Origin: an uncultured eubacterium 1-6
GTDB taxonomy: Bacteria > Bacillota > Clostridia > Lachnospirales > Lachnospiraceae
Direction: 5' to 3'
Length of the DNA stretch: 57,922 nucleotides
NCBI GenBank assembly: GCA_903789595.1
Contig: CAIFEZ010000021.1
Span: 1 to 57,922, forward strand
Numbering within the stretch: position 1 is the stretch's first letter; each line of letters begins with the position of its first letter. Of the stretch, positions 1 through 57,922 are shown piece by piece. Position numbers and translations under genes: made by a program. The notes under the pieces were generated by a model. It was not told the DNA's origin. It saw only the letters and a program-made list of their open reading frames with translations, and did not search any database.

Positions 1-139
1 TTTATTTGAATTTTCGAGGATGTGTTTTACTGTTCAGTTGTCAATGTTCAATGTTTTGCTGTGTCTTTCGGCGACAGCTCGTTTACTATAACTCATATCT
101 TTCAGTTTGTCAACAACTTTTTTTGAAAAATCTGAAAGA

Positions 140-227
140 CGGAGAAGGAGGGATTTGAACCCTCGCGCCGGTTTCCCGACCTACACCCTTAGCAGGGGCG
201 CCTCTTCGGCCTCTTGAGTACTTCTCC
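140..227 (-). tRNA. tRNA-Ser (anticodon GCU)
   Basis: Read on the minus strand, a 7-bp acceptor stem (GGAGAAG paired with CTTCTCC), a D arm, an anticodon loop CTGCTAA giving anticodon GCU, a long variable arm (GTCGGGAAACCGGC) and a T arm with GTTCAAATC can all be folded. The long variable arm is the class II feature expected of tRNA-Ser. The discriminator base is G and no CCA is encoded. It reads serine codons AGC/AGU. It stands alone, with its own promoter upstream at 312-340. Confidence 0.95.
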
Positions 228-311
228 AAGCCCGTGTCAAGAATGATGTTATCTCTTGATTTACCAAAAATAGGTAAAAAATTAACGCGTCATTCACACG
301 ACGCACTAGTG

Positions 312-340
312 ATTATACAAAAGTAAATTTCCTTTGTCAA
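312..340 (-). promoter_or_regulatory. sigma-A type promoter for tRNA-Ser
   Basis: On the minus strand TTGACA (335-340) and TATAAT (312-317) are separated by exactly 17 bases, a full consensus match. Transcription would start near 305, about 78 bases before the tRNA. The fumarase beta gene ends at 382, so this promoter serves the tRNA only. Confidence 0.75.
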
Positions 341-381
341 CGCTTTTTACTTATTTTCTGCGTGCTTTTTCATACTTTTTT

Positions 382-936
382 TCATTTTTCAATCCGATAT
401 TTTTCCAGTGCAATATCATATATATTATTTCCCGCAGAATCAATAGCGACTATCACCGGAAAATCCTGTATTGTAAGCTTTCGGATTGCTTCCGTGCCAA
501 GATCATCGTAGGCGATAACCTCCGATGAGAGAATTTTCTTTGACAGAAGGGCACCTGCCCCACCTACCGCCGCGAAATACACACAGCCGTTACGAACGAT
601 CGCATCGGTGACCTCCTGCGTTCTGCGGCCCTTTCCGATCATCCCTCTTAGTCCGAGGTCCATCAGTTGCGGGGCATACTTATCCATTCTTCCCGCAGTC
701 GTCGGACCGGCGGATCCGATCGGTCTGCCCTCTCTGGCAGGAGAAGGTCCCATGTAATAGATAATGCTGCCGCGAATATCAAAAGGAAGTTCCTTTCCCT
801 GATCGATTGCCTCTTTCATTCTTTTATGCGCGGCATCTCTCGCCGTATAAACGGTTCCTGTGAGATACACATAATCTCCCGCATGTAAGCTTCTGATAAC
901 TTCCCTGCTCATGGGAACATTAATTTTTCTTTCCAT
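382..936 (-). CDS. fumB: Fe-S fumarate hydratase, beta subunit (C-terminal domain)
   Basis: This 184-residue protein is the small subunit of class I, oxygen-sensitive fumarase, which interconverts fumarate and malate with the alpha subunit encoded just upstream. Family motifs visible are YYMGPSPAREG, GSAGPTTAGRMD, GMIGKG and AAVGGAGALLS. The start is placed at the ATG at 936 because AGGGG lies six bases before it and the product then has the usual subunit length. An in-frame start at 1017 would add 27 residues unlike the family. A 249-base gap holding a repeat separates it from the alpha gene, so tight translational coupling is not expected. A related tartrate dehydratase subunit is the main alternative. 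The gene symbol follows common usage and does not mean E. coli FumB. Confidence 0.85.
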   Translation of the reverse strand: MERKINVPMSREVIRSLHAGDYVYLTGTVYTARDAAHKRMKEAIDQGKELPFDIRGSIIYYMGPSPAREGRPIGSAGPTTAGRMDKYAPQLMDLGLRGMIGKGRRTQEVTDAIVRNGCVYFAAVGGAGALLSKKILSSEVIAYDDLGTEAIRKLTIQDFPVIVAIDSAGNNIYDIALEKYRIEK

Positions 937-1030
937 CTTTTTCCCCTGTAAAACTGTGAAATCTCCGTCCTTCACGCATCCCGCAATCATTGTCACTCTC
1001 TGAATATCCGAACGCAAAGCATTATTTTAC

Positions 1031-1118
1031 TGACCGGGCAGAAATTTCACAGCACCTTTGCCTGAGTATTACCGGATGTGAAATTCCTGTCCTTCCGATA
1101 TCCCGTGAACAGCAGAGC
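1031..1118. repeat. dispersed palindromic element R1, copy between the fumarase subunit genes
   Basis: The segment contains GGGCAGAAATTTCACAGC followed by an inverted partner (GATGTGAAATTCCTGTCC) and then GATATCCCGTGAAC. The same parts recur at 11385, 14781, 20238, 39661, 45715, 53115 and 57863, always between genes. The two halves can fold into a hairpin. Copies are diverged, so this is an old family or one held only by its fold. Confidence 0.6.
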
Positions 1119-1185
1119 ATCTTCTGATGCCATCACAGATGCATGAAACGGACATGCCTGAAAACCCTTACATCCTGCAGATACA

Positions 1186-2028
1186 TCACAGATATCTGGC
1201 TGCATGTCTGTTCACATGACAGCACATGTTGACTGCCAGCGGAAGCCCTGCGATATGGGTCGGATACGTATTAATATTCACACCAAGGCAGGTAACCTTT
1301 CCGCCAAGTCCGCCCGGTCCGATTCCAAGACGATTGATGCGCTCCAGCAGTTCTTCTTCCATTTCTCTGACATAGGCTATTTCAGAATGCTGTCCCGCCG
1401 GCCTTGTCAGGGCCTGTTTTGCCATCAATGCGGCCTTTTCAAAGGTTCCTCCGATGCCGACGCCGACAAATACGGGAGGACATGCATTCGGTCCGGCCTC
1501 TTTCACCGTCTGAACAATTGCATCCTTCACGCCTTCCGCTCCCTGCGCAGGCTTCAGCATAATGATTTTACTCATGTTCTCGCTTCCGAAGCCCTTTGTC
1601 GTGACGGTAATCTTTACACGATCTCCCGGCACAATATGATAATAAATAACCGCCGGCGTATTGTCCTTCGTATTCACCCTATCCAGAGGATCTCGTACCA
1701 CGGATTTTCGAAGGTACCCCTCCGTGTATCCCTGACGAACGCCCTCATTCACGGCGTCCTCAAGGATTCCTCCCTGAAAATGAACATCCTGGCCGATATC
1801 CAGAAATACCACGGCCATCCCGGTATCCTGACAGATCGGAATCCGGTCTTCCTTCGCTATTTTCAGATTCTCCTGGAGCTGGTTCAAAATCTGTTTTCCG
1901 AGCGGTGACTGCTCCTGATTCACAGATGATCGCATGCATTCCTTCATATCATCGGAAAGCTCGTAATTGACGGAAATGCACATTTCCTTAACTGCCTTAG
2001 TCACTTCACTGACGTCGATATTCCTCAT
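1186..2028 (-). CDS. fumA: Fe-S fumarate hydratase, alpha subunit (N-terminal domain)
   Basis: This 280-residue catalytic subunit of the two-chain class I fumarase carries the three cysteines that ligate the [4Fe-4S] cluster, in CQDTGMAVVF, PNACPPVFVGVGIGG and VTCLGVNI. The start at 2028 is preceded by GAGGAATT. A longer reading from 2136 would overlap gyrA and adds a basic stretch absent from the family. The gene begins only 10 bases after the gyrA stop, so it is probably cotranscribed with gyrA, an unusual partner for a fumarase. The beta subunit follows downstream. The C terminus ends in a short His/Arg-rich tail. Class I fumarases are inactivated by oxygen, in keeping with an anaerobe. 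Confidence 0.88.
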   Translation of the reverse strand: MRNIDVSEVTKAVKEMCISVNYELSDDMKECMRSSVNQEQSPLGKQILNQLQENLKIAKEDRIPICQDTGMAVVFLDIGQDVHFQGGILEDAVNEGVRQGYTEGYLRKSVVRDPLDRVNTKDNTPAVIYYHIVPGDRVKITVTTKGFGSENMSKIIMLKPAQGAEGVKDAIVQTVKEAGPNACPPVFVGVGIGGTFEKAALMAKQALTRPAGQHSEIAYVREMEEELLERINRLGIGPGGLGGKVTCLGVNINTYPTHIAGLPLAVNMCCHVNRHAARYL

Positions 2029-2038
2029 AATCAATTCC

Positions 2039-4699
2039 TCATTCTTCCCGATTCTTCTCTGAAGCTTCACCGGACGCATCATCTTCCGAACTCTCACCGG
2101 AGATTTCTCCGGAATCATTGTCTTCCGAACTCTCACCGGAAATTTCTCCGCTTACATCATTCTGCCCGCTTTCATCTGAAATTTCGCCGGTCATACTGTC
2201 ATCAGAACTTGCATCAGACGGATTTTCATCTGTCATATCGTCAGCCGCGGAATCTTCTTCTTCTCCGACGACCTTGGCGATACCCGCAACGGAATCCATG
2301 ACATCCATGATCTTGACTCCGGTTGCGCTGCGCTTGAGAACGGAGATTCCCTTTACTGGTGTACGAATGATGATGCCGCCCTTTGTGATCAGCATGATTT
2401 CGTCCTCGCTGTTGACGGCCTTCATTCCGATCAGCTTTCCCGTATTCTCTCTGAGATTGATTGCCTTGATGCCGATACCGCCTCTTGTCTGAATGCGGAA
2501 GTCGTCAAATAAGGTGCGCTTGCCGATTCCGTTTTCCGTGACAAAGAGCAGGTATTCTCCCTGCTGACGGATCTGCATGGCAACCACTTCATCATCGTTT
2601 CGAAGAGTAATTCCCTTTACACCCATGGATCCTCTTCCGGTCGGGCGCACATCCTTCTCATTAAACCGGATGGACATTCCATCTCCTGTCGCCAGAATCA
2701 CATCCTGTGTTCCGTCCGTATACTTCACTTCAATAAGGTCGTCGTCTTCGTTTAACGTGATTGCGGCAAGACCTGTCTTTCTCATGTGACGGAACGCCGG
2801 CACGGGAGTTTTCTTGACAATTCCTTTCTTGGTCGCCATGAAGATATACTGATCCTCGCGAAACTCGGAGATGGCAATGACAGCCGTTATTTTTTCATCG
2901 GGAAGCAGCTGGAGAAGATTCACGATCGCGGTTCCCCTCGCAGTTCTTCCCGCCTCCGGAATTTCGTACGCCTTTAAGGTATAGGCGCGGCCCATATTGG
3001 TAAAGAACATCAGGTAATCATGTGACATGGTCATGAACAGATCCTCAATGTAGTCGTTGTCGAGAGTCTGCATGCCCTTGATTCCCTTTCCGCCGCGGTT
3101 CTGACTGTGGAAGTTGTCCGGCGACATTCTCTTGATGTAGCCGAGCCTGGACATGGTGATCACGGTATGCTCCTGCGGGATCAGATCCTCGGTGGAAATA
3201 TCGTAGACATCATATCCGATCCTTGTACGGCGGTCATCCCCGTACTTCTCCGCAATTTCACTGATCTCATCGCGGATGACTCCGAGAAGGAGCTTTCTGT
3301 CGCCCAAAATCTTCTTGTACTCGATAATTTTCGCCTGAAGCTCGTCATATTCGGCCTGAAGCTTCTCTCTTTCCAGACCGGTCAGAGTCCGCAGACGCAT
3401 ATCGACGATTGCCTGCGCCTGCGGGTCGGTGAAGCCAAACCTGGAGATCAGGTTTGCCTTTGCTTCTGCGGTATTTGCGGATGCCCGAATGGTGTGGATC
3501 ACCTCATCGATAATATCCAGAGCCTTCAGCAGTCCTTCCAGAATGTGAGCTCTTTCCTGCGCCTTGTTCAGATCATACCGCGTTCTCCTGGTGACAACCT
3601 CTTCCTGGTGCTGCAGATAGTATTTCAGCATATCCAGAAGATTCAGAACCTTCGGCTGGTTGTCCACAAGGGCAAGCATGATCACACCGAAGGTATCCTG
3701 AAGCTGGGTATGCTTATAGAGCTGATTCAGAATGACATTCGCGTTCGCGTCGCGGCGGAGATCAATCACGATCCTCATTCCTTCCCGGTTGGAATGGTCA
3801 TTGATACCTGTGATTCCGTCGATCTTCTTGTCCCGGACAAGCTCGGCAATTTTCTCAATGAGCCGTGCCTTGTTCACCATATACGGAAGCTCTGTGACGA
3901 TGATCTGGCTCTTGCCGTTGGGCAGCGTCTCGATATTTGTTATTGCGCGGACACGGATCTTTCCCCGTCCGGTCCGGTAAGCCTCCTCAATTCCGCGCAC
4001 GCCGAGAATCTCGGCACCGGTCGGAAAATCCGGTCCCTTGATGATCTGCATGATTTCCTCAAGCGAGGTCTCTCTGTCTTCTTCGATCTGATTGTTGATG
4101 ATTTTGACTACGGCGCCGACAACCTCCCGGAGATTATGAGTCGGAATATTTGTCGCCATGCCGACGGCAATGCCCGATGCTCCGTTGATCAGGAGGTTCG
4201 GAATTCTCGCCGGAAGCACGGTAGGCTCCTTTTCCGTGTCATCAAAGTTCGGAACGAAGTCAACCGTATCCTTGTTCATGTCACGGACCATTTCCATCGA
4301 GATTTTGCTCAGCCTTGCCTCTGTATATCGCATTGCCGCAGCTCCGTCTCCGTCGACCGAACCGAAGTTTCCGTGACCGTCGACAAGGGTGTACCTCATG
4401 TTCCAGTCCTGCGCCATCGTGACAAGCGCGCCGTAGATAGAAGAGTCTCCGTGCGGATGATATTTTCCCATCGTATCACCGACAATACGGGCACATTTTC
4501 TGTGAGGCTTGTCAGGTCCGTTATTCAGTTCTATCATGGAATAGAGGATTCTTCTCTGCACCGGTTTCAGACCGTCACGTACATCCGGAAGCGCCCTTGA
4601 CGCAATTACACTCATCGCGTAATCGATGTAGGAATCTTCCATTTTCTTCTTGAGGTCTACTTCCTCAATTCGATCGAAGACTTTATCATCCATTTTCAT
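2039..4699 (-). CDS. gyrA: DNA gyrase subunit A
   Basis: GyrA (886 residues) breaks and rejoins DNA in the A2B2 gyrase complex that introduces negative supercoils. The N terminus carries [14 protein letters not shown], the active-site tyrosine lies in [13 protein letters not shown] (about residue 125), and the C-terminal beta-pinwheel contains the GyrA box as QNRGGKG. The box separates it from ParC. The last 50 or so residues form an acidic Ser/Glu/Asp tail built of 13-residue repeats (see 2052-2203). Two starts are possible, at 4699 and 4693, both after AAAGG. It lies downstream of gyrB (173 bases) and just ahead of the fumarase alpha gene. Confidence 0.97.
2052..2203 (-). repeat. 39-bp tandem repeats coding the acidic GyrA tail
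   Basis: Inside the 3' end of gyrA about three copies of a 39-bp unit follow one another. They encode 13-residue blocks beginning [19 protein letters not shown] and GEASE. The array keeps the reading frame because 39 is divisible by three. Such arrays grow and shrink by slippage or recombination, so tail length may differ between strains. Confidence 0.75.
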
Positions 4700-4871
4700 G
4701 TGCCTTTCTTTTGAGACAGCTGTCTGCCGTTATTTTCTGCTTCTTCTATCTGCCTGCTGCCTGCGGATCATGGAAAAACCACTTCCCCGCAGAATGCGGC
4801 CCGGGATTTACATAAAATCTGCCGTTCTGAAATTCCGGACAGCAGTTATGAACAATCGCCGCAGTTTCCTG

Positions 4872-7897
<3,026 letters not shown>

Positions 7898-7906
7898 ATT
7901 TCCGGA

Positions 7907-8125
7907 TTAAGCTTCTGCCCTGGTTACCATGACTTCTCTGCCGTTAAAGGAAAAAACGTCACCGGCGGTCAGCTTCCGCCCCCGCCTTGTATCTGTTTCT
8001 CCATTAACCGTTACTTCGCCATTCTGAATCGCGATCTTCGCTTCCACACCCTCATCTACCAGACCGGCCAGCTTCATCGCCTGGCCGAGCTTGATAAAAT
8101 CATCTCTTATTGTGATTTTCTCCAT
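7907..8125 (-). CDS. yaaA: S4-domain RNA-binding protein (YaaA/RlbA type)
   Basis: This 72-residue protein is a single S4 RNA-binding fold: residues 8-60 show LGQAMKLAGLVDEGVEAK and NGEVTVNGETDTRRGRKL, the usual S4 helix and loop pattern. Small S4 proteins occupy this place between dnaN and recF in most Firmicutes. The exact RNA target is not known from the sequence. GCAGGAAA precedes the ATG. It lies 23 bases after dnaN and is almost certainly in the dnaN-recF-gyrB transcript. Confidence 0.9.
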   Translation of the reverse strand: MEKITIRDDFIKLGQAMKLAGLVDEGVEAKIAIQNGEVTVNGETDTRRGRKLTAGDVFSFNGREVMVTRAEA

Positions 8126-8148
8126 TTTGTTTTCCTGCCTTGCTGTCT

Positions 8149-9261
8149 TCAGCGGTTGTTCACATTGATATTTACCGGGAGAATCAGATAAATATATGAT
8201 CCGTTATCGTCCCTGATAAAGCAGGGAGCCTTTGCGTTCACAAAGTAAATGGAGATGCTCTCATCGTCAATGACGCGAAGCGCATCTAAAAGGAATTTCG
8301 GATTGAATCCGATGATAATGTCCTTGCCTGTCTTCTCAATGTCGATTTCCTCATCCATCGAACCGATCGAAGAATCAATGCGGAGCTCCATCTGTCCGTC
8401 TGTGATATCAATGATCACCGGCATCTTGTCGCTCTCACGAACCAGAAGCGTCGCCCGGTCGATACAGTTCATGAATTCCTGACGGTTGATGGTAATCTTC
8501 GTCTCATAATCGCTGGAAAGCATCTGATCAATCCGGAAATATTCTCCGTCGATCAGCCTTGACAGAACGATGGTATCACTGAACTCAAACAGCAGATAAT
8601 TCTCCGCAAAGTAGATATTTACCATCTCATCGATTTCACCGGTGAGTATCTTGCTGATCTCATTCAGCGTCTTCCCCGGTACTACCACCTTCTGATCCGG
8701 ACAGTCACCTGACAGCTCGAGATTCCGGATGGCAATTCTGTGACCGTCGAGAGACACCACCTTCAGCACATGATTCCGGATCTCGAAAAGCTCGCCGGTC
8801 ATCAGTTTGTTGTTCTCATTCACGGCAATGGAAAAAATCGTCTGACGGATAACCTCTCTCAGAGAAAACTGAGAAATGGAAATAAAGTCATTTCTCTCAA
8901 TTACCGGAAGATATGCAAAATCATCTCCGGATTTTCCCGGAATACTGAATTTTGCCTTTTCACAGGTAATTGTCGCAACATCATTTTCATCCGTTTCGAT
9001 GAAGACTCTGCTGTTCGGGAGCTTTCGGATGATATCAGAAAAAATTTTGGCATCGAGAGCGATCTTACCCTTTTCCTCGATTTCTCCCTTTACGATAGTT
9101 TCGATGCCGAGTTCCATATCATTTGCCGTAAACTTGATCTGATTGAACGATGCCTCAATCATGATGCACTGCAAAATGGGCATTGTGGTCTTGGATGGTA
9201 CGGCCTTCATTACAATATTTACGCTGTCTGCAAGGTCTGCCTGATTAAAAACGAGCTTCAT
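8149..9261 (-). CDS. dnaN: DNA polymerase III beta subunit (sliding clamp)
   Basis: The 370-residue protein forms the dimeric ring that tethers DNA polymerase III to its template. It shows the three repeated clamp domains, beginning MKLVFNQADLADSVNIVMKA and ending in LPVNINVNNR, close to the usual (M)P(V/M)(R/N) end of clamps. AAAGGAG lies 11 bases before the ATG. It is separated from dnaA by 327 bases that hold DnaA boxes, so it may have a promoter of its own there. Confidence 0.97.
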   Translation of the reverse strand: MKLVFNQADLADSVNIVMKAVPSKTTMPILQCIMIEASFNQIKFTANDMELGIETIVKGEIEEKGKIALDAKIFSDIIRKLPNSRVFIETDENDVATITCEKAKFSIPGKSGDDFAYLPVIERNDFISISQFSLREVIRQTIFSIAVNENNKLMTGELFEIRNHVLKVVSLDGHRIAIRNLELSGDCPDQKVVVPGKTLNEISKILTGEIDEMVNIYFAENYLLFEFSDTIVLSRLIDGEYFRIDQMLSSDYETKITINRQEFMNCIDRATLLVRESDKMPVIIDITDGQMELRIDSSIGSMDEEIDIEKTGKDIIIGFNPKFLLDALRVIDDESISIYFVNAKAPCFIRDDNGSYIYLILPVNINVNNR

Positions 9262-9588
9262 TGCCTGTGCGACTCCTTTCGGTACGTTAATACTGACAAT
9301 CCCGCCGGGTTGAAAACGGGAAAGAGAGAAAAGAATAATAAAAAAATTCTTCGACTTCGTCTTAGGGGAGGTTGAAATGTGGAAAACTCCCTTTTAGCTG
9401 AAAAACATGCGGAAAAAGGAGGATCATAAGTCTGTCAGTATCGCGGAAAGCGGCTGTCAGAAAAATGTAAATGGAAATTACTCCACATTTATCCACCCTG
9501 TTTTTATCCACATGGTCTATAACTTGTGGATAGATGGATCAGGAACACTATATATATAGAAGAAACTCCTGTGTGACGCCGGGCTTCA
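9262..9588. promoter_or_regulatory. dnaA-dnaN intergenic region with DnaA box cluster
   Basis: Three DnaA box matches lie close together: TTATCCACC at 9489-9497, a perfect TTATCCACA at 9504-9512, and TGTGGATAG (minus) at 9525-9533. A run of alternating T and A follows at about 9550-9560, and a T/A-rich patch lies at 9335-9350. Bacillus subtilis has a comparable second box cluster downstream of dnaA where unwinding starts, so this may be the downstream half of a bipartite origin. No gene fits here. Confidence 0.7.
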
Positions 9589-10929
9589 TCAGCCTTCCGG
9601 AGAAATCTTCTTCTTCAATAGATCAATGACCTCCTTTGTCTCAGGCTTGGTCTTGTAATCTTTGTCGATCTTATTGATTCCATAGATGATGGTCGTGTGG
9701 TTCTGAACGCCGATGCTCTCCGCAATGGCCTGCAGATTGTTCGATGTCATCGTCCGGCAGAGATACATGACAATCTGCCTCGGATAAGAAATTCTGCGGG
9801 ACTTCACGGAGCTTTTAATCTCTTCCGGCGTGATATTGAACTGCTCGGCCACAATATCGATGATATATTCCGGAGTTACCACTCTCTTTTCATTCGGCGA
9901 AATGATATCCTTCAGAACATTCTGAGCCAGATCAAGGTTGATCTCCTTCTGCTCCAGGTTGGCCATGGCAATGACCTTATTCAGAGAGCCCTCTAGTTCA
10001 CGGATATTCGCCTTGACATTGGTGGCGATATATTCCAGCACCTCGTTGCTTACATTGGAGCCGTCGAGTTCCTGCTTTTTCCGGAGAATAGCCATTCGCG
10101 TTTCATAGTCAGGACTCTGGATATCTGCCATCAGACCCCACTCAAACCGGGACCGGATTCTCTCTTCCAGGACATCCATATCCTTCGGCGGACGATCGGA
10201 TGAAATAATGATCTGCTTTCCGGCGGAATGAAGGGCGTTGAAGGTGTGGAAAAATTCCTCCTGTGTGGATTCCTTCCCGATGATAAACTGAATATCATCG
10301 ATGAGGAGGACATCCACATTCCGGTATTTCTCACGGAACTTGGTGAGCGCCGTGCTGCTTCCGGCACGAATCGCCTCGATGACCTCATTTGTGAACTCTT
10401 CACTGGTGACGTATACAATTTTCATCGATGGGTTGTTCTCAAGGATGAAGTGGGCGATGGAATTCATCAGATGGGTTTTTCCAAGTCCGACACCTCCGTA
10501 TAAAAACAGAGGATTGTACACTGTTCCGGGTGATTCCGCGACAGCAAGAGAAGCCGCGTGAGCAAACTGATTGTTCTTACCTACGACAAAGGTATCAAAG
10601 GTATATTTCGGGTTCAGTCCGGCAAGAATGGATTCATTCTTTACCTGCTTTTCCGTTTCGGATTTCTCCGCGTCCTGGGGAAGAATAAAATAAATCTCAC
10701 AGTCCATTCCGGTCAGTTCACCGATGGCAGCCTTGATCGGAAGCTTGTACTTTTTGGATACGTAATCAAGACCGACCTGCTCGGAAGGAACGAGAATGGT
10801 GACATCGTGACCGTCCACCTTGTATACCTTTAGGGGTTTGATCCACGTTTTAAAGGAAACTTCTCCAAGTTCATGTTCTTCCTTTACACGTTCCAGAATC
10901 TGATCCCACTTTTCTTCAATAATGCTCAT
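9589..10929 (-). CDS. dnaA: chromosomal replication initiator DnaA
   Basis: DnaA (446 residues) binds the TTATCCACA boxes and opens the origin. It shows domain I at the N terminus, Walker A GGVGLGKTH, Walker B LLIDDIQF and the C-terminal DNA-binding helix signature with NHTTIIYGINKI. The start is set at 10929 (MSIIEEKWDQ) after AGAGG, because the longer reading to 10998 adds 23 residues unlike any DnaA. A likely promoter lies at 11061-11089, overlapping a DnaA box, as expected for autoregulation. Confidence 0.97.
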   Translation of the reverse strand: MSIIEEKWDQILERVKEEHELGEVSFKTWIKPLKVYKVDGHDVTILVPSEQVGLDYVSKKYKLPIKAAIGELTGMDCEIYFILPQDAEKSETEKQVKNESILAGLNPKYTFDTFVVGKNNQFAHAASLAVAESPGTVYNPLFLYGGVGLGKTHLMNSIAHFILENNPSMKIVYVTSEEFTNEVIEAIRAGSSTALTKFREKYRNVDVLLIDDIQFIIGKESTQEEFFHTFNALHSAGKQIIISSDRPPKDMDVLEERIRSRFEWGLMADIQSPDYETRMAILRKKQELDGSNVSNEVLEYIATNVKANIRELEGSLNKVIAMANLEQKEINLDLAQNVLKDIISPNEKRVVTPEYIIDIVAEQFNITPEEIKSSVKSRRISYPRQIVMYLCRTMTSNNLQAIAESIGVQNHTTIIYGINKIDKDYKTKPETKEVIDLLKKKISPEG

Positions 10930-11034
10930 CATAACCTCTGCTGTTGAAAACATTTCATGTATCAGGATTGCGGGAGTGCACCGCACGAAGCAATCCACAG
11001 CTTATACACATTGTATAAGTTCTCGGTGCTGCCG

Positions 11035-11060
11035 AAAAAAGAGGACAAAACACCTCTTTT
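11035..11060 (-). terminator. hairpin with T-run just after the putative dnaA promoter
   Basis: On the minus strand AAAGAGG and CCTCTTT can pair around an 8-base loop, followed by TTTTTT. It resembles a weak intrinsic terminator. It lies between the putative dnaA promoter and the dnaA start, where it could attenuate a longer transcript. The predicted transcription start (about 11054) falls inside the first arm, so a transcript from that promoter could not form the whole stem. Confidence 0.35.
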
Positions 11061-11089
11061 ATATTAAACTAAAATACAGAATTTATCAA
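11061..11089 (-). promoter_or_regulatory. putative dnaA promoter
   Basis: On the minus strand TTGATA (11084-11089) and TAATAT (11061-11066) are spaced by 17 bases. The -35 element overlaps the DnaA box at 11083-11091, so DnaA binding could repress its own gene. The leader to the dnaA ATG would be about 125 bases. Confidence 0.5.
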
Positions 11090-11384
11090 CATGAGAACAG
11101 CTGTTTGAAAAGCGGTGTGGATAAATCGGGGACAATGTCAGTTTGTGCACAATAAAATATCCACTTTTACACGCGGAAGAAACCGCATAAAATAAACTAA
11201 TTACAAAATTTTTACAGAAATATGAACCATATTTTTGTGAGTTATCCACAAGTTATCAACATTTTTGTGGATAACTTACGTCAACCGCAGTTCGAGAGCA
11301 GAAGATGACATAATATCAAGGGTCCGGAATTGTGAAAGGTTTTTCCTGTTCTGACCCCCGATCTCGAAAACCTGCAGTTCTGTT

Positions 11385-11431
11385 ACTGTCACGGGATATC
11401 TGAAGGGCAGGGATTTCACATCGCTGCTGCC
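11385..11431. repeat. dispersed element R1, copy in the dnaA-rpmH gap
   Basis: The copy reads ACTGTCACGGGATATC, then GGCAGGGATTTCACATCGC and GCTGCC. It keeps the order of parts seen at 14758-14840 and, inverted, at 53115-53190. It lies outside the DnaA box cluster. Confidence 0.6.
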
Positions 11432-11490
11432 ATTCGCAAACTGGCTGTAATAAAGTACTGGAGATGTGGAATATTTACAAAAAAACGCTC

Positions 11491-11519
11491 TTGACGAGGT
11501 GTACTTGAATGAATATAAT
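11491..11519 (+). promoter_or_regulatory. promoter of rpmH
   Basis: TTGACG (11491-11496) and TATAAT (11514-11519) are separated by 17 bases. Transcription would start near 11526, about 130 bases before the rpmH ATG. It is the best promoter match on the right side of the origin. Confidence 0.75.
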
Positions 11520-11658
11520 CAAATAGATGTTCTCTGGAAAGAGGTATATGACTGCAGGGATCTGACCTTTATGATTGACGGATCCGGAAGATGAAAAAAT
11601 TTGTCTCGCCGCGTGATTTGAGAGCGGCATGTTGAGGAAAGCAAGGAGGAAGATAATT

Positions 11659-11790
11659 ATGAGCAAAATGACATGGCAGCCGAAGAAGGTTGATAAAAGA
11701 GTTCACGGATTCCGCGCAAGAATGGCTACAAAGGGCGGAAGAAAAGTTTTAGCTGCAAGACGTGCAAAGGGCAGAAAAGTATTAGCATAA
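11659..11790 (+). CDS. rpmH: 50S ribosomal protein L34
   Basis: A 43-residue, very basic protein beginning [10 protein letters not shown] and containing [21 protein letters not shown], the conserved L34 core. It is a structural protein of the large ribosomal subunit. AAGGAGG lies about 10 bases before the ATG. It is the first gene rightward from the origin, followed by a terminator-like hairpin and then rnpA, the standard bacterial order. Confidence 0.96.
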
Positions 11791-11810
11791 GCATAGTTCA
11801 AGGCAGACCG

Positions 11811-11841
11811 GAGACCGCAGTTTATTCTGTGGTCTTTTCTT
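11811..11841 (+). terminator. hairpin terminator between rpmH and rnpA
   Basis: GACCGCAG pairs with CTGTGGTC (one G-U pair) around a 6-base loop, followed by TTTTCTT. It probably ends most rpmH transcripts and lets some pass into rnpA, giving far more L34 than RNase P protein. Confidence 0.7.
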
Positions 11842-11879
11842 ATGAAGAAATAAAAGAATACTTTTGAAAAGGAATACAA

Positions 11880-12224
11880 ATGAAATTTTCAGAAAGTCTG
11901 AAGAAGAACACAGATTTTCAGAAGGTTTACAGACAGGGAACATCAGCAGCAAATAAATATCTTGTCATGTACATCCTGGAAAATCATCTGGAAAAAAACA
12001 GAATCGGTATTTCTGTCAGCAAGAAGGTCGGCAACAGCGTGGTTCGCCATCATCTGTGCAGGCTGGTCAGAGAGGCTTACAGATTAAGAGAGGAAAGTTT
12101 TTCCAAGGGCTTTGATGTGGTGGTCATCTGCAGAGTCGGATCAAAGAACTGTACGCAGAGGGAAATCGCGGATGCACTTTATCATCTGGGCAGAAGACAT
12201 CACATACTGGAGGATAAAGAATGA
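11880..12224 (+). CDS. rnpA: ribonuclease P protein component
   Basis: The 114-residue basic protein binds the RNase P RNA and helps cleave 5' leaders from pre-tRNAs. The family core [17 protein letters not shown], followed by CRLVREAYR, is the RNR-type motif. AAAGGA precedes the ATG. Its last four bases overlap the yidD start (ATGA), so the two are translationally coupled. Confidence 0.95.
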
Positions 12225-12451
12225 ATCAGAAACTGAAACCCAGGTATGTCATGATACAGGGGATTCGTCTTTATCAGAAATATCTGTCACCATTGAAGGG
12301 AGGAATCCGATGTCCATACATTCCCTCCTGTTCCCAGTACGCCGTGGAGGCGATTGAGAAATATGGTGCAGTCAAAGGCGGCTTGCTGGCGTCCTGGAGA
12401 ATCCTGAGATGCAATCCGTTTTCACACGGAGGGATAGATCCGGTACCGTGA
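12221..12451 (+). CDS. yidD: membrane protein insertion efficiency factor YidD
   Basis: The 76-residue protein has the diagnostic [15 protein letters not shown] motif and the C-terminal [14 protein letters not shown]. YidD is a small amphipathic membrane-associated protein that aids YidC/Sec insertion. It overlaps rnpA by four bases and is followed 31 bases later by yidC. Confidence 0.95.
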
Positions 12452-12482
12452 GCCAGAAAGAGAATTCCGGGAGGAACATAAT

Positions 12483-13757
12483 TTGGAACTTTTATTAAGC
12501 AAGTCTAGCATGCCCTTGATCAAATACATCGCGCAGCTGCTCGGATGGCTGATGAATGGAATATATTTTGTTCTTGACAAAATCGGTATTCCGAATATCG
12601 GTCTTTGTATCATATTCTTCACCATCATCATCTACTTATTCCTGACACCGGTGCAGATCAAGCAGCAGAAGAGCTCCAAGGTCATGAACGCGATTCAGCC
12701 GGAACTTCAGAAACTGCAGAAAAAATATCAGGGAAAAAGAGACGCTGCTTCTCAGCAGAAAATGCAGGAAGAGACGATGGCGCTGTACTCCAAGTACGGG
12801 GTTTCGCCGACCGGAAGCTGCCTGCCCCTTCTGATTCAGATGCCGATTCTGTTCGGACTGTATCAGGTTATTCTGTATATTCCCGGATATGTGTCCCGGG
12901 TCGCAAATATCTTCAACAGCCTGGCGGTCAAGATTTCGTCTGTTGACGGATATCAGAATATCATCACTGACTTTGTGACAAACAATAAAATCCGTGTCAA
13001 CGGAAGCGGCGATTACACCGTAAACCGGATCATCGACATGATGTATGTGATGAAACCGTCTCAGTGGGTGAAGCTTGAGGGCGTCAAGCAGTTTGCTTCC
13101 CTTAAGGATCAGATGGTCAGCGTGGCCGCGCAGTCCGCGAGAATCAACAATTTCCTCGGAATCAACATTTCCGAGACGCCTTGGGATGCGATCAAGTCGG
13201 GATTCAGCAACATTGCCGGAGGGACGGCAACCGTCGCTGTCGTCGGCGCACTGATCGCCGGAATTCTGGTTCCGGTACTCGCGTGGTTTACCCAGTGGCT
13301 GAACATGAAGCTGATGCCGCAGCAGAGCACAGATACAGATAACGCAATGGCGCGTCAGATGAACAGCATGAATATGATTATGCCGATTTTCTCCGCCGTT
13401 ATCTGCGTTACGTTCAGTATGGGTATCGGTATCTACTGGATCGCCGGTGCGGTCATCCGTGCCATTCAGCAGGTTATCATCAACCGGAGAATCGGAACGA
13501 TAGATGTCGAAGAGATGATAGAGAAGCAGGCTGCCAAGGCGGAAAAGAAAAAAGAAAAGAGTAAGGACTACGTCAACAACGTCACACAAAATGCCCGCAC
13601 AAATGTGAAGCATATTCAGAATGCAAGGTCAAACGGAAGAGACATTGACTCCTCTCAGTTTTATAAGGATACAGAGAATCTGAATCCGGACAGCATCACC
13701 GCAAAGGCAAACTGGGTGAAGAGCTTTGATGAGAAAAAGGGCAGCGGAAGAAAATAA
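12483..13757 (+). CDS. yidC: membrane protein insertase YidC/OxaA
   Basis: The 424-residue insertase places proteins in the cytoplasmic membrane. Hydrophobic segments lie near residues 28-58, 105-125, 250-275 and 300-335, with the conserved LTPVQIKQQKSSKVM after the first and GSCLPLLIQMPILFGLY before the second. The C-terminal 80 residues are basic and probably bind ribosomes. The start is a TTG at 12483 after GGGAGGAA. It is longer than many Gram-positive YidC proteins because of a roughly 100-residue loop after residue 130. No lipobox is seen at the N terminus. Confidence 0.93.
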   Translation: MELLLSKSSMPLIKYIAQLLGWLMNGIYFVLDKIGIPNIGLCIIFFTIIIYLFLTPVQIKQQKSSKVMNAIQPELQKLQKKYQGKRDAASQQKMQEETMALYSKYGVSPTGSCLPLLIQMPILFGLYQVILYIPGYVSRVANIFNSLAVKISSVDGYQNIITDFVTNNKIRVNGSGDYTVNRIIDMMYVMKPSQWVKLEGVKQFASLKDQMVSVAAQSARINNFLGINISETPWDAIKSGFSNIAGGTATVAVVGALIAGILVPVLAWFTQWLNMKLMPQQSTDTDNAMARQMNSMNMIMPIFSAVICVTFSMGIGIYWIAGAVIRAIQQVIINRRIGTIDVEEMIEKQAAKAEKKKEKSKDYVNNVTQNARTNVKHIQNARSNGRDIDSSQFYKDTENLNPDSITAKANWVKSFDEKKGSGRK

Positions 13758-13784
13758 GAAAAGGAAATAACGGGAGGCATGAAC

Positions 13785-14702
13785 ATGGATTTTATGGAAG
13801 TATCTGCCAAAACCGTGGATGACGCCATCACAAAAGCATGTATTGAGATGGGACTCTCCAGTGATCAGCTGGAAATCCAGGTTATCAGCGAAGGCAGTTC
13901 AGGTTTCCTTGGAATCGGCAGCAAGCCGGCGGTGATTCAGGTGCGCCGGAAAGAAGAAAAGAAATCAGATCACAACTCCGGAAATCCTCCGGCAGATCAT
14001 GTATCAGATCATGCAGCGGAGAAGAAAGCAAATCAGGAGGAACCAACCCCCGTTCCGCACAAGATGAGGGAAGAGGCACCTTCGGAAAAAAGAGAAGAGA
14101 AGAAGGCTGCTGTTTCGGAAAAGCGTTCTGATGCGGGAAATTCAGAGAAGAAACCGGAATGCGGGAAACAGGCAGAGACCAGAGCTCCGGAGAAGAAGGA
14201 AGTCCCAGCAGAGAGAACGGCGGAAGAAATCGTTACGATGAAGGCATCCGCATCAAAATTCCTGGACGGAATCTTCAAGGCAATGGAGCTTCCGGTCAAC
14301 ATCACCATCGAATACAATCAGGAAGAAGGAAGCCTTGATATTGATTTCGAAGGCGATGACATGGGCATCCTGATCGGCAAGAGAGGACAGACACTGGATT
14401 CCCTTCAGTACCTGGTGTCTCTTGTAGTGAACAAGGATCAGAAGAATTATGTCCGCGTAAAGTTGGATACCGAGGATTACCGCAGACGCCGCAAGGAGAC
14501 GCTGGAGAACCTCGCAAACAATATCGCAAATAAGGTCCGCAGAAGTCATCACGCGGTTTCTCTGGAAGCGATGAACCCGTATGAAAGAAGAATCATCCAT
14601 TCCGCACTGCAGAACAACAAATATGTGGAAACTCACAGTGAGGGAAACGAGCCGTACCGTCACGTTGTTGTGACTCCGAAAAAGGGCGGTTACAGAGACT
14701 GA
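13785..14702 (+). CDS. khpB: RNA-binding protein KhpB (Jag/EloR)
   Basis: The 305-residue protein has a Jag N-terminal domain (residues 1-52, with EVSAKTVDDAITKA and GSSGFLGIGSKPA), a charged Lys/Glu-rich linker (55-150), a KH-like region (about 165-235, with GKRGQTLDSLQYL) and an R3H domain (YERRIIHSAL). KhpB with KhpA binds RNA and influences cell elongation in streptococci. The ATG at 13785 is chosen because GGGAGG lies seven bases before it; the ATG at 13779 is only one base from that site. Terminator at 14720-14757. Confidence 0.93.
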   Translation: MDFMEVSAKTVDDAITKACIEMGLSSDQLEIQVISEGSSGFLGIGSKPAVIQVRRKEEKKSDHNSGNPPADHVSDHAAEKKANQEEPTPVPHKMREEAPSEKREEKKAAVSEKRSDAGNSEKKPECGKQAETRAPEKKEVPAERTAEEIVTMKASASKFLDGIFKAMELPVNITIEYNQEEGSLDIDFEGDDMGILIGKRGQTLDSLQYLVSLVVNKDQKNYVRVKLDTEDYRRRRKETLENLANNIANKVRRSHHAVSLEAMNPYERRIIHSALQNNKYVETHSEGNEPYRHVVVTPKKGGYRD

Positions 14703-14719
14703 TTTAAGCGAACAATGAG

Positions 14720-14757
14720 CCGCATCCGATCACAAAATGGTCGAGTGCGGTTTTTTT
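14720..14757 (+). terminator. intrinsic terminator after khpB
   Basis: CCGCATCCGATC and GGTCGAGTGCGG form an imperfect stem around an A-rich loop, followed by seven T residues. The start of the segment (GCGAACAATGAGCCGCA) matches the beginning of repeat family R2, so the terminator may have grown from an R2 copy. Confidence 0.75.
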
Positions 14758-14780
14758 CGCGAACAGATGGATATATGAAA

Positions 14781-14836
14781 GGCAGGGATTTCACAGCCGG
14801 TAATGCTCAGACAGAGGTGCTGTGAAATCCTTGCCT
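14781..14836. repeat. dispersed element R1, hairpin copy upstream of mnmE
   Basis: GGCAGGGATTTCACAGC and GTGCTGTGAAATCCTTGCC are inverted copies with about 20 bases between, the clearest palindromic R1 copy. Within the 309-base khpB-mnmE gap it follows GCGAACAG...ATATATGAAA. The rest of the gap (14840-15011) is AT-rich with two TTGATAA tracts that could hold the mnmE promoter. Confidence 0.7.
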
Positions 14837-15011
14837 GGTCATCTATGCATGAACAGGTAACCTCAGAGACACCGAACAGGCATGTTTTGACGCAAATAAT
14901 GTTGATAACTGTCCTAAGATGTTGATAAAATGCAATTATCGCAGTGATCATGTTTGGCAAAACATATCATATCTTATTGGGTAAAGAGTAAATGAAGAAA
15001 GGACGTCGGAT

Positions 15012-16412
15012 ATGGCAGAGAATTTTGAGGATACCATCGCAGCTGTCTCAACCGCAATGGCTCCTTCGGGGATCGGCATCGTCCGGATCAGCGGTGAGGA
15101 GGCGTTTGAAATTGCGGACCGCGTCTACTCAGGCAAAAAGGGAAAAAAGCTTTCGGATCAGAAGCAATATACCATTCATTACGGATATATATCTGATCAC
15201 GGAGAAAAAATAGATGAAGTGCTTGTGATGGTCATGCGCGCACCTCATTCCTATACGGGTGAGAATACGGTGGAGATCGACTGTCACGGAGGAGTGCTGG
15301 CGACGAGAAGAGTTCTGGAAGCGGTTATTCACGCGGGGGCGCGGCCGGCAGAACCGGGGGAATTTACAAAGAGAGCCTTTCTGAACGGAAGGATAGATCT
15401 GTCACAGGCAGAGGCTGTGATGGATATTATTTCCGCAAAGAATGATTATGCTCTGAAAAGCGCGCAGCAGCAGCTGTCGGGATCAATTTCGGGAAAAATC
15501 GAAGAGATCCGACAGAAACTCTTGTACGAGACCGCACATATCGAAGCCGCCCTGGATGATCCGGAGCATATGAGCCTGGACGGATACGGACCGGAGCTTC
15601 GCAGGATCGTGGATCTGCAGAGACAGGAAATTCATAAGCTTCTGGAATCCGCGGATTCCGGAAAACTGATTCAGGAAGGAATCAAGACGGTCATTCTCGG
15701 AAAACCCAATGCCGGAAAATCTTCCCTTCTGAATCTCCTGCTCGGAGAGGAGAGAGCCATCGTTACCGATATCGCCGGAACGACCAGAGATGTTCTGGAA
15801 GAGCAGGTCAATATCCGGGGAATTACGCTACGTATTCTGGACACTGCCGGAATCCGGGACGCTTCGGATAAAATCGAGCAGATCGGTGTCCGCCGGGCAA
15901 TCGACCAGGCAGAGGACGCGGATCTGATTCTGTATGTTGTTGACCGGTCGGTTCCTCTGGATCAGAACGATTACGAGATTATGAAACTGATTCGGGACAA
16001 GAAAGCTATCGTTATCTTGAATAAGAGCGATCTGTCTTCTGAGGTTACCGAGGAAATGCTGAGAAATGAGCTCGCTGGCCGCTGTGCCGGACCATCTGTG
16101 ATTCTGAATCTGTCGGCCAAGGAAAAGCAGGGCCTGGAGGATCTTGAAAAACAGATTGAAAAAATGTTCTTCAATGGTAAGATAGAGTTCAACGATCAGA
16201 TCTATGTCACAAACGCGCGCCACAAGAAAGCACTCGAGGACGCGGAAAATTCACTGGATTATGTGATAAAAAGCATCGACGATCAAATGCCCGAGGATTT
16301 CTGGTCTATCGACCTGATGGGAGCGATAGACGCGCTCGGACGGATCACAGGAGAATCACTGGGAGAAGATCTGGTCAATGAAATCTTCGCCAAATTCTGT
16401 ATGGGAAAATAA
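15012..16412 (+). CDS. mnmE: tRNA uridine-5-carboxymethylaminomethyl GTPase MnmE
   Basis: MnmE (466 residues) works with MnmG to modify the wobble uridine of certain tRNAs. The N-terminal folate-binding domain starts at TIAAVSTAMAPSGIGIVRISG. The G domain has Walker A LGKPNAGKSSLLN, DTAG (in LDTAGIRD) and NKSD, and the C terminus ends in CMGK, the conserved catalytic cysteine motif. GAAAGGAC precedes the ATG. mnmG follows after a 502-base repeat-filled gap, much longer than usual for this pair. Confidence 0.96.
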   Translation: MAENFEDTIAAVSTAMAPSGIGIVRISGEEAFEIADRVYSGKKGKKLSDQKQYTIHYGYISDHGEKIDEVLVMVMRAPHSYTGENTVEIDCHGGVLATRRVLEAVIHAGARPAEPGEFTKRAFLNGRIDLSQAEAVMDIISAKNDYALKSAQQQLSGSISGKIEEIRQKLLYETAHIEAALDDPEHMSLDGYGPELRRIVDLQRQEIHKLLESADSGKLIQEGIKTVILGKPNAGKSSLLNLLLGEERAIVTDIAGTTRDVLEEQVNIRGITLRILDTAGIRDASDKIEQIGVRRAIDQAEDADLILYVVDRSVPLDQNDYEIMKLIRDKKAIVILNKSDLSSEVTEEMLRNELAGRCAGPSVILNLSAKEKQGLEDLEKQIEKMFFNGKIEFNDQIYVTNARHKKALEDAENSLDYVIKSIDDQMPEDFWSIDLMGAIDALGRITGESLGEDLVNEIFAKFCMGK

Positions 16413-16914
16413 ACCGGTTATTTGTAAACAAAATTCACGTCCGGTATCAGATACTGATTAACATACGCAGAAAAATCTGAATAAAATATATATAAAATAT
16501 AAAATAACAGTATTAATATATAATCAGGAATCATCTGTGCTCCATGTTCATACCTGTTGTCGTCGCAAAGCCACAGCCTGCCTTATACGACCTTCGGGTG
16601 TGCAGTGCGTCTCTGTCATGCAGCTGAAGTTATATAGTAAACGACCATACGATACATTGTGCCACAAGCTGTATAAGTCCCCGCGTCACTGCGCTGCTTC
16701 GCAGCTTCCGTGCCGCTAACAGGTATGAGCACTTCCGTGCCGCTAACGCGTCCCTTTGTGCTCATACCTGTTGTCGTCGCTAATGTTCTTGACCACGGGT
16801 GAGCAAGCTCCCCGTGGTCCAAGAACATTGCGACTGGACTTATACAGTAAATATTCATGCGATACATTGTGATATAAACTGTATAAAGAAAAATCTGAGT
16901 TAGGGAAAAATATC
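16413..16914. repeat. mnmE-mnmG gap with composite R3 palindromic elements
   Basis: No gene is present. Units seen are ATACCTGTTGTCGTCGC (16550 and 16765), GTGCCGCTAACAGGTATGAGCAC and its inverse (16708-16760), a long hairpin with arms CCACGGG/CCCGTGG flanked by GTTCTTG/CAAGAAC (16782-16827), and two segments bounded by TTATACAG/CTGTATAA-like ends around GATACATTGTG (16630-16677 and 16840-16886). An inverted relative lies at 44414-44585 and fragments at 19995-20440. The terminal inverted repeats suggest a non-coding mobile palindromic unit, but no transposase is seen in the window. Confidence 0.65.
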
Positions 16915-18798
16915 ATGCCTGTAATTGAAAAGTATTATGATGTAGTTGTTGTAGGTGCCGGTCATGCCGGATGTGAGGCTTCTCTCGCATGTGCCAGACT
17001 TGGTCTTGAGACGATTGTCTTTACCGTCAGTGCAGATAATATTGCGATGATGCCGTGTAATCCGAACATCGGAGGTACTTCAAAGGGGCATCTCGTGCGC
17101 GAGATCGATGCTCTCGGCGGCGAAATGGCGAAAAACATCGACAGAACCTTCATACAGTCCAAGATGCTGAATAAATCAAAGGGACCCGCGGTTCATTCTC
17201 TCCGGGCACAGGCGGATAAAAGCGAGTACAGCAGAAGCATGAGGCGGGTGCTGGAAAATCAGAATCATCTGACCATCAAGCAGGCTGAGGTTTCCGAGCT
17301 GATCGTTGAAGAAGGTGTCTGTAAAGGAGTGAAGACTTTTTCCGGCGGTATCTATCACAGCAAAGCGGTGGTACTGTGTACCGGCGTGTATCTGAACGCC
17401 CGCTGTCTGTACGGAGATACTGTCAATTACACGGGACCGAACGGACTGCAGTCGGCGACGCATCTGACAGATTCTCTGAAAGCAAATGGAATCGAGATGT
17501 TCCGCTTCAAGACAGGAACACCTGCCCGTATTGACAGGCGGACCATTGATTTTTCAAAGATGGAGGAGCAGAAGGGAGACGATCCAGTCATTCCGTTCTC
17601 CTTCTCGACCGACCCGGCCAGTGTTCAGATTGAGCAGGAATCGTGCTGGCTGACCCATACGAATGAAAAAACCCATGAAATCATCCGCGAAAACCTGGAC
17701 CGTTCTCCCCTGTATTCCGGGAAAATTCACGCGACCGGCCCGAGATACTGTCCTTCAATCGAAGATAAGGTGGTTAAATTCGCAGACAAGAACAGCCACC
17801 AGGTTTTCATCGAGCCGGAAGGAAAATATACAAATGAGATGTACGTGGACGGTATGTCAAGTTCGATGCCGGAAGATGTGCAGGATGCGATGTACCGCAC
17901 GGTTCCCGGCCTGGAACACGCAAAGATTGTCAGGAACGCTTATGCCATTGAGTATGACTGCATCAATCCTGTTCAGCTGAAGCCTACTTTTGAATTTAAA
18001 AAGATACAGGGACTCTTTTCCGGAGGTCAGTTCAACGGAAGTTCCGGATATGAAGAGGCAGCGGCACAGGGACTGTATGCCGGAATTAATGCCGCAATGG
18101 AAGTCAAGGGACAGGAGCCTCTGATCCTTGATCGTTCGGATGCCTATATCGGTGTTCTTGTAGATGATCTCTGTACAAAGCAGACCTTCGAGCCTTACCG
18201 GATGATGACGAGCCGTGCCGAATACCGTCTCCTTCTTCGTCAGGACAATGCGGATCTTCGACTGAGAAAATACGGACACAGGGTAGGACTGATCAGCGAT
18301 GAAGAATATGATAAGACACTGAAAAAACAGAAAGAAATCGAGGAAGAGATCAAAAGAGTTTCTAATACATTTGTGGGGCAGACAGAGGACGTGCAGACCT
18401 TTTTGAGAAAAAATCATTCGACGGAGCTGAAAAGCGGAAGCTCTATTGCAGAGCTTATCCGCCGTCCGGAACTGAACTACAAAATGCTTGCCGATATTGA
18501 TACTGACCGTCCGGAGCTGCCGGAAGATGTCGGGGAACAGGTAAATATCAATATTAAATACGAAGGCTACATCAAGAGACAGATGAAGCAGGTGGAGCAG
18601 TTCCGAAAGAAGGAATCCCGTAAGATTCCGGAAAACATCGATTACGAGGATGTTCCAAGTCTCAGAATAGAAGCCCGGCAGAAGCTGGAAAAGTACCGCC
18701 CGATCAATATCGGTCAGGCATCCAGAATCTCAGGAGTTTCACCTTCTGATATATCTGTGCTTATGGTATATCTGGAAAGCAAACGGCAGCTAGTGTAA
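16915..18798 (+). CDS. mnmG: tRNA uridine-5-carboxymethylaminomethyl enzyme MnmG (GidA)
   Basis: MnmG (627 residues) is the FAD- and NADH-dependent partner of MnmE. The FAD-binding motif [14 protein letters not shown] is at the N terminus, followed by [20 protein letters not shown], and the C-terminal MnmE-binding helical domain ends at [11 protein letters not shown]. Length matches the family. The ribosome binding site is weak (TTAGGG about eight bases before the ATG). Downstream lies a tandem repeat array before rsmG. Confidence 0.96.
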
Positions 18799-18865
18799 AG
18801 AATACAGCAGCATTTGGTTGTACAAGCTTATATGTTATTACGATGTTGTGAAATTACCTGGTGCT

Positions 18866-19084
18866 AAAACTACATGAAACTGTGTAAATTATATCATGCT
18901 GTACAATTACATCATGCGGCATCAATTACATCATGCGGCATCAATTACATCATGCTGTACAATTACATCATGCGGCATCAATTACATCATGCTGTACAAT
19001 TACATGATGCGGTATCAAATATATGATGCTGTACAAATTACAGGATACCGTGCAAATTACAGGACACTGTGTAAATTACATACG
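18866..19084. repeat. tandem repeat array of 18-19 bp units between mnmG and rsmG
   Basis: About eleven units run head to tail in two alternating kinds: TTACATCATGCGGCATCAA (19 bp) and TTACATCATGCTGTACAA (18 bp). The central units are near-identical and the outer ones diverge (for example TTACAGGATACCGTGCAAA), as expected for growth from the middle. The array ends 30 bases before the rsmG start and fills most of the 317-base gap. No CRISPR spacers are present: the repeats are contiguous. Confidence 0.9.
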
Positions 19085-19115
19085 ACTGATATTTCTCATA
19101 ATAGGAAAAACTACT

Positions 19116-19892
19116 ATGGACGATACGATAACATTACACGATCACAATTATTCAGCTGGCAGATTCAGAGAACAATTAGATCAGATCAGCCTGTCATTAT
19201 CAGATGATCAGATTAAAAAGTTCATTCTGACCTACGAGATGCTCGTTGAAACAAATAAGGTGATGAACCTCACAGCAATTACCGAATATGATGAGGTGAT
19301 CACCAAACATTTCATCGACAGCCTATCTCTCGTCAGACTGAAGAATATAAGAAAAAAGTTATTTTCAGAATCGGATCTGAAAGTAATTGACATGGGAACC
19401 GGCGCGGGATTCCCGGGGATCCCGCTTGTCATAGCATTTCCCAATGTACGTTTTGTGCTCGCTGATTCACTTATGAAAAGAGTGAGGTATCTGAACACAT
19501 TGATCGAAAAATTGAACCTGACAAATGTCACCGCTATACAGGGGAGAGCAGAAGACATCGGACGAAATACTGCATATAGAGAACAATATGATATAGCTGT
19601 CTCACGAGCCGTCGCAAGCCTGTCACCTCTCTGTGAATACTGCCTTCCGCTCGTAAAGATCGGTGGCGACTTTATTGCTTACAAATCGAACAAAGCAGAA
19701 GAAGAGATCGAAGAGGCAAAAAAAGCAATAAATACACTCGGAGGAAAGATAGTTACTGCGGATAAATTTCTCATGACAGATCATTCCAGTGATGATACCA
19801 TGGAACGAACTCTCATAGATATACGAAAGATCAAACACACCCCTGCGGCATATCCCCGGAAAGCAGGAACCCCGACAAAAAAACCGTTATGA
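19116..19892 (+). CDS. rsmG: 16S rRNA (guanine527-N7) methyltransferase RsmG (GidB)
   Basis: The 258-residue enzyme methylates G527 of 16S rRNA. The SAM-binding motif DMGTGAGFPGIPLVIAFP lies near residue 90, and NKVMNLTAITEYDEV is the typical N-terminal signature. The start is placed at 19116 because the longer reading from 19023 runs into the tandem repeat array. The ribosome binding site (TAGGAAAA) is weak. The C terminus is basic, with a Pro/Lys-rich tail. A parS site begins nine bases after the stop. Confidence 0.94.
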   Translation: MDDTITLHDHNYSAGRFREQLDQISLSLSDDQIKKFILTYEMLVETNKVMNLTAITEYDEVITKHFIDSLSLVRLKNIRKKLFSESDLKVIDMGTGAGFPGIPLVIAFPNVRFVLADSLMKRVRYLNTLIEKLNLTNVTAIQGRAEDIGRNTAYREQYDIAVSRAVASLSPLCEYCLPLVKIGGDFIAYKSNKAEEEIEEAKKAINTLGGKIVTADKFLMTDHSSDDTMERTLIDIRKIKHTPAAYPRKAGTPTKKPL

Positions 19893-19900
19893 CCGAACAA

Positions 19901-19916
19901 TGTTTCACGTGAAACA
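19901..19916. promoter_or_regulatory. parS site 1
   Basis: TGTTTCACGTGAAACA is a perfect match to the bacterial parS consensus, the ParB binding site for chromosome segregation. It lies between rsmG and parA, the classic origin-proximal position. Confidence 0.95.
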
Positions 19917-20489
19917 TTGACGCATTGATTTAGTGCAATGTAGCTGCTCAAAGGTGATCAAATTCTTGATGGGTTTGAAATATTAATGAAGTAAACTTAA
20001 TGCGATATATTGTGTCAGAAACTGTATTCGCTGCGCCGATTCGCACTAAGCGCTATCGAGTCACTGCAGGTAGATCGACTGCGTCGTTCCGCCGTTTAAT
20101 AAAACTAGGATGAAACTTTATTACAGCTAGTAGATCGTTCAGAAAATAGACGAACCAATACTTTTACAAGATGACGCTAGGTAGGCCTTCTTTGACATTT
20201 CAATTGGTCTAGCCAATTAGTGAATGCTCTACTTTGCTAAGGACAACAGGAATGTAAAATCCTTTCCGTAAAGAGTAAAAGTGAACAGTTACCTGCAATA
20301 TTATAGGTATGGGCATTTCCGTGCCGCTTACGCGTTCCTCCGTGCTCATGCCTGTGTGTTCAAAATTACATCCGATCTCTTGCGCATACATCGGGTGCGG
20401 CGAGCCATGACTGTGTTTTCGAAGAGCGTATACACTACATGTGTGCAAAATGAAATTTATATGAAAATCCGCATGAAAATCGGTATAAA
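19917..20489. repeat. rsmG-parA gap with degenerate R1 and R3 repeat copies
   Basis: No gene is supported. 19998-20030 has GCGATATATTGTGTCAGAAACTGTAT, related to the R3 segment at 16630-16677. 20238-20293 has AACAGGAATGTAAAATCCTTTCC and GTGAACAGTTACC, an R1 copy. 20305-20360 has GTATGGGCATTTCCGTGCCGC and GTGCTCATGCC, an R3 hairpin. The region is a mosaic of decayed repeats between the two parS sites. Confidence 0.55.
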
Positions 20490-20525
20490 AATCGGTAGAT
20501 GTTTCACGTGAAACATCTACCGATT
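20490..20525. promoter_or_regulatory. parS site 2 inside a 36-bp perfect palindrome
   Basis: The consensus parS TGTTTCACGTGAAACA (20500-20515) is extended on both sides by AATCGGTAGA and TCTACCGATT, giving a perfect 36-base palindrome. It is followed by TTATTTTT, so transcribed rightward it also resembles a terminator. Its right end lies 12-13 bases before the extended -10 element of the parA promoter, so ParB bound here could repress parAB. Confidence 0.93.
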
Positions 20526-20537
20526 ATTTTTGAAAAA

Positions 20538-20546
20538 TGGTATAAT
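20538..20546 (+). promoter_or_regulatory. extended -10 promoter of parA
   Basis: TGGTATAAT is a full extended -10 element. No good -35 is seen 17 bases upstream, where the right arm of the parS palindrome lies. Transcription would begin near 20553, giving a 73-base leader to the parA start. Confidence 0.5.
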
Positions 20547-20625
20547 CAACTTGCTGTTTCATTATGTCTATATGCTTCTTTATTGGGCATTACAATAAAA
20601 CTGTTTGAAAGGAAGATAGAATCAC

Positions 20626-21414
20626 TTGAGCAGAGTAATCGCTATTGCCAATCAGAAGGGCGGCGTCGGTAAGTCCACGACCGCCATTAATCTCTCTGCT
20701 TCTCTTGCCGAATCAGGTAAGAAGGTGCTCGTGATCGATATGGACCCGCAGGGAAATACAACAAGCGGCGTCGGAATCGACAAGCAGGAGATTGAGAATA
20801 CAGTCTATGATCTGCTGCTTGGAGAATGCACAATGGAAGACTGTATGATCAAACTAAAATACAAAAAGAATGAGGATATCAAAAAATACTTTCTCCTGCC
20901 CTCAAATGTTGATCTTGCGGGAGCAGATATTGAATTGATCGAAACAGAAAACAAGGAATATCTTTTAAGAGATAAGATCGCTCCTGAACGGGAAAATTAT
21001 GATTTTATTATAATAGACTGTCCGCCGTCCCTGAACCTGCTTACGGTGAATGCTCTGACGACAGCCGACAGCGTTCTGATTCCGATTCAGTGTGAGTACT
21101 ACGCGCTGGAAGGATTAGCACAGCTCTTATATACGATCAATCTTGTGCAGGAAAGACTGAATGACAAGCTTGAGATCGAGGGAGTCGTTTTTACAATGTA
21201 CGATTCCAGAACGAAGCTGTCCGGGCAGGTCATTGATGATGTGAAGGAAAATCTGGATGCTCATATTTTCAAAAGTATCATACCCAGAAATGTTCGTCTG
21301 GCAGAGGCCCCGAGCTATGGACTTCCGATCAATATCTATGCCAGAAAGTCTGAGGGAGCGAAAGCATATCGTAAGCTTGCAAAAGAATTGGTTAAGAAGG
21401 GAAAAATTGAGTAA
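20626..21414 (+). CDS. parA: chromosome partitioning ATPase ParA (Soj)
   Basis: The 262-residue protein is a deviant Walker A ATPase that segregates replicated origins with Par[18 protein letters not shown] is at the N terminus, followed by [13 protein letters not shown] and IIDCPPSL. The start is a TTG at 20626; the nearest purine-rich site (AAAGGAAG) is rather far upstream, which may keep expression low. The stop codon overlaps the parB ATG by one base (TAATG). Confidence 0.95.
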
Positions 21415-22538
21415 TGGCGTCAGGAAGAGGTTTGAATAAGAAGAGAGGACTTGAATCGCTGATTCCTCATAAAATCGACAATGAGGAAGCAAAAAGTAAA
21501 GAAGAAGAACGCGGCAGTCACAGCAATCAGGAAGAAATTTCAAGTCAAAGCAGCAATGCCGATACGTTACCGATAAGCAGTGACAAAGCAGTTCCAGATC
21601 ATCCCATACAGGAAGGTGCCTCAGGTCATGGTACAGCAGATCTTGACACAGCAGAGAATGAGCTGACTGCTGGTTTTACAAATTACTCTGATGATTCTTC
21701 TGCAAGTACGTCAAAAAAACCGGGAAATGCAGCAGAAAACTTAAAAGGTACAGAGGAAGGCAGTGTCCTCCGGGTATCACTGACGGAAGTTGTGCCAAAT
21801 CAGGAGCAGCCTCGTAAGGAATTCAAAGACGCGTCCATTCATGAACTGGCAGAATCTATTCGGCAGTACGGAGTCCTGCAGCCGCTCCTTGTTCAGAAAA
21901 AGGATAAATATTATGTGATCGTCGCAGGCGAGCGAAGATGGAGAGCCGCGAAAGAGGCCGGACTGAAGGAAATCCCTGTAATTCTGAAGAACTTTGACGA
22001 TCAGGAACAGATGGAAATCTCACTGATTGAAAATATTCAGAGAGAAGATCTGAATGCGATCGAGGAAGCAGAAGCTTATCGGAGACTTATCGATGAATTT
22101 CACCTGACTCAGGATGAAGTTGCAGTCAAAGTAGGAAAAAGCAGATCAACGATTACAAATGCACTTCGCCTTCTGAAACTGGCAAAACCGGTACGCCATC
22201 TGCTGGTAAACGGAGATATCAGCATGGGACATGCAAGAGCGCTTCTCGCAGTTGAGAACGAGGAGGCGCAAATCAGCGCGGCTCATCAGGTCATCCAGAA
22301 GAAGCTGAGCGTCCGTGAAACCGAAAAGCTCGTGAAGAATATTCTCAAGCCCAGAAAACAGCGGGTGAAACCGGAGATGGATGAACAGACGGCCCTTGCG
22401 TATAAGTCCATTGAGGAGAACCTGCAGAAGCTGGTGGGAAGTAAGGTTCTGATCAAACCGCAGGGAGACAGAGGAAAGATTGAAATCGAATATTACTCCC
22501 AGGAAGAACTGGAAAGAATCATTGATTTGATCGGCTGA
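21414..22538 (+). CDS. parB: chromosome partitioning protein ParB (Spo0J)
   Basis: ParB (374 residues) binds parS and spreads as a CTP-dependent clamp. The N-terminal 110 residues are a Ser/Glu-rich low-complexity extension beyond the usual short N terminus (B. subtilis Spo0J is about 280 residues). After it come the CTPase/ParB domain with VVPNQEQPRKEF and GERRWRAAKEAG, then ENIQREDLNAIEEAEAY, the helix-turn-helix at VAVKVGKSRSTITNALRLL, and a C-terminal dimerisation region. It is translationally coupled to parA. Confidence 0.95.
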   Translation: MASGRGLNKKRGLESLIPHKIDNEEAKSKEEERGSHSNQEEISSQSSNADTLPISSDKAVPDHPIQEGASGHGTADLDTAENELTAGFTNYSDDSSASTSKKPGNAAENLKGTEEGSVLRVSLTEVVPNQEQPRKEFKDASIHELAESIRQYGVLQPLLVQKKDKYYVIVAGERRWRAAKEAGLKEIPVILKNFDDQEQMEISLIENIQREDLNAIEEAEAYRRLIDEFHLTQDEVAVKVGKSRSTITNALRLLKLAKPVRHLLVNGDISMGHARALLAVENEEAQISAAHQVIQKKLSVRETEKLVKNILKPRKQRVKPEMDEQTALAYKSIEENLQKLVGSKVLIKPQGDRGKIEIEYYSQEELERIIDLIG

Positions 22539-22561
22539 GCGAAGGAGGGGAGCATAGGATC

Positions 22562-23071
22562 ATGAAATCTCTATTCGGGAGTACGGCAGCCGGAATCATA
22601 ATCATCATTCTTGCTGCAGCTGTGGTACTGCTGGCGGTGACTTTAGCGCAGACAAATATGAGACTGAATCATCTTTCCAGAAAGTATCGTATTTTCATGA
22701 AAGGAAATGACGGAAAATCGGTCGAGAAGGCAATGGCATCAAAAATGAAGGCCCTCGACAAGGTTGACAGCAGGCAGGCGGAGAATGCATCAGCGCTGAA
22801 ACACCTGCAGAAGCTGTATGATAAATCACTTACAAAGTACGGTATCGTAAAATACGACGCATTCGAAGATGTAGGCGGGAAAATGAGCTTTGCACTCGCA
22901 ATGCTTGATACGGAAAACAGCGGATTTGTGCTGAACGCAATCCACAGCCGCGATAACTGCTATCTCTACATCAAGGAAATCGTAAAGGGAGAATCTTATA
23001 TCATGCTCAGTGATGAAGAAGTGGAGGCACTGCGGACCGCGTACCATTACGGAGAAGAAAATATAAAGTAA
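22562..23071 (+). CDS. DUF4446 family membrane-anchored protein
   Basis: The 169-residue protein has one N-terminal transmembrane segment (residues 9-29, GIIIIILAAAVVLLAVTLA), a short coiled-coil-like region (30-95, with LKHLQKLYDKSLTKYGIVKYDAF) and a C-terminal domain with GKMSFALAMLDTENSGFVLNAI and EEVEALRTA. These are features of DUF4446, whose genes commonly follow parB in clostridia. No function is established. Its place, 23 bases after parB, suggests a link with segregation or the cell envelope. AAGGAGGGG precedes the ATG. Confidence 0.85.
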   Translation: MKSLFGSTAAGIIIIILAAAVVLLAVTLAQTNMRLNHLSRKYRIFMKGNDGKSVEKAMASKMKALDKVDSRQAENASALKHLQKLYDKSLTKYGIVKYDAFEDVGGKMSFALAMLDTENSGFVLNAIHSRDNCYLYIKEIVKGESYIMLSDEEVEALRTAYHYGEENIK

Positions 23072-23093
23072 ACAGACACAATTTCACAGTGTC

Positions 23094-23122
23094 TTGCAAA
23101 ATGCAGGGTGATATTATATAGT
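23094..23122 (+). promoter_or_regulatory. putative serS promoter
   Basis: TTGCAA (23094-23099) and TATAGT (23117-23122) are spaced by 17 bases. The leader would be only about 26 bases, too short for a T-box, so serS is apparently not regulated by uncharged tRNA-Ser at this locus. Confidence 0.5.
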
Positions 23123-23154
23123 ATGAAAAGCAGAATCAGGAGGAAAAAAGAATC

Positions 23155-24459
23155 ATGATAGACATTAAGTTTCTGAGAGAAAACCCGGAGGCTGTAAAAC
23201 AGAACATCCGTAATAAATTCCAGGACAGAAAGCTTCCGATGGTCGATGAAGTCATCGAATTTGATAAAGAGAGAAGAAAACTTCTTCAGGAGAAGGAAGC
23301 ACTCCAGGCTGAGCGCAATAAAATTTCCAAGGAAATCGGAAAACTGATGGGCCAGGGCAAAAAGGATGAGGCAATGGCGATCAAAGCAAAGGTTGCCGAT
23401 ACCGGAAAGAGAATTGCCGAGCTGGAAGACCGTCAGAAGACAGTTGATGAAGAAATCAAGAAGAGAATGATGGTCATTCCCAATATTATCGACCCGTCCG
23501 TTCCGATCGGAAAAGACGACAGCGAGAATGTCGAAATTGAAAGATTCGGCGAGCCGAAGGTACCGGATTTTGAAGTGCCTTATCACACGGATATCATGGA
23601 GTCCTTCGACGGAATTGACATGGATGCCGCCGGCCGCGTTGCCGGAAACGGTTTTTACTATCTGCTCGGAGATATCGCAAGACTTCATTCCGCGGTTCTG
23701 TCCTATGGACGTGATTTTATGATCAATCGCGGATTTACCTATGTGATTCCTCCGTATATGATCCGCAGTGCGGTAGTAGACGGCGTTATGAGCTTTGACG
23801 AGATGGATTCGATGATGTATAAAATCGAAGGAGAGGATCTGTACCTGATCGGAACCTCAGAGCATTCCATGATCGGACGCTTCATCGATCAGATCATTCC
23901 GGAACAGAAGCTTCCGCTGACACTTACCAGTTATTCTCCGTGCTTCCGTAAGGAGAAGGGCGCGCATGGAATCGAAGAGCGCGGCGTGTACAGAATCCAT
24001 CAGTTTGAAAAACAGGAAATGATCGTCGTCTGCAAGCCTGAGGAGAGCATGGACTGGTACAACAAGCTGTGGAAGAACACCGTTGATTTCTTCCGCTCCA
24101 TGGATATTCCGGTTCGTACACTGGAATGTTGCTCCGGAGATCTTGCGGATCTCAAGGTAAAATCCTGTGATGTAGAGGCGTGGTCTCCGCGTCAGAAGAA
24201 ATACTTTGAAGTAGGAAGCTGTTCAAACCTCGGAGACGCGCAGGCCAGAAGACTGAGAATCCGCGTACAGGGAGAGGACGGACAGAAATACCTTGCCAAT
24301 ACGCTGAATAATACCTGTGTCGCTCCGCCGCGTATGCTGATCGCATTCCTGGAGAACAATCTGAACGCTGACGGTACCGTATCGATTCCGGAGCCGCTTC
24401 GTCCGTACATGGGCGGAAAGGATAAGCTTGTTCCGAGAAATTCCTGTCTGGGGAAGTAA
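23155..24459 (+). CDS. serS: seryl-tRNA synthetase
   Basis: SerRS (434 residues) charges tRNA-Ser, including the GCU isoacceptor at 140-227. The N-terminal long antiparallel coiled coil (about residues 28-105) binds the variable arm of tRNA-Ser. The class II core has FRKEKGAHGIEERGVYRIHQF (motif 2 region) and NTLNNTCVAPPRMLIAFLEN (motif 3 region). Length fits. AGGAGGAAAAAA precedes the ATG. It is monocistronic or cotranscribed with the DUF3881 gene 117 bases downstream. Confidence 0.96.
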   Translation: MIDIKFLRENPEAVKQNIRNKFQDRKLPMVDEVIEFDKERRKLLQEKEALQAERNKISKEIGKLMGQGKKDEAMAIKAKVADTGKRIAELEDRQKTVDEEIKKRMMVIPNIIDPSVPIGKDDSENVEIERFGEPKVPDFEVPYHTDIMESFDGIDMDAAGRVAGNGFYYLLGDIARLHSAVLSYGRDFMINRGFTYVIPPYMIRSAVVDGVMSFDEMDSMMYKIEGEDLYLIGTSEHSMIGRFIDQIIPEQKLPLTLTSYSPCFRKEKGAHGIEERGVYRIHQFEKQEMIVVCKPEESMDWYNKLWKNTVDFFRSMDIPVRTLECCSGDLADLKVKSCDVEAWSPRQKKYFEVGSCSNLGDAQARRLRIRVQGEDGQKYLANTLNNTCVAPPRMLIAFLENNLNADGTVSIPEPLRPYMGGKDKLVPRNSCLGK

Positions 24460-24576
24460 GTGAACAGGAATCGACAGAACAATTTATCCGGCAGAACCAT
24501 TGTCATTGATAGAGAATCTGAGAACTTCTATCGATGCGTCTGCCATCCTGACGAGTAAATTTGAGAGGAGTTGTCT

Positions 24577-25452
24577 ATGCATAAATTCCTCAGATCAATC
24601 GGTTTCAGCAGATTACGCGAGCTGGACGATCTCGGACGCCTGATACAGGACGTCCTCGTTCACTACGATTTCAAGAAAACAGCGGTAGATGAAGATGGTC
24701 ATCTGTTCGCTGAAATCTCAAAGGAATTTGCACCCGACATGGGTGTAACTGTCTGCGGCACCTATGACAGCGAAAATCTGTTCCACATGGAGTACCTGTT
24801 CCCGTTTTTCTGGGGATCACAGGTCACCTCTTACGAGCAGATCGGAGTGGAACGGCATCTGGCGACAGAGTCGTTTGCCGGAGCCTGTGATGATATGAGA
24901 GTCGGCACAACGCTGATCTTTTATGTATCGAACGCGGGCGAATACATCAGCATGAGCCGCGGCGGACAAATGAACGACACCGCGAATTCGGTTTCCTTGT
25001 CCGCACTTGCAGAGAGCGGTACCATTCTGTTTCCGGTCAGAAAAGAGCAGAAGGCCCAGCCTGTGGACCCGAAAAAGCTGGAGGAGCGCAGCACACTGTT
25101 CAATGCAGCGCAGAACGGAGACGAGGACGCAATCGAGAGTCTCACGATGGAGGATTACGATACCTACACCATGCTCTCACACCGGGTACAGAACGAGGAT
25201 ATCTACACCATTGTGGATTCTTATTTCATGCCATACGGAATGGAATGTGATCTGTACAATATCATGGGTGATATCACGAGCTGTGAAGAAGTCAGAAACC
25301 ACGCGACCGGCGAGAAGGTGTACCAGCTCGGCGTTATCTGCAATGACGTCCCTCTGGATGTCTGTATCAATGAAAAAGATCTGACGGGAGAGCCGGAAGT
25401 CGGAAGAAGATTAAAAGCAATCATCTGGCTTCAGGGAAGGTTGAATTTTTGA
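24577..25452 (+). CDS. DUF3881 family protein
   Basis: The 291-residue protein begins MHKFLRSIGFSRLRELDD, the start I associate with DUF3881, a family largely confined to Lachnospiraceae. No membrane segment or signal peptide is seen, so it is likely cytoplasmic. The start at 24577 has GAGAGGAG six bases before it; a TTG two codons earlier is less likely. There is no known function and no catalytic motif I recognise. The family assignment is from memory of its N terminus. An inverted repeat at 25465-25500 (arms ATAATGATAT/ATATCATTAT) follows the stop. Confidence 0.7.
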   Translation: MHKFLRSIGFSRLRELDDLGRLIQDVLVHYDFKKTAVDEDGHLFAEISKEFAPDMGVTVCGTYDSENLFHMEYLFPFFWGSQVTSYEQIGVERHLATESFAGACDDMRVGTTLIFYVSNAGEYISMSRGGQMNDTANSVSLSALAESGTILFPVRKEQKAQPVDPKKLEERSTLFNAAQNGDEDAIESLTMEDYDTYTMLSHRVQNEDIYTIVDSYFMPYGMECDLYNIMGDITSCEEVRNHATGEKVYQLGVICNDVPLDVCINEKDLTGEPEVGRRLKAIIWLQGRLNF

Positions 25453-25597
25453 TCTGAATGAGGTATAATGATATTTGTTCGTCTGAGCAGATATCATTAT
25501 TCTCTATGATGGTTTTTATCATTCTCTGTTATCGGATAATGTGAAGATAGAGAATCAGTATCTTTGTTCAGAGAAAGAACCAGTAAAGTTGACATAA

Positions 25598-25671
25598 GTT
25601 TCTGTAGCTCAGCAGGATAGAGCGTCCGCCTCCTAAGCGGAAGGCCGGCGGTTCGAATCCGCCCAGGAACG
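25598..25671 (+). tRNA. tRNA-Arg (anticodon CCU)
   Basis: The 74-base cloverleaf has acceptor arms GTTTCTG/CAGGAAC, D arm TAGCTCAGCAGGATAGAGC, anticodon stem TCCGC/GCGGA with loop CTCCTAA (anticodon CCU), and T arm GGCGGTTCGAATCCGCC. Discriminator base is G and no CCA is encoded. It reads the rare codon AGG. A terminator follows at 25676. Confidence 0.95.
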
Positions 25672-25675
25672 TAGA

Positions 25676-25714
25676 AAATACGCCATTTCCGGCATATCCG
25701 GGTGGCGTATTTTT
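25676..25714 (+). terminator. intrinsic terminator after tRNA-Arg
   Basis: AATACGCCA and TGGCGTATT form a perfect stem, with a nested CCGG...CCGG, followed by a run of T. It is A-rich on the left side, so it may work in both directions. Confidence 0.85.
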
Positions 25715-25927
25715 CTTTCCAATCTCTTATTAAAGTGTATCAGATACGACCAGATCTGATGGTAACGAAGGGCAATCTGATAACGGAGAAAGGAAGCACA
25801 ACTTAAATGTAATAAAATAGTTGATAACAAGAGATGTCTGTGTTATCTTATAGCTAAAGGTGAAATAAAAGATATTTCATCTAAAACACAATTGACATAG
25901 ACTTAGAACAAGGAGATAATCAAAATA

Positions 25928-26241
25928 ATAAAAATCTCAGTTGTTGCAGCAAACGGAAGAGTGGCAAACAAGGTTATCACAGAGGCAGTGAACCGTGGCT
26001 TTGATGCGACGGGCTTCGGACGCAAGGAAAATAACACACAGGCACAGCACTATGTGCAGAAAGATCTGTTTGATCTGACATCAGAGGATCTTAAGGGCTT
26101 TGACGCAGTTGTGGATGCTTTTGGCGCGTGGACAGAAGAGGAGAAAGCGTGATCTCCTATGCCGATTATGCCATTGCGATGGCTGACGAAATTGAGAAGG
26201 GTGATCACATTCAGCAGAGAATATCTGTTGTAAGAGCCTGA
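25928..26241 (+). pseudogene. decayed NAD(P)-binding oxidoreductase (YwnB-like), centre deleted
   Basis: The first part encodes KISVVAANGRVANKVITEAV through FDAVVDAFGAWTEEEKA, the NAD(P)-binding N terminus of an NmrA/SDR-like oxidoreductase. It stops at 26152. Immediately after, in another frame, VISYADYAIAMADEIEKGD through QRISVVRA matches the usual C-terminal end of the same family. Roughly 100 or more central residues are missing and the junction is frameshifted. The expected ATG is ATA (25928-25930), after AGGAG. TTGACA and GATAAT spaced 17 bases lie at 25892-25920, so remains of a promoter may persist. The neighbouring Rrf2 gene supports the assignment, since B. subtilis pairs ywnA (Rrf2) with ywnB. 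Confidence 0.8.
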
Positions 26242-26341
26242 CCGATGTCAGGAGACGCGTTACAGGACAGGTTTACAGGCTTCCGGCAGTGGCCGGAAGC
26301 CTTTTGCCGGTGATGGGAAGGGCAAAGGAGAGAATAAAATT

Positions 26342-26782
26342 ATGCAGATTTCAACTAAGTTTACGATAGCGATACACATACTGGCGGCTGCAGAGTATTT
26401 TGGAAAAGAGGAGAAAGTGACCAGCGAGTTTCTGGCATCCAGCATAGGAAGCAATCCGGTGATCATCCGGAACCTCATGTCCGATCTTAAGAATGCCGGA
26501 TTAATTGAAATCAAGAGAGGTCCGGGCGGCATTGCGATCACCAGACCGCTGGATGAAATCACATTTTATGACGTGTATGAGGCAGTGGAGAAGAATAAGG
26601 ATGACCTGTTTCATTTCCATGAAAACGCAAATCCACAGTGTCCGGTCGGAAGGAATATTTATTCCGCACTCTGCGACAAACTGCAGGAAGTACAGAAAGA
26701 TTTTGAAGAGAGCCTGAAAAAGCACAGGCTCAGTGATGTGATCTCTGATCTCTATAAAGAAATAGAGACAGAGAAGGCATGA
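26342..26782 (+). CDS. Rrf2 family transcriptional regulator (YwnA-like)
   Basis: The 146-residue protein has the Rrf2 winged helix: MQISTKFTIAIHILAA, then VTSEFLASSIGSNPVIIRNLMSDLKNAGLIEIKRGPGGIAI. The region where iron-sulfur Rrf2 proteins (IscR, NsrR) have three cysteines here reads FHFHENANPQCPVGRN, with a single cysteine, so it probably does not carry a cluster. It may instead sense redox or a ligand, as YwnA-like members are thought to. It sits beside the decayed oxidoreductase it presumably once controlled, and appears intact. Confidence 0.88.
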   Translation: MQISTKFTIAIHILAAAEYFGKEEKVTSEFLASSIGSNPVIIRNLMSDLKNAGLIEIKRGPGGIAITRPLDEITFYDVYEAVEKNKDDLFHFHENANPQCPVGRNIYSALCDKLQEVQKDFEESLKKHRLSDVISDLYKEIETEKA

Positions 26783-26801
26783 TGAATTTGTAAATTTCCG
26801 A

Positions 26802-27107
26802 TCACCTCGATTTTCGGAACAGAAGGAAGGAGAGGATAGAGGTTATTATCTCTGAAACAGGAACCGCCACCCAGAGCCCGTCGGTGCCAAACAGAAATCC
26901 GAACGCGTAGGTGAACGTCAGCACCGGCGTGCAGTTTCCCATGGCGCTCAGCGCGACCGCGCCCAGCTTTTGCCCGAAGACAAAAGTGGCCGTGAATGTG
27001 TAGACTGCCATCAGCATCATGGAGAGCATGCTGGGCAGAAGATATCTTCTGAAGTTCCCCAATGTTTCCCCGGAATGGCTTGTCACAGTGAATTTTTTTG
27101 ATGCCAT
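26802..27107 (-). pseudogene. MATE family efflux transporter remnant, centre deleted
   Basis: The 101-residue reading frame starts like a MATE transporter (LLPSMLSMMLMAVYTFTATF, GAVALSAMGNCTPVLTFTYAFGFLFGT) and then jumps at about residue 78 to DGLWVAVPVSEIITSILSFLLF, which resembles the last helix of the same family. A complete MATE protein is about 440-460 residues with 12 helices; this one would have about three. The deletion is in frame, so a short membrane protein could still be made, but transport is not expected. GGAGGT precedes the start. It converges with the Rrf2 gene. Confidence 0.75.
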
Positions 27108-27161
27108 CTCATACCTCCTGAATCATCACCTGAAATTAATCTTGAAAAGGCCTCAATAAAC

Positions 27162-27208
27162 AAAAAAAGCATCAGATAAAATGTCAGTGACGACATCTTA
27201 TCTGGTGC
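27162..27208 (-). terminator. strong hairpin terminator in the leader of the MATE remnant
   Basis: On the minus strand GCACCAGATAAGATGTC pairs with GACATTTTATCTGATGC (a 17-base arm with few mismatches), followed by seven T. It lies 54 bases upstream of the MATE start on the same strand, where it would end transcription before the gene. It may be the expression platform of a lost or unrecognised riboswitch, or simply end an upstream transcript. The rest of the 421-base gap (27209-27528) holds no convincing gene. A minus-strand open stretch at 27292-27390 could be a gene fragment. Confidence 0.7.
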
Positions 27209-27528
27209 TGATTTACGCGAACAGCGTTTATCTTCAGACCGCTCCGGCTACATCCGCCCTGAGGCAGAGTGCCTTGCCCGGCAGTTTTCATTCAAAGGCA
27301 GAAATACTGCCAACCGATGTATCCAATTGCAACGAGGTACATACTAAGTGATCTCGCGATAAAAGCCAAGGTCTTCCTTATTATAAGTTTTGTTCTTCAG
27401 GTTATAGGTTTTGTCCAATCGTTTTTGTAGCCACTAATCGAGAAAAAATAAATTCGTGGTGGTATAATGAAACAACAGTAACAGCATAGACAGAATATAC
27501 AGTACATGAATCATACAGAGAGTCGGCA

Positions 27529-28719
27529 ATGGAAAAAGAGATGAGACAACAGATGAATCAAAATGTAAGCCGGGAAATCATAGAGCTTCGGCACACGCTG
27601 CATGCGCATCCGGAGTTGTCAGGAAAAGAAAATCATACAAAACTGCTGTTGATGAATTTCATCAGAGAACACACCGGGCTTTCAGTGGAGGATATGGGAC
27701 ACTGGTTTTATGCAGTCTATGAACCGAAGGTGCCGGATCATTTAGCGCCTGTCGCCTTTCGGGCAGATATGGACGCGCTGCCGATGCCGGAAAATCTGGA
27801 TATTTCCTATGCGTCGAAGGAGCCGGGTGTGTCTCACAAATGCGGACACGACGGTCACTCCGCTGCGCTTGCCGCACTGGCACTGATGCTGGAAGATGAC
27901 GAACGGATAGTGAGACCGGTCTATCTGATCTTTCAGTCCGCAGAGGAAACCGGCGAGGGAGGGAAAGCCTGCGCCGCTTTTCTGAAAGACAGGGGAATCC
28001 GTGAGGTTTACGCCTTTCACAATCTGAGCGGATATCCGGAGAACGCAGTCATGGTAAGGGATTCCCTTACGCAGTACGCTTCAGCCGGATTGACCTTTTG
28101 TTTCACGGGGCGGGCGAGTCATGCTGGAACGCCGGAACATGGAATAAATCCTGCGCCTGCGCTGGCGCATCTGGAAATATTTGCAGAGCAGCTGATGCGA
28201 GAGGAGGCGGACCATGTCGGGGAAACATCATCTGACGGCAGAATGGAAGAGGATCGTTTTCTTTTGATCACTACGGTAGGAATCAATGTCGGCGGTCAGG
28301 ATTTTGGCATTTCTCCGGGCGGGGGAAGCGTCTGCTTTACGCTTCGGGCGGGCAGTGATGCGAGGATGAATGACGTCGAGAAGGAACTTGCCTATGAAGC
28401 AAAGAGACTGGCAGAAATTCATGGCCTTACGGTTCATTCCTCATTGACAGATGTATTCCCTGCAACGGTTAATGATCCTGATTGTGCGGCAAGAGTCCGT
28501 CAGGCTTCTGAGGAACTCGGACTTACGGTGGTTCCCATGGATAAGCCCTGGAGACCCTCTGAGGATTTTGGCTGGTATCTGCATGAATGCCCCGGCGCTA
28601 TGTTCTATGTGGGAAACGGTGAAAACTGGCCGGCACCGCATCAGGAGGATTACGACTTTAATGACCGTATACTGAAGACAGCGCCGGCGATATTCCTCAG
28701 ACTGGCGGAGACGCACTGA
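27529..28719 (+). CDS. M20 family metallopeptidase / amidohydrolase
   Basis: The 396-residue cytoplasmic enzyme belongs to the M20D amidohydrolase group (hippurate and N-acyl-amino-acid hydrolases). Metal ligands and catalytic acid are visible in AFRADMDALPMPE, CGHDGHSAALAAL, SAEETGEGG and FHNLSG, with a C-terminal histidine in PHQEDY. A small dimerisation lid lies near residues 185-300. The probable reaction is removal of an acyl group from an amino acid; the substrate cannot be read from the sequence. The ribosome binding site is weak. The gene stands alone, converging with the lipoprotein gene. Confidence 0.88.
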   Translation: MEKEMRQQMNQNVSREIIELRHTLHAHPELSGKENHTKLLLMNFIREHTGLSVEDMGHWFYAVYEPKVPDHLAPVAFRADMDALPMPENLDISYASKEPGVSHKCGHDGHSAALAALALMLEDDERIVRPVYLIFQSAEETGEGGKACAAFLKDRGIREVYAFHNLSGYPENAVMVRDSLTQYASAGLTFCFTGRASHAGTPEHGINPAPALAHLEIFAEQLMREEADHVGETSSDGRMEEDRFLLITTVGINVGGQDFGISPGGGSVCFTLRAGSDARMNDVEKELAYEAKRLAEIHGLTVHSSLTDVFPATVNDPDCAARVRQASEELGLTVVPMDKPWRPSEDFGWYLHECPGAMFYVGNGENWPAPHQEDYDFNDRILKTAPAIFLRLAETH

Positions 28720-28781
28720 CAGCATGCGTACCGGGATTTTTTCCGACTGTCAGGGAAATCGTGAGACGAATCCCGGCCAGA

Positions 28782-30680
28782 TCATCCGGAATAGGCGATG
28801 CCGCTGAACAGGGTTTCTGCGGCGGTGCCGCCCACCGTCTGGGGATAGGCGCCGCCATTGTCGACGCGGATGCGGACGATCCGGTTATCGGACGTGAGGA
28901 AATCAACGCTGTCTGTCATATTGGTCCGGTAATAATGAAGTACAGTTCCGCCCGATATCTTCGTCTGCCTGAAGATCAGATTCTCCGGAGATCCTGACGG
29001 ATCGGAAGCTGTGTCAAAGCTGCTCGTTTCACGAAGCAAGATGTCATCGCCCGATATGGGATCGGAAGTGTACCATGCGCTTCCGGCGACAGGATTTCCG
29101 TCGTCGCCGAGCCGGAAAAGATTCGTACAGGCGGTGGTTCCGAGAAGCTGGGATCTCGTGGACAGGAGAAAACAGTCGGGGTTCAGAAGTACATGGCCGT
29201 AGAGTCCGCAGGAATTTTCCGCTGTCATACCGGTATCGTCGGAAACTGCGGCATAAGCGGCATCTGTGGACGTCGGCTCATCCGGCCAGACCATGTGCGG
29301 AGCAGTGCCGTCGGATGAGGCGGACGGAAGCTCATACAGGTGAACACTCTCCCAGTCGTTTTCCTGATGTGTATTGATGAGAAGAAAACGTCTCGCGCCG
29401 CGCGCGATCAGATAATAATCGGGTGTGTAACGGCCCGGGAGCGCAAAGGTTCTGGACTGATCGTTCACGGAAACTGTAATATTTCTTGTACCGGTGTCAT
29501 AACCTTCTTGGGTCACTGCAGGTGCGGACCCCACCTGAAAGCTGCTGAATCCGCGGCCACTGTCGTCTGTGACAGACATAGGCACGTAACCCGGAATGGC
29601 AACGGCATAGCTGTCGTCTGCCTCCGGTACAAAGGCCGGGTTAATGATGCCGGAGAGATCTGCATATCGGACGGAAGGCGCCTGCGCACCGGCTGCATAG
29701 GCACTGAGATCTCCGGCACTGAACCAGAAAGTAACGCCTTTCGGGTCCAGGGTGAACGAAAGACCGCCATAATCTTCGGTGCTGTTCATGATTTCCCGGA
29801 TCAGGGGCGCGGCGCCCTCCGAATCTGACGCCGAAAAAAGAGCGAGGTCCGGATACTGGTCTGTGAGCGCGAAGGCTATGATGTCCGGCAATGCGTCGCT
29901 GTCTGTGAAAACATCGTCAATATTCAGCTCGTTGCCGGTTGCGGGATCGTAATTGCACCCCCTGAGGACGACGCTGCCGTGTGCGCCGTGACTGTAGACA
30001 TCCGTGAGAGACAGAACGCTCAGAATTGCTGCGTCGGCTCGCTGTACATAGAGCTTCTGGAAATTATGGTAATATGGCTCGCTGCCATCCGGCGCGGGCG
30101 CCTCATCATCGCTCTGCGCCATGGCATTCAGATCTTCAACCGCCTTGTCTGCACGTTTCGAAACATCCCGGTTCAGGCTGTCTGCTGCTCGGCTGAGCAG
30201 GGATTTTGCCTCTGACGAGAGGTCATCTGTACCGGTCAGCAGGCTGCCGTAATCGGTGTCGTCAAAGGACAGCTGCTGATAGGAGGCGTCGACCCAGGTC
30301 ACGCCGGCAACCTCATCCCAGACACCGTTGAAGGCAGTCTGACATACAAGCTGAAGATCGGAAATTGCCGAGGAGCTTGCGGATGGCACAGAGACCGGGT
30401 CCCGGGAGACGGATGAGTCACGGACATCGGCAGGGCCGTTTTCCCTGTCATTTGCGGAAGAGGGAGAACAGGAAGAAGACGACGCCGGGACAGTTTCCGC
30501 CGAAGAGGCAGACAGCGCCTGCCGGCTGTCTGCGGAGGAGGTGCGGGCAGACTGCAGATTTTTCGTATCTGCGGCACTGCTTTCAGAAATGCCTGACGGA
30601 TCCTGCGCTGCGCCGCATCCTTCCATGACAACGGCAGCGGCAAGTATGCCGGACATTATGACGGAACACCATTTTCTCAT
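28782..30680 (-). CDS. DUF3298 domain lipoprotein
   Basis: The 632-residue protein has a lipoprotein signal peptide (MRKWCSVIMSGILAAAVVMEGC, lipobox-like VMEGC with Cys22). A Ser/Ala-rich linker follows to about residue 110, then a region with YSHGAHGSVVLRGCNYD and TGNELNIDDVFTD, typical of DUF3298 (RsiV-like extracellular domain). The C-terminal half (350-632) is an unrecognised, probably beta-rich domain. RsiV-type domains bind lysozyme in B. subtilis, but no sigma factor is adjacent, so that role is only a possibility. GGAGGAATTGAG precedes the ATG. Confidence 0.75.
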   Translation of the reverse strand: MRKWCSVIMSGILAAAVVMEGCGAAQDPSGISESSAADTKNLQSARTSSADSRQALSASSAETVPASSSSCSPSSANDRENGPADVRDSSVSRDPVSVPSASSSAISDLQLVCQTAFNGVWDEVAGVTWVDASYQQLSFDDTDYGSLLTGTDDLSSEAKSLLSRAADSLNRDVSKRADKAVEDLNAMAQSDDEAPAPDGSEPYYHNFQKLYVQRADAAILSVLSLTDVYSHGAHGSVVLRGCNYDPATGNELNIDDVFTDSDALPDIIAFALTDQYPDLALFSASDSEGAAPLIREIMNSTEDYGGLSFTLDPKGVTFWFSAGDLSAYAAGAQAPSVRYADLSGIINPAFVPEADDSYAVAIPGYVPMSVTDDSGRGFSSFQVGSAPAVTQEGYDTGTRNITVSVNDQSRTFALPGRYTPDYYLIARGARRFLLINTHQENDWESVHLYELPSASSDGTAPHMVWPDEPTSTDAAYAAVSDDTGMTAENSCGLYGHVLLNPDCFLLSTRSQLLGTTACTNLFRLGDDGNPVAGSAWYTSDPISGDDILLRETSSFDTASDPSGSPENLIFRQTKISGGTVLHYYRTNMTDSVDFLTSDNRIVRIRVDNGGAYPQTVGGTAAETLFSGIAYSG

Positions 30681-31035
30681 CTCAATTCCTCCTTCCGATT
30701 TACCCGAAAAAAATGTGCGACAGATTAACCTTTCTTTTATTCTATTCTATCAAATAGTATATCAGTGCGAAAGAACGAAGTTCTTTTGCAGCGCAAAACT
30801 GTTACATATACTTTTACACGTTTTGATATCCCACTTGCGTGGCAAGGAGGTTTGCCCCAATCACTGCAGAAATTATGATATAATCATTTTGAGAGAATAT
30901 CTTTGATTTACGCGAACAGTGAGCCGCAGCCGAATGCGAAGTATTCGTGTGCGGCGAGCGTCGCGATAGCGAGATAAAACTCGCGCAGCGCGTTTTATCT
31001 CGTTTATAGATGCAGGAAAGAGGTAATTTCTGAGT
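30681..31035. repeat. lipoprotein-phosphoesterase gap with R2 element (copy 1, 30906-31007)
   Basis: 30906-31007 is a complete copy of family R2: TTACGCGAACAGTGAGCCGC, a hairpin with TTCG ends, then CGAGATAAAACTCGCG and GCGTTTTATCTCG as a perfect stem. It matches the reverse complement of 38648-38747 with only about four differences in 100 bases. Upstream, AAAGAAC/GTTCTTT (30770-30786) is a small hairpin, and TGATATAAT (30876-30884) is an extended -10 that may drive the phosphoesterase gene through the R2 element. Confidence 0.85.
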
Positions 31036-31782
31036 ATGGCTTTATACGCAATAGGCGATCTGCATCTGCATTTTCAGTCGGAGCTGAAGGCGCCGGGGCA
31101 GCTGCACGGCCGTGTGTGGAAGAATCATGAGGAGAAGTTCCGGAAGAACTGTGCGAAGCAGATCACCGGGGAGGATACGCTGGTGCTGGTGGGCGACCAC
31201 AGCTGGGGCAGAAACCTCGCGGAGTGCGAGGAGGATTTGCAGTATATCTGCGATCTTCCCGGCAGAAAGATCCTGACACGCGGCAACCACGACATGTTCT
31301 GGGATGTGAAGAAAACAGAACGGCTGAATGACCTCTATCGGCCCCGGCTCAGCTTTCTGCAGAACAGCTATGAAACTTATCAGGACTACGCGCTTGTCGG
31401 CACGAAGGGTTATACGTTTGAAGGACCGTTTTATCTGGACCGGCGCGGGCGGATCACAGGCTGGGATGAGAAGGAAGAGGCACATGCCGGGAAGCTGGTG
31501 GAGCGCGAACTGCAGCGGCTGCGGACGTCCTTTGAGCTTGCAGGGGCGGACGGATACCGGAAGTTCATCATGTTCCTGCACTATCCGCCGACAAATATAC
31601 TGGAGGAGCGCAGCGGGTTTACCGATATGGCGGAGGAGTACGGCGCGGAGCAGGTGATCTATGCGCACTGCCACGGGGAAAGCCGGTTCCACGACAGCAT
31701 ACAGGGAGAATATCGCGGGCGGCAGTATCATCTGGTGTCGGGGGATTTTCTTCAGTGGAAGCCGTGGAAGGTGCTGGACTGA
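31036..31782 (+). CDS. calcineurin-like metallophosphoesterase
   Basis: The 248-residue protein carries the dimetal phosphoesterase motifs in order: IGDLHLH (D-x-H), VGDHSWG (GD), RGNHDMFW (GNHD), FLHYPP (H) and AHCHG (HxH-like). It is cytoplasmic with no signal peptide. Similar stand-alone proteins are annotated as Icc-type phosphohydrolases; the substrate is unknown. A GAAAGAGG site precedes the ATG by about 10 bases. The R2 hairpins lie in its leader. Confidence 0.88.
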   Translation: MALYAIGDLHLHFQSELKAPGQLHGRVWKNHEEKFRKNCAKQITGEDTLVLVGDHSWGRNLAECEEDLQYICDLPGRKILTRGNHDMFWDVKKTERLNDLYRPRLSFLQNSYETYQDYALVGTKGYTFEGPFYLDRRGRITGWDEKEEAHAGKLVERELQRLRTSFELAGADGYRKFIMFLHYPPTNILEERSGFTDMAEEYGAEQVIYAHCHGESRFHDSIQGEYRGRQYHLVSGDFLQWKPWKVLD

Positions 31783-31825
31783 TCCGGGGTTCTGGCGCAG
31801 CATTTCCGAAGCGTTGTATTGCGGG

Positions 31826-31928
31826 ATTTTCGCGAGGCAGAAAAATAAGAATTATTGCAGTGGTGCGAAACTTTACACTGACGTCAAGACCGCATTTCCG
31901 TGAGGCAGAAAAAAAAGAATTACTGCAG
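31826..31928. repeat. 35-bp direct repeat, two copies 68 bp apart
   Basis: ATTTTCGCGAGGCAGAAAAA (31826 on) and ATTTCCGTGAGGCAGAAAAA (31894 on) begin two 35-base copies that both end in TGCAG. They occupy the gap between the phosphoesterase and YjbR-like genes. No gene or hairpin explains them. Confidence 0.7.
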
Positions 31929-32017
31929 GGCGGAGGAAAGCCCGGAGTTTTGCTCGCGTATGTCTGGATGGAGCTGGATTGGGCATGCGGGAAGAACGGA
32001 AAAGAAGGGGTTATCAG

Positions 32018-32386
32018 ATGAGACAGGAGATTTTTGATTATATCCGGAAGCAATATCACGTATCGCCGGACTTTCCCTGGCGGACATCGCCGGAATCCGC
32101 GGTTTTCCGGCATGAAGACAGCCGGAAGTGGTTCGCGCTTGTGATGACGGTGTCCGGAGAGAAGGTCGGCGCGTCCGGGCCGGATCCTGTGGATGTGATC
32201 AATCTGAAGGTGGATGACATGCTCCTGCGGGATACGCTTATTCAGGAGGAAGGGATCATCCCCGCGTATCACATGAACAAGGTGCACTGGATCACGGTCT
32301 TGCTGGACGGCACTGTGCCTGCGGAGCGGGTGTATGATTTGATCGGTATCAGCTTTATGGCAACAAGGTCTTCGAAGAAAAAGTAA
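32018..32386 (+). CDS. MmcQ/YjbR family protein
   Basis: The 122-residue protein has the CyaY-like MmcQ/YjbR fold signature: FPWRTSPESAVFRHEDSRKWFALVM, then VINLKVDDMLLRDTL and PAYHMNKVHWITVLLDG. Family members have a DNA-binding-like double-wing surface but no proven role. The start at 32018 follows AAGGGG; a longer frame from 31979 lacks such a site and family similarity. Confidence 0.88.
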   Translation: MRQEIFDYIRKQYHVSPDFPWRTSPESAVFRHEDSRKWFALVMTVSGEKVGASGPDPVDVINLKVDDMLLRDTLIQEEGIIPAYHMNKVHWITVLLDGTVPAERVYDLIGISFMATRSSKKK

Positions 32387-32633
32387 AATCTCCTGTGCTG
32401 TTTTGAAGATTTTTTCTGGAAAATATCACCCGGAAATTTTTTTAAAGAATTTGCAGATGTGTCCCATGGTACGGATTTTTCAGTAGAGAGGGTATATTCT
32501 GTATTCAGAAAGTGAAAGAAAGCTTTCTTAAAGGAAAAAGATTCACGGTATGCCTGACAGACAGGCGTGAACAGGAAAGAAAAACAGATATTCTATCAGA
32601 AAGAACCGGAAATAACAGAAGGGAGATATGACT

Positions 32634-32822
32634 ATGAGAGCTTATGTTGATCAGGATATGTGCATCGGATGCGGCCTTTGCGAGGGTACATGCCCGGAAG
32701 TATTCCGTATTAATGATGACGGCAAGGCAGAAGCCTATGCCGATACCACAGATGAGAACCGTGACGGCGTTCTTGAGGCGATCGACGGATGCCCTGTGGG
32801 CGCGATCCGCGAGGAGGAGTAA
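32634..32822 (+). CDS. 4Fe-4S ferredoxin
   Basis: The 62-residue protein has CIGCGLCEGTCPEVF (CxxCxxxxxCP variant with a third ligand) and a distal cysteine in GCPVGAI, the pattern of a single-cluster clostridial or Thermotoga-like ferredoxin. It carries electrons in the cytoplasm. The ATG at 32634 has GGGAG eight bases before it; the ATG at 32628 is too close to that site. It lies three bases before the flavodiiron gene, so it may feed electrons to that enzyme. Confidence 0.92.
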   Translation: MRAYVDQDMCIGCGLCEGTCPEVFRINDDGKAEAYADTTDENRDGVLEAIDGCPVGAIREEE

Positions 32823-32825
32823 TCC

Positions 32826-34016
32826 ATGAGAAAGCATGTCAGGGGAAATGTCAGCTGGGTCGGATATCTGGACTGGGAGCTGGAGAGCTTTCACGGGGAT
32901 GATTATTCCATCATCAACGGTTCCAGCCAGAATGCATATCTCATCGAGGAGGAAAAAACCGTTCTGATCGATACGGTCTGGAGACCGCACCGGTTTGATT
33001 TCGTGGAGAATCTGAAGAAGGAGATCGATCTGAAAAAGATTGATTTCATCGTTGCCAACCACGGGGAATGCGATCATTCCGGATCCCTGACCGCTTTGAT
33101 GGATGAGATCCCCGATACCCCGATTTACTGCACCGCCAATGCGGTGAAAAGCATCGAGGGACAGTACGGCAAACGGGGCTGGAATTTCCATGTGGTCAAG
33201 ACCGGGGATACCGTCGATATCGGGAACGGAAAGCAGCTTGTCTTTGTGGAGATGAGGATGCTTCACTGGCCGGATTCGATGGCGACCTTCCTGACAGGAG
33301 ACAATATTCTCTTCTCGAATGATGCCTTCGGGCAGCACTATGCGGTTGAGGAGCTCTTCAACGATAAGGCGGATCCGTGTCTGCTGAACAAGGAGGCGAT
33401 GAAGTACTTCGCCAACATCCTGAATCCGTTTGCTCCGTTTGTGACACGAAAGCTGAAGGAGATCGAAGGATTCGGCCTGAACATCGAGATGATCGCTCCG
33501 TCTCACGGCGCGATCTGGAGAGAGAATCCTCTGCAGATCGTAGAGAAATATGCGGCCTGGGCGGACGCTTATCAGGAGGATCAGGTGACCATCGCCTACG
33601 ATACCATGTGGGAGGGAACGATGAAGATCGCCCACAGGATCGCGGAGGAGATTCACCGGCAGAGCCCGGAAACGGTGGTCAAGGTGTTCAATATTGCCAA
33701 ATCGGATAAAAACGAGGTCATGACCGAGGTGTTCAAATCCCGCGCGATTGCGGTCGGCTCTCCGACGGTAGCCAACAGCTATCTTTCCAGCGTGGCGGGA
33801 TGGCTGGAGTTCCTGAGACAGCTGAAATTCAAGAATAAGAAGGCAGCCGCGTTCGGCTGCTACGGATGGAGCGGTGAGAGCGTCAAGCTCCTGAAGGAAA
33901 AGCTTGCAGAAGCCGGTTTTGAGGTGATCGAGGAGAACATCCGGTCGCAGTGGAATCCGGAGGAGTCCGATTACGCCGGAATTCCCGCACTGGTAACTTC
34001 GCTGCTCGGCAAATAA
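32826..34016 (+). CDS. fprA: flavodiiron protein (FprA, A-type flavoprotein)
   Basis: The 396-residue core flavodiiron protein reduces O2 to water or NO to N2O. Residues 1-250 are the metallo-beta-lactamase-like diiron domain with NHGECDHSG (H-x-E-x-D-H ligands), MLHWPDSM, FSNDAFG and PSHGAIW. Residues 255-396 are flavodoxin-like, with AYDTMWEGTMKIA as the FMN phosphate loop and CYGWSGESV. There is no rubredoxin or reductase extension, so the adjacent ferredoxin is a likely donor. Both genes form one operon. Confidence 0.95.
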   Translation: MRKHVRGNVSWVGYLDWELESFHGDDYSIINGSSQNAYLIEEEKTVLIDTVWRPHRFDFVENLKKEIDLKKIDFIVANHGECDHSGSLTALMDEIPDTPIYCTANAVKSIEGQYGKRGWNFHVVKTGDTVDIGNGKQLVFVEMRMLHWPDSMATFLTGDNILFSNDAFGQHYAVEELFNDKADPCLLNKEAMKYFANILNPFAPFVTRKLKEIEGFGLNIEMIAPSHGAIWRENPLQIVEKYAAWADAYQEDQVTIAYDTMWEGTMKIAHRIAEEIHRQSPETVVKVFNIAKSDKNEVMTEVFKSRAIAVGSPTVANSYLSSVAGWLEFLRQLKFKNKKAAAFGCYGWSGESVKLLKEKLAEAGFEVIEENIRSQWNPEESDYAGIPALVTSLLGK

Positions 34017-34051
34017 CAGATACAATATAACAGATATAAGGGAATCAAAGA

Positions 34052-34094
34052 CAGGAGCCGGGGCATACGTGTATTGCGTATGCCCCGGCTCCTG
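34052..34094. terminator. 18-bp perfect hairpin between converging genes, no T-run
   Basis: CAGGAGCCGGGGCATACG and its exact complement flank a 7-base loop. It lies between the converging fprA and LytTR genes. Neither side has a T-run, so it may stop transcription poorly on its own, protect 3' ends, or act with another factor. Confidence 0.6.
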
Positions 34095-34137
34095 GCGCGG
34101 TTAAGAGAAGCAGTGTAATGCCCTGGAACAGGCCGCT

Positions 34138-35007
34138 TCACCGGGAAACTTCCGGCTTCCAGTTCAGAAGACGGTTGCGGAAAGCGGTGTATTTTTTTTC
34201 GGGCACAGGCAGAACGGCGCCGTCGGTCATCGTTATTTCAAAGCGTTTCAGAGAACGCACGTACAGAGGATTGACCAGATAGCTGGCATGCGCGCGGAGG
34301 AGAGCGTCTGAGAAGCCTGCCTCATAATACCGGAGCGGTTCGATGGATTTGTAGGTGCCGTCGAGGGCGTGGATCAGGGAATGGCGGCCATCGTCCGCGC
34401 TCTCGATCCACAGAATTGTGGCGGAGTTGAAAAAATACGTGACGATGCCGTCGCCTTTTCCGATGACGCTGCGGAAGGAAAGACCCGAATAGCCGGTGCA
34501 GGCGGCGTCGATATGGGATTCGGAGGCGGAGCTGGCGTAGACTCTCGGAAACGCGGAGCCGTCTTTTCCGGGAACACTTTCTCCTGGCAGGAGCTCGTCC
34601 CCGATGATATTGGATATGTGGATCATGTAAACCCGCGGGACCGGCTCCCGGATGCCTTCGGAATTCTCCTCCCGCCGGTATCCCCAGGACATGTGAAGGC
34701 GCTGATGGTGACGATCAATCTCGCCGTTTGGGAAGAAGGTGTGGACGTCATATTCCAGCATGACCTCCAGATTGTTCGTTCCTGTCGAGACACTGTACTC
34801 CGTGATGTTTCCCATGGAAAAGGTCGGCTGCTGTTCTGAGAAACTCCATGTGCGGATCATCGTTTCCCTTCCGCGCAGAATCTGCTCCTTCCGGGGACCG
34901 AACCAAAGTACGTCCTCTGCCAGGCATGCAAAGAAAGGTTCGAGATTGTTCTTGTAATATTCGGTGACGATGTATATCGATTGTTGAATCAGTTCCTGCC
35001 GTTTCAT
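34138..35007 (-). CDS. one-component regulator: NTF2/SnoaL-like domain plus LytTR DNA-binding domain
   Basis: The 289-residue protein has an N-terminal alpha+beta domain (about 1-130: VTEYYKNNLEPFFACLAEDVLWFGP, MLEYDVHTFFPNGEIDRH) resembling SnoaL/NTF2-like folds. A C-terminal LytTR domain follows (about 190-285: ILWIESADDGRHSLIH, YYEAGFSDALLRAHASYLVN, VRSLKRFEITMTDGAVLPVP). LytTR domains are usually the output of response regulators; here a putative ligand-binding domain replaces the receiver. Targets are unknown; the flanking flavodiiron and CDF genes are candidates. The N-terminal call rests on hydrophobic pattern only. Confidence 0.75.
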   Translation of the reverse strand: MKRQELIQQSIYIVTEYYKNNLEPFFACLAEDVLWFGPRKEQILRGRETMIRTWSFSEQQPTFSMGNITEYSVSTGTNNLEVMLEYDVHTFFPNGEIDRHHQRLHMSWGYRREENSEGIREPVPRVYMIHISNIIGDELLPGESVPGKDGSAFPRVYASSASESHIDAACTGYSGLSFRSVIGKGDGIVTYFFNSATILWIESADDGRHSLIHALDGTYKSIEPLRYYEAGFSDALLRAHASYLVNPLYVRSLKRFEITMTDGAVLPVPEKKYTAFRNRLLNWKPEVSR

Positions 35008-35063
35008 CTGTCATCTTCCTTTTTTCTGTAGGAATCAGTGCCGCGGTTTTCACATGCGATTGC

Positions 35064-36209
35064 TCACATGCGTTTTGTGGTTTTGCCGGGGAGCATTCCG
35101 AAATCAGTGTCGAGGGATACCTGAATGGAATAATCCGGGTATCTTACTGCGGCTTCGCCGCGGATTTCATCTCTCACCTGTACGCGGTCGGGCGCGTCGA
35201 AGCTCACCACGGTATCGAAGCGGATTTTCTTCTCTTGAGGATCCAGATAGAAGCCGTGCACCTGCTCCACGAAAGGGTGACTCATGGCGAGAGCGGTGAT
35301 ATCCTCTCGAATCCGGATGATCTCCGGATCTTTTGTATTTTCCGTGTAGATGCCGATACCGGTGAGAAATACGCCATACTTTTCGTATACGCGGTGCGTA
35401 ATCCTGCGTGTGATCTTGTCCAGTTCGACGACCGAAAGCGTGTCCGGAATCGCAATATGAACGGATCCGGTATGCCGTCCGGGGCCGTAGTTGTTGAGTG
35501 ACATATCATAGGCACCAAGGACCTGTGGTTCTTCGAGAATTGTCCTTTCCACGGCCTGCGCCAGTTCTTCCTCCATCCTTTCACCGAGCATGGAGGACAG
35601 CATATCCCGCACCATGATCAGGCCGCCGAACAGAATGTCCGCGGAAATTGCGATGGCAAGCCATGACTCGATGGACACGTGGAAAACGGTGTATACCAGC
35701 ATTCCGGCAACGGTCACAAGGGAGAGCATAGAATGCTTGAGCTCGGACTTTCCGGTCTGTGTGAGAGCTCTGGAATCCGTGTGACGGCCGGTGTGAATAT
35801 CATGGCGTCCCACAACAATCCGCGCGATCATGCTGATTATGATAATCGAGAAGGAATAGAGGGTAAAGTGAGGACGGGACGGATGCAGAACAGACTGGAT
35901 GCCTCCCAGGATGCCGGTGATTCCCGCATAGGCTGTCAGTCCCGCAATCAGAAGACCGCTGAGATATTCGACCCGTCCGTATCCGAAGGGGTGCCTGCGG
36001 TCCGCGGGCTTTCCGGCAAGTCTGGCGCCGAGAACCGTGATCACGGCATTGCTCGCTTCGGTGATGTGGCTCAGGCCGTCCAGGATCATGGAAACAGATC
36101 CGGAAAAGACACCCTCCAGAGCCTCGAGGAGTGCCAGAACGACACTGACGAGGATAGCGGTGCGGCCGACCCGGACGATTTCGCGGGTACGTGCGTTCTG
36201 ATGATTCAT
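35064..36209 (-). CDS. cation diffusion facilitator family transporter
   Basis: The 381-residue protein has six predicted membrane helices in residues 15-215 and a C-terminal cytoplasmic region. The helix 2 metal site reads LDGLSHITE (D-x-x-x-H). Helix 5 reads KSELKHSMLSLVT, where the usual H-x-x-x-D has serine instead of aspartate. After the first cytoplasmic domain (about 215-290) a second similar region (295-370) is present, longer than in FieF-type proteins (about 300 residues). It probably exports a divalent metal such as Fe, Mn or Zn, but the altered site makes the substrate uncertain. It is 56 bases upstream of the LytTR gene on the same strand. Confidence 0.85.
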   Translation of the reverse strand: MNHQNARTREIVRVGRTAILVSVVLALLEALEGVFSGSVSMILDGLSHITEASNAVITVLGARLAGKPADRRHPFGYGRVEYLSGLLIAGLTAYAGITGILGGIQSVLHPSRPHFTLYSFSIIIISMIARIVVGRHDIHTGRHTDSRALTQTGKSELKHSMLSLVTVAGMLVYTVFHVSIESWLAIAISADILFGGLIMVRDMLSSMLGERMEEELAQAVERTILEEPQVLGAYDMSLNNYGPGRHTGSVHIAIPDTLSVVELDKITRRITHRVYEKYGVFLTGIGIYTENTKDPEIIRIREDITALAMSHPFVEQVHGFYLDPQEKKIRFDTVVSFDAPDRVQVRDEIRGEAAVRYPDYSIQVSLDTDFGMLPGKTTKRM

Positions 36210-36349
36210 GTATAAAATCTCTCCATTTCTTATTCGTATCTTTTTCTCTTTTTCTTATCTTTTCCCGGTTAGTTATTCCCTACTATAGCATCTCGGAAAT
36301 TATCGCGCTATCTGTTTTTTTCCATCTGCCGGACATATATTGCGGCGCC

Positions 36350-36574
36350 ATGCCTGAGGAAAAGCACGGAAAAGAGAAATCCGCAGCTTATGCAGCATGT
36401 CGCGGTACAAGGTGCGGAAGCTTTGTGAGAAAGTCGAAAAAATCGGCAGATGAAGAAAAGTCGTGTAAAAAAGTGGCAGATCATGAAGAAAAGTCGTGTA
36501 AAAAAGCGGCAGATTACGAAGAAAAGTCGTGTAAAAAATGTGATAAGCGGCTCATCCGGAGGTCGTCGGACTGA
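36350..36574 (+). CDS. small Lys/Cys-rich repeat protein (uncertain)
   Basis: This 74-residue reading frame contains three near-identical blocks with EEKSCKK, each 10-11 residues, spaced by ADH or ADY, and ends KKCDKRLIRRSSD. Six cysteines and many lysines would make it a possible metal-binding or nucleic-acid-binding peptide. No good ribosome binding site precedes the ATG. A second frame through the same repeats (36450-36638) is also open because the 33-bp unit is divisible by three. It may be only a repeat array. It lies upstream of the flavodiiron fusion. Confidence 0.3.
   Translation: MPEEKHGKEKSAAYAACRGTRCGSFVRKSKKSADEEKSCKKVADHEEKSCKKAADYEEKSCKKCDKRLIRRSSD
36446..36541. repeat. 33-bp tandem repeat, three units
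   Basis: Units of 30, 33 and 33 bases start GCAGAT and contain GAAGAAAAGTCGTGTAAAAA without change in all three. They lie in the gap before the flavodiiron fusion gene and code for the SCKK blocks of the uncertain small protein. Confidence 0.9.
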
Positions 36575-36819
36575 GAATCTCCATGTCAGGATATCGGGAA
36601 GAAAGCAGAATGATCAATATTCCGCTGTATCTGGTTGAGACCTGGTTCCGGAAGCTGGAAATGAAAGAAACGGATTGAGCCCATAAATTATCGAAACTAT
36701 CGAAATTCACTCTTCCGGTGGAAAAAATCTGCTTTCTATAGTATGATAAAAAATGAACAAAGTTGCATTCGTACTGGTATTCTGCATTCTTATTAAATTC
36801 TAAAAGGAGGCTTACTGAA

Positions 36820-38610
36820 ATGAAGGTTACCGAGGACATCCGCTACGTCGGAGTCAATGACCACAAGATTGACCTTTTCGAGGGACAGTATAAGGTTCCC
36901 CACGGCATGTCGTACAATTCCTATGTCATCATGGACGAGAAGATTGCGGTCATGGACACTGTGGATATCAGGTTTACGCATGAGTGGCTGGACAATCTGG
37001 CAGAGGTGCTGGGAGAGCGGAAACCGGATTATCTGATTGTACAGCATATGGAGCCGGATCATTCCGCGAATATCATGAATTTCATGAAGATCTACCCGGA
37101 CACCGTCATCGTGGCGAACAAGAAGACGTTCGCGATGATGAACCAGTTCTTCGACATGGACCCGGAGATCCGCACGGAAGAGGTGGAGAACGGAGGCACG
37201 CTGTGCCTTGGAAAGCACACGCTGACCTTTGTATTTGCACCGATGGTTCACTGGCCGGAGGTTATGGTCACCTATGACAGCACAGACAAGGTTCTGTTCT
37301 CCGCCGACGGCTTCGGCAAATTCGGAGCTCTCGACGAGGAGGAGCCGTGGGATGATGAAAGCCGTCGCTATTATATCGGCATCGTCGGCAAGTACGGCGC
37401 GCAGGTTCAGAAGCTTCTGAAGACCGCTGCGACGCTGGACATCCGGATGATCTGTCCGCTTCACGGGCCGGTGCTGTCGGAGAATCTCGGACATTACATC
37501 GATCTGTATGACAAGTGGTCGTCCTATACGCCCGAGGAAGAGGGAATTGTGGTCGCGTTCACCTCCGTCTACGGGCATACCAGAGCAGCGGCAGAGCAGC
37601 TGGCAGAGATGCTTCGCGAGGGCGGCGCGCCGAAGGTTGTGGTTCATGATCTGGCGAGAACAGATATGTCTGTTGCGGTCGCGGATGCGTTCCGGTACAG
37701 CAAGCTGGTGCTGGCGACGACGACCTACAACGCGGAGCTCTTCCCGTTCATGCGCCAGTTTATCGATCACCTGACCGAGAGGAATTTCCAGAACCGCACG
37801 GTGGCCTTTATCGAGAACGGAACCTGGTCTCCGCTTGCGCTGAAGCTGATGAAGGAAAAGCTGGACGGCTGCAGGAAGATCACCTATGTGAACACCAGCG
37901 TCACGATTCATTCCGCACTGAAGGCGGACAGCAAGGATGCGCTGAAGAAGATGGCGGAAGAGCTGACGATGGATTACAGGGCGCTGTCGAAGGAAAAGGC
38001 TGCGAAGAACGACATGACCGCACTGTTCCGGATCGGCTACGGCCTGTATGTCATCACGACCAATGACGGCAAAAAGGATAACGGAATGATCTGCAATACG
38101 GTGACGCAGCTGACCGATACGCCGAACCGGATTGCCGTGAATATCAACAAGAGAAACTACACCTATCATGTGATCAAACAGACCGGAAAGCTGAATGTGA
38201 ACTGCCTGTCCGTGGAAGCGCCGTTCTCCGTCTTCGAGCGGTACGGATTCCAGAGCGGGCGCGCGGCCGATAAGTTCGAGGGCGTGGAGGAGTTCCGTTC
38301 CGATAACGGACTTCGGATCCTGCCCCGCTACATCAACGCAGTGATGTCTCTGGAGGTGGAGTCCTATGTGGATCTGGATACGCACGGCATGTTCATCTGC
38401 ACCGTTTCGGAGGCCCGTGTGCTGTCCGACAAGGATACGATGACTTATACCTACTATCAGAAGAATGTAAAGCCGAAGCCGAAGACAGAAGGCAAGAAAG
38501 GCTGGGTATGTACGGTCTGCGGCTATGTCTATGAAGGAGAAGAGCTGCCGCCGGATTTCATCTGCCCGATCTGCAAGCACGGAGCGGCGGATTTCGAGCC
38601 GATCGGATAA
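36820..38610 (+). CDS. multidomain flavodiiron protein: diiron, flavodoxin, flavin reductase, rubredoxin
   Basis: The 596-residue protein carries a whole electron chain. Residues 1-245 are the diiron domain (QHMEPDHSA with H-x-E-x-D-H, MVHWPEVM, FSADGFG, PLHGPVL). Residues 250-390 are the flavodoxin domain (TSVYGHTRAAAE). Residues 405-540 are a flavin reductase-like FMN-binding domain (NGMICNTVTQLTDTPNRIAV). Residues 545-596 are rubredoxin (CTVCGYVYEGEELP, CPICKHG). It reduces O2 or NO and might accept electrons from NAD(P)H through the reductase domain, though that is inference. AAAGGAGG nine bases upstream fixes the start at 36820, not 36763. Confidence 0.94.
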   Translation: MKVTEDIRYVGVNDHKIDLFEGQYKVPHGMSYNSYVIMDEKIAVMDTVDIRFTHEWLDNLAEVLGERKPDYLIVQHMEPDHSANIMNFMKIYPDTVIVANKKTFAMMNQFFDMDPEIRTEEVENGGTLCLGKHTLTFVFAPMVHWPEVMVTYDSTDKVLFSADGFGKFGALDEEEPWDDESRRYYIGIVGKYGAQVQKLLKTAATLDIRMICPLHGPVLSENLGHYIDLYDKWSSYTPEEEGIVVAFTSVYGHTRAAAEQLAEMLREGGAPKVVVHDLARTDMSVAVADAFRYSKLVLATTTYNAELFPFMRQFIDHLTERNFQNRTVAFIENGTWSPLALKLMKEKLDGCRKITYVNTSVTIHSALKADSKDALKKMAEELTMDYRALSKEKAAKNDMTALFRIGYGLYVITTNDGKKDNGMICNTVTQLTDTPNRIAVNINKRNYTYHVIKQTGKLNVNCLSVEAPFSVFERYGFQSGRAADKFEGVEEFRSDNGLRILPRYINAVMSLEVESYVDLDTHGMFICTVSEARVLSDKDTMTYTYYQKNVKPKPKTEGKKGWVCTVCGYVYEGEELPPDFICPICKHGAADFEPIG

Positions 38611-38647
38611 AGGCGGGGATTACAGATATACCGTAACCCTGAAGGAC

Positions 38648-38747
38648 AAACGAGATAAAACACGCTGCGCGAGTTTTATCTCGTTATCGCGACGTTCGCC
38701 GCACACGAATACCTCGCATTCGGCTGCGGCTCACTGTTCGCGTAAAT
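38648..38747. repeat. R2 element, copy 2 (inverted relative to 30906-31007)
   Basis: CGAGATAAAACACGCTGCGCG and GTTTTATCTCG start the element, then CGAATACCTCGCATTCGGC and CTGTTCGCGTAAATA. It is the reverse complement of copy 1 with about four substitutions. A short R1 fragment (GGCGGGGATTACAGATATACCG) lies just before it at 38613-38640. It follows the flavodiiron fusion and precedes a terminator. Confidence 0.88.
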
Positions 38748-38756
38748 AAGGAATAT

Positions 38757-38786
38757 GAGCGTCCGGCGTCAGCCGGGCGCTCTTTT
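38757..38786 (+). terminator. intrinsic terminator downstream of the flavodiiron fusion gene
   Basis: GAGCGTCCGGC and GCCGGGCGCTC form an 11-bp stem with a 4-base loop and TTTT after it. It lies about 150 bases after the stop codon, beyond the R2 element, so the R2 hairpins would be part of the mRNA 3' end. Confidence 0.8.
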
Positions 38787-39023
38787 GACGTGATCCGGAA
38801 AAAGAAAACAGGTGTCCGAAAGTATATGGATAAATGCAGAAAACATGCAAACTTCTTCGACGGTTCCGTGAAAAAGTGTGCTAATATTTGTATAGGCGAT
38901 TTTACAGGCGACAGTCAGCGGGCGATCGCCGCGCCAAAGGAAGCTGGCGCATCGCCGGAATTATCAGCAATTTTGGAGAGACAGAGGAATTGTGACGGAG
39001 CGCAGGCCGGGAGAGAACAGGAG

Positions 39024-39662
39024 ATGACGCAGGATTTTATTGTAATTATGGATCTGCTGGGCACTGTCGCCTTTGCAATATCCGGCTCGATGACGGCTGC
39101 CCGTGAGGGGCTGGATCTGTTCGGGATCATGATTCTGGCGCTTACGACAGCCACGGGCGGCGGATTTATCCGCGATCTGACGATCGGCAATCTGCCTCCG
39201 GTGGTATTCCGGGACCCGGTTTATATCATTCTGTCCTTCGCGACAGCGGGAATTGTCTTCGCGGTCCTGAAATTTCAAAGCCGGAGACTTCATCTGGAAC
39301 GGCTGAAAAATATCTATGAGAGGGCGCTGCTGATCTCGGATACCCTGGGGCTGGCGGCATTTACGGTTGACGGCGTCTCGGCCGGCCGGTCTCTGGACGA
39401 AACGAATCTCTTTCTTGCGGTTTTTCTCGGTGTGGTTACCGGGATCGGGGGAGGGATTCTCCGGGACCTCTTTGCGGGAAAAAAGCCGTATGTCTTTGTG
39501 CGGCACGTATACGCGCTTGCTTCCATCGCAGGCGCAGTCGCAGCCTATCTTCTTCCGCGATGGATCGGCTCCGGGATGGCGATGATGGTCAGCTTCGGAA
39601 TCATCGTGCTGATCCGATATCTGGCGGCGCACTTCCGCTGGGATCTTCCGAGGATTTCTTAA
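39024..39662 (+). CDS. TRIC-type cation channel family protein (YadS/UPF0126)
   Basis: The 212-residue membrane protein has about seven hydrophobic helices arranged as a duplicated unit. Each half carries the glycine-rich motif of the family: TATGGGFIRDLTIG near residue 35 and VTGIGGGILRDLFAGKKP near 120. Prokaryotic TRIC proteins form trimeric cation channels. The start is placed at 39024 because the longer frame from 38790 adds 78 polar residues absent from the family. GGGAG lies about 10 bases upstream. Confidence 0.88.
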   Translation: MTQDFIVIMDLLGTVAFAISGSMTAAREGLDLFGIMILALTTATGGGFIRDLTIGNLPPVVFRDPVYIILSFATAGIVFAVLKFQSRRLHLERLKNIYERALLISDTLGLAAFTVDGVSAGRSLDETNLFLAVFLGVVTGIGGGILRDLFAGKKPYVFVRHVYALASIAGAVAAYLLPRWIGSGMAMMVSFGIIVLIRYLAAHFRWDLPRIS

Positions 39663-39770
39663 GGTTGTTGTTCACATGAAACTGAGCTGGCAGGGATTAC
39701 ACAGAGCCTTTACGAATGGCAGCAGGGCTTTAAAATCCCTGCCTTTCAGATATACCGTGAATATGGGATA
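39661..39770. repeat. dispersed element R1, copy after the TRIC gene
   Basis: TTGTTCACATGAAACTGAGC, GGCAGGGATTACACAGAGCC and then AAAATCCCTGCCTTTCAG with ATATACCGTGAATATGG show the R1 parts in their full order, with an internal inverted repeat (GGCAGGGATT against AAATCCCTGCC). It fills most of the gap before the aldo/keto reductase. Confidence 0.7.
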
Positions 39771-39848
39771 AACATCTGTTTCATAATATGATATATTGTA
39801 GTACAGACTGTAATGATTCCGGCTGCCCGGGACTGTGTACGCGATGGA

Positions 39849-39956
39849 AGCGACAGAAGCAGGGGACTTTGATGACGATATTTTCGATTGCGCTTCCGCT
39901 GAAAATTGCGGCTCAAAAGCGGCAGAAGCAGGGAGGACTTTGATGACGGATATGAT
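39849..39956 (+). repeat. duplicated translation start region with 23-codon upstream ORF
   Basis: GCGACAGAAGCAGGGGACTT and GCGGCAGAAGCAGGGAGGACTT begin two copies (39849-39883 and 39918-39956), each with a ribosome binding site and TTTGATGACG. The first copy opens a 23-residue frame at 39872 (starts MTIFSIALPL) that ends at 39943 with its TGA overlapping the reductase ATG (TGATG). This is the arrangement of translational coupling. Confidence 0.6.
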
Positions 39957-40923
39957 ATACGGAGAAATTCCCGGTGTAAACAAACAGGTATCGAGAATCT
40001 TTTTCGGAACGGCAGGAGATTCGTTCCTGAAAGGAGAGGACAACAACGAGCTGCTCGATGCGGTTTTTGCCGCAGGCGTGAACGCCTTTGATACGGCGCG
40101 TCAGTACATGGATTCCGAGAAGTCTCTGGGAAAATGGATCTCGGACAGGGGAAACCGCAATGAAATTGTACTGCTTAGCAAGTGCGGGCACCCCGGTCCG
40201 GACGGGAAGAAAAGAGTCTGCGAAAGAGAGATCCGGAAGGATTTTGAGACGTCAAGCCGCAATCTGTGTACGGACTATATTGACATTTATCTGCTGCACC
40301 GGGACGATCCGGAGGTAGAGGCGGGCGTGATTGTAGAGATCATGAATGCTTTAAAGGCAGAGGGGAAGATCGGGGCCTTCGGAGGTTCGAACTGGACCCA
40401 CCGGAGGATCGAAGAGGCGAATGAATACGCCTACCGGCACGGCCTTGTTCCGTTTGCTGTCTCCAGCCCGAATTTCGGTCTGGCGGATCAGGTCCGGGAT
40501 CCCTGGGGCGGCGGCTGCGTCACGATCTCCGGTCCGTCAAATGAGGAAGCTCGGAGATGGTACCGCAGAACACAGATGCCTGTCATCGCGTATTCGAGTC
40601 TGGGACGCGGGCTTTTCTCGGGAAGGGTGCACGCTGACGCGCCGGAGAAGGCGGCGGAAGTCATGGACCCGGTGGCAATGAAGGGTTACTGGTGCCCGGA
40701 GAATCTGGAGAGGCTCCGCAGGTGCGAGATTGTGGCTGAGAGAAAGCACTGCACCGTGCCGCAGATCGCGATGGCGTGGATCTATCGGCAGAACATCAAT
40801 GCCTTTGCGGTCGTGAGTACGCGAAAGGTATCGAGAATGCGGGAAAATATAGAAGCACTTCACATCGGGCTCACGGAGGATGAAGTTCTGTACCTGGATC
40901 TCAGAAGAGATGATTTTTCATAA
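39943..40923 (+). CDS. aldo/keto reductase family protein
   Basis: The 326-residue NADPH-dependent oxidoreductase has the AKR catalytic tetrad in order: Asp and Tyr in FDTARQYMDSE, Lys in LLSKCGH, His in LLHRDDPE. It has the usual late motifs GGSNW and AYSSLGRG. The barrel is complete and the substrate (an aldehyde or ketone, possibly a sugar) is unknown. The ATG at 39943 has GGGAGG six bases before it. A coupled upstream ORF and duplicated leader precede it. Confidence 0.9.
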   Translation: MTDMIYGEIPGVNKQVSRIFFGTAGDSFLKGEDNNELLDAVFAAGVNAFDTARQYMDSEKSLGKWISDRGNRNEIVLLSKCGHPGPDGKKRVCEREIRKDFETSSRNLCTDYIDIYLLHRDDPEVEAGVIVEIMNALKAEGKIGAFGGSNWTHRRIEEANEYAYRHGLVPFAVSSPNFGLADQVRDPWGGGCVTISGPSNEEARRWYRRTQMPVIAYSSLGRGLFSGRVHADAPEKAAEVMDPVAMKGYWCPENLERLRRCEIVAERKHCTVPQIAMAWIYRQNINAFAVVSTRKVSRMRENIEALHIGLTEDEVLYLDLRRDDFS

Positions 40924-40939
40924 GCAGCCGGCTGTTCTT

Positions 40940-41018
40940 ATAAAGAACCGGCTATGATAAAGAACCATCTATGATAAAGAATCAGCTATGATAAAGAATC
41001 AGCTGTCATAAAGAACCG
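40940..41018. repeat. 17-bp tandem repeat, about 4.6 units
   Basis: The units ATAAAGAACCGGCTATG, ATAAAGAACCATCTATG, ATAAAGAATCAGCTATG, ATAAAGAATCAGCTGTC and a partial fifth follow one another without spacers. They start about 17 bases after the aldo/keto reductase stop and lie in the 203-base gap before the membrane protein gene. Confidence 0.9.
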
Positions 41019-41126
41019 TTTAACATAATCAGTGTCGGCTGTGATATGCCGTGCTTAAAAACGGTATCATGTACGATATCCGCTGCTGACGGCAGAACAG
41101 GACAGCGGAAGAAGAGGGGATAAGAA

Positions 41127-42131
41127 ATGAGTGGACCACAGCCGCTTAGCACAGTTACCATTGACGCGGAGGAAATACGGGCGGACCGCAGGAAGAGCAG
41201 GAAGTTTGATCAGTGCGGTCTGGGCGAGAAGGCTATTTATATCGGCGGATTTCTGACGCCGCGGAAGTTCTATGTGCCGTATTCTCAGGTGACGCACGTA
41301 TTCAAGAGAGTGGCGGTGAGCAAGGGCAGCGGAAAGGCTTTCCTCACGCCGATTCTGTATCTCGTGGTCCGCTATGATGACGGGAAGGAGAAACAGTGCA
41401 GCTTCCGTTACCTGAACGAGGCGGACGATATGCTCACGGAGCTGGAGCGCACGCATCCGGAGATTTCCCTGAAGAAGCCCGGAAGCGAAGCGGAAGAAAA
41501 GAAAAAGGCGGAGAGGCTTCAAAGGCTCGACTCGGTTGTTCTGGAGGGCGAGGCTGCTCGCTCCGTGCGAAAGCTGGAAAACGCGAAGGAGATTCTGAAT
41601 AAAAGACCGGGACTTTGCAAAGAGCTGATTGCCAGGGCGAGAATCAAGCGAAGCTGTGACCTGATCCGCCCCGGCTGGCAGATCCTGGCCGCGGCCATTC
41701 TGGCTGCGGGTATCTGCTGCATTGTCGGTTCCGTCTTCGGACTTCGGGCCGGACTTTCAAAAACGGCCGCCATCCTGCTTATCCTGATCGGTGCGGCGGC
41801 GGTTCTGATGATGGTGAACAGCAGAATTCTTCCCACGCCGGGAAGGAACCGCAGATCGGCGGAGAAGACCTGGGAGAAGGCGCTCGACAGCATGCAGCAT
41901 CACATCAACAGCTATCCCGGTTTTCCGCTTCCCGCCCGTTACGCGCATCCGGTTGTCTGCGACCGTATGATACGCATTCTGAAGGAGGAGCGGGCATCGG
42001 ATCTGGACGGCGCTCTGACGGTTCTGAAGCAGGACCTGAAGCAGATGGATCACAGCGTGCAGCTGGACCGGCAGGATTATGAAGAGGTGATACAGATCAA
42101 GCCTCTGTTCCTTGTCAGCGATTATCGATGA
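41127..42131 (+). CDS. unrecognised two-helix membrane protein
   Basis: This 334-residue protein is not one I can name. The N-terminal 110 residues look beta-rich (IYIGGFLTPRKFYVPYSQVTHVF, LYLVVRYDDGKEKQCSFRYL), reminiscent of a PH-like domain. A charged helical region (115-175) follows, then two hydrophobic segments (about 188-210 and 215-235), then a cytoplasmic helical tail of about 95 residues. Both termini are probably inside the cell. AGAGGGG precedes the ATG. It seems to be monocistronic. Confidence 0.7.
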   Translation: MSGPQPLSTVTIDAEEIRADRRKSRKFDQCGLGEKAIYIGGFLTPRKFYVPYSQVTHVFKRVAVSKGSGKAFLTPILYLVVRYDDGKEKQCSFRYLNEADDMLTELERTHPEISLKKPGSEAEEKKKAERLQRLDSVVLEGEAARSVRKLENAKEILNKRPGLCKELIARARIKRSCDLIRPGWQILAAAILAAGICCIVGSVFGLRAGLSKTAAILLILIGAAAVLMMVNSRILPTPGRNRRSAEKTWEKALDSMQHHINSYPGFPLPARYAHPVVCDRMIRILKEERASDLDGALTVLKQDLKQMDHSVQLDRQDYEEVIQIKPLFLVSDYR

Positions 42132-42748
42132 TATGGGTCATTCTCTGTGCATGATTATCAATAATGCGGGATGTTCTCTATTTTAAGATGCTAAGCGGGA
42201 ATTCTCGGCCATTCAATGACCGAGTAGTTCACGGCTCAATGAGATTAAGTATCCATTAGATTAAGGATCCATGTTGCCAGACGCTTCTTTGCCTGCATTA
42301 CTTAAGGATCTATGAGGTCAGACGCTTCTCTGCCTGTATTGCCGCCGGCGATAACAGTACAGGTTATATATACAGCCCCGGGGCGATTGTGTGTGAGAAA
42401 TCGTCTTCGGGGCTGATTTGCGCGGACAGTGAGATGTGCCCGGCCGCAGAAAGCTTTGTGCTGATCTGCGGATAGCCTGGTGATAATTATTGCGGTACTA
42501 AACGTTTTCAAAGAATAAAATTTATAGAAGGTGAACGATATACCGTAATATTTACGGTATTTCCGGAGACTTTAGCATTTTCAGCAAAAAAACGACTGAA
42601 ATATGTGATTTCGGGAGAAAATTTAGCGAAAATAAAAAAACTATAAAAAAAGGATTATTTTTTGATAAAAATAGGTATAATAAACAAATAATTACATATT
42701 CCACGGCGTTAAGGATCAGCGGACCGTGGGAGGAAAAGGAGATACGCT
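42132..42748. repeat. 617-bp gap before cstA: direct repeats and hairpins
   Basis: No gene is supported. 42261-42343 is a 41-bp direct repeat (TTAAGGATCCATG, then CAGACGCTTCTTTGCCTG; second copy CAGACGCTTCTCTGCCTG). 42373-42418 is a GC-rich hairpin with AGCCCC/GGGGCT arms. 42418-42470 has GCGCGGACAGTGAG, a partial R2. 42540-42560 is a perfect hairpin with ATACCGTAA/TTACGGTAT arms. The AT-rich stretch 42590-42700 includes TATAAT at 42676, a possible -10 for cstA without a convincing -35. CCACGG/CCGTGG in the leader could pair next to the cstA ribosome binding site. Confidence 0.6.
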
Positions 42749-44296
42749 ATGATCACATTTATCATCGGTCTTGTGATTCTGTTCGTAGGCGGCGCACTCT
42801 ACGGAAAGCTTTGCGAGACAGTCTTCGGTCCGGATGACCGTGAGACGCCGGCTTACGCGAAACAGGACGGCGTTGACTACGTTCCGATGAAGACCTGGAG
42901 AAATTCCTTAATCAACCTTCTGAATATCGCCGGAACCGGACCTATCCTGGGACCGATTCAGGGTATTCTGTTCGGACCGATTGCATTCCTTGCGATCCCG
43001 ATCGGAAACGTCATCGGCGGTTCCATGCACGACTATTTTTCCGGTATGATCTGTACCCGTGACGGCGGTACGCAGATGCCGGATTTTGTAAAGAACTATA
43101 CGAATAAGGCTGTGTTCTGGCTGTACGATGTCTTCATCTGCCTGCTGCTGCTTCTGGTCGGCGCGGTATTCATCTACACGCCGGGCGACATCGCCACGAC
43201 ACAGATCTTCGGCTGGAGCGGAGCTCCGACTGACCCGACGACCTGGATTGTCTATGCGATCATCTTCGTTTATTATCTGATCGCGACAGTATTCCCGATC
43301 GACAAGATTATCGGACGAATCTACCCGATCTTCGGAATGATTCTGGTATTTTCTGCAGTCGGCATTTTCATTGCGATTTTCGCGAGAAGCTATCCGCTGA
43401 CAGAGATCTGGGGCAGCTGGAATACTGTGGCGAACGGCGCGGGATTTGACTATGCTTCCTACTTCAGCGCCGGTCATTTCATCCCGATCTTCTTTGTTAC
43501 GGTTGCCTGCGGTATTCTGTCCGGATTCCATTCGACACAGACCGCACTGATTTCCCGTACGATTGAAAGCGAGAAGGAAGGCCGCATGACCTTCTACAAC
43601 ATGATGGTAGTCGAGGGCTTTATCGCGATGTGCTGGGCAGCCGGCGCAATGGCTATGATCAACCTCGGCGCTGCGAACGGCGGCGTTACCATGCAGCAGG
43701 TTGACGGCGTATGGACCTTCTTCGGAATGGTCAATGGCGAGCTTACGAAGATCAGCGCGACATCGGTGGTCGGCGTACTCTGCAAGAACGCTCTCGGACC
43801 GGTAGGCGGAATCATCGCTCTGATCGGTGTTATTGTGCTTCCGATCACATCCGGCGATACTGCTCTGCGTGCGCTTCGTCTGACGATTTCCGATACCTTC
43901 CATCTGAAACAGGATACCAACGGCAAGCGCATGGGCCTCGCTGTCCCGGTATTTGCCCTGGTGGCGGTCATCCTCGTATGGGCGAAGTTCGATTCGAACG
44001 GATTCAACATCCTGTGGAGATATTTCGCATGGTCCAACCAGATGATTTCTCTGTTTGCACTTGCCGGCATTGCTGCATGGATGTTTGTGAATAAGAAATC
44101 GAAATTCGTGTGGATGCCTGTCATTCCGGCTGCATTCTATGCATTCGTGACATCCTCGTTCATCTTCAACGCAAAGATCGGCTTCAATCTTCCGTGGCCG
44201 GCTGCATACGGAGTCGGAGCGGCATTCACAATTGTATATCTTGTTGTTATTCTTATGAATGGCAAAAAGAAAGCTGCGCAGGGAGCGGCAGCATAA
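42749..44296 (+). CDS. cstA: carbon starvation protein A family transporter (CstA)
   Basis: The 515-residue protein has many hydrophobic segments (about 13-15) and the family N terminus with DDRETPAYAKQDGVDYVPM, then GTGPILGPIQGILFGP and GGSMHDYFSGM. CstA-type proteins import peptides or pyruvate across the cytoplasmic membrane. The 515-residue length is that of the short clostridial form; E. coli CstA is about 700. GGAGGAAAAGGAG precedes the ATG. A terminator lies at 44371-44413. A LytTR protein occurs 8 kb away, and in E. coli the related BtsT is under a LytTR regulator, but a link here is only a thought. Confidence 0.92.
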   Translation: MITFIIGLVILFVGGALYGKLCETVFGPDDRETPAYAKQDGVDYVPMKTWRNSLINLLNIAGTGPILGPIQGILFGPIAFLAIPIGNVIGGSMHDYFSGMICTRDGGTQMPDFVKNYTNKAVFWLYDVFICLLLLLVGAVFIYTPGDIATTQIFGWSGAPTDPTTWIVYAIIFVYYLIATVFPIDKIIGRIYPIFGMILVFSAVGIFIAIFARSYPLTEIWGSWNTVANGAGFDYASYFSAGHFIPIFFVTVACGILSGFHSTQTALISRTIESEKEGRMTFYNMMVVEGFIAMCWAAGAMAMINLGAANGGVTMQQVDGVWTFFGMVNGELTKISATSVVGVLCKNALGPVGGIIALIGVIVLPITSGDTALRALRLTISDTFHLKQDTNGKRMGLAVPVFALVAVILVWAKFDSNGFNILWRYFAWSNQMISLFALAGIAAWMFVNKKSKFVWMPVIPAAFYAFVTSSFIFNAKIGFNLPWPAAYGVGAAFTIVYLVVILMNGKKKAAQGAAA

Positions 44297-44370
44297 AGCG
44301 GCCCTGTGGACATTCCGGATTTCCGGAGTGGACGGATCTTCTGTGCGCGACAACTGAATAGATAAGAAGG

Positions 44371-44413
44371 GGGACAGCCGTCGGTCATCTGCACGTGCTG
44401 TCCCTAATTTTTA
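44371..44413 (+). terminator. intrinsic terminator after cstA
   Basis: GGGACAGC and GCTGTCCC pair around an 18-base loop, followed by TAATTTTTATT. It ends the cstA transcript about 75 bases after the stop codon. Confidence 0.75.
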
Positions 44414-44585
44414 TTGTATAAGTCCAGTCGCAAGACAGAGACGGACTGCACACCCGAAGGGCGTGCAAGGCCGGCTATGGCTTTGCGACGACAACAGGTA
44501 TGAGCATGGAGCGGTGTGGAACACCGCGGGAATGCGAATACCTGTTAGCGGCACGAAGCTTATACAATATGTGGCGCAGTTATAG
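44414..44585. repeat. R3 composite element upstream of the AAA+/VWA pair
   Basis: The segment reads TTGTATAAGTCCAGTCGCAA, GACTGCACACCCGAAGGGCG, GCTTTGCGACGACAACAGGTATGAGCA, ATACCTGTTAGCGGCACGAAGC and TTATACAATATGTGGC. These are the inverted counterparts of parts at 16540-16760. A further piece (ACAGGAATGAGCACGAAGGG) is at 44679-44698. The rest of the 436-base gap holds no gene. Confidence 0.7.
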
Positions 44586-44732
44586 CATGGGATTTACGAT
44601 ATAGTCTCTTCGAAAACGCAGACATGCTCGCTTGCCGCGAAGTGCGCGTAAGAGCATGAATGCGATTTCGAAGGGAACAGGAATGAGCACGAAGGGACGC
44701 GTAAGAGACAGGATGCGATATAGACAGAGATT

Positions 44733-45695
44733 ATGAAGAAGGAGAATAATGCAGGCATGAATCAAATGGATGAGACAGACATGATTCTTTTTTTGAAAAA
44801 GGAGGGAATTTCCGACCGAATACTTTCGGAGGTCGAACATTTTCGTTCCTACTATAAGCTGAACCCGGGGATGGAGCGCAGGATCCCGGATCCGCTGTAT
44901 CATTATTACGGGGCGGACGTGTGGGAGAAGGCGCTGTCCGCGCTGCTGGTCGGCGAGCACCTCCTGTTGTCCGGGCCGAAGGCCACGGGAAAAAACGTGC
45001 TGGCGCAGGATCTGGCGGCGGTTTTCGGAAGGCCCGAGTGGGATATTTCTCTCTATATCAATACGGACGCCGCTTCTCTGATCGGGACGGATACCTTTGA
45101 GAACGGAGCGGTTCGTCTCCGGAAGGGACCGATCCTGCGGGTTGCCGAGGAGGGCGGATTCGGCATTCTCGACGAGATCAACATGGCGAAAAACGAGTCC
45201 CTGGCGGTTCTTCACGCGGTTCTGGATTTTCGCCGCGTCATCGATGTGCCGGGCTACGATCGCATCAATCTGAACGAAGCTTCGCGGTTTATCGGAACGA
45301 TGAATTACGGGTATGCCGGAACAAGGGAGGTCAATGAGGCGCTTGCCTCCCGTTTCCTGATCATTCAGATGCCGGTCATCAGCGAGGAAAATCTGAAGAA
45401 GCTGATCCGCGACAAGTATCCGGATATCCGCGAGGAGTACGCAGAGCAGTTCTCCCAGCTGTTCCACGACATCCGCAGGAAGTGCGAGGGCGGCGAGATC
45501 TCCACAAAGGCGCTGGACCTGCGCGGCCTGATGGCGTCGATCAATCTGATCCGCCACGGCCTCGGTGCCGTCGACGCCATAGAGCTCGGAATCGTCAACA
45601 AGTGCTTCGACGATTATGAACGGCAGCTTGTAAAGGATATGATCACTGTTCGATTCCCGGGGGATCTCGGCAGGGATCAGGTCTTTCATGTGTAG
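44733..45695 (+). CDS. MoxR/NorQ-type AAA+ ATPase
   Basis: The 320-residue AAA+ protein has Walker A (SGPKATGKNVLA), Walker B (GFGILDEINMAKNE), sensor 1 (FIGTMNYG) and an arginine finger region (NEALASRFLIIQMP), the pattern of MoxR/NorQ/CbbQ proteins. These work with a VWA-domain partner to load metals or reshape proteins. The partner is the next gene. The ATG at 44733 has no strong binding site; an ATG at 44757 follows GGAG at a 12-base distance and is equally possible. Confidence 0.88.
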   Translation: MKKENNAGMNQMDETDMILFLKKEGISDRILSEVEHFRSYYKLNPGMERRIPDPLYHYYGADVWEKALSALLVGEHLLLSGPKATGKNVLAQDLAAVFGRPEWDISLYINTDAASLIGTDTFENGAVRLRKGPILRVAEEGGFGILDEINMAKNESLAVLHAVLDFRRVIDVPGYDRINLNEASRFIGTMNYGYAGTREVNEALASRFLIIQMPVISEENLKKLIRDKYPDIREEYAEQFSQLFHDIRRKCEGGEISTKALDLRGLMASINLIRHGLGAVDAIELGIVNKCFDDYERQLVKDMITVRFPGDLGRDQVFHV

Positions 45696-45714
45696 GCTGA
45701 ATACTGCATGCTTA

Positions 45715-45765
45715 CAAGGCGGGGATTTTACAGCCCTTGCTGCAGTGTGATTGACAGGGACGAAT
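45715..45765. repeat. partial R1 element between the AAA+ and VWA genes
   Basis: AAGGCGGGGATTTTACAGCCC and GCTGCAGTGTGATTGACAGGG keep the R1 order but with more changes than other copies. It lies inside what otherwise looks like a two-gene operon (101-base gap). Confidence 0.5.
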
Positions 45766-45796
45766 CAGAATCAGTCACATGATATGAGGAAAGTGT

Positions 45797-47545
45797 ATGG
45801 AAATCTCGGAATTTGAAAAGAAACGCGCCGCGAATCTGATATGGAACGGGGCGGAGAATTATGATATTGAGCCCGGATTTCGCGTGTTCGACAGCGAGGG
45901 GCATGCCGATCTGTACTGGAACAGTATCGTCGGTGCGGTGCACAAGCATTATGACTGGAAGAAGCTGGAGGATTTCTACAATACCTTTCACGAGAAGATT
46001 GACCAGACGGCGTATGAGAGCCTTTTCTGGATTGCGATGGAGAACTGCACCTTCGAGAGGGAAAAGGACGTGCGGCCTGTTTTTCCGTATCTGAGACGGG
46101 AGTACGCGAAGCGTCAGCTGAAATCGCTGGAGGGAAGCTTTGCGCTGGAGGATTCGGCGGGACAGAGGGTGCTGGCCGTGATGCACGGCCATTTCCGGAG
46201 AGTTCTGGGCGAGAATGAGGGGCTTCCGGACATTGTGGATGTGAAGCTGCTGAATGACATCGAGGTGAGCGGTGATCTGGATACGGATCAGGTGATCGGC
46301 CGGATTGCCGACACGCTGGAGACATATTTTACGTACCGGCGTCCGGGGTCGGAAAAGCCGGTTCCGAAGAGCAGCGTGAATCCGTTCTCGCTGTTTTTTC
46401 TCCGGAGGAAGCAGAGGAGAGAGGCGGGCAGTATGGGACCGGTCCGCCGGCTTGCGTTCGGATACGGCGAGCATCTGTCGGAGTACGGAAGTGAGGTCCT
46501 GGACCAGAGCCGGCTGAGCGTCGCCTTTGCGAAGTATTCGGCGCAGACGGATGAGGGGCTGAAGGAGTATATTACGAATTATTTCGGGAAGCCTCTCTAT
46601 GATCAGAAGGCCGTGAGCCGGATGGAGAAGGAGTACTGCACGGGAAATCACGCGGATGTGCACCTTCATTTTACGGACGGCGCGTATGATGAGGAGATGC
46701 TGAAGAGCGGTTTTGCCGGAAAAATGCGGAAGCAGGCGGTGGAGCAGGCAGCGGAGAATGAGCAGGCGTTCCGTGAGAATATCGCGAAATACCGGGTGTC
46801 GATAGCGCGTCTGACGAACCGGATCCGGAATTCCATGCTGATGCACATGGATAATCAGGCGGTGAAGTCTAACGCGGGCAGGCTTGACGCTTCTCTGATC
46901 TGGCGCGGACTTGCGCTTGACGATGACCGTATCTTCCGGAAGGTGATTCCCGGGGACAGCGGCAATCTCTCGGTGGATATTCTGCTTGACGCGTCTACCT
47001 CACAGGTGCACCGACAGCCCGTTGTCGCGGCGCAGGGCTACATGATCGCGGAGAGCCTCACGCGCTGCGGGATACCGGTCAGGGTATATTCGTTCTGTTC
47101 GATGAACGGGTATACCGTGGTGAATTTGTTCCGGGATTATCATGAAGAGAAGAAGAACCGGAATATTTTCCGGTACTTTACGACAGGAGCGAATCGTGAC
47201 GGACTGGCGATCCGTCTCGCCGCCGGGATGATAGAGAAAAATGATGCCGAGCACCGGCTTCTGATCGTTCTGTCTGACGGCAAGCCGAATGATGTCGTCA
47301 AGGTGCGGTCCTCGTCCGGCTCCTACCGGGATTATGCCGGCCAGACGGGAGTCGAGGATACGGCGGCGGAGGTGCACCGGGCCAGAATGCAGGGGATCAC
47401 TGTTCTCTGCGTATTTACCGGCGATGAAAAAAGCCTCCCGTCGGTGCAGCGCATCTACGGAAGGCATTTCGCGAGGATCCGGAAGCTGGATCTGTTCGCG
47501 GATACGGTGGGAAGCATGCTTCAGACCTGCATGAGGAATCTGTAG
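45797..47545 (+). CDS. VWA-domain protein (NorD/CbbO-like)
   Basis: The 582-residue protein has an unassigned helical N-terminal region (1-380) and a C-terminal von Willebrand A domain. The metal-ion-dependent adhesion site is complete: DASTS (in ILLDASTSQVHRQ), a Thr in FTTGANRDG and an Asp in LSDGKPND. Together with the MoxR-type ATPase upstream this matches the two-part chelatase/chaperone modules known from NorQD and CbbQO. The client protein is not evident: no nitric oxide reductase, Rubisco or methanol dehydrogenase is nearby. GAGGAAAG precedes the ATG. It ends seven bases from the end of the converging carrier gene. Confidence 0.85.
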   Translation: MEISEFEKKRAANLIWNGAENYDIEPGFRVFDSEGHADLYWNSIVGAVHKHYDWKKLEDFYNTFHEKIDQTAYESLFWIAMENCTFEREKDVRPVFPYLRREYAKRQLKSLEGSFALEDSAGQRVLAVMHGHFRRVLGENEGLPDIVDVKLLNDIEVSGDLDTDQVIGRIADTLETYFTYRRPGSEKPVPKSSVNPFSLFFLRRKQRREAGSMGPVRRLAFGYGEHLSEYGSEVLDQSRLSVAFAKYSAQTDEGLKEYITNYFGKPLYDQKAVSRMEKEYCTGNHADVHLHFTDGAYDEEMLKSGFAGKMRKQAVEQAAENEQAFRENIAKYRVSIARLTNRIRNSMLMHMDNQAVKSNAGRLDASLIWRGLALDDDRIFRKVIPGDSGNLSVDILLDASTSQVHRQPVVAAQGYMIAESLTRCGIPVRVYSFCSMNGYTVVNLFRDYHEEKKNRNIFRYFTTGANRDGLAIRLAAGMIEKNDAEHRLLIVLSDGKPNDVVKVRSSSGSYRDYAGQTGVEDTAAEVHRARMQGITVLCVFTGDEKSLPSVQRIYGRHFARIRKLDLFADTVGSMLQTCMRNL

Positions 47546-47552
47546 TCTGTCG

Positions 47553-47783
47553 TTACAGCTGCTTCCGGATGGTTGCCATGATCTGCGCGGCGGATTCGAA
47601 GTTTTCCGGGATGATGTCCTCCAGGGGAATCTGAACGTCGAAGGCGTCGTTGATCTCCTGGATTAACAGCATCATATCAAAGGATTTCAGCACGCCTCCG
47701 GAAATCAGATCGGTTCTTGTGAAATCCTCTCCGGGTTTGATCTCATCTAAAATATTCATAAGTTTGTCCATTGATTGATCCAT
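47553..47783 (-). CDS. acyl carrier protein of a dlt-like cassette (DltC-like)
   Basis: The 76-residue acidic helical protein has a carrier-protein pattern, with the phosphopantetheine serine most likely in GGVLKSFDMMLLIQEI. The residue before that serine is lysine, whereas carrier proteins nearly always have aspartate (DS). GAFDVQIPLEDI-like sequence (here DAFDVQIPLEDI) follows, as in ordinary carriers. It is the last gene of the leftward operon, downstream of the adenylating enzyme, and would carry the activated acid on its pantetheine arm. AGAAAAGGAGAAAA precedes the ATG. Confidence 0.82.
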   Translation of the reverse strand: MDQSMDKLMNILDEIKPGEDFTRTDLISGGVLKSFDMMLLIQEINDAFDVQIPLEDIIPENFESAAQIMATIRKQL

Positions 47784-47804
47784 CTTTATTTTCTCCTTTT
47801 CTAT

Positions 47805-47926
47805 GCGGCAGATCTTATCTCAGAGATCTGCCGGTCTTTTTCCAGGCGGCGGATCCTTCATCAGAGATCTGCCGTTTTTTCCAGGCGGCGGGTCTTATCT
47901 CAGAGATCTGCCGCTCTTTTTTTCAG
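47805..47926 (-). repeat. triplicated 3' end of the DltA-like gene, about 40-bp units
   Basis: Three tandem units of 41, 39 and 42 bp contain TCAGAGATCTGCCG with flanking T-runs and CCAGGCGGCG. The first on the minus strand (47885-47926) includes the last codons and the stop of the adenylating enzyme gene (stop at 47900); the other two repeat that end in the gap before the carrier gene. Each unit can fold through CGGCAGATCTC with a partner such as GATCTGCCG. Confidence 0.85.
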
Positions 47927-49417
47927 CTCCGCGCGGTCGATTTTGCCGTTCAGATTATGGGGCATGGAGTCCAGGCGGACGCGGCGCCCCGGGATCATGT
48001 AGGCGGGCAGCATCTTTTTCAGTTCTTCGCTGAGGAAGGATTCTTCCGCCTGTCCGGTGTAAAAGAGGACGATCCTTTTCCTGACCTCGTTGTATACGCA
48101 GCAGTTTTCCTCGACACCCTTTACGGCGGAGACATTTGCCTCGATGTCGCCCAGCTCGATCCGCTGTCCCATGTATTTGATCTGAAAATCCTTTCGGCCG
48201 ATGAAGATCAGTTCTCCGCGTTCATTATACTGCACGAGATCTCCCGTGTGGTAGATTTTTTCCTCGTAACAGGAGTTCAGGGGATTCTGTGTAAATACAC
48301 GGTCTGTCAGTTCGGGGTTTCTGTAATAGCCGTAGGTGAGGGAGTTGCTCCTGACGCAGAGCTCTCCGGCACCGTCTTCGCTTCGTGTGACTCTTCGGCC
48401 GTTCTCATCGAGAACCATGAAATCATAGTTGCGGAAGGGTTTTCCGATCGGGAGTTTGGCATTTTCCGGGAATTCGCGGTCAATGAAGAAGTAAGAGCCG
48501 CCGTCCGTGGTTTCCGTGGGGCCGTACTGGTTGATAAAAACGGCCTGCGGAAGGGCTTCTCTCCACATGTTCAGCTGCTTGATCGGCATGATTTCTCCTC
48601 CGAACATGACCATCCGGACGGAGGAGAGGTCGGAGAGCTTCAGGGCCTTGAGGTTTGCCAGAACGACCAGCTCGGAGGGCACCCAGTACAGGACGGTGAC
48701 TTTCTGTTCTGCCAGGAACCGCATCAGGAGAGCGGGGAAGGAAAAATACAGGCACGGAATGATGCAGGTAGTGCTTCCGTTTCGAAGGGTGGAATAGACG
48801 TCCAGCAGAGACATGACGAAATACAGAGGAGCTTCATTGCCCATGACGTCCTTGTCCGTGAAATGGAAGACATCGGTTGCCGCGTCCACATAATCCACTA
48901 CCGCGCGGTGCGGCGTGACGACGCCCTTTGCCGTTCCGGTGGATCCTGAGGTGAAGAGGACATACAGGACATCGGTGGGAAGGATTCTGTTCATGACGGA
49001 CAGAATTTCTTCTTCGTTAAATGCGGATTCCTGCGCATCCTCGTAGATGAGAACGGATGCATCGCCGCTTATGGCGTCAACAGCATCCTTGTGCGTCCGG
49101 TCGGTGAGAATTACGGCCGGCTCGAGAACGCTGAGGATGTGGCGGATTCTGGTCTCAGGCATTTGTGTGTCGAGAATGGTGTAGAAGTTTCCGCTGTAGG
49201 CGATTCCGAGCATCGCGGGGATGCATTCCACGCTTTTCTCCAGGTAGACGGCCACCGGCATCTTGAAGAGTTGACGGCGTACCAGAGAGCCGGCGATATG
49301 CAGCGCTTCCTGTCTCGTCTCCGAGAAGGTAAGGGTGCGGTCCTTGTCAATGTATGCGGCCTTGTCAGGATATTTTTTTACTGTTTCCTCCAGATATTCC
49401 ATTACAAGTTTTGCCAT
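47900..49417 (-). CDS. DltA-like amino acid adenylation domain protein, altered substrate pocket
   Basis: The 505-residue ANL enzyme would activate a carboxylic acid with ATP and load it on the carrier protein. Core motifs are intact: LFTSGSTGTAKGV, YGPTETT, YHTGD, GRKDFQIKYMGQRIEL and NGKIDR with the late lysine. It aligns without gaps to DltA through the pocket (APLYFVMSLLDVYS against APFSFDLSVMDLYP). The aspartate that binds the amino group is Val201, and the D-alanine pocket cysteine (FMFCGE in DltA) is Gly273. A non-amino acid, or a bulkier acid, is therefore inferred. GGAGGT precedes the ATG. Confidence 0.88.
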   Translation of the reverse strand: MAKLVMEYLEETVKKYPDKAAYIDKDRTLTFSETRQEALHIAGSLVRRQLFKMPVAVYLEKSVECIPAMLGIAYSGNFYTILDTQMPETRIRHILSVLEPAVILTDRTHKDAVDAISGDASVLIYEDAQESAFNEEEILSVMNRILPTDVLYVLFTSGSTGTAKGVVTPHRAVVDYVDAATDVFHFTDKDVMGNEAPLYFVMSLLDVYSTLRNGSTTCIIPCLYFSFPALLMRFLAEQKVTVLYWVPSELVVLANLKALKLSDLSSVRMVMFGGEIMPIKQLNMWREALPQAVFINQYGPTETTDGGSYFFIDREFPENAKLPIGKPFRNYDFMVLDENGRRVTRSEDGAGELCVRSNSLTYGYYRNPELTDRVFTQNPLNSCYEEKIYHTGDLVQYNERGELIFIGRKDFQIKYMGQRIELGDIEANVSAVKGVEENCCVYNEVRKRIVLFYTGQAEESFLSEELKKMLPAYMIPGRRVRLDSMPHNLNGKIDRAELKKRAADL

Positions 49418-49447
49418 GTGTGATTTACCTCCATGGATATACGCCTG

Positions 49448-49526
49448 CGCGGGCTGTCAGCATGTGCGGGCTGTCGGCATGTGCGGGCTGTCAGTATGTG
49501 CAAACTGTCAGCATGTGCGGGCTCTC
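49448..49526. repeat. 17-bp tandem repeat, about 4.6 units
   Basis: Units CGCGGGCTGTCAGCATG, TGCGGGCTGTCGGCATG, TGCGGGCTGTCAGTATG, TGCAAACTGTCAGCATG and a partial fifth run without gaps. They lie between the DltD-like and DltA-like genes, inside the operon, just upstream of the ribosome binding site of the latter. The period equals that of the unrelated array at 40940. Confidence 0.9.
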
Positions 49527-49575
49527 AAAACGATTGCCACATCCGGCAGCCGCTCATGCAGTGCGTGCACGGGCG

Positions 49576-50556
49576 TTATGATTTGGTTTCGAACAGCATG
49601 CTGCCGAGAAGTGCTGAGAATTGTTCGGCGCTGTCTCCGTTCATGTGTCCGTCATAATCTACGAAGCAGGATACATCGTGAGAAAAGCTGTCGTAGTATT
49701 CGCGGTTGAAGTTGTAATATTCCACGCCGTTTTTCTGCATAAAGCTCCCAATGTAGTCCCAGGCGGCCTCATAGTTTTCGGGGAAGGATACCAGGGAACG
49801 GTCTGGCTGCGGAAGCGTGGTTGTCACGAGCCGTATATCGTTCTCACTGCACAGGTGAATGATCTTTCTGAGGTAGGAGATGTTGTCTTTCTTCACCTGA
49901 TCTTTTTCGAAGAGCACCGGATTCCATCCCGGAAAATTTTCCTCCGCGACGGGATAACGCTCGATGAAGCCGTCTTCATGGTAGACCATATTGGAGGTGC
50001 TGAACTGGCCGGCGCTGTAGTCACCTGAGAGCTTCGTGCGCAGATTTGACGGAATTCGCGGGAGCATGCTCTTCAGAGGATATTCATAGGAAGGAAACAG
50101 AAGAGCCCGGAAGTCACTCTGAGGCATAATCGCTGTGCAGTAGCTGAGTTTTGCTGCGGAAAAAGGAAATTCATGATAGAAGAGAAGGTAGTTGTTGCCT
50201 TTTTCCTTTTCGGTGACGAGATATCCGGGATCCACATCCAGTATGACGGTGGAGGGATGTCCCTTCTCGAGCGCCAGCTTCAGCAGGTAATAGGAGTCGC
50301 ACAGATACTCGCCGCCGTTTGCGAGGTTGCGGCCCGTCTGTCCGGTTCCCTTGAGCATGGTTTTCGGGTCAATGCCCATGCGCGAGTTTGATGTGCCGAG
50401 AATAATGACGTCATCAGGCTCTGTCGTCAGGGCGTGAATGTCGCTGCGGACGTAGGTGCATGGATACAGCATCAGGTCGAGAAGCAGGAGGATGACAGCG
50501 GCAGCCGCCACGCAGCCTGCAAATTTCAATGTCGGAAAAATTTTAGTATTGCGCAT
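49576..50556 (-). CDS. DltD-like membrane-anchored SGNH-type protein
   Basis: The 326-residue protein has one N-terminal membrane segment (about 10-32) and an extracytoplasmic domain. Residues near 52 read VIILGTSNSRMGIDP, a GxSxS-like nucleophile region, and near 300 SCFVDYDGHMNGDSA supplies the D-x-x-H pair of SGNH and DltD-like proteins. DltD helps transfer D-alanine in wall teichoic systems; here it probably acts in acyl transfer outside the membrane. It is shorter than DltD (about 390-420). The start overlaps the acyltransferase stop by 14 bases, so the two are coupled. Confidence 0.75.
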   Translation of the reverse strand: MRNTKIFPTLKFAGCVAAAAVILLLLDLMLYPCTYVRSDIHALTTEPDDVIILGTSNSRMGIDPKTMLKGTGQTGRNLANGGEYLCDSYYLLKLALEKGHPSTVILDVDPGYLVTEKEKGNNYLLFYHEFPFSAAKLSYCTAIMPQSDFRALLFPSYEYPLKSMLPRIPSNLRTKLSGDYSAGQFSTSNMVYHEDGFIERYPVAEENFPGWNPVLFEKDQVKKDNISYLRKIIHLCSENDIRLVTTTLPQPDRSLVSFPENYEAAWDYIGSFMQKNGVEYYNFNREYYDSFSHDVSCFVDYDGHMNGDSAEQFSALLGSMLFETKS

Positions 50557-52069
50557 AGATGAACCCTCTTTCTGCCGCCATCGGTGAGAGCAGGGCAGTG
50601 ACTGCCAGCAGGGCGGTAAAGATCAGAACCTGTACGAGAACCGGGCACCGTGAGAGACTCTCCCGAATCCGGATGCCCCGCTCCTGCAGAAGACTGACAA
50701 GAAACAGCAGGGCAATGCCGGCTCCCAGAATGGCAAGTGCTGTCGGTGTGTATGCGGTTCCCAGACGGCCGGCGGCGATGGAGAGGAACTGAGAAGGATG
50801 CAGCCGGGTGAAGCTGTATCGGATCACCTTCAGTGCCTCCCCGAAGTTTGCAGTCGTGTCAAAAAGCCAGCCGATGTTGACGAGAAGGAAGGTCCGGAGA
50901 ATCATGAAAATCTTCCACGGAAGCGACTCTCCGTTGATATGCAGGGCGGCTTTCCATTTCCGGAAGGAGCCGGCGAGCAGGTTGCTGGCCGCGATGATGA
51001 TGCCGTTGTACAGACCCCAGCCGATGTTGTTCAGGGCGGCTCCGTGCCAGAGACCGACGAGGAAGAAAACGATGATGCTGGAGATGCACATGGGAATCAG
51101 GAGTCCGGTCCTTTTGCCGAAGCGTTTTCGCGCGCCTTTTCCGATCTTTGCCATCCATCGGGAGAGGGTCAGCGGATACATGACATAATCGCGCATCCAT
51201 GTTCCGAGGGTGATGTGCCAGCGGCGCCAGAAATCGGAAAGAGAGACGGAAAAGTACGGCCGGCGGAAATTTTCGTCCAGATGGATTCCGAAGAGCTCGG
51301 ATATGCCGAGGACGAAATCGATGCCGCCCGAGAAGCTTCCGTACAGCTCAACGGAGTACAGGAGAACGATGAAAAGAGCGATTCCCGAGAACTGATCGAT
51401 GTCGGCGCAGATGGCTTTGCGGTAAAGGCCGGCCCATCCTGCGAGGAGCATGCTTTTGAAAAGTCCCCAGACAATCCGCATGAGGCCGAACCGAAGGTTC
51501 CGGAAGCGGAATTCATGACCCTCGGTCAGCTGGGGCATCAGGGTCTTGTATCGTCCGATGGGTCCCTGAACCAGCTGGGGGAAAAAGGAAACGAAGAGCG
51601 CAAAATGGAGAAAATTTTTCTCCGCGTCGGTTCGCTTCCAGTATACGTCCAGAATGTAGCTCACGGTCTGGAAGGTGTAGTAGGAGATTCCGAGAGGAAG
51701 GAGAAGACCCTTCAGCGTATAATCTCCGTGGAGGATCTGACCGGCAATTCCCAGAATATCGTTTGTGTATTTCAGGATGGCAAGCATGGCGAAATCAAGC
51801 ACCATGCCGAGAATGACGATCTGCCGGGCTCTCCGGCGGGATTCTGTGCGGTCCGTGCAGGTGTCATAGACCCGGCCGATCATAAGGCCGGTCAGGTAGG
51901 TGACAGCAGTGGAATAGACCAGACACAGGAAGGCAGGAATACCATAGGAGAGATAGAAGGCGCAGCTTGCTGCCAGAAGCACAATCCAGCGCCGCTTGAG
52001 CGGCGCCAGATAGTAGCAGACAAGACAGACTGCCAGAAAGAGAAAAAACAGATTGGAAGTCAGTGACAT
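50543..52069 (-). CDS. MBOAT family O-acyltransferase (DltB/AlgI-like)
   Basis: The 508-residue membrane protein has about 11 hydrophobic segments. It shows the MBOAT signature SLSDFWRRWHITLGTWMRDYV and the catalytic histidine in VGLWHGAALNNIGWGLYNG. The DFWRRWH form is closer to AlgI/PatA polysaccharide O-acyltransferases than to some DltB proteins. It would take the acid from the carrier protein inside and pass it across the membrane. GGGGGAG lies four bases before the ATG. It begins 10 bases after the lipoprotein gene, in one operon with the DltD-like gene. Confidence 0.92.
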   Translation of the reverse strand: MSLTSNLFFLFLAVCLVCYYLAPLKRRWIVLLAASCAFYLSYGIPAFLCLVYSTAVTYLTGLMIGRVYDTCTDRTESRRRARQIVILGMVLDFAMLAILKYTNDILGIAGQILHGDYTLKGLLLPLGISYYTFQTVSYILDVYWKRTDAEKNFLHFALFVSFFPQLVQGPIGRYKTLMPQLTEGHEFRFRNLRFGLMRIVWGLFKSMLLAGWAGLYRKAICADIDQFSGIALFIVLLYSVELYGSFSGGIDFVLGISELFGIHLDENFRRPYFSVSLSDFWRRWHITLGTWMRDYVMYPLTLSRWMAKIGKGARKRFGKRTGLLIPMCISSIIVFFLVGLWHGAALNNIGWGLYNGIIIAASNLLAGSFRKWKAALHINGESLPWKIFMILRTFLLVNIGWLFDTTANFGEALKVIRYSFTRLHPSQFLSIAAGRLGTAYTPTALAILGAGIALLFLVSLLQERGIRIRESLSRCPVLVQVLIFTALLAVTALLSPMAAERGFIYAQY

Positions 52070-52079
52070 GGTCTCCCCC

Positions 52080-53030
52080 TTACCAGGTGAGGCCGTTGTC
52101 GATGCAGCCCTCGCCTGAATCAGCGCCCTGATCGGTGTTGACCGGAGCGGGTGTCTCGGCTGCCTGTCCTGCTCCGGAGTCTGTGGTATCCGGTGTGGAA
52201 GGCTCCGTGTAGGTGGCGGAAGGGTCGGTATAGGTTTCGGACGGAGCCGTGTAGGTGTCAGACGGAGCGGTGTAGGTGCTTTCCGCAGGCTGTTCTGCCG
52301 CGGACTGTTCTGCCTGCTGCGTCTCGGCCGCAGGCTGCTCGGTCGGCGCCTGCGTAGGAGTCGGAGTCGCCTGGGATGCTTCCAGAACGGCCTTTTCCGA
52401 ATCCTCCGTGCTGATCGTCTCTCCGGTTGAAGAAGAAACGTACTTCAGGAACAGGAAGGAATTTTCCGTGTTCAGCAGGATGGATGCACTCTTGATATCG
52501 TTCAGGGGAACGGAATGAAGCTCCAGGGTGGTCTGATCATCGAAGGTCAGCTGAATGGAATAATCGGGATTGACGACTGGAGCGGAATCGGATTCGGTCT
52601 GTGCATTTACAGATTTCAGAGCTTCCGACTCATCATAGTAAAGCGTGCGGGTTTCGCCGGCTTCATAGGTTTCGCCGGAGGGGATCATATTGTCTCCGTA
52701 GGATTCCTGACCCGTGTATTTCACGGCGAAGCCGGTAACTGCCTTTCCGGTTTCGTTGGTCAGCTCCATCCGGACGATATTCGTGCCTTCCGCTTTTGTT
52801 CCGATGATTTTCTCGGCCTCTTTTTCAACAGAGGAAGCGGAGAGTGCGCTTACGGAGGCGGAAGCTACTGCCTCCGTTGCGGCAGGCGTCTCCGTTACCG
52901 AAGAAAGGGCCACCGACTCCGAAGACGCGGCTTTTCCGCAGCCCCCGAGGAGCAGGGCAGAGCCGGTCATTACGGCGATAAGAGCGGTGAGCGGGATTTT
53001 TGTGAAGCTGTGCTGGATGTTGTTTTTCAT
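52080..53030 (-). CDS. lipoprotein with Thr/Tyr/Pro/Ser repeat tail
   Basis: The 316-residue protein starts at 53030 with a lipoprotein signal (MKNNIQHSFTKIPLTALIAV, then LLLGGC, Cys about 31), after CAGGAG. Residues 75-215 form an unrecognised beta-rich domain (IVRMELTNETGKAVTGFAVKY, ASILLNTENSFLFLKYV). The tail (220-316) is low complexity with four TYTxPS blocks, a likely wall-spanning linker. It is 10 bases upstream of the acyltransferase, so it may present or hold the modified polymer. No family was recognised. Confidence 0.7.
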   Translation of the reverse strand: MKNNIQHSFTKIPLTALIAVMTGSALLLGGCGKAASSESVALSSVTETPAATEAVASASVSALSASSVEKEAEKIIGTKAEGTNIVRMELTNETGKAVTGFAVKYTGQESYGDNMIPSGETYEAGETRTLYYDESEALKSVNAQTESDSAPVVNPDYSIQLTFDDQTTLELHSVPLNDIKSASILLNTENSFLFLKYVSSSTGETISTEDSEKAVLEASQATPTPTQAPTEQPAAETQQAEQSAAEQPAESTYTAPSDTYTAPSETYTDPSATYTEPSTPDTTDSGAGQAAETPAPVNTDQGADSGEGCIDNGLTW

Positions 53031-53114
53031 AATATGTATTCTCCTGATAATGATGTGGTAATGATTCAGCAACCCGATCCCGAGAACCTGCGGTTCCCGG
53101 GATGCGAGGGTTCG

Positions 53115-53190
53115 TGTTCACGCCTGACTGACCGGGCAAGGGCGCTGTGAAATCCCTTCCTTTCAGATATTCCGTGAACAGTGAGATGCA
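53115..53190. repeat. R1 element between the lipoprotein and ChW protein genes
   Basis: GACCGGGCAAGGGCGCTGTG, then AAATCCCTTCCTTTCAGATA and TTCCGTGAACAGTGAG. It is the reverse-complement form of the copy at 11385-11431. Transcription from the ChW gene into the lipoprotein gene would pass through it. Confidence 0.65.
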
Positions 53191-53208
53191 TAAGGCCGCG
53201 ATGCTTCA

Positions 53209-55050
53209 TCAGTTGATTCTGACAGCATTTGTATATCTCCATGTTCCCGGTTTTCCGTAATAGAGATTGAAGCCGTCGTTATGGCTCTCGTGCTGGAAGT
53301 CCGGATCGAACACCCGGGTGGTGCCCTCGTAGTTGTCGATTTCTACCCAGGAGTGGACACCGAGGCCTCCGGAGAGCAGCGGAACGTAACCGAACATGAC
53401 ATGGGCGTCATATCCGAGTGCCTTTGCCATTTCGTAGAAGCAGCAGGCCATGACATAGCAGTCGCCGCCTCCCGTGGTGAAGCCGTATGCGGCGATCGTG
53501 CTTACATTGGCAGCAGTCAGAGAGTAACTCGTGCTTACATATGCCATGCCGGCAGCGGCGTTCATAGCGCTGCGAAGATTCCATCCGACCTGATCGAGAC
53601 GCTGACACGCGAGAGGATAGAGCTGCCGTACCTTCGGCATTTCGCGGAATGCCGGGGCAGTACCGCCAGGTGCGCCCTGTACTTTGGAGCGGATGGCAAC
53701 CTGAATTGCCTCTACGCGGTATCCATAGTTCTCCGTACCTGCGGAAGCGCCGTTTGACGCCCATCCGAGCCATCCGAAATGCTGTACCTGTACCCGGTAA
53801 TAAATATCGAAATACTGTGCGGCGTCGCCCGTCAGCTTCATCTGAATTGCCTCCAGACGAAGACTCTTTCCGGTGGAACCGCTGTCGTCACCTTCATGCC
53901 AATCGGATTCCCAGCCGGAATTCTGTATGTAGCTCCGATAGGATACGCCAAGTCCCGGCGCTGAGGTGCTGGCCCGGAAGGCCTCGATCCGAAGACTTCT
54001 TCCGACGGTGCCGGCTACTTCTCCGTTGCTCTTCGGAGACTGCCAGCCGATTTTCTGTACATGCGTCCGGTACGTAATATCTTTGGTGCTGAGCCAGGAA
54101 TGCGTCGTGGACGATCCGGAAGCGGAAGGCGTCTGGTCCGCCGGCAGGATCTGAACCTGGATGGCCTCGATTCTGGAGCTGGCGCCCATGGTTCCGGAAA
54201 TTTCGTCATCGCTGGCCCATGCCAGCCATCCGATCCTCTGTACGTGGACTCTGTACCAGATGTGGTAGGAAGAAGCGTCATCTCCTGTCAGGCGGATTTT
54301 CAAAGCTTCGATGCGGAGACTCCGGCCGGAGGTTCCGGCGACAGCTCCGTCGCTGACCGCGTTCTGCCATCCGATATTCTGGACATAGGTCTGATACTGG
54401 ATGCCGAGATTTTCATCTCCGTTTACCTGTAGACGAAGAGCCTCCAGGCGAAGAGAACGGCCGGTGACGCCGCCGCTGGCTGCCGTGCCGTCCGTCTTTG
54501 CGGTCTGAGCGCTCTGCCATCCGATGCGCTGGACATGTGTCTGAAGAACTACGGACGGTCCGGATTCCTGTCCGTCGGAAGCGGTGAGTTCCTTTTCCGC
54601 CGGATCATCACCGGAATTATCAGCGGTTGAGGAACTGGAAACTGCGGATTCCGGGTTATCGCCTGCGGATGACGGATCGGACACGATGGATTCCGGGGTA
54701 TCCGTCACGGATGAGGAATCTGCGGAGATGGTGCTGGAACTGTTCTTTCCGGATGAGGAATCGGAAAGAGCGGAGTCGGTTTTGGCGGCTGGCGAATCAG
54801 AAAAGACGGATCCGGAATCGCTGCCTGCGGACGATGGATCGGAGACTGTAGATTTGGAATTGTCTGCCGCGGCATCTGCTGCCTGCTGGGACGTCTGTCC
54901 GGAGAGGCTCTGACCGGCAGCTTCACCGGCAGGAGATGCAGAAACAGAAGGCGACAGGGTGGTATCGGCGTATACCGGAACAGAGGTAAGCATGATCGCT
55001 GCTCCGGCCAGAACGGCCAGAAACTTTCGGCCACCAGATTTTTTTCTCAT
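53209..55050 (-). CDS. secreted ChW-repeat protein with transglutaminase-like domain
   Basis: The 613-residue exoprotein has a signal peptide (MRKKSGGRKFLAVLAGAAIM, cleavage near VYA), a Ser/Asp-rich linker (30-165), six clostridial hydrophobic-W (ChW) repeats (about 170-465) and a C-terminal cysteine-histidine-aspartate domain (about 480-613). ChW repeats show VQRIGWQ, VQNIGWQ and VQRIGWLAW followed by GRSLRIEA-type ends. The catalytic triad is GGGDCYVMA, GVHSWVEID and RVFDPDF, as in transglutaminase-like peptidases. ChW regions are thought to bind the cell surface or polymers. It is the first gene of the leftward operon. GGGGGG precedes the ATG. Confidence 0.9.
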   Translation of the reverse strand: MRKKSGGRKFLAVLAGAAIMLTSVPVYADTTLSPSVSASPAGEAAGQSLSGQTSQQAADAAADNSKSTVSDPSSAGSDSGSVFSDSPAAKTDSALSDSSSGKNSSSTISADSSSVTDTPESIVSDPSSAGDNPESAVSSSSTADNSGDDPAEKELTASDGQESGPSVVLQTHVQRIGWQSAQTAKTDGTAASGGVTGRSLRLEALRLQVNGDENLGIQYQTYVQNIGWQNAVSDGAVAGTSGRSLRIEALKIRLTGDDASSYHIWYRVHVQRIGWLAWASDDEISGTMGASSRIEAIQVQILPADQTPSASGSSTTHSWLSTKDITYRTHVQKIGWQSPKSNGEVAGTVGRSLRIEAFRASTSAPGLGVSYRSYIQNSGWESDWHEGDDSGSTGKSLRLEAIQMKLTGDAAQYFDIYYRVQVQHFGWLGWASNGASAGTENYGYRVEAIQVAIRSKVQGAPGGTAPAFREMPKVRQLYPLACQRLDQVGWNLRSAMNAAAGMAYVSTSYSLTAANVSTIAAYGFTTGGGDCYVMACCFYEMAKALGYDAHVMFGYVPLLSGGLGVHSWVEIDNYEGTTRVFDPDFQHESHNDGFNLYYGKPGTWRYTNAVRIN

Positions 55051-55244
55051 GGTAATAATTCCCCCCTTTATAATACTTATGGTTAATTTTTTGATATTTC
55101 GATTATAGCGCGGTGACAGGGCAAAAAAAAGTTAAAAACGAGCTTTTTATTTTAAATCTGTATCCTGTGATACGGATTTCCGGGTACTTTTTGTGTATTC
55201 TCTTCTTGTACCCGAAAGTGTACCCGAAAGGCGGTGAAGAAAAT

Positions 55245-55898
55245 ATGAAAGAAAAAGTCGGAGAAGTTTTTTCCATTGCTAAGGATAATGTCCCGGTTCC
55301 GGGATGCACGATTTCCAGAGAAGTGTACAGCGGTACTAATGCCATCACGTACTTTTCTCTGGCGGCCGGCACGGATATCAGCGCGGAAATCTATTCCAGT
55401 CATAAGCTGATTCTGGCGGCGGAGGGAAGCATGGAGGTTTACGGAAGAGAAGGCTTCAGGAGAACGCTGGAAGCCGGAGAGGCAGTCCTGACACTGACCG
55501 ATACCCCGATGGGAATGCGCACGGAGAACGGCGCGGTTTACACAGAGATTTTGATCCGGAAGGAGGATACAATGAACAGTACAATTAAAGCAGGAGAGGT
55601 TTTCAAACTGGCGGAGCTGATTCCTTATCAGGACGGCAAGGTTGTAAATATGGACGTTGTCCACAATGACAAAATGAAATTCGTGGTGATGTCCTTTGAC
55701 AAGGGAACGGGACTTTCCGAGCATGCGGCTCCGGGAGAGGCAATCATTTTCGCGCTGGACGGAGAGGGAATCATCGGCTATGAAGGGAAAGAGCACAGAA
55801 TCAAGGCCGGCGAGAACTTCCATTTCGCAAAGGGAGGACGCCACTTCGTGAAGGCACCGGAGAAATTCAAGATGGCACTGCTGCTGACGCTTGATTGA
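55245..55898 (+). CDS. double cupin domain protein
   Basis: The 217-residue protein holds two cupin folds: residues 1-105 (lacking the usual histidines, LILAAEGSMEVYGREGFRRTLEAGEAVLT in shape) and 110-217 (EHAAPGEAIIFALDGEGIIGYEG, then FHFAKGGRHFVKAPEKFKMALLL). The second half alone resembles common single cupins, and a Met at its start suggests fusion of two ancestral genes. The start at 55245 follows AAAGGCGG. The reading from 55113 begins inside a promoter-like region. It lies 265 bases upstream of the DUF438 protein on the same strand. Confidence 0.85.
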   Translation: MKEKVGEVFSIAKDNVPVPGCTISREVYSGTNAITYFSLAAGTDISAEIYSSHKLILAAEGSMEVYGREGFRRTLEAGEAVLTLTDTPMGMRTENGAVYTEILIRKEDTMNSTIKAGEVFKLAELIPYQDGKVVNMDVVHNDKMKFVVMSFDKGTGLSEHAAPGEAIIFALDGEGIIGYEGKEHRIKAGENFHFAKGGRHFVKAPEKFKMALLLTLD

Positions 55899-56034
55899 AA
55901 TCCGGAATGAAATGGAAAGCAGAAGGTTTCCATTGGATTTCGCCGTGACCATGGGAATTTAGAATGAGCTTGACAGATCACATGGAAATTCATAGTTGTC
56001 TCAACTGATCTTGGAAAGATTTATCTGATTCACT

Positions 56035-56138
56035 GAGATTGGAAGGACTTGACAGAGATTAGAAGGATTTGATTGAGATCGAAGGGAACTGACAGAGATC
56101 AGAAGGATTTGATTGAGATCGAAAGGATTTCGACTGAA
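56035..56138. repeat. 20-bp tandem repeat, about five units
   Basis: Units of GAGATTGGAAGGACTTGACA, GAGATTAGAAGGATTTGATT, GAGATCGAAGGGAACTGACA, GAGATCAGAAGGATTTGATT and a fifth with GAGATCGAAAGGATTTC follow in register. They fill most of the gap between the cupin and the DUF438 genes and end 25 bases before the latter. Confidence 0.9.
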
Positions 56139-56163
56139 CTTATACATAGGAGTAAGAAGAGAT

Positions 56164-57819
56164 ATGGCCAAGAAGATAGACTTTAAGAAATCAGTGTACG
56201 AGCTGGTGCAGGAGTATCCGGAGCTGACCGATATTCTGTCCGGAGTCGGATTCCGGGAGATCACAAAGAAAGGAATGCTAGGCTCCGTCGGCAGAATCAT
56301 GACGATTCCGAAGGGCGCGAAGATGAAAAACATCTCGATGATGGATGTGGTCATGGCGCTCATGACGAACGGCTTTGAAATTGAGGGCGAGATGCCGGAG
56401 CTGAAAATGCCCTGGGAGGAAGCAAAGGACGCGCAGGCGGCCGGCGCGGATCAGACCGGTGCGCCGACAGCAGGCGGGAACGCCGCTCAGGCAGGCACAA
56501 AGGCAGGAGAAGGGAATGCAGCTCAGGCAGTTGCAGCGCAGGCAGTCGGCGGGAATGCAGCACAGGCTTCCGGCGGTATGACGGAGGAGCGCAATGAGAT
56601 GCTCAAGAGTTACCTGAAAAGACTCGGCAGCGGAGAGGATCTCGAGGCGGTAAGAGCCGATTTCGTGAAAAATTTCAGCGATGTCGATGCCGCTGAAATC
56701 ATGAGGGCGGAGCAGGATCTCATGAAAGCAGGCACTCCGCTGGAGGAGGTGCAGAAGCTCTGCGACGTTCATTCGGCGCTTTTCCACGGGGCAACCAGAG
56801 AAGAGAAAATCGCCAATGCGGAGAAGGCGGTCGAAGCCTCCCTTGTGGTGGAGATGACATCAAAGGCCGCCGCGGACCCGGGAGATCGGAAGCAGGCGGC
56901 GGCTGCCCTTACCGCCATTCCGGGTCATCCGCTGAATCTCTTTGAGAGGGAGAATCAGGCGGTGGAAGCGCTTCTTCTCCGGGCACGTGAGGCTGTAGCC
57001 GGAAAGGACGCGGACGACAAGCTTCTGTCGGAGCTTCGTGAGATCTCGGTTCATTACGCGAAGAAGGGAGATCTGCTCTATCCTCATCTGAAGGTGCAGT
57101 ATGACATTTCCGGTCCGTCGGACGTGATGTGGACGGTGGACGACGAGATCCGCGATGAGATCAGCGCGCTCTCAAAGGACGGAAACCGCAGCGACGACTG
57201 GTATGGCCGTCTGTCGGCGGTCATTGACCGGGCTGAGGAGATGATCTATAAGGAGAAAAACATTCTCTTCCCGATCTGCGCGGTGAACTTCACGGAGGAC
57301 GACTGGTATGCCGTGTACCGCGATTCTAAGGATTACGCGGAGATCCTCGGCCTGTCCTTTACCGAGTGGAAGGAGGCCGAACAGGCGCTGGCTGCAGAAA
57401 AGGAAGAGACGAAGCCGGAGCTTTCGTCAGGTGAGGTTGTGATGCCGGGCGGCCATATGACGGTTCCGCAGCTGACAGCTCTTCTGAACACCATACCGAT
57501 GGAAATCAGCTTCATCGATGCGGACAACATCAACCGGTACTTCAATGAGGGACCGAAGGTATTCAAGCGCGCCGGAATGGCCATCGACAGAGAAGTCTTC
57601 TCCTGCCATCCGCCGAAGGTGGAGCCGATCGTCCGCAGTATCCTTGACAGCTTCCGGGACGGGAGTAAGGACAGCGTACCGGTCTGGATGGAAAAGAACG
57701 GAAGAACCATGCTGGTGAATTACCTCGCTGTAAGAGACCGGAAGGGAAATTACATGGGAGCCGTCGAGCTGGTGCAGGATATGGAATTCGCGAAGGAACA
57801 CTTCGCGGGGCTTTCCTGA
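56164..57819 (+). CDS. DUF438 family protein: DUF1858, hemerythrin-like and PAS domains
   Basis: The 551-residue cytoplasmic protein has, in order, a DUF1858 domain (1-65, KKSVYELVQEYPELTDIL), an Ala/Gly/Gln linker with repeated GNAAQA blocks (about 82-138), a DUF438 helical domain (140-215), a hemerythrin-like region (250-400, with HPLNLFERENQAVEAL and ISVHYAKKGDLLYPHL) and a C-terminal PAS domain (435-551, MEISFIDADNINRYFNEGPKVF). Such proteins are thought to sense O2, NO or redox state. The start at 56164 is chosen over 56113, which lies in the tandem repeat. The linker is an unusual insertion. Confidence 0.9.
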   Translation: MAKKIDFKKSVYELVQEYPELTDILSGVGFREITKKGMLGSVGRIMTIPKGAKMKNISMMDVVMALMTNGFEIEGEMPELKMPWEEAKDAQAAGADQTGAPTAGGNAAQAGTKAGEGNAAQAVAAQAVGGNAAQASGGMTEERNEMLKSYLKRLGSGEDLEAVRADFVKNFSDVDAAEIMRAEQDLMKAGTPLEEVQKLCDVHSALFHGATREEKIANAEKAVEASLVVEMTSKAAADPGDRKQAAAALTAIPGHPLNLFERENQAVEALLLRAREAVAGKDADDKLLSELREISVHYAKKGDLLYPHLKVQYDISGPSDVMWTVDDEIRDEISALSKDGNRSDDWYGRLSAVIDRAEEMIYKEKNILFPICAVNFTEDDWYAVYRDSKDYAEILGLSFTEWKEAEQALAAEKEETKPELSSGEVVMPGGHMTVPQLTALLNTIPMEISFIDADNINRYFNEGPKVFKRAGMAIDREVFSCHPPKVEPIVRSILDSFRDGSKDSVPVWMEKNGRTMLVNYLAVRDRKGNYMGAVELVQDMEFAKEHFAGLS

Positions 57820-57862
57820 CAATCAGGGGTTGCGTGATCACGGGTATAAGGCTGGCGTGAGC

Positions 57863-57922
57863 TGAAGGTAACTGTTCACACCCACCTCTATACGGCAAGG
57901 ATTTTGCAGTCCTGTTGCCATT
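57863..57922. repeat. partial R1 element at the window end
   Basis: AACTGTTCACACCC, TATACGGCAAGGATTTTGCAG and TCCTGTTGCC retain the R1 order. The element runs off the end of the window. Confidence 0.5.

What the first reader, a model, noticed from the sequence alone, without database searches (positions are those of the whole stretch)
47553..52069. Dlt-like acylation cassette whose adenylation domain has lost the amino-group aspartate
MBOAT, DltD-like, DltA-like and carrier genes lie in one leftward operon, as in D-alanylation of teichoic acids. The pocket aligns gaplessly with DltA (APLYFVMSLLDVYS against APFSFDLSVMDLYP), and the aspartate that grips the amino group in DltA and NRPS A domains is Val201 (codon 48815-48817). 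The DltA pocket cysteine (MFCGE) is Gly273 (codon 48599-48601). ATP motifs and the late Lys are intact. In NRPS domains the same Asp loss marks alpha-keto, hydroxy or aryl acid substrates. I infer a wall or polysaccharide O-acylation system using a different acid.
Basis: partly seen in the sequence, partly recalled or inferred. Interest (0 to 1): 0.78.

Follow-up and report, generated by a model that had tools for sequence, protein, structure and literature searches.

The report
Dlt-like loader with rebuilt substrate pocket
A clostridial bacterium carries a gene cassette built like the machine that decorates Gram-positive walls with D-alanine, but the enzyme that chooses what gets attached has a consistently rebuilt pocket, so it probably attaches a different small acid.

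Summary
A leftward cassette encodes an MBOAT, an SGNH protein with a DltD-like fold, an adenylation enzyme and a carrier. The aspartate that grips the amino group is Val201 and the DltA pocket cysteine is Gly273, at the stated codons; catalytic motifs are intact and selection is purifying (dN/dS about 0.05). It is no lone lost residue. Met at 236 and Tyr at 277 also track the loss. Two groups show it, and the tree keeps them apart (AU p 0.026, test chosen after a first tree). The enzyme is not DltA: the cassette fails the DltA, DltB and DltC cut-offs, and 0 of 41 related genomes has a DltA over the cut-off. I infer Dlt-like surface acylation with a small acid lacking a canonical alpha-amine, probably bearing a hydroxyl or amine further out that Asp305 binds. 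Alpha-keto or aryl substrates are less supported. Substrate and acceptor are unproven. New variant of a known kind.

The parts
50543..52069 (-). MBOAT (DltB-like) membrane O-acyltransferase, 508 aa; His342 in VGLWHG (codon 51044-51046), the catalytic-type His (role recalled)
   Evidence: PF03062 54.4 bits; TIGR04091 DltB 151.9 bits, below cut-off 375; 30% identity over 262 aa to the MBOAT protein beside canonical DltA in L160, WHG aligned
49576..50556 (-). SGNH-fold protein with an N-terminal hydrophobic helix in the DltD position, 326 aa; Ser56 in GTSNS and His304 invariant in an alignment of 44 sequences, window included
   Evidence: no Pfam family; invariant columns (numbers there are one less); Foldseek E 2.5e-05 to DltD 3bma, TM 0.45
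47900..49417 (-). free-standing adenylation enzyme, 505 aa, pocket code VMLWMGQDGK
   Evidence: PF00501 242.5 bits; TIGR01734 DltA 264.6 bits, below 559.85; codes
48815..48817 (-). Val201 codon, at the amino-group aspartate position (GrsA 235, DltA 197)
48812..48814 (-). Met202 codon (position 236): Met in 15 of 16 Asp-less V/I+S members and 0 of 129 with the Asp
48686..48688 (-). Tyr244 codon (position 277): Tyr in 15 of 16 Asp-less V/I+S members and 2 of 129 with the Asp
48599..48601 (-). Gly273 codon (position 301, the DltA cysteine)
48503..48505 (-). Asp305 codon (position 330, Val in canonical DltA L160): pocket Asp
   Evidence: 16 of 17 Asp235-less and 9 of 129 Asp235-bearing relatives
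47553..47783 (-). carrier protein, 76 aa; phosphopantetheine-type Ser34 (47682-47684), preceded by Lys instead of the usual Asp
   Evidence: PF00550 18 bits; NF003464 DltC 30 bits, below 68; alignment
52080..53072 (-). lipoprotein-like gene next to the MBOAT gene (start uncertain); related gene in L118, L119, L120 and L194, no match found in L117
   Evidence: 27-72% identity
53209..55050 (-). secreted ChW-repeat, transglutaminase-like protein; a relative lies upstream of the cassette in the five relatives with the same chassis (L117, L118, L119, L120, L194; L118 with ricin-type repeats instead of ChW, L120 only a cut end)
   Evidence: PF07538, PF01841

Best explanation
The cassette works like Dlt. 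The adenylation enzyme activates a small carboxylic acid with ATP and loads it on the carrier protein; the MBOAT moves the acyl group across the membrane and, with the SGNH protein, esterifies a surface polymer or glycoprotein. The loader no longer selects a canonical alpha-amino acid. I infer a small acid with no alpha-amine but with a hydroxyl or amine further along the chain (3- or 4-hydroxybutyrate type, or beta-alanine/GABA type), bound from the opposite wall by Asp305. Shown: gene order, intact catalytic motifs, the coordinated pocket change, purifying selection, Asp loss in two groups. Inferred: the order of steps (by homology to Dlt), substrate and acceptor.
For: Of the 505 window positions, the three that best separate the 16 Asp-less V/I+S members from the 129 Asp-bearing relatives are 236 (Met 15/16 v 0/129), 330 (Asp 16/16 v 9/129) and 277 (Tyr 15/16 v 2/129); two are standard pocket positions, the third is next to Trp278 (rows counted singly, kinship not corrected). 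With pocket columns masked, the V/I clade has 100/100 support and one clade of V/I plus S is rejected, p-AU 0.026. VinN has Lys at 330 and Arg at 331, the key residues of its pocket loop (PMC11253843, passages), so a side chain at 330 can matter for the substrate. Three of 7 V/I members have a Na+/solute symporter gene in the operon (L099, L190) or upstream of it (L117), fitting an imported substrate. An S-code loader (L102) sits with a carrier in a sialic-acid-type (NeuB, NeuC, cytidylyltransferase) sugar locus, next to a protein that is 40% identical to one beside L165, the V/I sister with an alanine-like code, in a locus of the same type: this fits one sugar acylation served by loaders of different specificity. 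Gram-negative surface sugars carry N-3-hydroxybutyryl and 4-hydroxybutyryl groups, one on a nonulosonic acid (PMC3210612, passages). L194 has the window's chassis (MBOAT 55%, SGNH 48%) with an S-code loader, so V/I and S loaders feed related transfer machines. dN/dS about 0.05.
Against: No substrate is shown. Published beta-amino-acid enzymes keep Asp235 and have a pocket loop one residue shorter, neither true here. Asp330 also occurs with Asp235 in 9 relatives (DNLW/DNLF codes), so it is no simple replacement. L115 lacks Asp235 without Asp330. No symporter lies near the window's cassette: the best match in the own genome is 28% identical on another contig. The symporters score best against the general SSS model and VC_2705, then PutP and PanF, with acetate/monocarboxylate models weaker, all below cut-offs, so their solute is unknown. 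The protein shared by L102 and L201 has no Pfam or NCBIfam hit; 'N-acyltransferase' is by eye. That Asp305 faces the substrate is by alignment only. The AU test was run after a first tree had been seen, p is moderate, L124 falls outside the S clade in the masked tree, and the V/I+L165 join is 81/92 there (99/98 with all columns).
Confidence: 0.5

Rival explanations
1. The loader activates an alpha-keto or alpha-hydroxy acid (lactate, pyruvate or branched-chain type), as the first reader argued from NRPS rules; the cassette makes alpha-hydroxyacyl or ketoacyl esters.
For: A small or aliphatic residue at 235 is the published mark of hydroxy- and keto-acid A domains (passages). V/I codes match PksJ, PyrG-A2 and AulA-A2 at 3-6 of 10 positions, best L164 v PyrG-A2 at 6; window 4.
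Against: Pro of GPTE is kept in 6 of 7 V/I members, window included (L099 has Ser), whereas the solved keto-acid domain needs Met at a conserved Pro. No ketoreductase domain in the adenylation protein. The five published keto codes seen have Ser at 330, not Asp. S-code members match the three codes at only 1-3 of 10.
Confidence: 0.25
2. It still activates an alpha-amino acid, possibly D-Ala or Gly: Asp305 has taken over the amine from the other side, so only recognition changed.
For: Position 330 is Val in canonical DltA, by alignment Val301 of the B. cereus enzyme, listed as coordinating the alpha-amino group (PMC11253843, passages), so an Asp there could reach the amine; 16 of 17 Asp235-less relatives have it. 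The nearest Asp-bearing relative, L165, has an alanine-like code DLLWMCMCAK.
Against: The amine floor becomes Val/Ile (or Ser), and 236, 277 and 301 differ as well, more than a swap needs. The nine DNLW/DNLF relatives with Asp330 carry both Asp residues.
Confidence: 0.17
3. The loader is degenerate, or loads a plain short-chain acyl group (acetate, butyrate) as in ordinary polysaccharide O-acylation.
For: Loss of Asp removes the usual class filter; the carrier Ser is preceded by Lys in the window.
Against: dN/dS about 0.05 and intact ATP and Lys motifs; an acidic pocket residue is unexpected for a plain acyl chain (inference); carrier Ser kept.
Confidence: 0.08

Closest known systems
DltABCD teichoic acid D-alanylation
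   Same: Same four activities: free-standing A domain, carrier, MBOAT, SGNH protein with DltD-like fold
   Different: Below curated cut-offs for DltA, DltB and DltC; pocket differs from L160 at 9 of 10 positions, no Asp235, no Cys301; MBOAT 508 aa against 394 aa in L160
Clostridial Dlt-like cassettes with DVKW, DSKW, DAKW, DNLW and SMxW codes (groups named here by their codes)
   Same: Nearest relatives; many have an A domain, carrier, MBOAT and SGNH side by side
   Different: 129 of 146 aligned relatives, two canonical DltA-type references included, keep Asp235; DVKW members have a PLP decarboxylase beside the loader in 67 of 70, none was found beside V/I members
alpha-keto/alpha-hydroxy acid NRPS A domains (PksJ, PyrG-A2, AulA-A2, StsA)
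   Same: Aliphatic residue or Gly at 235; up to 6 of 10 code positions in V/I members
   Different: Free-standing enzyme in a Dlt-like cassette; GPTE Pro kept in 6 of 7; Asp at 330; no ketoreductase domain
VinN/IdnL1/HitB beta-amino-acid adenylation enzymes
   Same: Free-standing loader for a separate carrier; similar fold (HitB)
   Different: They keep Asp235 and have a shorter pocket loop

Membership tests
DltABCD D-alanylation system | DltA equivalog TIGR01734, cut-off 559.85 bits | tested here: not met
   264.6 bits
DltABCD D-alanylation system | D-Ala pocket: Asp197, Leu198, Cys269 | tested here: not met
   Val201, Met202, Gly273; residue roles from PMC11253843, passages
DltABCD D-alanylation system | DltB equivalog TIGR04091, cut-off 375 bits | tested here: not met
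   151.9 bits; MBOAT family itself met
DltABCD D-alanylation system | DltC equivalog (NF003464 cut-off 68; TIGR01688 cut-off 52.35) | tested here: not met
   30 and 18.4 bits; carrier Ser present
DltABCD D-alanylation system | DltD | tested here: inconclusive
   no DltD hit in Pfam or NCBIfam at E 0.01; fold match to DltD structures E 2.5e-05, TM 0.45, among other SGNH hydrolases
DltABCD D-alanylation system | D-alanyl esters on teichoic acid | not testable with these tools
   needs chemistry
alpha-keto acid A domain | aliphatic residue instead of Asp235 | tested here: met
   Val201
alpha-keto acid A domain | conserved Pro (read here as that of GPTE) replaced, Met in StsA | tested here: not met
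   Pro300 kept; 6 of 7 V/I members have Pro, L099 Ser
alpha-keto acid A domain | ketoreductase domain in the same protein | tested here: not met
   505-aa protein; AMP-binding was the only Pfam hit at E 0.01
beta-amino-acid adenylation enzyme (VinN type) | Asp235 kept and pocket loop one residue shorter | tested here: not met
   Val201; IdnL1 and HitB align with a one-residue gap just after the GxTE motif, the window does not

The most novel reading that the evidence does not exclude
Clostridia hold a radiation of Dlt-like surface acylation systems with different, fixed loader codes, and two of its branches separately gave up alpha-amino acids by the same pocket remodelling (Asp235 lost; Met236, Tyr277 and Asp330 present). 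They then esterify cell-surface polymers with hydroxy acids or beta/gamma-amino acids, with loaders and transfer chassis swapped between systems.
Probability: 0.4. Interest if true: 0.78.

Novelty: new variant of a known kind. Interest (0 to 1): 0.6.

Why it matters
D-alanylation is the textbook Gram-positive wall modification and sets surface charge and resistance to cationic peptides (recalled). Of 41 genomes searched around the window's, none had a DltA over the curated cut-off, yet 47 of 100 family genomes hold an adenylation relative at E up to 1e-60, many of them in Dlt-like cassettes where I looked; annotation as 'D-alanine ligase' would mislead. If the loader uses another acid, some clostridia decorate their surface with an unknown ester, and the remodelling seen in two groups gives a rule (Asp235 lost, Asp330 present) that one exchange assay can test.

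Tried and rejected
VinN-type beta-amino logic: rejected as membership (Asp235 absent, loop length), kept as a functional analogy. Betaine-type substrate: considered from recall; the nematode ATRR paper (PMC11050029, passages) did not print the code in what I saw, so not tested. Paper searches for a beta-alanine/GABA code and for nonulosonate loaders gave nothing usable. Three searches with Dlt and MBOAT terms listed no title or abstract describing such cassettes; the listed papers were not opened, and the library is open-access only. Symporter solute: not resolved. Geometry of Asp305: no coordinates were given. Thioesterase count by adjacency missed the one in L099, which lies beyond the 1500-base limit. 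In that call the V/I row counts 5, before L164 was found and without the window; the final count is 7. Promoter and terminator scans were near chance (6 v 4.4 and 11 v 7.9 expected), so operon ends are not set.

Dropped or limited: code counts use proteins over 330 aa (under 700 aa in later rounds, which drops L061), duplicates removed; L118 lacks its last position because the contig ends. The 146 include the two DltA-type references L160 and L161. Relatives were those ranked best by searches from the window or its clade, so class sizes are not frequencies. The tree used 6 drawn rows each of DVKW, DSKW and DAKW of 72, 20 and 16; one search used 4 each and 3 of 8 'other' rows. Loci L106, L107 and L199 were fetched but their gene lists not read; L123 was read for its code only. 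Alignments A1 and A2 dropped Met1 of the window proteins (wrong end trimmed), so numbers printed there are one less. SGNH dN/dS: 0.071 and 0.115 in two pairs, not computable in the third.
Full report
What is there. On the minus strand lie four genes in one direction: MBOAT (50543-52069), SGNH protein (49576-50556), adenylation enzyme (47900-49417) and carrier (47553-47783). Pfam and NCBIfam find MBOAT, AMP-binding and a weak carrier match, all below the curated Dlt cut-offs: DltA 264.6 of 559.85 bits, DltB 151.9 of 375, DltC 30 of 68. The SGNH protein has no Pfam family, but its model (mean pLDDT 78) matches DltD structures among other SGNH hydrolases. The adenylation model (mean pLDDT 89.8) matches NRPS A domains and DltA alike. 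Upstream and in the same direction lie a lipoprotein-like gene (by eye) and a ChW/transglutaminase-like secreted protein.

The pocket. Against the LgrA A domains and a canonical DltA fetched as L160 (701 bits), the window code at the ten standard positions is VMLWMGQDGK against DLMSLCTVAK.

Is it chance? Two genomes at 88-89% identity share the code, and dN/dS between them and the window is 0.05 for the adenylation enzyme, 0.06-0.08 for the MBOAT and 0.03-0.04 for the carrier (dS is above 1, so these are rough). I aligned 146 distinct relatives: 17 lack Asp235. Seven form a V/I clade (window, L120, L119, L117, L118, L099, L164), nine an S group (L124, L006, L100, L101, L128, L102, L170, L183, L186), one is L115. 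Of the 17, 16 have Asp330; of 129 with Asp235, 9 have it, all with DNLW or DNLF codes. Scanning all window positions, the three that best mark the 16 V/I+S members are 236, 330 and 277. With the pocket columns masked, V/I is one clade at 100/100, next to L165 (code DLLWMCMCAK, alanine-like; 81/92) and DNLW members (83/71), while 8 of 9 S members form another clade (98/87) and L124 is unplaced; holding V/I and S together is rejected at p-AU 0.026, a test chosen after the first tree. The full-column tree agrees on V/I and joins it to L165 at 99/98. So a coordinated remodelling probably happened at least twice.

Distribution. In the genus, 5 of 16 genomes have a V/I member: the own genome and those of L120, L119, L117 and L118. 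Among 397 family genomes 3 scored over 700 bits with the V/I profile, own, G091 and G739, all three V/I; the next, 694 bits, has a DNLW code. Several genomes are incomplete. None of 41 genomes, the own included, has a DltA over the cut-off, against B. subtilis and L. lactis in the controls; at phylum level 1 of 149. The own genome has a second Dlt-like operon on another contig with code DVKWMSLCNK and a PLP decarboxylase gene.

Neighbours. In V/I members L099 and L190 (the wider stretch of L164) a sodium/solute symporter gene lies between loader and carrier; in L117 it lies upstream of the MBOAT gene. L099 also has a thioesterase gene (PF00975). The other four show none in the sequence held, two of them on short contigs. 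L194 has an S-code loader on the window's chassis (MBOAT 55%, SGNH 48%, related lipoprotein-like and ChW proteins), while L099 and L190 have V/I loaders on a remoter chassis (MBOAT 34-36%): loader and chassis seem to reassort. L102 (S code) and L165 (alanine-like code) lie in loci with NeuB, NeuC and cytidylyltransferase genes, each beside one of a pair of proteins 40% identical to each other that have no Pfam or NCBIfam hit and look like N-acyltransferases by eye; there the loaded acyl group probably goes on a sugar amine (inference).

Mechanism. By homology to Dlt (established for Dlt, inferred here): ATP activation, carrier loading, MBOAT transfer across the membrane, SGNH-assisted esterification. 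For the substrate: the hydrophobic floor at 235 speaks against a canonical alpha-amine; the Asp at 330 speaks against a plain acyl or keto acid, since nothing there would need it; Trp278 suggests a small acid. I therefore favour an acid with a hydroxyl or amine beyond the alpha carbon. Keto-acid readings gain from code similarity (3-6 of 10) but lose on the kept GPTE Pro and the published Ser330. An alpha-amino acid held by Asp305 is not excluded.

Verdict. Works like Dlt, is not a member of the DltABCD family by tested features. New variant of a known kind. Literature seen, all by passages: three reviews on A domains, three primary papers and one glycan review; everything else only in search listings. 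Three searches listed nothing that describes such a cassette.

Noticed in passing
own genome contig C1, L098:9690-15266: Second Dlt-like operon: DVKW-code loader, PLP decarboxylase of the DapDC/ODC type, carrier, MBOAT, SGNH. Across relatives the DVKW loader has this decarboxylase within 1500 bases in 67 of 70 loci, which suggests an acidic amino acid that is decarboxylated before or after loading; a separate and, among the loci fetched, commoner system than the one reported.
   Followed up: partly
window 47797-47921: Tandem array of 3.1 copies of a 41-base unit between carrier and loader genes, running into the loader's 3' end, with hairpins followed by T runs on the + strand.
   Followed up: no
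window 49449-49527: Tandem array of 4.6 copies of a 17-base unit in the spacer between the loader and SGNH genes.
   Followed up: no
window 47682-47687: The carrier Ser is preceded by Lys in the window, L119 and L120, by Glu in L117 and L118, by Asn in L190 and by Asp in L099.
   Followed up: partly
L119:2974-12466: In a close relative the cassette is flanked on both sides by ChW-repeat transglutaminase-like secreted proteins, which may point to the acceptor.
   Followed up: partly
L103:7783-10449 and L197:8101-10621: DNLW-code loaders with a carrier and an AAC(3)-like N-acyltransferase (PF02522) in loci with NeuB genes: a possible acyl-carrier route to N-acylated sugars.
   Followed up: partly
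L115 (G102:C93): A loader with code IARWISQASK that lacks Asp235 and Asp330 but has the PLP decarboxylase next to it.
   Followed up: no
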